30,717 nt of DNA from a virus, in IMG/VR virus record IMGVR_UViG_3300017989_000316, positions 1 to 30,717 of that record; one strand, 5' to 3'. The translations under genes were made by a program, and so were the position numbers. How positions within the stretch are numbered: position 1 is the first letter of the stretch; every line of letters starts with the position of its first letter. The notes beneath the pieces were generated by a model. That model saw only the letters and a program-made list of their open reading frames with translations. It ran no database searches and was not told the DNA's origin. Positions 1-30,717 of this stretch are shown here, piece by piece.

Positions 1-277
1 CATCTAACTCTTTATTTTTAAAGAACTCAGGTATAGGATCTAACAGTCTAATCTTGAGTTGACTCAAGGCAAAAGCAAAATTTTGTGTATCACTGGAAGC
101 CATATGTGGGTTAACACTACCTATAAGCTCACGATATAATCTATCTGCTTTAATTAGATCCATCGGTGAAATTATTGTTTTTACACGGAAAGTATCCATG
201 TAGGTACTGTTGGTTTTATCGCCTACACCGTGGTAGTCGAATTCGGCTACAGAACCATCAAAACGAAAATCTGACAT
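1..277 (-). CDS. Partial phage protein of unknown function (5' part only)
   Basis: An open frame reads leftward from ATG at 277 and runs off the left edge without a stop, giving 92 residues that begin MSDFRFDGSVAEF. An AAGGAGAA ribosome site lies about 8 bases upstream of the ATG. A middle stretch reads FRVKTIISPMDLIKADRLYREL, followed by a FAFALSQLKIR segment. This looks like a small conserved phage protein with an N-terminal beta part and a helical part, possibly a tail-assembly or virion accessory protein; that role is inference only. It diverges from the rightward cluster starting at 549 and may be driven by a TATAAT-like box on the minus strand at 295-300. The rest of the gene lies outside the window. 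Confidence 0.7.
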   Translation of the reverse strand, partial: MSDFRFDGSVAEFDYHGVGDKTNSTYMDTFRVKTIISPMDLIKADRLYRELIGSVNPHMASSDTQNFAFALSQLKIRLLDPIPEFFKNKELD

Positions 278-305
278 AAAATTCTCCTTACATTATTATA
301 TTACC

Positions 306-333
306 ACGTTTGCGTACACTTTGGCGCACACGT
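306..333. repeat. Imperfect inverted repeat
   Basis: ACGTTTGCG at 306-314 pairs with CGCACACGT at 325-333, with one mismatch and a 10-base spacer. It lies just upstream of the minus-strand TATAAT at 295-300. No T-tract follows, so an operator is more likely than a terminator. Confidence 0.5.
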
Positions 334-434
334 ATATTCCAGTGATTTAATTACCAGGTTTGGATAAATCAGAGATTTAGCCTGTCAGTCTGCCCGACAT
401 ACTTTACATATATGTTATGTTATATGTATATTAA

Positions 435-500
435 GGGACATATCCTGGGACATATTTGGGACACATGTGCTATTATATTAAGAGACACGAGATGGGACAT
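435..500 (+). repeat. Helically phased GGGACAT direct repeats (iteron- or operator-like)
   Basis: Five heptamers of the form GRGACAY start at 435 (GGGACAT), 447 (GGGACAT), 458 (GGGACAC), 482 (GAGACAC) and 494 (GGGACAT). The start-to-start distances are 12, 11, 24 and 12 bases, so all copies lie on roughly the same face of the helix. They sit between a candidate promoter and the start at 549. Such arrays are typical of iterons or of multi-site operators. Confidence 0.6.
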
Positions 501-548
501 TTATTAGACTTTAAGATTGTGTGGTATTATAGGATTGTAGGAGATATA

Positions 549-1127
549 ATGAACAAAATTATGCAGAAATTCTCTATAACACTGAATGACTTTATGTTGA
601 ATGAATATACTGAGGATGTGGAAGACTTTCAGATAACTGAGATCGTCAATCTGTTTAAAGATTGCTATTCTTCCAAAGATCCAGGTATCCTCAGAGCTAC
701 TACTATACTAAACGCTATATTTACTCACAGGACTCTGACGTTCATGGTAACTAGAAGACAGTATAATAAGATACTTAATAGCGATGTAAACCATACAAAG
801 AAGAACTTATCTGGTAGTGTATATGGTCTATTTATTGAGAGTCTTAAGACCAATGGTATGCTGAAAGAACTTCGTGAACCCTCTACTGGCAAAGCTGGTG
901 TTTATAAGTTGATTGATCCAGACCTGGTTAAGATGTTGAAAAAACTACATATTAAAGAAGTTACGGAAGCATTTGATGATATGATGGATTTTGATAAGAT
1001 ACAAGCTGAGAAAGAAGAAAAGGTTTTAGCCTACTATGATAGCAAAGAAGTAAAGCCAAAGAAGAATAAACAACAGATGATGGATGAAATAGAAAAATTA
1101 ATGCATAACGAGGAAAGTGATGAGTAA
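549..1127 (+). CDS. Possible winged-helix protein, replication- or regulation-type
   Basis: I start this 192-residue protein at ATG 549 because AGGAG at 539-543 lies 5 bases upstream; an in-frame TTG start at 456 has no such site. The central part (TFMVTRRQYNKIL, then a helix with LSGSVYGLFIESL, then GMLKELREPSTGKAGVYKL) has the helix-helix-wing look of a winged-helix DNA-binding domain. The C-terminal third is helical, highly charged and lysine/glutamate rich. It is the first gene after the phased GGGACAT repeats, so it could be an initiator, helicase loader or repressor acting on them. This is inference from layout and fold pattern; I do not recognise a named family. It overlaps the next gene by 8 bases. 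Confidence 0.8.
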   Translation: MNKIMQKFSITLNDFMLNEYTEDVEDFQITEIVNLFKDCYSSKDPGILRATTILNAIFTHRTLTFMVTRRQYNKILNSDVNHTKKNLSGSVYGLFIESLKTNGMLKELREPSTGKAGVYKLIDPDLVKMLKKLHIKEVTEAFDDMMDFDKIQAEKEEKVLAYYDSKEVKPKKNKQQMMDEIEKLMHNEESDE

Positions 1128-1671
1128 GCAATTTACTGCTGAAGACATTTTCTTAAAGTGGAAGACCGTTGTTCAAAGAGAGGTTGGTAAAGCTATTTAT
1201 CTTCATAAAGAGAGACTAGAGCATCTTGAATATCTATGTGAGCTGTATAGAAAGCATAAGATAGACTATGATGACGCAATGTTTCTAAAAAGAAAGTTTA
1301 TAGAGTTTGTGGTTACTCCTGAAGGTATGAAGGGTAATGGTAAACACAAGAACTGGAAGACAACTGCTGAGGAAAACTACGTTGGTACACTTAATGAGTA
1401 TTACTCTGATGAGTTTGAAACTCAGGAGTTCACCGCACCATCTAGTAAAAAGACTGGATATGGTGAGGGTGATTATATGCCTAAGATGTCTATTATATCT
1501 GATTGGACTAAACAGAAGTTCGGTAAGAACTGGTCTGAAAGTATATGTCTAGAAGCACATAAAATTGGCAGTGTCTTAAATAATATGTTTCAAAAAGAAG
1601 TATTAGAGTCTAAGTGGGCAAAGACTCGTAAGAATGTACCTGCATGGGCTCAGGGTTATTGTGAAGTTTAA
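1120..1671 (+). CDS. Hypothetical phage protein, 183 aa
   Basis: The ATG at 1120 has an AGGA site about 5 bases upstream and overlaps the end of the previous gene, suggesting translational coupling; an adjacent in-frame GTG at 1117 is less likely. The first 70 residues are helical and charged (KWKTVVQREVGKAIYLHKERL...). A middle linker is rich in Thr, Ser and Glu. The C-terminal part (MPKMSIISDWTKQKFGKNWSES...) is helical and could be a small DNA- or protein-binding domain. No catalytic motif is visible. Its tight coupling to the possible winged-helix protein suggests that the two act together, for example in replication, but I do not recognise the family. Confidence 0.75.
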   Translation: MSKQFTAEDIFLKWKTVVQREVGKAIYLHKERLEHLEYLCELYRKHKIDYDDAMFLKRKFIEFVVTPEGMKGNGKHKNWKTTAEENYVGTLNEYYSDEFETQEFTAPSSKKTGYGEGDYMPKMSIISDWTKQKFGKNWSESICLEAHKIGSVLNNMFQKEVLESKWAKTRKNVPAWAQGYCEV

Positions 1672-1692
1672 ATATATATGGTAAGGTATTTT

Positions 1693-1977
1693 ATGGCTAG
1701 AAGTGTAAGTTTAAAAGAATTGGATGACTGGCTAAATAAGCCTGAGATTAAAAGGCTTACATGGTTTCTGGGTGATGGTGGACCATGGGGTGGAGATGGA
1801 TCGCCAGCAGTAAAGTATTTTGACTTCTGTCTTGATACTAGAACTTACGATGTTTGGTCTATAACTGCTCGTAGTTTTATACCTGATACTACGGTTAGAG
1901 ATGATAATGAAAAGGATGACAAAACTATACTGGACTTGATGGAAGATATAATTAAAAAACATGTGGAGGAACAATGA
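1693..1977 (+). CDS. Hypothetical small protein, 94 aa
   Basis: I chose ATG 1693 (MARSVSLKELDDWL) because AAGG precedes it at normal spacing; an upstream in-frame ATG at 1678 would add five residues. The protein has an N-terminal helix, a glycine/tryptophan-rich loop (FLGDGGPWGGDGSP) and an acidic helical C-terminus. The reading frame is maintained cleanly and the stop overlaps the next start as ATGA, so translation of the two is probably coupled. I do not recognise a family and no enzyme motif is apparent. Confidence 0.7.
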   Translation: MARSVSLKELDDWLNKPEIKRLTWFLGDGGPWGGDGSPAVKYFDFCLDTRTYDVWSITARSFIPDTTVRDDNEKDDKTILDLMEDIIKKHVEEQ

Positions 1978-2216
1978 ACATTAATAAACTACTAATCAAA
2001 GACTCAAAGGGTGAACCGTCAGTGACAATGACAGCATTCGTTACTGGCTTTCTTATTGTTAACCTTAAGCTTATTGCCTCAGGAATGACTATTGGTGGAA
2101 TTACACTAACAGCTTTCACTGGTGGTGAATACGCTGCTGCTGTAGGTGCTCTTGGTGCTGTCTATGTATTACGTAGATCTACTGAAAAAAGTAAGGATAA
2201 TGGAAAAGAAAGTTAA
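1974..2216 (+). CDS. Small two-TM membrane protein, holin-like
   Basis: This is an 80-residue protein with a GGAGGA ribosome site. After a short polar start (MNINKLLIKDSKGEPSVT) it has a hydrophobic stretch at about residues 19-38 and a second one at about 43-68 rich in Gly and Ala, then a basic tail (RRSTEKSKDNGKES). Size, two probable membrane segments and charged tail fit a class II-type holin, or another small inner-membrane protein. The neighbours at 2480 and 3604 also have membrane and coiled-coil topologies expected of lysis proteins, which supports but does not prove a lysis role. Similar small Gly/Ala-rich membrane proteins of unknown role occur in other phages. Confidence 0.75.
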   Translation: MNINKLLIKDSKGEPSVTMTAFVTGFLIVNLKLIASGMTIGGITLTAFTGGEYAAAVGALGAVYVLRRSTEKSKDNGKES

Positions 2217-2517
2217 ACATACCAGAAAGACATCTATTGCTGTCGATAAACTTCATAATTTAGTTAAACATATGGAGTATTATTATCAGGGTACTGAGCA
2301 ATGGAAGTCTTTTTTAGAAGACGCTTCTTATATAGAAGAGCACCTTCTTGACTTGTCTACTGATAAGAAAGTCGATCATGCTAGATTGGCTACTAAGCTC
2401 AAACAATTCTTTTTTAAAGAAAATAAAGAGCTTAAAGAAGAGATTAAAGAACTTAAATGTGAAATAGAGGAGTTAAAAGATGATAGACAAGATTCTGAAT
2501 CTGAAGAGCACGAATAA
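2200..2517 (+). CDS. Coiled-coil protein, 105 aa
   Basis: The likely start is ATG 2200 (MEKKVKHTRK), with AAGGA just upstream inside the end of the preceding gene; an in-frame ATG at 2146 lies deep inside that gene and is less likely. The first 75 residues form an alpha-helical domain with aromatic residues (MEYYYQGTEQWKSF). The last 30 residues are a strong heptad coiled coil (KELKEEIKELKCEIEELKDD). No signal peptide or membrane segment is visible, so it is probably cytoplasmic. It overlaps both neighbours (17 and 38 bases), as expected in a compact phage operon. Function unknown. Confidence 0.7.
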   Translation: MEKKVKHTRKTSIAVDKLHNLVKHMEYYYQGTEQWKSFLEDASYIEEHLLDLSTDKKVDHARLATKLKQFFFKENKELKEEIKELKCEIEELKDDRQDSESEEHE

Positions 2518-2809
2518 GGTTTTATTTTATATCTTATTACCACTGGTAGCTGTGGCTTTTGTTGTTAAAATTCTCATGCATCTTAATGTAATTGGTGCTA
2601 AGAGAGATTTAAAGAAAGCTGAGAAAGAGACAGCTAAGCTTGAAGAAGAAAAGAAAAAATTAATTGAAGAGGCTGAAAAGCTTGAGGCTGAGGCTAAGGT
2701 AGACGATGCTCACGCTGAAGACCACAAGAAAAAAGCTGAAGAAATCAGAAAAGAAATTGAAAAGATTGAGAACGGTGAAGAGGATCTGGACTGGCATAAG
2801 AAGGTATAA
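2480..2809 (+). CDS. Membrane-anchored coiled-coil protein, possible i-spanin-like
   Basis: This 109-residue protein starts at ATG 2480, seven bases after GAGGAG. A hydrophobic segment at about residues 13-36 (VLFYILLPLVAVAFVVKIL...) is followed by a long charged helix (about 42-98) rich in Lys, Glu and Ala that should form a coiled coil. An N-terminal membrane anchor with a coiled-coil ectodomain is the topology of inner-membrane spanins, and the region also holds a holin-like gene and a lipoprotein with a C-terminal TM. Orientation across the membrane cannot be fixed from the sequence; a cytoplasmic coiled coil is equally possible. Confidence 0.75.
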   Translation: MIDKILNLKSTNKVLFYILLPLVAVAFVVKILMHLNVIGAKRDLKKAEKETAKLEEEKKKLIEEAEKLEAEAKVDDAHAEDHKKKAEEIRKEIEKIENGEEDLDWHKKV

Positions 2810-3460
2810 ATGGCTAACAGAAAAAGAATATTTTTTAGTAGTGACTGGCATATTGGTCATAGGAATGTCCTGGATTTCTCTAATAGACCTTTTAGGGATC
2901 TAGAGCACATGCACAAGGTTTTAGTAAGTAATTACAATTCTGTATGTACTGATCACACAGTTTGTTATTTCTTAGGTGATATGGGATTGTGTGGTTCAGA
3001 TACTATGACAAAAGTCATTAGACAACTTAAGGGTATCAAAGTATTGATATTAGGTAATCATGATAAAAGACATAACGCCATGTATAATATTGGCTTTGAT
3101 GTTGTGTTAAATTCTGCTAGAATACAGATTGCAGGTCAAACTGTAACAATGAGTCACTGTCCTTTACTAGGTGTTTACCGTGAGGACACGACTGGTATGC
3201 GTGGCTCTGCTGATAGTGAGAATTGGCATGGCGAAAGCAGGGATAAGGCAAGACCTTTTACCTGTATAAATCATGGTCAGTTTCATCTTCATGGACATAT
3301 ACATAGTCCTAATGGTGGAAAGAGTCAGAAGATACTTGGAAGACAATATGATGTAGGTGTAGATGCGAATGATTATAGACCAGTATCTATATCTCAAATA
3401 GAGAGCTGGATAGCTTTTACATTAAGAGAGGAAAAAAATGGGAAAAATATTATTAGCTAG
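2810..3460 (+). CDS. Calcineurin-like metallophosphoesterase
   Basis: The 216-residue protein shows the ordered metal-binding motifs of the family: SDWHIGH with D12 and H14, GDMG with D57, GNHD with N83-H84, SHCP with H116, and LHGHIH with H161 and H163. All expected dimetal ligands appear present, so an active hydrolase of phosphomono- or phosphodiesters is likely. The protein is short and has no signal peptide, so it acts in the cytoplasm. Phage members of this family vary in substrate (nucleic acid ends, cyclic nucleotides, protein phosphate) and the sequence does not tell which. ATG 2810 directly follows the previous stop, with AAGAAGG upstream. Confidence 0.92.
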   Translation: MANRKRIFFSSDWHIGHRNVLDFSNRPFRDLEHMHKVLVSNYNSVCTDHTVCYFLGDMGLCGSDTMTKVIRQLKGIKVLILGNHDKRHNAMYNIGFDVVLNSARIQIAGQTVTMSHCPLLGVYREDTTGMRGSADSENWHGESRDKARPFTCINHGQFHLHGHIHSPNGGKSQKILGRQYDVGVDANDYRPVSISQIESWIAFTLREEKNGKNIIS

Positions 3461-3677
3461 AGAAGGTTATTTAATTGTTGATGGAATAAAGCATAAAATT
3501 AGCAATGTAAGTTATCAGCCTTGTGAAATGAAAGATATGGAAGACTATAAAACTTTTGAGGTTACTTTTAAGGCTTTTCCATACCAAAAGGAGTTAAAAG
3601 ATTATGAAGCGTTTGATCTTATGCATAAGCATGATGGGTCTTTTACTGGACCCCACTATGGTCTTAGCCGCCTGTGA
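3438..3677 (+). CDS. Hypothetical small protein, 79 aa
   Basis: The gene begins inside the end of the phosphoesterase gene, with AGAGAGGA upstream of ATG 3438. The protein looks like a small beta-rich domain (KILLAREGYLIVDGIKHKI, then FEVTFKAF) with a short polar C-terminus (DGSFTGPHYGLSRL). It overlaps the next gene by 74 bases in another frame, so the region that encodes its last 24 residues also encodes the signal peptide of that gene. No family recognised. Confidence 0.65.
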   Translation: MGKILLAREGYLIVDGIKHKISNVSYQPCEMKDMEDYKTFEVTFKAFPYQKELKDYEAFDLMHKHDGSFTGPHYGLSRL

Positions 3678-4038
3678 TTGGAATAAAGATATAATCAAGA
3701 CCGAAAAGGGGTATATTTATCCTGCTAAATGTCATGATGAGGTAGGCAAGACATATAAGACTAATATTCTAAGAGAGAAAGAAATTAAGCAGTTGAAGGG
3801 TCAAATTGTTGATTTGGAGTCTTCTAAAAAGAAGCTGTCTAAAAGTATTGAACTAAAGGATTTAGCTTTAGTTAAGGCTGATACTATGTCTATGAGATGG
3901 AGAGAAGAAAGTTATAATCAGCATGAGAGGTTATTGCGCCAACAAAAGTTGTCACGTACCAATAACTGGTTGTATTTTCTAGGTGGATTTGCTGCTGCAT
4001 CCCTTAGTGTTTATGCTGCTGGTCAGTTGAACAGATAA
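3604..4038 (+). CDS. Lipoprotein with C-terminal TM: candidate unimolecular spanin
   Basis: This 144-residue protein has an N-terminal hydrophobic signal ending in a lipobox L21-A-A-C24, a charged helical middle (about 50-118, coiled-coil prone) and a hydrophobic segment at about 122-140 (WLYFLGGFAAASLSVYAAG) followed by a short polar tail. A lipidated N-terminus plus a C-terminal membrane helix is the topology of u-spanins, which join outer and inner membranes during phage lysis. The signal contains an Asp-Pro, which is somewhat unusual. AAAGGAG lies 10 bases before ATG 3604. The start is embedded in the preceding gene, a nesting style often seen for spanins. Function is inferred from topology, not homology. 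Confidence 0.7.
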   Translation: MKRLILCISMMGLLLDPTMVLAACDWNKDIIKTEKGYIYPAKCHDEVGKTYKTNILREKEIKQLKGQIVDLESSKKKLSKSIELKDLALVKADTMSMRWREESYNQHERLLRQQKLSRTNNWLYFLGGFAAASLSVYAAGQLNR

Positions 4039-4041
4039 TGC

Positions 4042-4069
4042 TTGTAATATATATAGAATCATGTATAAT
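4042..4069 (+). promoter_or_regulatory. Sigma70-like promoter for the envelope module
   Basis: TTGTAA at 4042-4047 and TATAAT at 4064-4069 are separated by 16 bases in the only real gap of the rightward cluster (4039-4107). Transcription would start near 4076, about 30 bases before the collagen-like lipoprotein gene, which has a strong AGGAGG site. Confidence 0.7.
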
Positions 4070-4107
4070 AATATAGGATACTAGAAAACGATACTTTAGG
4101 AGGTACT

Positions 4108-5436
4108 ATGAAAAATCTAGTTATTTTAATCGGACTGTTAGCCTTAGTTGGCTGTGGTGAGAAGACAGAGTTTGTACAAGCTAAGGGTGGTAAAGACGGT
4201 ACTAGCTGTACTGTAGAGCAATTTAAAGGTTATGCTAAAATCACTTGTGATGACGGTACAGAAGCTACCATTAAAGATGGTAAATCAGCTTATGATATTG
4301 CTGTCGAGGCTGGTTTTGAAGGTACTCTAGAAGAGTGGCTTATCTCTTTAGCTGGTAAAGACGGTAAAGATGGACAAGACGGATCTAATGGTCTTTCTGC
4401 TTATGAAGTAGCAGTTAAGAACGGATTTGTTGGTACAGAGTCTGAGTGGTTAACTTCACTCATTGGTGCTCAAGGTGCTGCTGGTCTTTCTGCTTATGAA
4501 ATTGCTATCAAGAATGGTTTCGTAGGAACTGAAGTTCAATTTCTTAATTCACTAATTGGAGCATCTGGTTCAAATGGCTTATCAGCATATGAGATCGCAG
4601 TATCTGCTGGTTTTCAAGGTACAGAGTCTGAGTGGCTTGATTCATTGCAAGGTCAAGATGGTGTTGACGGTGTAGATGGTGTAGATGGTTTATCTGCTTA
4701 TCAAATCGCTGTACAACTTGGTTTTCAAGGTACTAAAGAAGAGTGGTTAAAGTCTCTTATAGGTAAAGATGGTGCTGATGGAGCCGATGGTCAAGACGGA
4801 CAAGATGGTGCTAACGGATTGTCAGCATATGATATTGCTGTTAAAAATGGTTTTTTAGGAACTATTGCAGAATGGCTTAACTCACTTATTGGTGCTGATG
4901 GGCAAGACGGACAAGATGGGTCTGATGGTCAAGATGGTAAAAATGGCTTATCAGCTTACGAAGTAGCAGTACTTAACGGCTTCGTAGGGACTGAAGTTCA
5001 ATGGCTTGCATCTCTTGATGGAGAAGACGGTGTTGATGGACAGGATGGGCAAGATGGTGTCTCGTGTACTATCGTAGGTGATATACTCAAATGTACTGAT
5101 GGTACTTCTGTTAAAGTAACTACTGAGCCAGGTGTAAAACTTACTACATCTATTGCAAAGAAAAATAAATGTAGTCAAGTATATCCAGGACTTTATATTG
5201 AAAGTTTTGATAACGGTCTTTTCTTCGATGTATATTCTGACTCAAGATGTAAAGATAAAATCAACGGTACTTTATATGAATATTGCGATAACGTAGAAAC
5301 TTCTTACGGTGATAGCGGTGAGTTCGGATATGGTGATGAAGGTGCTGGTAGAGTATGCTGGGCTGGAGATATCCAGGTATCTGGAGCCAGACTTGCTAAC
5401 GGTGACATCGCAATCAAAATTTTAGACTTTAATTAA
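4108..5436 (+). CDS. Collagen-like repeat lipoprotein
   Basis: The 442-residue protein starts with a lipoprotein signal (lipobox L13-V-G-C16) and so should be exported and lipidated. Residues 60-303 hold seven copies of a GLSAYEIAVKNGFVGTEAEW-type unit of about 24 residues, separated by GXX collagen-like stretches (GQDGQDG, GVDGVDG). The last 120 residues form a separate Cys-containing domain (CSQVYPGLY..., CKDKINGTLYEYC, VCWAG). This repeat class is familiar from bacterial surface proteins and phage fibres, where GXX runs trimerise. Here the lipid anchor makes a virion fibre unlikely; a cell-surface protein made during infection or lysogeny is more plausible. It has its own promoter and an AGGAGG site. 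Confidence 0.9.
   Translation: MKNLVILIGLLALVGCGEKTEFVQAKGGKDGTSCTVEQFKGYAKITCDDGTEATIKDGKSAYDIAVEAGFEGTLEEWLISLAGKDGKDGQDGSNGLSAYEVAVKNGFVGTESEWLTSLIGAQGAAGLSAYEIAIKNGFVGTEVQFLNSLIGASGSNGLSAYEIAVSAGFQGTESEWLDSLQGQDGVDGVDGVDGLSAYQIAVQLGFQGTKEEWLKSLIGKDGADGADGQDGQDGANGLSAYDIAVKNGFLGTIAEWLNSLIGADGQDGQDGSDGQDGKNGLSAYEVAVLNGFVGTEVQWLASLDGEDGVDGQDGQDGVSCTIVGDILKCTDGTSVKVTTEPGVKLTTSIAKKNKCSQVYPGLYIESFDNGLFFDVYSDSRCKDKINGTLYEYCDNVETSYGDSGEFGYGDEGAGRVCWAGDIQVSGARLANGDIAIKILDFN
4288..5018 (+). repeat. Seven tandem SAYxIAVxxGFxGTxxxWLxSL repeats
   Basis: Seven protein-level repeats begin at about residues 60, 97, 128, 159, 196, 239 and 282 of the lipoprotein. The spacing varies because the GXX linkers differ in length (about 31 to 43 residues per unit). 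The DNA copies have diverged in codon use, suggesting an old expansion, but the array could still vary in copy number between related phages. Confidence 0.85.
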
Positions 5437-5449
5437 AATGGAGAATATA

Positions 5450-6103
5450 ATGAAAAACTTACTACTACTATTATTTCTAACTTTTGTTGCTGGGGAGGCT
5501 TTCCCAGCACACTTTAAAACAGGAAGCTCAGTACCTACACAAGACCTGGTTTCTGAATTACAAGATCTTTATGAAGCTAAAATTAAAGGTCATAAGGTTT
5601 ACGAGATTACTATTGAAGGTCATACTGACTCAAGAGGTAGTATAAAATTTAACCAAGCTTTGTCTGAGGCTCGTGCTAAAGCTGCACTAGAAAAGCTTAA
5701 GGAAATGGGTTTAAAATCAGATAAGGTTAAAACAGTTGGTTTTGGTGAAAGTAAACTACTAACACTAGGTTTAAGATCTAAAGATCACGCCAAGAATCGT
5801 AGGGTTGTTGTGTTTATTAAAAGTGATAAAGGTGAAACTAAGACAATTATTTCTGAATGTAAACCTGAAGTTAAAGAAAAGATCATTGTTAAAGAAAAGA
5901 AGGTCTATAGAAAGAACGCTGTAAAACTTTTTGTAGGACATGGACCTAATGAGCTAGATAAAGTTAACTCTGGAAGGGTAGAGCTTGAGAAAGATCCTTT
6001 TCTAGGTGTTGGTTATCAAAGAATGATTAACGATAGATTCAGCGTAGAGGCAATTGGCACTACTAATGAATCTTTTATGATTGGTGGTGGCTTACACTTC
6101 TAA
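5450..6103 (+). CDS. OmpA-like outer-membrane/peptidoglycan-binding protein
   Basis: I start at ATG 5450 (MKNLLLLLFLTF), six bases after a TGGAGA site; an ATG at 5438 is less likely. The 217-residue protein has a signal peptide (about 1-20). It then has an OmpA-C domain with TIEGHTDSRG (D60), LSEARAKAALEKL (R74), VGFGES and NRRVVVF (R118), the residues that contact diaminopimelate in this family. After a Lys/Glu-rich linker (about 128-156) the last 60 residues look like beta hairpins (FLGVGYQRM, FSVEAIGTT, MIGGGLHF). They end in Phe, as outer-membrane barrel proteins do. Too few strands are visible for a full barrel. It follows the collagen-like lipoprotein gene by 13 bases. Confidence 0.85.
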   Translation: MKNLLLLLFLTFVAGEAFPAHFKTGSSVPTQDLVSELQDLYEAKIKGHKVYEITIEGHTDSRGSIKFNQALSEARAKAALEKLKEMGLKSDKVKTVGFGESKLLTLGLRSKDHAKNRRVVVFIKSDKGETKTIISECKPEVKEKIIVKEKKVYRKNAVKLFVGHGPNELDKVNSGRVELEKDPFLGVGYQRMINDRFSVEAIGTTNESFMIGGGLHF

Positions 6104-6113
6104 GGAGAATAAA

Positions 6114-6320
6114 ATGACTATTAAGAAAGAAACAGTAGAAAAACAAATTGAAGAATTAAGAGATGAATCTCAAAAACTTCTTCAAAGAAGAAGTGAGATT
6201 GCTCAAGAGAATGCTTTGATTAACACCAGACTTTCAGAAATTCAAGGTGCTATGAATGTTTTAGTTCCTTTAATTAAAAGCCAGGGAACTGTAGCAAGTA
6301 AAGCTAAACCTAAGAAATAG
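6114..6320 (+). CDS. Short coiled-coil protein, 68 aa
   Basis: ATG 6114 has a strong AAGGAGAA site and lies 10 bases after the OmpA-like gene, so the two are cotranscribed. The protein is almost entirely a helix with heptads (EKQIEELRDESQKLLQRRSEI... through LSEIQGAMNVLVPLI) and a basic tail (KAKPKK). No signal peptide is visible, so it is probably cytoplasmic. Function unknown. It is the last gene of the rightward cluster and meets the leftward genes two bases later. Confidence 0.75.
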   Translation: MTIKKETVEKQIEELRDESQKLLQRRSEIAQENALINTRLSEIQGAMNVLVPLIKSQGTVASKAKPKK

Positions 6321-6350
6321 AGCTATTGTTTTTTAAATTCTTCGATAGCT
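6321..6350. terminator. Weak convergent hairpin, possible terminator
   Basis: AGCTAT at 6321-6326 pairs with ATAGCT at 6345-6350 across an 18-base loop containing six Ts. It overlaps the stop region of the leftward gene at the junction of the two convergent gene sets. The stem is short and not GC-rich, so the call is tentative. Confidence 0.3.
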
Positions 6351-6832
6351 GATTTAATTCTAACCAACAATTCGACTGGGGCTGTCATTTCGTATGATAT
6401 CCCAGTCATTCTACTTATAACCTCACAACAGAAATATTTGTTATCGTGATTAAACCTATTCTTCTTTGGTTTAGAAATTCTAAAAAGTAGATATAAAATA
6501 ACTCTCCAGGAAAAATATAGAACGCCAGGGTAGTCGTATTTCTTACCTTTCAATGGCTTATAATGTTCTTTGATACCTACCATTGTCCATTCTTGTTCAC
6601 AGGGTATTTTATAAAGCTCTTCATTAAGCTCTAGCCACTTTTTATAACCAATTATTCTAAATCCAGTTTCTAGTGTTGATTCGATAACCCATTTATCATC
6701 AAGCAATAAGGCTACATGACTTGGTGTCTCATTAACTGTAGGTTCAAAAACAGCAGTACTCTTTCTTATTATAAAAGAACCTATTTTCTCGTTTCTTGAG
6801 AATAAATAATGTACTTTTATTTTTTTATCCAT
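6323..6832 (-). CDS. Permuted NlpC/P60 (YiiX-like) papain-fold protein
   Basis: The 169-residue protein has the circularly permuted papain-like order: His first (PSHVALLLDD, H39), a Glu soon after (KWVIEST, E51), and the nucleophile Cys late (KYFCCEVISRMTG, C135 or C136). This pattern marks the YiiX/permuted NlpC-P60 group, which cleaves amide or thioester bonds in cell walls or lipids. A hydrophobic stretch at about 103-119 (VLYFSWRVILYLLFRI) may be a buried helix. It is the last gene of the leftward tail operon and its start overlaps the previous gene by 8 bases. It could be a virion-borne or lysis peptidase; the substrate is unknown. Confidence 0.72.
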   Translation of the reverse strand: MDKKIKVHYLFSRNEKIGSFIIRKSTAVFEPTVNETPSHVALLLDDKWVIESTLETGFRIIGYKKWLELNEELYKIPCEQEWTMVGIKEHYKPLKGKKYDYPGVLYFSWRVILYLLFRISKPKKNRFNHDNKYFCCEVISRMTGISYEMTAPVELLVRIKSAIEEFKKQ

Positions 6833-7349
6833 TTAAGTAATCTTGTATGGCTGTTTTCATAGCGACAAGCCTAGCTTCTGTTATAAAAGGGGTCATAGAG
6901 TCATAATCTCCATTTTGTGCTTTTGTAATATGATGATCTATAACTTTTATAGCTTCATATAGAGTTCCAGTTTCTACTGTAGATTTAACATCTAGTGGGT
7001 GCCCATCTAAATTGACATCAATTCTTTCAGTCATAACAGAGATTACTGGTCCAGACATACCTGCTTGGGTAATTCCCATAGCAATATTCTCACCTCTAAA
7101 TTTACTCATTATATTTTTACCGAATTCTTCTGCCTTATCTCCTAACTTTGTTGTATATTGTAAAGTGGCTATATCAGAGTATTCTTGAGATGCTTTAGAT
7201 ATAACAACTACATCTCCATTAGAGTCTAACTTGGCGTATTGTGTAGTCTCATCAAATCCCTGAGGCATATCTTTTAACACATGACCTTCAGGAGCTTCAT
7301 CCATTATTTGAATTTTTACTAGTAAATTATCTTTAAAAACTAAAAACAT
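6825..7349 (-). CDS. Hypothetical protein after tail fibre, possible fibre chaperone
   Basis: The 174-residue protein begins with a beta-rich part (MFLVFKDNLLVKIQIMDEAPEG...), continues with a helical middle (LGDKAEEFGKNIMSKFRGENIAMGI) and ends in a helical region (EARLVAMKTAIQDYLNG). It follows the last tail-fibre gene by 7 bases, the position where fibre-assembly proteins or caps are often encoded. I do not see a Tfa- or gp38-type motif, so that role is inference from position only. Confidence 0.6.
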   Translation of the reverse strand: MFLVFKDNLLVKIQIMDEAPEGHVLKDMPQGFDETTQYAKLDSNGDVVVISKASQEYSDIATLQYTTKLGDKAEEFGKNIMSKFRGENIAMGITQAGMSGPVISVMTERIDVNLDGHPLDVKSTVETGTLYEAIKVIDHHITKAQNGDYDSMTPFITEARLVAMKTAIQDYLNG

Positions 7350-7356
7350 AAAACAC

Positions 7357-8784
7357 CTATACTACGAGTACGTCTATTTTTAATTGCCACCACCAGCCAT
7401 TTGGCATTCCAGAAGGGCTAAAGTTTACAGCAGCAGAAGGGCTAACGTATATTTGAAGTCCTGGAGTTCCACCACCAATATCAACTACTACGTATGTTCT
7501 GTCTATCATACTACCATCTGTTCTAAATATAGGTAAATCACCATAACCTTGTTTACCTAACCTTGCTTTGGGGTCTCCTGTAGAACCTATACCTACATCT
7601 AAATACTCGTTTGTTCCAGATAAGTCACCTCTTACATAAGCATTACCTATTCTTACAGTATCGCCAATTTCAAAATTACAATCTGAAAGGTCTAATTGAA
7701 AATTTTGATTTGCTGCATTACTAGCACTACCAATATTTCCACTAGCCATACAATGAACTCTACCGTATTTAGTTGGAACCCAATTTGTTCCGTTAAATAA
7801 TAGTAAATCACCTTTTACAGCTCCAGTAGTATCAACATCTGTGGCGTTACTAATAGGTCTAGTATCCACATAGTTTTTTGTTGCAGCGTGTTGTGCAGCA
7901 GTTGGGTCTGTAACATTTCTGATTGGTTTTGACTTAGCATCAATATGATCTAATGCAATGATAAATTGTTCACCAATACCTGTACCATTATTTGTTCCAA
8001 TATAAAGTTCATTAGGTGAGTTATCTGCATAGATACCCCATAAATTAGAACCAGCTCTTAGATTTATTCCTGCTATACTATCATCTGAATCAATTTCAAT
8101 TGCAGCTTGTCCAGATAGTTTACGAAAACTTCCACTCTCTGCATAAAAATCTTTCCATCTTTTATCAGATCTACCTAAATCAGAAGTAGCATCGTTATCA
8201 GGTCTTAGAGGAGCACCGTCAGTAGCAATTAACTCACCACTAGCACCAGCACCTGGTAGAGTTTGTATATACATATCTCCACCATTATCTACATCTAAAA
8301 ACCATCTATTCGTACCTACAGGAGCTGTAGGACTTGCGCCTAGCCATTGAAGATTGGTTGAATTAGGCATCATATTGAAAAAACCACTTGTGCCTGGTTT
8401 TGATATTGAAAAACCACCAAATACAGGATCAGCCATATCGAATATTATATCACTATCACTATTTGAAGGGTGTTTGAATATAATCTTACCGTCATCGGTA
8501 ACTACCATTCTAGGTGTATTGTTAGTAATAAAAGTAAGATCAAAATTATCAGTATTACCTAAAATTCTATTTTTACCTCTAGCTTCTCCACCATCACTAT
8601 ATTCACCATTAATAGCGTCCCAGCTAGTATCTCCACCACTACCTTTTAACCATATACCATTGTTGGAGCCATCCTGTAAGATAGCAAGATCACCAATATT
8701 AGCTGCGACCCCACTAACTGTAGGGTCAGCATCTACCTGGTAGATGGTGATGTTTCCAACACCTATAGAATCAATAGCAGCCAT
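7357..8784 (-). CDS. Tail fibre protein
   Basis: The 475-residue protein has a Gly/Asn/Ser-rich beta-repeat composition. Near residues 300-315 it carries AAQHAATKNYVD, a motif widely found in phage tail fibres. Its N-terminus (MAAIDSIGVGN..., IWLKGSG, DTSWDA) resembles that of the next fibre gene upstream (MAAILDQITVGE..., DTQWDA), suggesting a shared attachment domain. The C-terminal 130 residues form a probable beta-sandwich tip (VHCMASGNIG... WWWQLKIDVLVV). A strong AAGGAG site precedes ATG. The protein should be part of the host-recognition fibres. Confidence 0.85.
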   Translation of the reverse strand: MAAIDSIGVGNITIYQVDADPTVSGVAANIGDLAILQDGSNNGIWLKGSGGDTSWDAINGEYSDGGEARGKNRILGNTDNFDLTFITNNTPRMVVTDDGKIIFKHPSNSDSDIIFDMADPVFGGFSISKPGTSGFFNMMPNSTNLQWLGASPTAPVGTNRWFLDVDNGGDMYIQTLPGAGASGELIATDGAPLRPDNDATSDLGRSDKRWKDFYAESGSFRKLSGQAAIEIDSDDSIAGINLRAGSNLWGIYADNSPNELYIGTNNGTGIGEQFIIALDHIDAKSKPIRNVTDPTAAQHAATKNYVDTRPISNATDVDTTGAVKGDLLLFNGTNWVPTKYGRVHCMASGNIGSASNAANQNFQLDLSDCNFEIGDTVRIGNAYVRGDLSGTNEYLDVGIGSTGDPKARLGKQGYGDLPIFRTDGSMIDRTYVVVDIGGGTPGLQIYVSPSAAVNFSPSGMPNGWWWQLKIDVLVV

Positions 8785-8796
8785 GTAAGCTCCTTA

Positions 8797-10110
8797 TTAG
8801 TCAAGGATTTGGTAGACAGTCGTTGCTTCCCAGCTTACGTTGTTGTTTGCGCTTCCTCTAACTTCGATTACAGCGTTTGTACCACTGGCTACTTGACGAA
8901 CTTGAAAGCCAGTAATATCTTCAGCGGTAAAGTCTGACTGTTGTCTAATTCTAGTAACAGTTCCACCTACGTTTTTGAAGGCGGCAGTTCTTTCATAAAC
9001 TCCAGCATCACCTACTGATCCAGTTCCAGTTCCACCAGTCTTTCTTCCAGTAACATAAGTTTTTACTAACATTACAGAATCTGTAGGAACTGCAATTGTT
9101 TTAAGAGCAGTAAAAGCACCATCAGTTGTAGAAGCAGTATCTTGTTCCTGTCTCCAATCAGTTTGGTCTTGATGAAAGATATTAACAGAAGCTCCGAATA
9201 GAGCGTTACCAGAAGCAACGTGGAATTTTTGACTAGGAGCAGCTAGACCAACACCTAGTCTCTGGTTTGCAAAGTCCCAAGTAAGAGCATCAGCACCTAC
9301 ACCTGTAGGGTTACGAAGTGTTTCGTCAGTTTGCCATGAAGGAATTTGACTTGCAACACCTGAAGCAACAGCAGATTGAAGAACCATTCTACCATCTTCA
9401 TCTGGTAGATTGTATGATTGGTTAGCAGCAGTACCAATAAATTCTGAATCTCCAGCTACGTTCGGTGCTTTCATTAAGAAACCATCTCTACCAGCGTTAG
9501 TTTTAAAGTAACCTGTAATAACAGAGTTTTCTTCAAATTCAATACCTGAATCGCCAGCAGAAGCAGCAGCTCCACCTTTATTAAGAGTAATTAATTTATC
9601 TTGAATTGTAGTATTAACAGTATCGATTGAGGTTAGTGTACCATTAACATCTAAGTCACCGTTGATAGTAACATTGTTACTGAAAGTCTTATCACCATTA
9701 ATGGTTTGAACACCTTCTGTAAGAACAAAACTAGCAGCCGCAATAGCATCACCTGGGTTAGGTACTGTATATGTAATAGCCGCAGTTCTTGAAGCCATTG
9801 CCTCAATAATTACGTCTACATCCTGACCATTCTGTTGAATTTGGTCATCTACAGAAAACCCACTAGCATCTGTATCGTAGATAGCTAATCTACGGTAATT
9901 ACCTTGCTTTACATTTGCGCCACTTGTAGCAGTTGTAAAAGCGTCCCATTGAGTGTCTAGAGCACCTACTTTTTGAAATACTCCAGCCGTACCCTCAATC
10001 ATTGCCATGGAGTTGAGTTCTGCTGGTGTACCAGCACCTGCTCCAGGGTCTCCATCTACGACTAGGATGAGTTTCTCACCTACCGTAATTTGGTCTAAAA
10101 TTGCTGCCAT
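8797..10110 (-). CDS. Tail fibre protein
   Basis: The 437-residue protein begins with an N-terminal domain related to the neighbouring 475-residue fibre. The centre contains NNVTINGDLDVNGTLTSID and IQDKLITLNKGGAA, a repeat style common in long tail fibres and intramolecular-chaperone-type proteins. The final 120 residues form a beta-rich domain (VPTDSVMLVKTYVTG, RQQSDFTAEDITGF, WEATTVYQILD) that aligns by eye with the C-terminal domain of the protein encoded at 10131-11099. It is probably a trimeric fibre subunit. It has an AAGGAGAAG ribosome site. Confidence 0.85.
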   Translation of the reverse strand: MAAILDQITVGEKLILVVDGDPGAGAGTPAELNSMAMIEGTAGVFQKVGALDTQWDAFTTATSGANVKQGNYRRLAIYDTDASGFSVDDQIQQNGQDVDVIIEAMASRTAAITYTVPNPGDAIAAASFVLTEGVQTINGDKTFSNNVTINGDLDVNGTLTSIDTVNTTIQDKLITLNKGGAAASAGDSGIEFEENSVITGYFKTNAGRDGFLMKAPNVAGDSEFIGTAANQSYNLPDEDGRMVLQSAVASGVASQIPSWQTDETLRNPTGVGADALTWDFANQRLGVGLAAPSQKFHVASGNALFGASVNIFHQDQTDWRQEQDTASTTDGAFTALKTIAVPTDSVMLVKTYVTGRKTGGTGTGSVGDAGVYERTAAFKNVGGTVTRIRQQSDFTAEDITGFQVRQVASGTNAVIEVRGSANNNVSWEATTVYQILD

Positions 10111-10130
10111 TTTCTTCTCCTTATTGGTTC

Positions 10131-11099
10131 CTATGCATCATTGAGCATTATGTCTAATTCTACTGTTATCATCCATCTTGTATCTACAGCACCTGCGTTT
10201 TTAACATTTACAAATACGGTAGTACCAGTTTGAGTTATTTCTATATCAAAGTCAGACTTACTTTTATTTGTGAAATCTGATTGTAGAACACCCATTTGCT
10301 GAGCAGTTCCACCTTGTCTAAACCAAGTTCCAGATCTAATGAAATTGGCTTGACCAGTATTTCCATCCTCAAGAGCTACTATCCTAAATGTTGCCATAAC
10401 TACGGATAAATCAGGTACTTGAAAACTATATATATTATTAAAGATTGTGTTATTTATCTCAATTGCAGCCGTTTCACGCATATTTCCTGATCCATTGAAG
10501 CCTGAATGTTGCTTAGTATGGATAAAATATTTCGGTGTTTGCTCACCAGCATCTCCCAATAAAAAACGACCATTTTCGTCAATTCTAGCCCTCTGAGTCC
10601 CATTGGTCCTAAGGGTTAAACCTACGTTGTCATTAGTACCTAGAAATTGTACATCTGGATCTGTACCAGAATTACCAGATAATAACCACGGATTGGCTGC
10701 GTCACCAAATGCATCTGCTAATGTTAATACATATAAAACACCACACTGAGCATCTTGTTTCACAACTAGAGCAGCGGCATTACCTAGAGCTGTAGTCGTA
10801 AGATTTCCACTTGCATCACTATACAACAGAGTATTAGGTGCCCACGCAGATGTATCCACTTGAACCATAAAACCAACAGTAGTAACATATCCATTACTTC
10901 CATCGATAAGCTCTTGCATAGCTATACCAAAGTTATTTTGAATATTTGGATTAGCCAGTACAACTTGTGGAAAAGCAGTGCCATGACCATCCAAAGATAC
11001 AACCTGTAACTTTTGGATAGTTACGCCACTATTATTCTCTATTCTTTCATTGGTCGGAGCATGTAATGCTGGACCTTTTAAATCTCTATGGAAAGGCAC
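10131..11099 (-). CDS. Tail fibre/appendage protein (GTG start)
   Basis: I start at GTG 11099, which shares its G with the TAG stop of the upstream gene (TAGTG) and lies about 7 bases after GGGGG; a TTG at 11105 would have no room for a ribosome site. The 322-residue protein is rich in Asn, Gly and Thr. It has an N-terminal beta domain (ERIENNSGVTIQKLQVVSL), a middle NVGLTLRTNGTQRARIDENG segment typical of fibre proteins, and a C-terminal domain (VPDLSVVMATFRI, LQSDFTNKSKSDF, WMITVELDIML) shared with the 437-residue fibre. It is probably a virion fibre or fibre-connector protein. Confidence 0.8.
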   Translation of the reverse strand: MPFHRDLKGPALHAPTNERIENNSGVTIQKLQVVSLDGHGTAFPQVVLANPNIQNNFGIAMQELIDGSNGYVTTVGFMVQVDTSAWAPNTLLYSDASGNLTTTALGNAAALVVKQDAQCGVLYVLTLADAFGDAANPWLLSGNSGTDPDVQFLGTNDNVGLTLRTNGTQRARIDENGRFLLGDAGEQTPKYFIHTKQHSGFNGSGNMRETAAIEINNTIFNNIYSFQVPDLSVVMATFRIVALEDGNTGQANFIRSGTWFRQGGTAQQMGVLQSDFTNKSKSDFDIEITQTGTTVFVNVKNAGAVDTRWMITVELDIMLNDA

Positions 11100-11740
11100 T
11101 AACAAACCCCCAAATCATCGTCTTTTTTAACCCTCATGACATTACCATCATTATCGAATATCAATTGAGGTCCAAGATCAACTTGTATATTATCGCAACA
11201 ATCTGCTATAACTTTACTCTTACATCCAAGCTCATTATACTCTGTAGATATAATCTCACCTGCATCATCCTGTGTACCAGCCTCATCATGGTAGTGTTCA
11301 GCAAAGGTAAACGCTAATTTAGAGGCATCACCATCAATACCAGTATCTTGTCTATTATGTACATTAAACATAGTAGATCCAGTACTGGTAGGTCTAGATA
11401 CTGTAGGGTCATTATGTACCACCCATAATCTAGCATCTAGAGTTATAGAACCAGAATCATTTATTAGATTCTCATAGGTTATAAGCCTATTACCCTGAAT
11501 CTCTAATACCCTGAGCAGTCTACCGTCATTAGCACCGCCAAATACTCTAAAATACTGGTCTTCTGTAAAGAAATCAGGCACTTCAGGTGTCGTAAAGGTA
11601 ATAGAATTATCTACGGAACTAAAAGTTACGCTTTCAGTAGTTAAATTGTTGAAATCATTGATACCAGCAAGTTTTTTGCTTCTGGTTCCCCAGATAACAT
11701 CAAAAATTATCAACTTCTTTAAGAAATTTGATAAACTCAT
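11099..11740 (-). CDS. Virion-associated hypothetical protein, 213 aa
   Basis: The protein has a short hydrophobic N-terminus (SLSNFLKKLIIFDVIWG), a beta-rich centre (SVTFSSVDNSITFTTPEV, RLLRVLEIQGNRLITYEN) and a C-terminal part with several Cys and His residues (AEHYHDEAG, LGCKSKVIADCCDN, DDDLGVC). It lies between tail genes and fibre genes and is translationally coupled to the next fibre gene, so it is likely a baseplate or fibre-connector component. I do not recognise its family. AAGG precedes ATG 11740. Confidence 0.65.
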   Translation of the reverse strand: MSLSNFLKKLIIFDVIWGTRSKKLAGINDFNNLTTESVTFSSVDNSITFTTPEVPDFFTEDQYFRVFGGANDGRLLRVLEIQGNRLITYENLINDSGSITLDARLWVVHNDPTVSRPTSTGSTMFNVHNRQDTGIDGDASKLAFTFAEHYHDEAGTQDDAGEIISTEYNELGCKSKVIADCCDNIQVDLGPQLIFDNDGNVMRVKKDDDLGVC

Positions 11741-11815
11741 TTATAAACCTTTACTACCACCAGTATGGGGTACTACTCACCAATCGGGAGTCTGAGCACC
11801 AAGCAGGGCTCCATA

Positions 11816-11825
11816 TTAAAGATTG
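11816..11825 (-). promoter_or_regulatory. CAATCTTTAA motif site
   Basis: The minus strand reads CAATCTTTAATATGG in the 91-base gap between the 201-residue and 213-residue protein genes, 7 bases after a stop codon and about 75 bases before the next start. It is one of the intergenic copies described in the findings. I see no tRNA or other gene in this gap. Confidence 0.5.
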
Positions 11826-11831
11826 CCATTT

Positions 11832-12437
11832 TTATTCGGTTTCTAGGGTATCGTAAAAATACCTTTCTCTGTTAGTCCATCGCCTTTTCTCATATGGCTT
11901 ATGGTCAGAGTTAAAAAGTAAAGTAAGGTCAGATTCGCTGATTATTGTATTTGACTCACTTGTAACCACTTGGGTCTCATTAATAAGATCTACAATAACT
12001 TCATCTCCAACATCATTCACCTCTACTACCTTTCCTTCTATTACTTGACTTCCTGTGTCAAGCTTTAAAGTAGTAAGTTCATTTGGTTTTTTTCTAGTTC
12101 CACCACCCTTGGTAGGATGCTCAACCTCTTGAAAATCACCATTATGGGCTGTTATACGAGCTTTACCAGCAGTACTAACAGGTTGTACACTAACTTCTGT
12201 ACACCCTGCTGTGGCTCTATTTGTAGCTATTAAAATACGTCTTAGATTAAGAGTAGCGTCATATACAAACTTTTGGATATAGTGTCCATTTACCCTGTCA
12301 GGAATACCTACCTTAGCCTCAGCTAAGTATTCCACTTGTAAAGTAGCGTTATAAGAGAATTTAGGGACTACATGAAACTCTCCAACAGCGGAGCCTTCTA
12401 CAGTCTGTAATTGTCCTTTATGGTGTTTATCACTCAT
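11832..12437 (-). CDS. Virion-associated hypothetical protein, 201 aa
   Basis: I choose ATG 12437 (MSDKHHKGQLQTVEG), which follows GAGGTT; an in-frame start at 12485 would run through the terminator hairpin at 12457-12477. The N-terminal two thirds are beta-rich (GEFHVVPKFSYNATLQVEYLAE...). After a Gly/Lys loop (TKGGGTRKKP) the protein continues with VIEGKVVEVNDVGDEVIVDL, and ends in a charged helix (YEKRRWTNRERYFYDTLETE). It lies downstream of the tail tube, so a baseplate or tail-tip role is plausible but not shown. Confidence 0.65.
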   Translation of the reverse strand: MSDKHHKGQLQTVEGSAVGEFHVVPKFSYNATLQVEYLAEAKVGIPDRVNGHYIQKFVYDATLNLRRILIATNRATAGCTEVSVQPVSTAGKARITAHNGDFQEVEHPTKGGGTRKKPNELTTLKLDTGSQVIEGKVVEVNDVGDEVIVDLINETQVVTSESNTIISESDLTLLFNSDHKPYEKRRWTNRERYFYDTLETE

Positions 12438-12451
12438 ATATAACCTCAAAT

Positions 12452-12477
12452 AAAAAAGGGAGACAAGCCGCCTCCCT
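12452..12477 (-). terminator. Rho-independent terminator (leftward)
   Basis: On the minus strand AGGGAG (12477-12472) and CTCCCT (12462-12457) form a 6-bp stem with a 9-base loop, followed directly by a run of Ts. It lies between the XhlA-like gene (stop at 12509) and the start at 12437, so it should end or attenuate transcription of the sheath/tube operon. Confidence 0.75.
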
Positions 12478-12508
12478 CCATACATATCAAACTAATTTAT
12501 TTTTCTTT

Positions 12509-12916
12509 CTACCACCATCCAAGATATTTACTGATAACACCAAAAGCAGTACCACCAGCAGCTATGATCTTAAATATCTTCATCCATTTATCATAAAGAT
12601 ATTTCTTAGCTTTCTCTGGTTGTTCTAGGTCTTCTATTCTTTTTGTAATTGCATCAAATGCATCTTTAATAGAATCTAGGGTTTCAGTAAACTTATCCTG
12701 ATTTTCCTGAAGAATATCAGTCCTCATCATGTGTTTTTCAAGATCTAAGGTGTTTCTATCAAGAGTTTTATTGATCTCTTGTATCTCACGATACATCTCT
12801 TCATCTTGCTTGATGTGCTCACGAAACAGTACTGTATGCTCAGTAACTTCTTTCTTAATGTCTCTCTGCTCATCTCTAACTTCATGAACAAGATCGTAGA
12901 TTATCTTGTTATCCAC
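12509..12916 (-). CDS. XhlA-like coiled-coil protein with C-terminal TM (GTG start)
   Basis: The 135-residue protein starts at GTG 12916, seven bases after AAGGGG. Residues 1-100 are a long charged coiled coil (HEVRDEQRDIKKEV..., IKDAFDAITKRIEDLEQ). Residues about 112-135 form a short membrane segment (WMKIFKIIAAGGTAFGVISKYLGWW, split by a basic Lys). This layout matches XhlA/hemolysin-XhlA-type phage proteins, which associate with membranes and holins. Its place directly after the tail tube gene also allows a virion role. It is followed by a terminator. Confidence 0.7.
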   Translation of the reverse strand: MDNKIIYDLVHEVRDEQRDIKKEVTEHTVLFREHIKQDEEMYREIQEINKTLDRNTLDLEKHMMRTDILQENQDKFTETLDSIKDAFDAITKRIEDLEQPEKAKKYLYDKWMKIFKIIAAGGTAFGVISKYLGWW

Positions 12917-12944
12917 CTATAGACCCCTTCTTAATAAAAACCTA

Positions 12945-13403
12945 TTAAGGTAATGTTACAGCATCACCTTCATCTTGAGCACCTGACTCATCAGCAGCTC
13001 TTGTACCAATGTACGTAACCTGAATTCTAGAAGTAGCTTTGGCATTGGCACCAGTAGCATAACTTACAGGAACACATCCTACAACTGTCATTACAGGCTC
13101 AGCGTTAGCTGGAGACTTTCTATCAGTCATAGAAAGAGTTACATATTCAAGGTTAAGTAGGTCTTGAAGTTTAGGAACTTTAGGAAGAACATGTCCACCT
13201 TGTCCGACAAGTCTGAAACCAGAACAGTTTACAGTAACAGCTTCATATGAAGTAACCGTAATCTCATCTGGACTATATCTACCAAGAAGGTGAATTGCTT
13301 CAGTACCGATGTTTACTGAGTATGAGCAAGAATCAAAAAGTCCTACTAATACATTGTCTACATAAACTTTGGCACGAGCACCTGTAAAAACTTTACCTGA
13401 CAT
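12945..13403 (-). CDS. Tail tube protein
   Basis: The 152-residue protein is beta-rich, with a start typical of contractile-tail tube subunits (MSGKVFTGARAKVYVDNVLVG, then LFDSCSYSVNIGTEA) and a core with EITVTSYEAVTVNCSGFRL and EPVMTVVGCVPVSY. It would polymerise into hexameric rings forming the inner tube through which DNA passes. Its position immediately after the sheath gene (22-base gap) is the classic sheath-tube order. The leader GATATTATAAGGAGATACAA closely matches the sheath gene leader, which may balance expression of the two abundant proteins. Confidence 0.85.
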   Translation of the reverse strand: MSGKVFTGARAKVYVDNVLVGLFDSCSYSVNIGTEAIHLLGRYSPDEITVTSYEAVTVNCSGFRLVGQGGHVLPKVPKLQDLLNLEYVTLSMTDRKSPANAEPVMTVVGCVPVSYATGANAKATSRIQVTYIGTRAADESGAQDEGDAVTLP

Positions 13404-13425
13404 CTTTGTATCTCCTTATAATATC

Positions 13426-15570
13426 TTATTGCTCAGCACTATTTGTTACTTGACTTACCTCAATGCTAATTGGGATGAAGTAGATCGCAGTAGCAGGTTT
13501 AATTTCAACACTAATTTCCATTACTGGACCATTAATGCTAACCTTAGCGTTTCTATACCCTAAAGGAGCATCATCACTAGCAGCGATAAGTTTCTGTTTC
13601 TTATAAAGATCCATCTTAGAAGCTAAGAAAGATAGTGCTGTTGAAGCATCTACATCAGCTAGTGACTGACCAACAAAGGCAGTTTGAAAGCTATCAGCAA
13701 GGTCAAGAGACACAAGGTCGATAGAGTACATAGCCTGAATGCTGTTGAAAACAAAGTTTGAATCAATAGCATAAGTAGTTTGGTCAGAAACCCACTTGCT
13801 TCCTACAACCCCTCTCTCAAGGAAAAGTAGACCAGCATCAAGAGCCTCTTCAATATCTCCAGGACTTCCAGAATCAAATCCAGAAGGATCTTCAAAACCA
13901 ATTACATTGGCAAATTTATTTACGATTGCTCTGTAGAAACCAGCAGCCTGCATACCAGCAGCGATACAAGCAGTATGCCATGGTAGGTAAGATACGATTT
14001 CTCCAACGCTATTTACTTGACTAGTTCTTTGGAAAGAAAGTGACATTCTAGCGTTAGCCATTGCAGAAGCTTCAGCTTTAGTGTCAGAGTAACTTCCCCA
14101 GAAACTTACAAATCCAGTTCTGTGTTTCTTAATCTTAGCTGTGGACATCTTAAGAACGTGGTTCTTGATAAGAGCGTTAACAGCAGAGATAGTGTAAGTA
14201 GAACTAGAGTCAGTAAGACCGTCAGCAATATCAGCAGTAGCATCTCTTGAAAAGAGAGGAATTACGAAGTTTACATCGATCCCTTCTAATGCTATAGTAG
14301 CAGAAGCTACGTCAGCAGCAGAAGTGGCACCTTTAGCTCCACCAGCCAAGAAAGCTACCTGAGCCATTTCATCTGGTAGACCAGCAGAAGCAGAAGCTTC
14401 AAAGTCTAGAGCAGTTGATTGACCTACAACATCTTTAAAGTTTTGTAATGCTCTCTTAATACGACCTGCTTTAAGTCCTGAACCGCTAGATGCAATTGTT
14501 TGAGCAGCTACCTGGTCAAGAGCAGAAGTAGGTGATTGAACTGAGGAAGTACCAGCAGAGGCACTATATCCAGTTTGAGAGTTGATATAATCAGCAAGAT
14601 CTTTAATAGTTGTAAACTCAGAAAGATCAATACTTAGGTTAGCACCAGAACCACCAGTTACAGCAGTTGTTAGTGAACTTGAAGTTATAGTTACAGTAGC
14701 AGTTGTACCTTCATATCCAATTTCAAGAGCAATAGCAGCTTCAGCCTGAAAAGACTCGTTTAAGCTGATATCAGATCTAAGAATATCGATTTGATGTCTT
14801 GGCTCTTGAGAAGACACTACCAATTGCTCAGAAAGTCCAAGTGAAGCAAGATCACCAGGAGTAGAGTCAATAAGTTCAAAAGACTTACCCCATCCTTTAG
14901 CAGCCGCAGCAGCATCGGCATCTACTTTTATTCTGATAGTATCAGTGGCAGTACCAGCTTCACAAGTCATACCAGCAGGAAGGGCTGCATCAATTTCAGA
15001 GATAACGGCTGTAAGGTCAGCAGGAGTAGCAAGTGTAACAACAGTTTCAGCACCACCGTTTAGACGAATAGTGAATTCAGCACCATCAAGGTCTCCAGCA
15101 CCAATATCGGCAGTGATGGCTACACCGTCTATTGAAGGAGCTACTTCAGCGTCAATTTCAGTTACTTGATAAGAGTACTTGTTACCGTCCAGACCAAAGT
15201 TCTTATCTTTAAGTGTACCATAGGATGTTGCTACAGCAGCAGAAGCCTGTGATCCACCGTTCGTTTTAACAATATAGATTCTATTAGCAGAACCAGTAAT
15301 GTTAGCATCAGAACTAGGAGCAGATAGGGCTCTAAAAGCATCTACGATTGGTCCAGAAATATATTTAGCCTCAACACGATCTAGTTGATCTGGGGTAAAA
15401 AAGTTTTCTTTTAAATCCTCATCAGTATATTTAGCTCCACCAGCAGCTTCACCGATGATTACGATGTTACCACTAGAAGCTACGCCAACTGGAGTAGACT
15501 TAACTTTTACATCAAAATACGCACCTGGACGATTTGTATTGATGAAACTAGTTGAAATTCTTTGAGCCAT
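13426..15570 (-). CDS. Contractile tail sheath protein
   Basis: The 714-residue protein begins MAQRISTSFINTNRPGAYFD and VASSGNIVIIGEAAGG, matching the N-terminal pattern of phage sheath subunits (a PGVY-like turn, then a hydrophobic strand). It ends with the conserved C-terminal domain (MDLYKKQKLIAASDDA, MEISVEIKPATAIYFIPISIEV). Its length, somewhat above that of T4 gp18, suggests inserted protruding domains in the Ala/Ser-rich middle (about 150-400). The subunit forms the contractile outer tail. It has a strong AAGGAG site and is transcribed with the tube gene. Confidence 0.93.
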   Translation of the reverse strand: MAQRISTSFINTNRPGAYFDVKVKSTPVGVASSGNIVIIGEAAGGAKYTDEDLKENFFTPDQLDRVEAKYISGPIVDAFRALSAPSSDANITGSANRIYIVKTNGGSQASAAVATSYGTLKDKNFGLDGNKYSYQVTEIDAEVAPSIDGVAITADIGAGDLDGAEFTIRLNGGAETVVTLATPADLTAVISEIDAALPAGMTCEAGTATDTIRIKVDADAAAAAKGWGKSFELIDSTPGDLASLGLSEQLVVSSQEPRHQIDILRSDISLNESFQAEAAIALEIGYEGTTATVTITSSSLTTAVTGGSGANLSIDLSEFTTIKDLADYINSQTGYSASAGTSSVQSPTSALDQVAAQTIASSGSGLKAGRIKRALQNFKDVVGQSTALDFEASASAGLPDEMAQVAFLAGGAKGATSAADVASATIALEGIDVNFVIPLFSRDATADIADGLTDSSSTYTISAVNALIKNHVLKMSTAKIKKHRTGFVSFWGSYSDTKAEASAMANARMSLSFQRTSQVNSVGEIVSYLPWHTACIAAGMQAAGFYRAIVNKFANVIGFEDPSGFDSGSPGDIEEALDAGLLFLERGVVGSKWVSDQTTYAIDSNFVFNSIQAMYSIDLVSLDLADSFQTAFVGQSLADVDASTALSFLASKMDLYKKQKLIAASDDAPLGYRNAKVSINGPVMEISVEIKPATAIYFIPISIEVSQVTNSAEQ

Positions 15571-15599
15571 CTTGTATCTCCTTAAAATATCCTATAGCT

Positions 15600-15875
15600 T
15601 TATAATTTATAGCCAAAATGTTTAATTCCCTTTTCAAATTTTTCTTTTTTATCAAACCCTGAAGCCTTAAAGTGTTTCCAAATTACCTCTTCCATACTTT
15701 TTTCTAGCTTGAGCTTGTTTTTTATTTTTGCGAAAAATTTTCTAAACTCTTCTCTTTCTGACCTTTCGTCACTTCCTCTTTCTTTTTGTTTAGCTTCCCA
15801 GGCAAGTCTTCTTTTTTCTTTAGCTTGCTCTAACCTGCTTTTAGAGGGACTTTCTTTTTTCTTTTTAGCAGTCAT
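15600..15875 (-). CDS. Small basic helical protein, 91 aa
   Basis: A very Lys/Arg/Glu-rich protein (MTAKKKKESPSKSRLEQAKEKRRLAWEAKQKERG...), predicted to be helical, with no membrane segment or catalytic motif. ATG 15875 shares its A with the TAA stop of the upstream acidic gene (TAATG), so the basic and acidic proteins are probably made together. It could be a scaffold partner or nucleic-acid-associated virion protein; both are inference. The GAGGAG ribosome site is strong. Confidence 0.7.
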   Translation of the reverse strand: MTAKKKKESPSKSRLEQAKEKRRLAWEAKQKERGSDERSEREEFRKFFAKIKNKLKLEKSMEEVIWKHFKASGFDKKEKFEKGIKHFGYKL

Positions 15876-16492
15876 TATTTCTCCTCTTTTTTACCGAAAC
15901 CTATTTGATCAGCAATAGAGGTTCCAGGTGCAGGGGCAGCAGGTTTTCCTTGACTAGCTCCACCAGCTTGTGTCGAAGTTTGGGTTCCTCCTAAACCTAG
16001 AAATTTTTCTATTTTTTTATCTTTTTTTTTACGCTTTTCCATAAAGCTCTTAAGCTTATCGGCTTTGCCTATAGCTTTCATATCGCCACATTTATCCATC
16101 TCTTCAGCTTTTTCAAATGGCTTTTTTTCTTCTTTCTTTTCTTCATTCTCAGAGTCTTCATCAGATTCTTCGTGATGCTCTTCCTCATGCTCTTCAACTT
16201 CTTCTTCAGCAGCTTCTTCTGCTTCTTCTTCCATTTCTGACTCTTCAGAATCACTGTCTTCAGAACCTTCTTTTTTCTTCTCTTTCTTTTCTTCAGAGTC
16301 GCCTTCTTTAGCACATTCACCAGCAGTCAATTGCTCTGTGCATTCAGCTTCAGAATTACTAGCTTCAGATCCAGACTCTACTTCATGGGCTGTGTTAGCT
16401 TTTGCAAGCGTACTTCCGTCATAAAGTTCCTGGCACTTTTTCAAGATAGCTTCAGCTACTTCTTGTGGTGTATATTCTTTTTTGTCAGCCAT
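15875..16492 (-). CDS. Hyperacidic low-complexity protein, 205 aa
   Basis: An N-terminal helix (YTPQEVAEAILKKCQELYDG) is followed by a long low-complexity Glu/Ser/Asp tract (about 62-120, runs such as EEEAEEAAEEEVEEHEEE). A Lys-rich helix (KADKLKSFMEKRKKKDKK) and a flexible Gly/Ala/Pro tail (GGTQTSTQAGGASQG) come last. The mixed acidic-basic layout resembles internal scaffold- or core-type phage proteins. It precedes the sheath gene and is coupled to a small basic protein. Function not recognised. Confidence 0.75.
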   Translation of the reverse strand: MADKKEYTPQEVAEAILKKCQELYDGSTLAKANTAHEVESGSEASNSEAECTEQLTAGECAKEGDSEEKKEKKKEGSEDSDSEESEMEEEAEEAAEEEVEEHEEEHHEESDEDSENEEKKEEKKPFEKAEEMDKCGDMKAIGKADKLKSFMEKRKKKDKKIEKFLGLGGTQTSTQAGGASQGKPAAPAPGTSIADQIGFGKKEEK

Positions 16493-16526
16493 GAGAAATA
16501 TCCTTTATAATAATCCTTTTAATATG

Positions 16527-16536
16527 TTAAAGATTG
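16527..16536 (-). promoter_or_regulatory. CAATCTTTAA motif site
   Basis: The minus strand reads CAATCTTTAACATATTAAAA, 6 bases after the stop of the 113-residue gene and about 35 bases before the start of the acidic 205-residue gene. An AAAGGA ribosome site follows downstream. Confidence 0.5.
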
Positions 16537-16542
16537 TTATTA

Positions 16543-16884
16543 TTACTTTTTTCTACAAGAATCTTCAGAATAGGGCTTTTTTCCAGGTACTGGTTCATAC
16601 CCATCCCAACATCTGTTTTTACTTTTCTTCTTTATTTTGCTTTTAAATTTTTTAAGTTTCTCTAAACCCTTAGATTTATTCATATTTGAAGTTCTTCTAG
16701 GAGGTATACTCTCCTTAGCCTCGGCTATAAAATTAGGATCTTCAAGATCCTTAATGGCATCCTTACCGTGCCTAGCCTTTGATTTTAGCTCATTTTCATC
16801 TATGTGTTTGCTTCCAAGAGCCTTTTTAACAGCCTTGTACATAGATTTAGCTAAAATTTCAATTTCTTCTTCTGAATACTTCAT
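16543..16884 (-). CDS. Basic protein with C-terminal CWDGYEPVPGKKPYS motif
   Basis: The 113-residue protein has an N-terminal helix (SEEEIEILAKSMYKAVKKALG) and a Lys-rich middle (LEKLKKFKSKIKKKSK). Its C-terminal mini-domain carries CWDGYEPVPGKKPYS and a second Cys in DSC. Related Cys-Trp-x-Gly-Tyr tails end many phage and giant-virus proteins of unknown role. The ATG at 16884 has no ribosome site at normal spacing: the 13-base gap to the previous stop is filled by a TAATCTTTAA motif copy. It may be a small virion or DNA-binding protein. Confidence 0.72.
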   Translation of the reverse strand: MKYSEEEIEILAKSMYKAVKKALGSKHIDENELKSKARHGKDAIKDLEDPNFIAEAKESIPPRRTSNMNKSKGLEKLKKFKSKIKKKSKNRCWDGYEPVPGKKPYSEDSCRKK

Positions 16885-16887
16885 AAC

Positions 16888-16897
16888 TTAAAGATTA
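16888..16897 (-). promoter_or_regulatory. TAATCTTTAA motif site (variant)
   Basis: A variant copy with T in place of C at the first base fills nearly the whole 13-base gap between the TAG of the 334-residue gene and the ATG at 16884, where a ribosome site would be expected. Confidence 0.4.
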
Positions 16898-17902
16898 CTA
16901 TTCTTCCTCATTATCTACATCTATAGTGGTCCAAAGGTCGTTCAATTCCTCATCTGAACCTTCAACAACATCCTCATTAGCACAGACCTTGATACCAACA
17001 CCAGGGTCCATAGCCTCACCTATCTCTATAAGCTCAACAGCTTCCCAAACTCTAAAAGGTGTTTTAAGCCAATCTTCTTCAACTTGTCCAGATAGCATAA
17101 TAAACCTGGAATACACATTATCTTGACCAAAAGCATCATTTTTGACCATATCGGTACACTGTAGAGTTCCTAACTGAAAGTTATTATATTCAAGTAGACC
17201 TTCTCTATACCTCAATAAAGCATATTTAACTAAGTTAAATAAAAACAATAAGTTAGCTGGATCTCCATGTGCATGACATCCAATATTATATGTTTCCTGA
17301 GATATAATTCTCTCTCTTCTAGATCTATATACCTGATATCTAGGTACTACAGCGACAGTATCCACATCCAATTGAGATCCTGGAGCAATCCTGAAGCCGT
17401 TGTTTCCAGCCTTTTCGATAATTATGAAGCCATTACCAGTATCTGGATCAATAGCCACCATATCTTTACCTACAAGATTAATACCCTCAGTCCCTTCAGG
17501 AGCCTCTACAATACCAGTATTCTCATCATATGATTCAATTTGAAAAGGCTTGACTATGTATGATATTGGCTTATTAATCTCACATGGATCAAGCTCTTCT
17601 ACACATACAGATTGATCTCCTAGAGTAGCTAAGTTCTTGTCTTCATTAGAATTTCCCATACTTATACTGACCGCTGGGAAATCCATATTATCAACACGAT
17701 ACTTCATGTAGAAATTGATTTTATTATTTAAAATCCACTCTCTAGCTCTATCTATTTCTTTTTGACCATATTTGTATTTCAGCATAGGATTATCTATGAA
17801 GTCTGAGAAGATGTCATCGATCAACCATGGGTCTTTCTTGATGTCATCAATAGCCAGTTCTATGGCTGTCTTGATAACTGTATCGCCTTGAAATAGAGCC
17901 AT
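16898..17902 (-). CDS. Virion-type protein of unknown role, 334 aa
   Basis: The protein has an N-terminal helical domain (about 1-75: TAIELAIDDIKKDPWLIDDIF...) and a middle beta-rich domain (about 120-200: SYIVKPFQIESYDENTGIVEA..., GFIIIEKAGNNGFRIAPGS). The C-terminal domain (about 205-290: LLFLFNLVKYALLRYREG, YSRFIMLSGQVEEDWL) is followed by an acidic tail (DVDNEEE). Its place before sheath and tube suggests a neck, tail-terminator or connector protein; this is inference from position. AAGGA precedes ATG 17902. It diverges from the 251-residue gene across a palindrome. Confidence 0.7.
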   Translation of the reverse strand: MALFQGDTVIKTAIELAIDDIKKDPWLIDDIFSDFIDNPMLKYKYGQKEIDRAREWILNNKINFYMKYRVDNMDFPAVSISMGNSNEDKNLATLGDQSVCVEELDPCEINKPISYIVKPFQIESYDENTGIVEAPEGTEGINLVGKDMVAIDPDTGNGFIIIEKAGNNGFRIAPGSQLDVDTVAVVPRYQVYRSRRERIISQETYNIGCHAHGDPANLLFLFNLVKYALLRYREGLLEYNNFQLGTLQCTDMVKNDAFGQDNVYSRFIMLSGQVEEDWLKTPFRVWEAVELIEIGEAMDPGVGIKVCANEDVVEGSDEELNDLWTTIDVDNEEE

Positions 17903-17941
17903 TGTAAATCCTTGTTTTTATTATATTAGAGTGATTTAAAG

Positions 17942-17962
17942 CAATCTTTATATTAAAGATTG
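17942..17962. promoter_or_regulatory. Palindromic double CAATCTTTA motif between divergent genes
   Basis: CAATCTTTA at 17942-17950 and its exact reverse complement TAAAGATTG at 17954-17962 flank a 3-base centre. Because genes diverge from here (17902 leftward, 17978 rightward), each gene has one motif copy pointing toward it. This is the strongest evidence that the motif is directional and functional. Confidence 0.65.
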
Positions 17963-17977
17963 TCTTTTTGAGGGTAT

Positions 17978-18733
17978 ATGTCTGATTTAAAGTTTGAAAT
18001 TGATGTGAATACTATAGCTTCCGAGTTTGGGGAGATGAAAAAACAGGTATCTAAGGATCTCAAGGATAGCGTTGGAAATCTAGCCTCAATGACCCATGCC
18101 AAAACCCTAGAATTAGCTGATGAGCACCTAAGCTCACTTTCTAACATGTATAAGGAAAATGTATCTTTTCAGCAGATTGAGGAGAATATATGGGTGGTTT
18201 CTTTGGATGAAAAAGCCCTTTGGATTGAAGAGGGAAGAAAAAGTGGCTTTATGGAAGAACTTCTTAACGGTAAGTCATCGAAAACAAACAAGAAAGGTGA
18301 GAAGTATGCTGTAATACCTTTTGAGCATTCTAAAAACCCATCAGATCAATCCTCAAAAGCAAGAGATTTGACCAATCAAATAAAGGCTGAACTTAAGAAA
18401 CAAGGTGTAAACTATAGAAAGCCAGAATACAATGCAGATGGTAGTCCTAAACTAGGTCTTATTAAAAGATTTAACGTAGAATCTGCCAAGCTCAAACCAA
18501 CAGATAAATCTAGTCCTTTACAGGGTGTAGCTATATATCAGAGAATGGAAGGAAATACAGTCAAAAGAGATGTAATGACCTTCCGTGTTATTACTGAAAG
18601 ACATAAAGAAGAAGGCAAGTGGGTACATCCAGGTAGAGAGGGTGATAAGCTTATGGATAAAGCCTTTGAGTGGGCTATGCAGACATGGGAAAATGAAGTC
18701 TTACCTGATGTGTTGAGTTCTTATGCAAAATAA
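17978..18733 (+). CDS. Possible neck/minor structural protein on opposite strand
   Basis: The 251-residue rightward gene interrupts the leftward structural genes; GAGGG lies upstream of ATG 17978. It has an N-terminal helical region (1-65), a central segment VVSLDEKALWIEEGRKSGFM and a C-terminal part KWVHPGREGDKLMDKAFEWAMQTW. The pattern of a xxWIEEGR element followed by an xHPG helix resembles HK97-gp10-like neck or tail-completion proteins, but it is longer and I cannot confirm this. Its rightward orientation and the palindromic promoter candidate suggest separate control. Confidence 0.7.
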   Translation: MSDLKFEIDVNTIASEFGEMKKQVSKDLKDSVGNLASMTHAKTLELADEHLSSLSNMYKENVSFQQIEENIWVVSLDEKALWIEEGRKSGFMEELLNGKSSKTNKKGEKYAVIPFEHSKNPSDQSSKARDLTNQIKAELKKQGVNYRKPEYNADGSPKLGLIKRFNVESAKLKPTDKSSPLQGVAIYQRMEGNTVKRDVMTFRVITERHKEEGKWVHPGREGDKLMDKAFEWAMQTWENEVLPDVLSSYAK

Positions 18734-18914
18734 TAATTTAATAGATTTAATGGTGTTTTTTCAATTAATGAGTTTTGGAATAGTGTATCTTGAAATGAAC
18801 AATATATCTAAGGACTGGAAAAAACTACCCCTAAAAACAAAAATAGGCAGGATTTTTATGCTTAACCTGCCTATCCTAGTAATAATATCTTTATTAATTA
18901 ACCCTATTTCTTAG
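18723..18914 (+). CDS. Small two-TM membrane protein, 63 aa
   Basis: ATG 18723 overlaps the end of the preceding gene by 11 bases, with a weak GAG site. Two hydrophobic stretches (about 7-24 DLMVFFQLMSFGIVYLEM and 42-60 GRIFMLNLPILVIISLLIN) flank a basic loop, a holin-like or small inner-membrane topology. A leftward terminator hairpin (18843-18874) lies within its second half, so the same DNA may serve both. The overlap with the preceding gene and a clear topology favour a real gene, but the evidence is moderate. Confidence 0.55.
   Translation: MQNNNLIDLMVFFQLMSFGIVYLEMNNISKDWKKLPLKTKIGRIFMLNLPILVIISLLINPIS
18833..18874 (-). terminator. Rho-independent terminator (leftward), inside a rightward gene
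   Basis: ATAGGCAGG (18843-18851) and CCTGCCTAT (18866-18874) form a perfect 9-bp stem with a 14-base loop. On the minus strand it is followed by TTTTTGTTTTT. It lies 30 bases past the stop of the leftward 79-residue gene (18904), as expected for the end of that operon. Confidence 0.8.
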
Positions 18915-19143
18915 GTCTTCTACCCATATGAACTGTGTGGGTTTTCTTTTGCTTAGCGTCTTTTCTGTTATATTGTTTAGATATAGGATCACCGTCCCAA
19001 TCTCTTGACATACCTGATCTACCAGAACGCCAAGAAACTTTACCAGTTTCACCATCCTTAACTTTTACCTTGCCATTCTTAACAGCACCGATAGGTTGTT
19101 GAGGTTTTTTTATGTGCTTAGTAGACTTATCTGGAAGACTCAT
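18904..19143 (-). CDS. Small basic phage protein, 79 aa
   Basis: A Lys/Arg/Gly-rich protein with a conserved-looking centre GAVKNGKVKVKDGETGKVSW, followed by RSGRSGMSRDWDGDP, and a basic tail (TVHMGRRPKK). The centre looks like a short beta hairpin; no catalytic motif is visible. Related short proteins occur near structural genes in other phages, but their role is unknown to me. The ribosome site is weak, only an A/G-rich tract upstream. The gene converges with the rightward island (11-base overlap) and is followed by a strong terminator. Confidence 0.7.
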   Translation of the reverse strand: MSLPDKSTKHIKKPQQPIGAVKNGKVKVKDGETGKVSWRSGRSGMSRDWDGDPISKQYNRKDAKQKKTHTVHMGRRPKK

Positions 19144-19169
19144 TGGACTTTTTTTCTTCTTTTTCTTTT

Positions 19170-20591
19170 TTAAGGCTTTTTTTTTAAAGGTTTCTCAGAC
19201 TTTTTAAAGCCCTGCTCAAAATCCTCTTGCTCTTCTTGATCATCTTCAGTCTGCTCTTCCATATCAGCTTCAGGCATTGCATCCATAGACTCTTGCATGT
19301 GAGCGTCTTCTTCAGGGTTCATATTTAGAAGCTTAGCCATATCAATCATATTCTCAAGCATAGCTAATTGAGCCTGATACATTTTAGGGTTATCAGATCT
19401 TAGCTGCTCAAGCATCATTTTGTTTTCTTTGAATGCAAGTAGTGTTGAAGCAATCTTTTGTTTAAGCTCTTCACCAGCTTCTTGATCAGCAGGAGAAATA
19501 TCACTACCTTCCATATCTTCATCCATATTAGCGTGGATCATATCTTGTAACGCAGACTGTCTATCATCCCCACCTTCTTCAGGCATTTCCTCTGCAAATT
19601 CAGATTCTTCTTCACCCTCATGGTCTTCAGCACCAAATGACTCTTCCATATCAGCTTCAATTGAGTCAGCGTCAAGCTCATCGTCACGATTTTCTTTAGC
19701 ATCGTGAATAAACTCTTCTTCTTCACCCATTTCTTTCTCATGCTCTGGTTGAGCTTCAGCCATTTCTTCTGAGCCGTAATCACCATCTAGGTGTTCAGCA
19801 GGGGCATCTATTTCTTCAGTCTCTTCTTCAGAAAACTCTTTTAACTTATCTTCTGGGTCGTCCATCAAGTCTTCTTCAGAAACCTCACCTTCTTCCATTA
19901 GGTTTTCGCCTTCCTCACCTGGAAGGTCTTCATCGGTTTCCTCATTTACTGATTCACCATCTACAGCAGATTCTTCAGCGTCCTCTGCTTCTTCATCCAT
20001 CTCAGGGATTTCTTGTTCAGCAGCAGACTCTTCATCTCCCATTTCTTCATTTTGGTCAAATGAGTCCTCATCATAGTCACCATCTTCTTGACCATCTTCA
20101 TCTCTATCCTTGTCCATTTCATCTAGAGACTCTTCAGCCTCATCCATGTCTTCTTTTTCTTCCTGCTCATCGTCTAGAGTACTAGCTTCATCTTCTTCAT
20201 CGTGATCAGCAATATAGTCATCAATATGACCATCATACTCTACAACCTGATCTTTTTCATTCATTTTACCATAGATAAGAGCTTTGGAAGCTTCTGACAT
20301 AGAGTCACCAATACCAACAGTAGCACTGTGACCAGATTGATTAGCGTATTCGTCTTTTAGACCTTCAATTTCATCGAAATCAAAAGCATCGGCAGGAATT
20401 TTAAATATAGCCTCATCACCAGCAGATGTGATAACCTCACCACCTTTAGATTCAACCCACTCTTCAATTTTAGCATGAGCTTCTTTAAGACCACCAGTAA
20501 TCTTGGAAAGTTCTTCGTGGTTATCAGATGCAATAGCACCACCGATTTTACCACCTACATCATCTCCATTTATAGCTATAAATTTAAACAT
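19170..20591 (-). CDS. mCpol/Cas10-GGDEF-like palm domain fused to hyperacidic tail
   Basis: Residues 1-115 look like a small palm domain of the minimal-CRISPR-polymerase (mCpol) type. The features are a first strand ending IAINGDDVG (D10, D11), a helix, then GGEVITSAGDEAIF, where AGDE (57-60) stands at the GGDD/GGDEF position, and ATVGIGDSMSEASKALIYGK, the conserved strand-helix pair of nucleotidyl cyclases. The two acidic pairs needed to bind metal appear intact. Residues about 125-395 are an extremely Asp/Glu-rich tract. A C-terminal helical part (ASTLLAFKENKMMLEQLRSD) and a Lys-rich end (KKSEKPLKKK) follow. It sits among structural genes, so it may be a scaffold/internal protein or a nucleotide-signal enzyme. 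Confidence 0.8.
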   Translation of the reverse strand: MFKFIAINGDDVGGKIGGAIASDNHEELSKITGGLKEAHAKIEEWVESKGGEVITSAGDEAIFKIPADAFDFDEIEGLKDEYANQSGHSATVGIGDSMSEASKALIYGKMNEKDQVVEYDGHIDDYIADHDEEDEASTLDDEQEEKEDMDEAEESLDEMDKDRDEDGQEDGDYDEDSFDQNEEMGDEESAAEQEIPEMDEEAEDAEESAVDGESVNEETDEDLPGEEGENLMEEGEVSEEDLMDDPEDKLKEFSEEETEEIDAPAEHLDGDYGSEEMAEAQPEHEKEMGEEEEFIHDAKENRDDELDADSIEADMEESFGAEDHEGEEESEFAEEMPEEGGDDRQSALQDMIHANMDEDMEGSDISPADQEAGEELKQKIASTLLAFKENKMMLEQLRSDNPKMYQAQLAMLENMIDMAKLLNMNPEEDAHMQESMDAMPEADMEEQTEDDQEEQEDFEQGFKKSEKPLKKKP

Positions 20592-20603
20592 GTATATCTC
20601 CTA

Positions 20604-21554
20604 CTATTTCTTATTCGCTTTAATAGCATCAAGAAGCATTTCTACGTTATCTGTGGAGAATGACTTTGGAAATTTAAACTTATACTTTCCATCCTCAGCT
20701 TTCTTGATCTTAATATCTTTATTATAATGCTCACCATAGCAAAGACATAGTTTGAAACTATCTTCACCCTTGTATAAATTAGTATCACAGTCTGGGCAAG
20801 AAATTTTCTCAGATTTGTCAAGCTCAACCTTCTCTTGTCTCTTTTTTTCTCTATTTTCAAGAAACTCTTTAAGCTTGCTTTTTTTAGAAATATTATCCAT
20901 AACGTCTTCCTCAGACTCCTCTAATTCTTCTGACTCTTCTTCAAAGTCAATATCTAAATCATCATCTTCTTCCTCTTCAGCTTCTTCTACGTGAATAGCT
21001 TCAGATATCTTGTCCTGAATAAGTTTTTGAATAGCTTCTCTTTCAGAAATTCTTTGATCTACAACATCCTTTATAAGGCAGTGTAATTTAAGTCTTTCGT
21101 CTATAATATCCTGAAGTTTCAATAACTTAGGTTCTTCTTCCTTCTTTTCCTCTTTAATCTTATCAAAATCTGCCATATCATACAACTCGAATGTAGACAT
21201 AACAATTAGACCAATACCTGGTAAAGATCTATATTTGAACTCAGTCTTTCTCTTGCCATCTTGATAGATCTCACCCATATAAACATCATGAGAGACCTTG
21301 GTAACGTGCATTTTTGCAGGAGCAAAAGGAAGGTCAAGTTCTTTATTACCACCAATCTGTAGTGGTTTGAGGTTAGCCACAAGATAGCTCAATACAGCTC
21401 TAGGCACAATTTGCAAAGCTATTCTGATTTCTTCTGGGTCAAGGGCTGTTCGGGTATCTGGCTTAAAAATTCCTGATCCAATCTCAGCTTTTTTGATTTC
21501 TTCAAAAATATCCTCGCCCAGTAATTTTTTCGCTACTTGGACGTATTTTTTCAT
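20604..21554 (-). CDS. Acidic protein with C-terminal Cys cluster, 316 aa
   Basis: The N-terminal half (1-135) is a folded domain (PEEIRIALQIVPRAVLSYLV, KMHVTKVSHDVYMGEIYQDG, LPGIGLIVMSTFELYDM). Residues about 136-230 are helical then strongly acidic (EEAEEEEDDDLDIDFEEES). Near the C-terminus CPDCDTNLYKGED followed by LCLCYG gives four Cys in a zinc-ribbon-like pattern, then a basic Lys-rich segment. The gene lies 12 bases before the mCpol-like gene and its ATG shares a base with the upstream stop (TAATG). Not recognised; an internal virion or assembly protein is plausible from context. Confidence 0.75.
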   Translation of the reverse strand: MKKYVQVAKKLLGEDIFEEIKKAEIGSGIFKPDTRTALDPEEIRIALQIVPRAVLSYLVANLKPLQIGGNKELDLPFAPAKMHVTKVSHDVYMGEIYQDGKRKTEFKYRSLPGIGLIVMSTFELYDMADFDKIKEEKKEEEPKLLKLQDIIDERLKLHCLIKDVVDQRISEREAIQKLIQDKISEAIHVEEAEEEEDDDLDIDFEEESEELEESEEDVMDNISKKSKLKEFLENREKKRQEKVELDKSEKISCPDCDTNLYKGEDSFKLCLCYGEHYNKDIKIKKAEDGKYKFKFPKSFSTDNVEMLLDAIKANKK

Positions 21555-22042
21555 TATTCTGCCTTACTAAAAGTACTTGAATCTTCGATTAAAAAACCAC
21601 TAGCATCGATAGAGTTGTGGTATTTACCTGTACAAACAACTGCACCACCACTTGTAGGGATGGCAGCGATTACCTTAGGAGCTACTTTTGACCAATCTCC
21701 TGAATCAGGACTGGCATCAAAAGCCTTAGGCTCAATATCTCTAGCACAAATATAAACATCTGCACCACTAGTTACAATGTCACCTCTTCTATATGGCTTT
21801 GAAGGGTCATGGAGTTTTCCGATACAATCCATTGTATATGCTGTAGTACCAGCAGCGACCTTGATTAGGGAGCCAAAAGCTACCTGAGCACCACCTGTGT
21901 AAGTATCCTTAACTACAGGCTCAATATTGATATTTTTCTGGGCTCCAGTAGGTTCATTATAGATTACATTTTGGATATGGTCCATATCCCAAACTTGTCT
22001 CAAGCTCCACTGGATAATTTCCTTAATTTTTCTCAAAGCCAT
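21554..22042 (-). CDS. Virion protein with carbohydrate-binding-like segment
   Basis: The 162-residue protein starts with a helix (ALRKIKEIIQWSLRQVWDM), then a beta-rich section (GGAQVAFGSLIKVAAGTTAYT). Residues 83-120 (PYRRGDIVTSGADVYICARD, then DSGDWSKVAP) resemble chitin-binding-type modules (CBM5/12: Y-x-x-G-D-x-V ... Y-x-C ... W-x-x-V). Such modules occur in phage head-decoration and tail proteins. A structural decoration or attachment role is inferred. GGAG precedes ATG 22042, and a CAATCTTTAA copy lies 19 bases upstream of it. Confidence 0.7.
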   Translation of the reverse strand: MALRKIKEIIQWSLRQVWDMDHIQNVIYNEPTGAQKNINIEPVVKDTYTGGAQVAFGSLIKVAAGTTAYTMDCIGKLHDPSKPYRRGDIVTSGADVYICARDIEPKAFDASPDSGDWSKVAPKVIAAIPTSGGAVVCTGKYHNSIDASGFLIEDSSTFSKAE

Positions 22043-22060
22043 TTCTATTCTCCATTTATA

Positions 22061-22070
22061 TTAAAGATTG
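22061..22070 (-). promoter_or_regulatory. CAATCTTTAA motif site
   Basis: The minus strand reads CAATCTTTAATATAAATGG in the 30-base gap between the 306-residue and 162-residue genes, two bases after the stop codon and before a GGAG ribosome site. Confidence 0.5.
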
Positions 22071-22072
22071 CC

Positions 22073-22993
22073 TTATTCAAACGAGTTTACGTTTACCTTA
22101 ACCTGGTACTTATTAGGATCTACAGCCTCTTCCTGCTCTGGCTTAGTTCTGTCAGTTTCGGTTTCTTTACTAGTATCCTTGCTATCCCCACGATTACGGT
22201 TATGATATACATATTCACGCTGTATCATAACGTGATACCCCATACGTGACTCTTTCCTCTCATTTCCAGTAGTTACGTTACCTATTCTAAGTTCATTTAT
22301 AATAGCCGCAACATACCAGTGAGCCTCATATCTATATCTTATCGAATAAACCCTTCCTTTTCCAGTATCTGGGTCAATTCCAGGGTTCTTTTTGCTTTTC
22401 ATCCACTGAATATTTCCCTCTTTATTGATCTTGAAATGAACACCTTCTTTGTACTCATTACCTTGAGAGTCCATTACAAATTCAACTTTGGTAGCTGGAA
22501 ACTGTAAGTAGTCGGAACCATTAGGATTATATTCTACACGCTGATAGTTAACAACGTCTTTCTCATCTTTCTCTACATTCTTTAGATATAGTCTATCACC
22601 TTGAACCAGGTGAATACGCTCACCCTGAGCCTCATCACCGTCTTCTAAGTAGAACCTAGGCAGTGTAAGTCTAGCCTCTGAATAGTCATACAGACCACCC
22701 TCCACAGGTTGTTTAGACTTGTTATTACTTAGAACAACACCTTTAAATTCACCATATTTCTTGTATACAAAACCGTTCTCAGATATGGTATCAAGTGAAT
22801 CAGATCTTCTGTATTCACCTCTGTCTTTAAGACCAATTGGTGAAGGCATGGCTCTATAGTGAATAAAGCAAATACCATGAGAGTTAACGAACTGATCTTG
22901 TTTATCTAAATTAAACGAGATCTGCTCCAATTCCATGGGCTGCTTTGGTAATGTATTTAATTGCAGCTTACCTGCTTCTTTCTTTTTTGCCAT
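22073..22993 (-). CDS. Virion-type hypothetical protein, 306 aa
   Basis: The protein is rich in charged and aromatic residues. An N-terminal region (1-60) contains HGICFIHYRAMPSPIG, and a DRGEYRRSDS segment follows. The centre is beta-rich (about 75-220: VLSNNKSKQPVEGG..., RIHLVQGDRLYLKNVE, YSIRYRYEAHWYV). A polar, low-complexity tail (RNRGDSKDTSKETETDRTKP...) ends it. I do not recognise the family. Position upstream of the decoration-like gene suggests a head or connector protein. It overlaps the upstream gene by 26 bases and an AGGA site lies before ATG 22993. Confidence 0.7.
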   Translation of the reverse strand: MAKKKEAGKLQLNTLPKQPMELEQISFNLDKQDQFVNSHGICFIHYRAMPSPIGLKDRGEYRRSDSLDTISENGFVYKKYGEFKGVVLSNNKSKQPVEGGLYDYSEARLTLPRFYLEDGDEAQGERIHLVQGDRLYLKNVEKDEKDVVNYQRVEYNPNGSDYLQFPATKVEFVMDSQGNEYKEGVHFKINKEGNIQWMKSKKNPGIDPDTGKGRVYSIRYRYEAHWYVAAIINELRIGNVTTGNERKESRMGYHVMIQREYVYHNRNRGDSKDTSKETETDRTKPEQEEAVDPNKYQVKVNVNSFE

Positions 22994-23192
22994 GTTTTCC
23001 TAGCTCTACCATATCTTTCATAGTTCTTCTAAGCATGGCTTTTACACCTCTAAGCTCAGGTAAACTGTTCATTTCTAATACTTTAAGACACTCTTCCATG
23101 ACCGTATATGAAGCCTGGGCATCTAATTTTATTTTGCTTTTTTGCTCAGTTATTTCTTTAGATTTTTTAACAATATCAATAACTTGAGACAT
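22968..23192 (-). CDS. Small helical protein, 74 aa
   Basis: A short all-helical, Lys/Glu-rich protein (MSQVIDIVKKSKEITEQKSKIKLD, then VMEECLKVLEMNSLPELRG) with a basic C-terminus. It has no signal, membrane segment or enzyme motif. Its start follows AGGAAA and its end overlaps the next gene. It could be a chaperone or adaptor for the neighbouring structural proteins; function unknown. Confidence 0.65.
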   Translation of the reverse strand: MSQVIDIVKKSKEITEQKSKIKLDAQASYTVMEECLKVLEMNSLPELRGVKAMLRRTMKDMVELGKHGKKERSR

Positions 23193-23193
23193 A

Positions 23194-23397
23194 TTATTTC
23201 CTAAGTTTTTCTAATAAGCCCTTCAGTGGAACCCATCCCCAGATACCAGCAGTAACCGCTACAAATACCTCAAGATCTTTCAATACAGGAACTATCTCTG
23301 AAACAGCTACGGAAGCAATACCTAAAATAATAATTGCACCAGCATCTAGTCCAATTTTAATAGCGTTTTTCTTTAATCTAGCTTTATCTATTTTCAT
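23194..23397 (-). CDS. Small two-TM membrane protein, 67 aa
   Basis: After a basic N-terminus (MKIDKARLKKNAIKIGLD) come hydrophobic segments at about 19-38 (AGAIIILGIASVAVSEIVPV) and 43-57 (VFVAVTAGIWGWVPL), and a basic end (LEKLRK). This is a holin-like topology, and the secreted transglycosylase is encoded three genes upstream in the same direction. The ATG shares a base with the upstream stop (TAATG), and AGGAG is present. It could be a holin or another small membrane protein. Confidence 0.65.
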   Translation of the reverse strand: MKIDKARLKKNAIKIGLDAGAIIILGIASVAVSEIVPVLKDLEVFVAVTAGIWGWVPLKGLLEKLRK

Positions 23398-23921
23398 TAT
23401 TTTCTCCTAACTTTTTTAGCACCAATTTCCTTGGCTTTACTGTTAATTGTGTCAGCAAGTGTTTCTGCTACAAATTTATTAGGGCTGATAGATTTTCTGA
23501 ATTCATAAGAATTAACCACAAGATCTCCATCTTTCATCTCAGTCTCATACTTAGCAAGCTCTAATCCGTGCTTACATAATACGAAATCGTATGTATTTGC
23601 TTTATTAAGCACATATAGCTCTAAACCAGCATTTTTAGCCATATCAGGTAATTGCTCTGTTTTATCTTCAACTTTGTGTAGGGCATCTTTTTCAGACTTA
23701 AAAATAGCAGGTTGAAACTCGGCACCGTACATTTTTTCCATTTGATACGTTACAATACCTGGATGACTACCAGCAGCAATAGCATCTGCTGTACGGCTAT
23801 TTCTTTCCTTTTTACCGATAAGAACGTGAAAACCTCCACGAGTCTTAACGAGCTTTACATCGTCATCATGTAGTCTGCCAACTACTTTTACTTCTTCTAC
23901 CTCTTCGGGTTTAATATTCAT
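23397..23921 (-). CDS. Hypothetical protein, 174 aa
   Basis: The N-terminal half is a mixed alpha/beta domain (VVGRLHDDDVKLVKTRGGFHVL..., SHPGIVTYQMEKMYG). The C-terminal half continues with LELYVLNKANTYDFVLCKHG, KDGDLVVNSYEFRKSI and a basic tail (AKKVRRK). No catalytic triad or metal motif is visible. AAGGAG lies 8 bases before ATG 23921, preceded by a CAATCTTTAA copy. Function not recognised. Confidence 0.7.
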   Translation of the reverse strand: MNIKPEEVEEVKVVGRLHDDDVKLVKTRGGFHVLIGKKERNSRTADAIAAGSHPGIVTYQMEKMYGAEFQPAIFKSEKDALHKVEDKTEQLPDMAKNAGLELYVLNKANTYDFVLCKHGLELAKYETEMKDGDLVVNSYEFRKSISPNKFVAETLADTINSKAKEIGAKKVRRK

Positions 23922-23941
23922 AATACATACTCCTTATGTAT

Positions 23942-23951
23942 TTAAAGATTG
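23942..23951 (-). promoter_or_regulatory. CAATCTTTAA motif site
   Basis: The minus strand reads CAATCTTTAAATACATAAGG in the 43-base gap between the 91-residue and 174-residue genes, 13 bases after the stop and just before the AAGGAG site. Confidence 0.5.
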
Positions 23952-23964
23952 TAATTTTCAGGGA

Positions 23965-24240
23965 TTATTCGATAATGTCTTCGTCATTCCAATATGTTAC
24001 GAAGTCTTGTCCGTACATCATACCGCCATGATGAGATCCATAGGTTTGTTCTTCTACTCTTTGTTTTTTTTCATTTTCGTATAATTTCAACAACTTATAT
24101 CTATCTCTAAGCTCTTTTTTAGTCATATCTTCACTGAGTTCGTAGATCTCCATTTCCATTTCAATAATAGAAATCGCTAAATCGTCCCAATCCATTAGGG
24201 ATACCACCATCTTGTGGTCCTCAAACTCTTGTTTGGTCAT
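23965..24240 (-). CDS. Small acidic helical protein, 91 aa
   Basis: A mostly helical protein (DDLAISIIEMEMEIYELSED, then KKELRDRYKLLKLYENEKKQ) ending in a His/Gly/Met-rich and acidic tail (YGSHHGGMMYGQDFVTYW). Its ATG shares one base with the stop of the transglycosylase gene (TAATG), so the two are translationally coupled. It could be an antiholin-type or regulatory partner, but nothing in the sequence shows this. Confidence 0.65.
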   Translation of the reverse strand: MTKQEFEDHKMVVSLMDWDDLAISIIEMEMEIYELSEDMTKKELRDRYKLLKLYENEKKQRVEEQTYGSHHGGMMYGQDFVTYWNDEDIIE

Positions 24241-24767
24241 TAAAGATACCTTTCAACAAACTTTTTATATATTTGGCAAGTATCACGTTTGGTAGTGCCT
24301 CCAAATCCACAATTATAGCGTAACCACCAATTGTTATCTCTAGCCTCAAATCTTTCCATAATATCAGCCAAAACCTTAGCCCCAGCCTCTACAGAATACT
24401 CTAAATCTGTGGTGAGTCTTTCGTTGTCAAACTTCCACAATTCTACGGTTTTCCAGTGTATTTGAGATATGCCAAAATCAGTATAAACACATTTCTTCTC
24501 AAACTCAGCCGTAACACCACATTTTTTACCCTTAGCTTTTAAGCTGTATTCACTTTCTTGTCTTAATATAGCAGTGAAAATTCTACTAGGTATGTGGTAT
24601 TTTCTATGCATTTTATATATAATGTTAGAAAGTTTCATAGCGTATTTTTTATTAATCTTAGGCTTATTTTTTACAATCTGACAATATATAGGATGTGTAG
24701 AACAATCGACCTTTGCAAAAGAGCTAAAACTAAATAAAAATAATGCAGTAATAAGAATTGTTTTCAT
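24240..24767 (-). CDS. Secreted lytic transglycosylase (SLT/lysozyme-like fold)
   Basis: The 175-residue protein has a signal peptide (MKTILITALFLFSFSSFA, probable cut after A18). Its lysozyme-like domain has the catalytic Glu in FTAILRQESEYS (E71), FGISQIHWKT (98-107) at the GLMQI position and WWLRYNCGFGG (147-157) at the A-x-x-YN-x-G position. These are the SLT-family motifs for cleaving peptidoglycan. Six cysteines could form disulfides in the periplasm. Sec export suggests action from the periplasm, as an endolysin or a wall-remodelling enzyme. A strong promoter lies directly upstream, with AAGGAGAAG before ATG 24767. Confidence 0.88.
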   Translation of the reverse strand: MKTILITALFLFSFSSFAKVDCSTHPIYCQIVKNKPKINKKYAMKLSNIIYKMHRKYHIPSRIFTAILRQESEYSLKAKGKKCGVTAEFEKKCVYTDFGISQIHWKTVELWKFDNERLTTDLEYSVEAGAKVLADIMERFEARDNNWWLRYNCGFGGTTKRDTCQIYKKFVERYL

Positions 24768-24785
24768 AAACTTCTCCTTACTACA

Positions 24786-24813
24786 ATAATATCACATTGA
24801 CGTTTTGCGTCAA
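24786..24813 (-). promoter_or_regulatory. Strong extended -10 promoter with palindromic -35
   Basis: On the minus strand TTGACG (24813-24808) and TATTAT (24791-24786) are 16 bases apart, with TGA directly before the -10 box (extended -10). The -35 hexamer is one arm of the hairpin/palindrome TTGACG-N5-CGTCAA (24797-24813), which could be an operator. It follows the stop of the 440-residue gene and drives the transglycosylase gene. Confidence 0.75.
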
Positions 24814-24815
24814 CA

Positions 24816-26138
24816 TTATTCCTCAGAAGAGTGCCAATTACCTGAAATTATGTGATCAGGCAACAATCCAGCCTTCTGTTCAGCATATTTTGTTTTGTGA
24901 GGATTAGTTCTATTATGTTCCCCATGGGGTCCAAAATTAACCCATGAATTCTGCCCTAGAGTTTCAGTAGCAAGGGCTTTCTGAGCTTCTGGACTAAACA
25001 TTTTTTTATGAGTATTGTAAGCTCTATGTTCACCCTTAGGTCCAAAACCAGACTCACCACCTTTATGATGACCATAGTAGTCATGAACTATCCTGAACAA
25101 ATCGTTAGCTAATAACTCTTTACCTTCGTGCATAATACCAGTCCCTTGCATCATGGGATGGTCTGATTTATCACTATCATCAGAGCCAAATCCCTGATCT
25201 GTAGGGAAAAAGTGAAGGTGGTTGTTATTTTTAATATCGTGATGTAGTTCTTTAGAGTTTTTATAAGGGTTTTCTTGACCTGGCTGTATTCTTGATATTT
25301 TAATGCCTGATTGCATCATATCGTTAAACTGTTTTTTAGTTTCATTAATAAGAGCACCATAGGCTTTCTGTACAGCAGGGTGAGATGGGTCGTGAGGCAT
25401 TTGCTCATAAGCATCTGCAATATTTTTACCATGTTCTGGATTGAGTTTTACAGAGCTAGATGGAGTTTTAAGATCTTCTTTTTTAATCAAAACATCTTTT
25501 TCACTAGCAGCTAGTTTTTTTGTTCTAGCATTGATTCTAGTGTTTAGATTAGGTTTTTCTGTATCTTTTATATTTGCAGGTATGTATTTTGACTTATGAT
25601 GAACCAGCCATTCAGCCTCATCTTTTTCAGTAGAGGATCTACCATCAGCCCCCATTTTCCCAGAACCTCTGTTTTCTTTCAAAGATGTGTTGAATTGGTT
25701 AGACGAATGTTGTAAGTCTGATTCAGGTATCCATGCAGATATAACATCACCAAAATCTCTTGCAACATGGTGATGAGGAGTCCAAGAGCTGACATAACCA
25801 GAATCAAATTCTTCTGAGTAATCTATTTCATCTTTATCTTTAAAATAATCATGCTCTAACATATCTCCACGATGCATCAGAAACATTCTTTCACCAGTTT
25901 TAGGATGTCTTTTAACTTTAGTCATTCCATGAAGTTTGTTTAAAGCCCTTAATCTAGCATTACCTTCAGTATAGACTTCCTTACCTTCACCTTGCTCGTC
26001 ATGAGTCCACTTTCTTTGTTGTTCAGTTATCTTCTTGTTTTCTGGAGATAAAGGATTGAATTTATGTCTTCTTTGTAAAGATCCTTTCTCAAGTTTTTCA
26101 GATTTCTTAAGTGTCTTTAATACTTTCTTATAGCTCAT
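24816..26138 (-). CDS. ADP-ribosyltransferase plus FR-VHDYxGH domain, polyvalent-type
   Basis: The 440-residue protein has an N-terminal Lys-rich helix (LKTLKKSEKLEKGS). A domain at about 70-195 then shows R-S-E ART features: MHRG with R90, VSSWT (117-120) followed by HHVARDF, VISAWIP, and DEAEWL with the ExE pair E174/E176. The C-terminal domain (about 232-430) has NPEHGKNIADAYEQMPHDP, LFRIVHDYYGHH, GFGPKGEHRAY, ALATETLGQNSWVNFGP and AEQKAGLLPDH. That pattern is known from phage and mobile-element polyvalent proteins. It is probably packaged and injected to modify host proteins; that is inference. ATGA coupling joins it to the 1287-residue gene. Confidence 0.8.
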   Translation of the reverse strand: MSYKKVLKTLKKSEKLEKGSLQRRHKFNPLSPENKKITEQQRKWTHDEQGEGKEVYTEGNARLRALNKLHGMTKVKRHPKTGERMFLMHRGDMLEHDYFKDKDEIDYSEEFDSGYVSSWTPHHHVARDFGDVISAWIPESDLQHSSNQFNTSLKENRGSGKMGADGRSSTEKDEAEWLVHHKSKYIPANIKDTEKPNLNTRINARTKKLAASEKDVLIKKEDLKTPSSSVKLNPEHGKNIADAYEQMPHDPSHPAVQKAYGALINETKKQFNDMMQSGIKISRIQPGQENPYKNSKELHHDIKNNNHLHFFPTDQGFGSDDSDKSDHPMMQGTGIMHEGKELLANDLFRIVHDYYGHHKGGESGFGPKGEHRAYNTHKKMFSPEAQKALATETLGQNSWVNFGPHGEHNRTNPHKTKYAEQKAGLLPDHIISGNWHSSEE

Positions 26139-29100
26139 CTACCACCTCCTCTAAACATCCTACGATGTGTAAAGTTAGGAGCTTCTGGAGCTGGTTTAGT
26201 ATCTTCAGCACCAATCTTATCAGGACTAGGCTGTTCACCTAGCTGAGCTGTCTCAGATGCTGGTGCTCTAAACTTACTATGGGTTGACTTAATACCGTTT
26301 TCCCATGCATGTTTCATCTTATCGTAGTCACCACCAAACTCAGCATGTAGTTTATCATAGTGAGCATCGTGAACAGCGGCTTTTAAGTTACCATTTTTTT
26401 GAGTGACTTCCTTAAAAGCACTATTACTCAATTGATTTACATACCCAAATCTATCCTGTAAGTCAGGATTATTTTTGATAGTTTGCTTATATACATGTGG
26501 AGATAGCTTATCGCCATGTTCTTGGATAAACCCTTTTTTCTCGTTTCTATAGATAATATCGTCAGCTTCTTTTTTTGCTTTATTATAGGCGTGTTCTTGT
26601 ACAGTTTGTTCAGGCTCTATAGAGGCTACGCTTCTGGCATGTTTAGGTATGTTATTTTGTGTAAACTGTTGAGCAGCTTCTTTTTGACTATCTTGACCCA
26701 TGTAGTGAGCACCATGCATAAGTCCTAAAGCTAACATACCACCCTTAAGTGCATTAAAACCCTCACCTTTCTCAAGTGTTTCATAAAGCTCTAGAAATTC
26801 ATCCATACTTTTCTTTATTAGTTTAGGTGTAAGGTTATATGTATGACCTTGATGAGCTTCATTTTGAGAAAACGGTTTATCTAAAAATCTGTCAGCGTTA
26901 TGCTCCCTTGGTTTCGTTAAATGAGGTGATCTAAGATTTTCTTCAATCATATCGAAATCATCTTCAAACTGAGGATGGTCTATCTCTGGGTGTGTTATGT
27001 TTAATTCTTTGCCACTAGTTTTTAACTTAGCCATATGCTTATCAGCTAAACCCATATGTTGATTAGAAAAATCTAAAGCCTTTTCTCTTACTTCAGGGTC
27101 TTTGTTTTTATCAGCAGCTATCTGATACAGATTTGCATTAGTCCAGTGATGTAGATAAGCGTCTTTGTGATCATCAAATTGTGTATCCAAACCACCTTCT
27201 TTAATGAAAACTCCTTTACCTTTTTCAGTTAATGGAAGATCTTTATAATTAGCAGGTTGAAAACCCATAGATCTAGGAACTTGCTTATATCCCTTCTTAT
27301 ATGTAGAGTGGATTTTAGCAGAACCACCAGCAGCATGTGCATGTTTAGATTCTGGAGAGTGAGTAGATACCTTTTCAGCACCGTGTTTCTTAGCTTCTTT
27401 TAAAACAGCATTTATTAGTGACTCGCGCCAGTTCTTATGATAGTCTGATATTTTTTCTACGTGACTAGCCTTATGTTCGGCACCTTCTTTTTTAAGATAT
27501 CTTTGTACTGTCTTTCCAAAGTCAGACTGAACCTCATCAATCATCCAGTGTTTAGGATCTGAAGTATCAACTCTAGCCCAGGCAATAGTGTTGTTTCTGG
27601 TAGGGTGCCCTGATCTTTGAGATACATCTTGAACTCTTTTAAAAGTATCATACATATCAGGATCTTCCATGATAGGTTTTATACTTTCATTTGAATGATC
27701 AAGTCTCATGATAACTTGATCCTTACCGTTGACGTTCTGCATAGCACCAGATCCCCATTTACCGTAGGATATCTCATACTTGGTCTTAGGTAATTCGTTT
27801 ATTTTGTTTTCTATTTCTTCAGAAGTTATCTTACCTTTACCATCAAAAACTTGTTTCCAAATGTCTTTTTGATTTGGGTATAGTTTATTCATAGTACCAA
27901 TATCTATTTTTCCACCATTAGCTTGAGCATAGTCACGAACCATCTCATGATGATGTTGGTTATCGGCATACTCATGGTCATAAGATCTATCTTTGATTTT
28001 AGTGTTTAAGAAGTCTTTATGTATACCATCTAACTGTTTAGTTCTTTGTTGTTGATATAATTCATCATAGTTAGGAATATGTGGGTGTAAATGACTTGGA
28101 ATGAATCTTACATCATTGTGTGATTCATTATAAAGCTCTTCCATGTGATTTTTTGCGTTTTGCTCTATATACCACTTGGCAGCTTCTTCTTCAGCCTCTT
28201 GATATTCAGGAGACTCCATGTGATCTTCATACAAATAATAATCGTCAATATATTCCCATGCATTTTCATCGAGATCTTTTCTGATAGCTTCTTTAAGGGC
28301 ATCTCCAAATCTATCCTCATACTCAGGATGCTGAGCTATATCAAAATCATCGTGATCATGTCCAATCATCAACGGACCACCAAACTTGTTAAGTTCTTCA
28401 CTTATATCGTCAATATGAACATCGCCATCAGCATCAATAGCGTCTTCAGGTATTCCAATTTCAGACCAACTTTCAACGCCAGCTTCTTGAGGTGTAAGGT
28501 GAGATCCTGAATCTCCATATTCTTCATATATATCATTTAACTTATCAAATACTGGATTTCCTACATTTTGAGATGAATTCGGGTTTTCATACTCCCAATC
28601 ACTGTAGTCTTCATGAAGAATTTCATGCGCCCTATCTATTAATTCGTCCTTAGCACCTTTTTCATAGACCATATCTACAATTTTATCTTCATTATCCCTT
28701 ACATAGTCATGTACTGAGTAAGACTCTTCAGCAGATTCACGAATAGATCCATCATTATGACCTTCTTCCCTAATTTCTTCTACAATTTCAGGATCAAGCT
28801 CATCAATAGTATAAATATCGTCTTTATGCTCTTTGTGGTAAGCATTTAGCTCATCAGAGTCATAGCCATGGTGGTGGTCATCATTGTTCCATTTTTGAAA
28901 CATTTCAACACCATGTCTAGGATCAACATGTTTATTTTCATAAAGAGCGTACTTCTCTTCTATATTAGAATGTCTTTTAATATGCTCAGCTTGCTCATCA
29001 TCGATATGTCTAGAGCCAGCTAGATGTCTAGCAAGTCTTTCATTATAACCATGCTTGTCCAAATCTGCAATTGACCAGTTAGCCCAGTTTTCCTCTTGAA

Positions 29101-29998
29101 AAGCTTCACTATTCTCACCACCTTCATAGTCTTCTGGAAATGTATGACCGTAAGTACCACCTTCATCAATACCTAACTTACTATTAACCCAGTTCTTTTT
29201 AAATGTAGGATCAGCATGATCAAGTAATAGATCTAATGAGTGAGGTCTAATTTCATCACTATGATCTTCTAAAAGTGTATGAATTATATTTGGGTCCAGT
29301 GTAGTACTTTGTTCTTTATCTGGTATAGGTTTTCCTCTATTATAACCCTGCATATTTCTTTGAACTATAGCGTCAATTCTGTATCCATTTAAACCTTCTC
29401 TAAATTCAGGATTGTTGAATAGGTTCTTTAATGTGTTATTATCTGTAAGCTCATGGTCTAAAACATACTCGATTTGTTCTGGATTTTTAGTTCCATAATC
29501 CTCTAGATGCCTTCTAGTGATATTGGGGTTTGCAAGAATTTTATTATCTCTACCTCTGGGATCTAAAAGACTATCGTCAATGAACTGATCAATACTTCTA
29601 CCAGATAGATTACCTCTTTTACTTAAGTGACTTAAACCATCAGACCATCTTTCTTCCCAGTCATTCATTTTTTCTTTGTCGCCTTTCCACCACCCTTTTC
29701 TTTCTTCAAGTGCAGCTTCAATAACTTTTTCATTAGTAGCTGGGTTATTGTGCTTTGATCTATTAAGTAAATCACCTACTCTTGTATCTCCATCTTCAGC
29801 CATATTCATGTAGCTATTAAGCCAACTGGAACTTAACCCAGCATGATTTCCAGATAAGATATCAATATATTCTTGTTCGGTTAAATCTTCACCATTTTGG
29901 TGATGCTCTAAGAAATCTTCCCAACCCCCAAATCTTTCATTAGATTCTTCCTCTTCATTCTTAATAATGTCTATGATATATTTATGATGTTTAGACAT
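26135..29998 (-). CDS. Giant multidomain, virion-delivered polyvalent-type protein
   Basis: The 1287-residue protein has four visible regions. Residues about 1-400 are helical repeats (NPATNEKVIEAAL, NPNITRRHLEDYG, LDPNIIHTLLED). About 400-650 is very acidic and His-rich. About 730-960 is a domain with TIAWARVD, WMIDEVQSDFGKTVQ (near 823), AVLKEAKKHGAEKV and SMGFQPANYKDLPL, a pattern seen in phage polyvalent proteins. The last 220 residues include LYETLEKGEGFNALKGG, followed by a short hydrophobic stretch (MLALGLMHGAHYMG), a charged helical section and a Pro/Ala tail. It is probably an internal protein ejected with DNA. Its function is not known. Confidence 0.75.
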   Translation of the reverse strand: MSKHHKYIIDIIKNEEEESNERFGGWEDFLEHHQNGEDLTEQEYIDILSGNHAGLSSSWLNSYMNMAEDGDTRVGDLLNRSKHNNPATNEKVIEAALEERKGWWKGDKEKMNDWEERWSDGLSHLSKRGNLSGRSIDQFIDDSLLDPRGRDNKILANPNITRRHLEDYGTKNPEQIEYVLDHELTDNNTLKNLFNNPEFREGLNGYRIDAIVQRNMQGYNRGKPIPDKEQSTTLDPNIIHTLLEDHSDEIRPHSLDLLLDHADPTFKKNWVNSKLGIDEGGTYGHTFPEDYEGGENSEAFQEENWANWSIADLDKHGYNERLARHLAGSRHIDDEQAEHIKRHSNIEEKYALYENKHVDPRHGVEMFQKWNNDDHHHGYDSDELNAYHKEHKDDIYTIDELDPEIVEEIREEGHNDGSIRESAEESYSVHDYVRDNEDKIVDMVYEKGAKDELIDRAHEILHEDYSDWEYENPNSSQNVGNPVFDKLNDIYEEYGDSGSHLTPQEAGVESWSEIGIPEDAIDADGDVHIDDISEELNKFGGPLMIGHDHDDFDIAQHPEYEDRFGDALKEAIRKDLDENAWEYIDDYYLYEDHMESPEYQEAEEEAAKWYIEQNAKNHMEELYNESHNDVRFIPSHLHPHIPNYDELYQQQRTKQLDGIHKDFLNTKIKDRSYDHEYADNQHHHEMVRDYAQANGGKIDIGTMNKLYPNQKDIWKQVFDGKGKITSEEIENKINELPKTKYEISYGKWGSGAMQNVNGKDQVIMRLDHSNESIKPIMEDPDMYDTFKRVQDVSQRSGHPTRNNTIAWARVDTSDPKHWMIDEVQSDFGKTVQRYLKKEGAEHKASHVEKISDYHKNWRESLINAVLKEAKKHGAEKVSTHSPESKHAHAAGGSAKIHSTYKKGYKQVPRSMGFQPANYKDLPLTEKGKGVFIKEGGLDTQFDDHKDAYLHHWTNANLYQIAADKNKDPEVREKALDFSNQHMGLADKHMAKLKTSGKELNITHPEIDHPQFEDDFDMIEENLRSPHLTKPREHNADRFLDKPFSQNEAHQGHTYNLTPKLIKKSMDEFLELYETLEKGEGFNALKGGMLALGLMHGAHYMGQDSQKEAAQQFTQNNIPKHARSVASIEPEQTVQEHAYNKAKKEADDIIYRNEKKGFIQEHGDKLSPHVYKQTIKNNPDLQDRFGYVNQLSNSAFKEVTQKNGNLKAAVHDAHYDKLHAEFGGDYDKMKHAWENGIKSTHSKFRAPASETAQLGEQPSPDKIGAEDTKPAPEAPNFTHRRMFRGGGR

Positions 29999-30000
29999 AT

Positions 30001-30702
30001 TTATTCCTTAAGCTTCTGGGAAAGGTTAGAAAGAAAATCAGGATTGTGATGACCATTTTCAGATGCAAATGTAGCAGCTTCTTCTCTATGGGCATCTAGA
30101 TTATGATGGTCTTTGGCAGATGTTTCTTTAAAGTCATTTGGGTGTATTTTATATTCAGCCTCAGGCTTCATAGACTCGAACATACCTACAGCATGACTCA
30201 TTGTATTATCTAAGCTAGAGTTATAAATACCGTGAAATCCAGCGTTCTTAATTTCTTGATGATAAGCGTCACGAAATTCATCGGCATTTATGGGCATTTG
30301 ACCTGTCCATCCCTTTGATTTAGAATATTCATCTTTCTTGGTTTGGGCTTTTTCTCTAGCTATATCTCTAAGTCCATGACTGTCTTTTGCAATGTCATAA
30401 AGTTTTTTATTACCTAGATCTACCACATATTTTTTCTTAGATCCAGATGTTACAATAGATTCTGGCTCTACACCTTCAGCATAATAAAAGCTCATTCTGT
30501 GTGTAGGGGCACCTTGTTTAGCTTCAGCACCAATTTTTCTAACCCCATGATGATCTGGATGAATTTCCTCTAGACCCTCTTGAGGTGAAAAATGTACCAG
30601 TTTTGTACCTGGACCAGCTAAAGCTAATTTATGTCTTGGACCACCTTCAGCCTTACATAGTTTATAAACACCGTTTTTAATGATTTGCTCAGATTTCTTC
30701 AT
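30001..30702 (-). CDS. ART-PolyVal-like protein, 233 aa
   Basis: After an N-terminal segment with KKSEQIIKNG and KLCKAEGG, the protein has a compact domain (about 30-200). It starts KLVHFSPQEGLEEIHP, continues HRMSFYYAEG (69-77) and VVDLGNKKLYDI, and later EIKNAGFHGIYN (150-160). This His-Phe-Ser ... Tyr-Tyr ... GFxGI order resembles the ADP-ribosyltransferase-like domain of polyvalent proteins, though catalytic residues are not certain. It lies two bases before the giant gene, in one leftward operon. The ATG at 30702 is near the window edge, so the upstream gene and ribosome site are not fully visible. Confidence 0.7.
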   Translation of the reverse strand: MKKSEQIIKNGVYKLCKAEGGPRHKLALAGPGTKLVHFSPQEGLEEIHPDHHGVRKIGAEAKQGAPTHRMSFYYAEGVEPESIVTSGSKKKYVVDLGNKKLYDIAKDSHGLRDIAREKAQTKKDEYSKSKGWTGQMPINADEFRDAYHQEIKNAGFHGIYNSSLDNTMSHAVGMFESMKPEAEYKIHPNDFKETSAKDHHNLDAHREEAATFASENGHHNPDFLSNLSQKLKE

Positions 30703-30717
30703 TTTTTCAGGTCTATC

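Follow-up and report, generated by a model that had tools for sequence, protein, structure and literature searches.

The phage DNA analyzed here, a stretch of 30,717 nucleotides referred to below as the window, encodes an mCpol-family palm domain within a protein of its particle-building genes. We consider it probable that this protein represents a captured mCpol palm, which should be catalytically dead, kept as part of a particle-module protein. Orthologous phage proteins share the domain, the architecture and the gene order, and form a single clade. The features of the gene and its product are as follows.

19170..20591, minus strand: mCpol-protein gene (ORF, 473 aa)
20220..20591, minus strand: mCpol-fold palm domain, residues 1-124 (PF18182, E 8e-14; best structural match OptS)
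20568..20570, minus strand: N8, equivalent of the OptS metal ligand D6; Asn throughout the window's branch
20412..20420, minus strand: G58-D59-E60, hairpin at the GGDD/GGDEF position; D59 corresponds to OptS D57 and is retained
19557..20219, minus strand: acidic low-complexity tail, approximately residues 125-345, mostly predicted to be disordered
19284..19544, minus strand: conserved C-terminal region, with a DMIHANM motif and helices 367-436 (FKENKxMLEQ..NPKxYxA..MIxMAKxLNMNP)
19194..19202, minus strand: K464-S465-E466, junction of acidic tail and basic end; a candidate prohead-protease site, purely putative

Domain Identity and Protein Architecture

The Pfam mCpol family PF18182 matched residues 4-119 of the protein with an E-value of 8.3e-14 and 52.4 bits, compared to a curated cut-off of 26.4; most relatives also passed this cut-off, with Mx1 falling just under it at 21 bits. 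Among solved structures, the only meaningful relatives by sequence were the Panoptes OptS chains 9nwn and 9mnr (E 4e-9). An AlphaFold2 model of the palm, built from six aligned phage sequences, had a pLDDT of 95.2. When this model was compared to known structures with Foldseek, ranks 1-6 were all OptS/mCpol, with E-values down to 2.4e-11 and TM-scores of 0.81-0.86, and VIA-align gave a Z-score of 18.2 to OptS compared to 13.8 for the next fold. The domain is thus a member of the mCpol family by sequence and by its predicted OptS-like palm fold, and these comparisons uphold the call of an mCpol palm that an earlier note had made from the raw sequence. The motif letters quoted in that note are also correct (GDD at 9-11, AGDE at 57-60, and VGIGDSMSEASKAL). 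The identity of a GGDEF diguanylate cyclase was rejected, as PF00990 did not match the window protein; it found no match in the window or in the phage relatives searched, except for a different gene of Mx1. PHROGs contained no family for the mCpol protein.

From N- to C-terminus, the 473-aa product consists of the mCpol-fold domain, a long acidic disordered tail, a helical C-terminal region, and a short basic end. Asp and Glu make up 41% of residues 121-473, which bears out the description of this tail as very acidic, and 13-37% of the tails of relatives. The full-length model was confident for the palm and the C-terminal helices only, the tail being mostly of low confidence. All orthologues retain the long tail, usually very acidic, as well as the C-terminal helical region, and the basic end is frequent; tail acidity is much lower in Mx1 and L077 than in the other members, and the L083 orthologue has an N-terminal extension. 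The palm is conserved far above the tail. The acidic tails of L073, L071, and L094 contain YQDQYDE repeats, the copy number of which varies between near-identical phages. Enrichment of K-S/T-E tripeptides as protease sites was not supported for the mCpol tails (10 observed compared to 7.1 expected), nor across the late proteins of the window.

Register of the Active Site

Interpretation of the domain depends upon its alignment with OptS, the metal ligands of which are D6 and D57 (PMC12657218). Mutation of either residue to Asn abolishes the product, D6N alone being sufficient to stop cyclic-dinucleotide synthesis, and D8, which OptS also has, failed to rescue D6N (PMC12657218). The two proteins align without gaps from strand 1 through the hairpin, with IAIDGDDVG in OptS facing IAINGDDVG in the phage protein and QAADG facing SAGDE. 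D6 of OptS therefore corresponds to N8 of the window protein, D8/D9 to D10/D11, and D57 to D59. The assignment of D10/D11 as the strand-1 metal ligands in the earlier note was an error of register, and its premise that the metal ligands are intact does not hold here, since the D6 equivalent is Asn throughout the branch. Cellular palms of the mCpol and Cas10 families were sampled for comparison, a few of the loci being duplicates of one genome; Asp was found at position 6 in 38 of 38 and at position 57 in 40 of 40. The active mCpol enzyme has both aspartates, whereas the window protein and its whole branch have Asn at position 6; this phage branch thus naturally carries the substitution used in the laboratory to kill OptS. 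Given that the D6N version of OptS is inactive, proteins of the window's branch are expected to have lost cyclic-nucleotide synthesis. D59, E60, and the two C-terminal lysines, conserved beyond purely structural needs, could reflect a retained nucleotide chemistry.

Orthologues Fall into Three Residue States

Direct searches yielded close relatives, with a domain identity of 55-90%. To reach further, viral contigs were scanned with the neighboring genes and those loci were then searched with an iterated profile, by which route we reached 24 distinct orthologues, a count that includes the window and also L076, whose frame is broken. A tblastn search with the domain as query gave no hit among 50,697 phage records, even with the E-value relaxed to 0.01. 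There was likewise no match when the A2 profile was run against bacterial and archaeal genomes, one per species, or when viral contigs were searched with the Mx1 domain. Only the neighboring proteins led to Myxococcus phage Mx1, the sole relative with annotation. Its protein WNM70340.1 scored 44.9 bits against the phage profile over the palm, compared to 10.1 for the best of 2000 shuffles, and also matched over the C-terminal helical region.

The orthologues differ in their catalytic aspartates. In the window's branch, Asn is found at position 6 in 10 of 10 members and D57 is retained (the window, L002/L009, L003, L004, L005, L006/L007, L063/L064, L067, L074, and the frame-broken L076, which also reads NGD). 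Both aspartates are present in 12 orthologues, mostly as GGDE; these are a set of lineages and should not be read as one clade (L068, L069, L070, L071, L073, L075, L083, L086, L094, L097, L098, and L099). Both ligands are lost in the two most distant orthologues, Mx1 and L077. The earlier note had made an enzymatic role depend upon a palm-type fold and upon retention of the acidic residues among homologues. Among close homologues D10, D59, and E60 are indeed invariant, but these residues do not make up the complete catalytic set; at the distant end the palm still matches Mx1, but both Mx1 and L077 are without both ligands.

When cellular mCpol and Cas10 palms were included in a tree, the phage mCpol proteins formed a single clade (support 99/99), within which the Asn branch was also a single clade (95/87). 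The three residue states can be explained by two changes from an intact ancestor, so that the intact state is most simply ancestral in the phages. Mx1 and L077 are a long-branch pair that may be joined falsely, their grouping and placement on the tree being unsure, and two changes is therefore a minimum count.

The ratio dN/dS of the domain was approximately 0.08-0.16 within the window's branch, demonstrating purifying selection and indicating that the mCpol gene is real and selected. Of 128 alignment columns, 33 do not vary within the Asn branch, among them, in OptS numbering, N6, G7, D8, position 11, G56, D57, E58, and lysines 105 and 109. The pocket is thus still under selection despite one lost ligand, which argues against the palm being a mere appendage and suggests either nucleotide binding or a structural use.

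The mCpol gene of L094 differs from those of L073 and L095 over its first approximately 90 residues, with flanks that are 97-100% identical. Immediately ahead of this mCpol gene lies an inserted HNH-type endonuclease gene (L094:302-1228 and 1238-1518). Selective swapping of the L094 domain was set aside, since the presence of this gene at the junction makes co-conversion the simpler reading; the 5' divergence is a probable consequence of homing with co-conversion.

Neighborhood of the Gene

The mCpol gene of the window lies among the following genes.

22073..22993, minus strand: virion structural protein, phrog_1004, head and packaging; conserved neighbor
20604..21554, minus strand: 316-aa Cys-motif protein, directly upstream; conserved neighbor
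18904..19143, minus strand: small basic ORF, 79 aa, downstream of the mCpol gene
16898..17902, minus strand: tail-terminator-like protein; conserved neighbor
13426..15570, minus strand: tail sheath protein

The order runs from the phrog_1004 head protein upstream to the Cys-motif protein, the mCpol gene, the basic ORF, and the gp10-like, tail-terminator, sheath, and tube genes; the 20 loci checked all keep it up to the limits of their contigs. The earlier placement of the gene in a phage structural module was right, this order of head, neck, and tail genes being conserved. We infer from gene order alone that the mCpol protein is a late particle-module protein and a member of the virion. In L002 and Mx1, the mCpol protein carries a homologue of the basic ORF as a C-terminal fusion.

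The gp10-like neck gene runs opposite to its neighbors in the window (17978-18733, plus strand) and in L002, the closest relative of the window (at about 2577, minus strand), and is co-directional in all other relatives checked. Its occurrence on two separate contigs makes this look like a real inversion of a single gene.

A scaffold gene is expected immediately before the major capsid gene, whereas the mCpol gene lies between head-neck genes. No capsid gene was found within the window itself. In three relatives and in Mx1 the capsid gene lies elsewhere and has its own scaffold-like gene directly upstream, which indicates that the mCpol protein is not the standard scaffold. These scaffold-like genes, all rich in K-S/T-E, are found at the following positions.

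L111:1875-2627, scaffold-like gene
L112:5915-6733, scaffold-like gene
L113:1749-2378, scaffold-like gene
L013:4799-5671, scaffold-like gene

The scaffold-like proteins contain 6, 9, 7, and 3 K-S/T-E tripeptides compared to about 0.3-1 expected, making K-S/T-E a candidate recognition motif of the prohead protease of this lineage.

Signaling and Defense Context

A Panoptes system is an OptS operon with an OptE effector, and the window locus has no such partner. The OptE-type receptor domain PF18153 (S-2TM-beta/Cap15-type) was not matched in the window or in 13 related records, although most of these are fragments and the absence is thus no proof; as a positive control, the same search found a match beside OptS in a Rahnella genome. 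PADLOC gave a weak match of the mCpol protein to CARF_HEPN_mCpol (E 6.5e-5). The Acb2/Tad1 hairpin family PF24729 had no match in 14 records, and its controls gave none either. In the literature that we covered, which left subscription papers and preprints largely outside the search, mCpol is described from bacteria and archaea and as a defense enzyme only, and we found no published description of mCpol proteins in phage genomes.

The window protein has the palm fold across residues 1-124 in common with Panoptes OptS (9mnr, 9pd0, and 9nwn; approximately 30% identity), along with the IAxxGDDVG strand-1 motif, D57, GxG, the EA..L helix, and the two C-terminal lysines. It differs from OptS by Asn in place of D6, by Lys at the position of N34, by its fusion to the acidic tail and helical C-terminus, by its location in a phage structural module, and by the lack of an OptE partner. 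Its syntenic orthologue in Mx1 (WNM70340.1, hypothetical protein) has the same palm-derived N-terminus, C-terminal helical region, and neighbors, but has lost both catalytic aspartates, has a much less acidic tail, and is fused to the basic downstream module. The Cas10 palm of type III CRISPR and the GGDEF cyclases share the fold and the position of the GD(D/E) hairpin with the window protein, but are structurally less similar (Z about 13), and the window gave no GGDEF profile match. The GGDEF domains of virion-delivered phage polyvalent proteins have been proposed to silence defenses through their product (PMC5512222) and so set a precedent for the notion of cyclases delivered by the virion; they also represent a nucleotide-cyclase-type domain encoded with virion genes; the window protein differs from these in having one enzyme-type domain only, no polyvalent architecture, and a degenerate catalytic site.

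Model for the Origin and Use of the Domain

We propose that the phages concerned are myophages related to Myxococcus phage Mx1, in which the mCpol gene would be a late gene of the particle module. Cellular genes would be the source of the palm, which the phages would have captured once, probably as a functional enzyme. It would have become part of the head/neck operon, joined to a long tail of acidic, disordered sequence and to conserved C-terminal helices. Within the phage lineage it would then have been disabled at least twice. In the window's branch, Asn took the place of the first metal ligand, with the presumed loss of cyclic-nucleotide synthesis predicted from the OptS D6N mutant. Conservation of the rest of the active-site motif indicates that the domain probably serves as a platform that is folded and self-associates, and that perhaps binds nucleotides. 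During maturation the helical C-terminus may anchor the protein in the particle; the acidic tail may serve as a flexible spacer or a DNA-mimic. The Mx1 orthologue is without both ligands, yet keeps the domain, the C-terminal region, and the position of the gene.

The earlier note had first suggested a phage enzyme whose nucleotide signal could silence or jam defenses. For such a cyclase to be active in this phage, D10, D59, and E60 would have to replace the missing Asp, and its product would silence Panoptes-like or CBASS-like systems. The rest of the active-site motif is invariant in the branch, relatives with D6 and D57 intact exist, a similar action was proposed for the GGDEF domains of polyvalent proteins (PMC5512222), and the Panoptes paper anticipates that phages have a way to counter the system (PMC12657218). 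OptS D6N, however, is identical to the window protein at positions 6, 8, and 57 and yields no product (PMC12657218), Asn is found in every member of the branch, and the gene lies within a late structural operon. On this analysis it is unlikely that this phage encodes an active signal-producing enzyme, N8 being the obstacle; the enzymatic idea would fit the two-aspartate group better, judging from its residues, and could still hold there. A dead palm might instead serve as a decoy, either binding (cyclic) nucleotides as a sponge or pairing with host OptS/Cas10-like subunits as a dominant-negative against signaling defenses. The active site of mCpol is shared between protomers (PMC12657218), making mixed dimers conceivable, and the pocket other than D6 is conserved. 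An identity of only approximately 30% to OptS makes such dimers doubtful, however, the gene is kept in Mx1 and L077 without the pocket residues, and no Acb2/Tad1 hairpin gene was seen alongside, in a search whose controls were equally unmatched. We regard a decoy as rather improbable.

Acidic tails occur in phage core proteins, and the second suggestion of the earlier note was a co-opted fold inside a scaffold-like protein. Co-option into a particle protein fits this phage better than an enzyme does, but the usual scaffold does not, relatives having a separate scaffold-like gene. A version in which only the tail matters, the palm being an accidental appendage of an ordinary scaffold or core protein, draws on the presence of the tail in all members, though it is far less acidic in Mx1 and L077. 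It is quite unlikely, given that the three relatives and Mx1 have a separate scaffold-like gene, rich in K-S/T-E, just ahead of the capsid gene, and that the palm is much more strongly conserved than the tail and under purifying selection. That the phage carries a Panoptes-type defense against competing phages is largely refuted and very improbable indeed: the mCpol domain is present and PADLOC gave its weak match, but the OptE/Cap15 receptor domain was matched in the OptS control genome and not in the window and 13 related records, and the gene lies inside a structural operon.

With a captured and disarmed palm as the preferred reading for the window, we raise tentatively, as an unlikely extension, that orthologues in which DGD and GGDE are intact function as particle-encoded synthases of cyclic dinucleotides. 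Produced late in infection or brought in by the particle, they would supply Panoptes-like systems with their inhibitory signal; the window's branch would then be a later disarmed derivative kept for assembly. If true, the intact orthologues would be a phage answer to a defense that punishes signal depletion, and they are a concrete candidate for the counter-measure predicted by the Panoptes authors (PMC12657218). The whole phage lineage holds mCpol as a fixed gene of its particle-building module, in intact and naturally disarmed versions. The series of intact, Asn at position 6, and fully lost bears upon whether phages make, hold, or ignore cyclic nucleotides with the mCpol fold, and also upon how a defense enzyme turns into a particle part.

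Additional Observations

Mx1 encodes a separate GGDEF-domain protein, WNM70324.1 (L013:3174-3905; PF00990, E 1.3e-9), with an intact NGGDEF; its gene lies between the prohead protease and capsid genes and is absent from the other eight records searched. A 630-aa head protein (L112:768-2660) contains HCFTGDTLLYTSEGVFAFEEL, which, read by eye, resembles the start of an intein. In the window, a lipoprotein-like gene (4108-5436, plus strand) with GKDGQDG collagen-like and SAYE(I/V)A..GF.GT..EWL repeats adjoins a gene for an OmpA-C-like protein (5438-6103, plus strand), both likewise recognized by eye.
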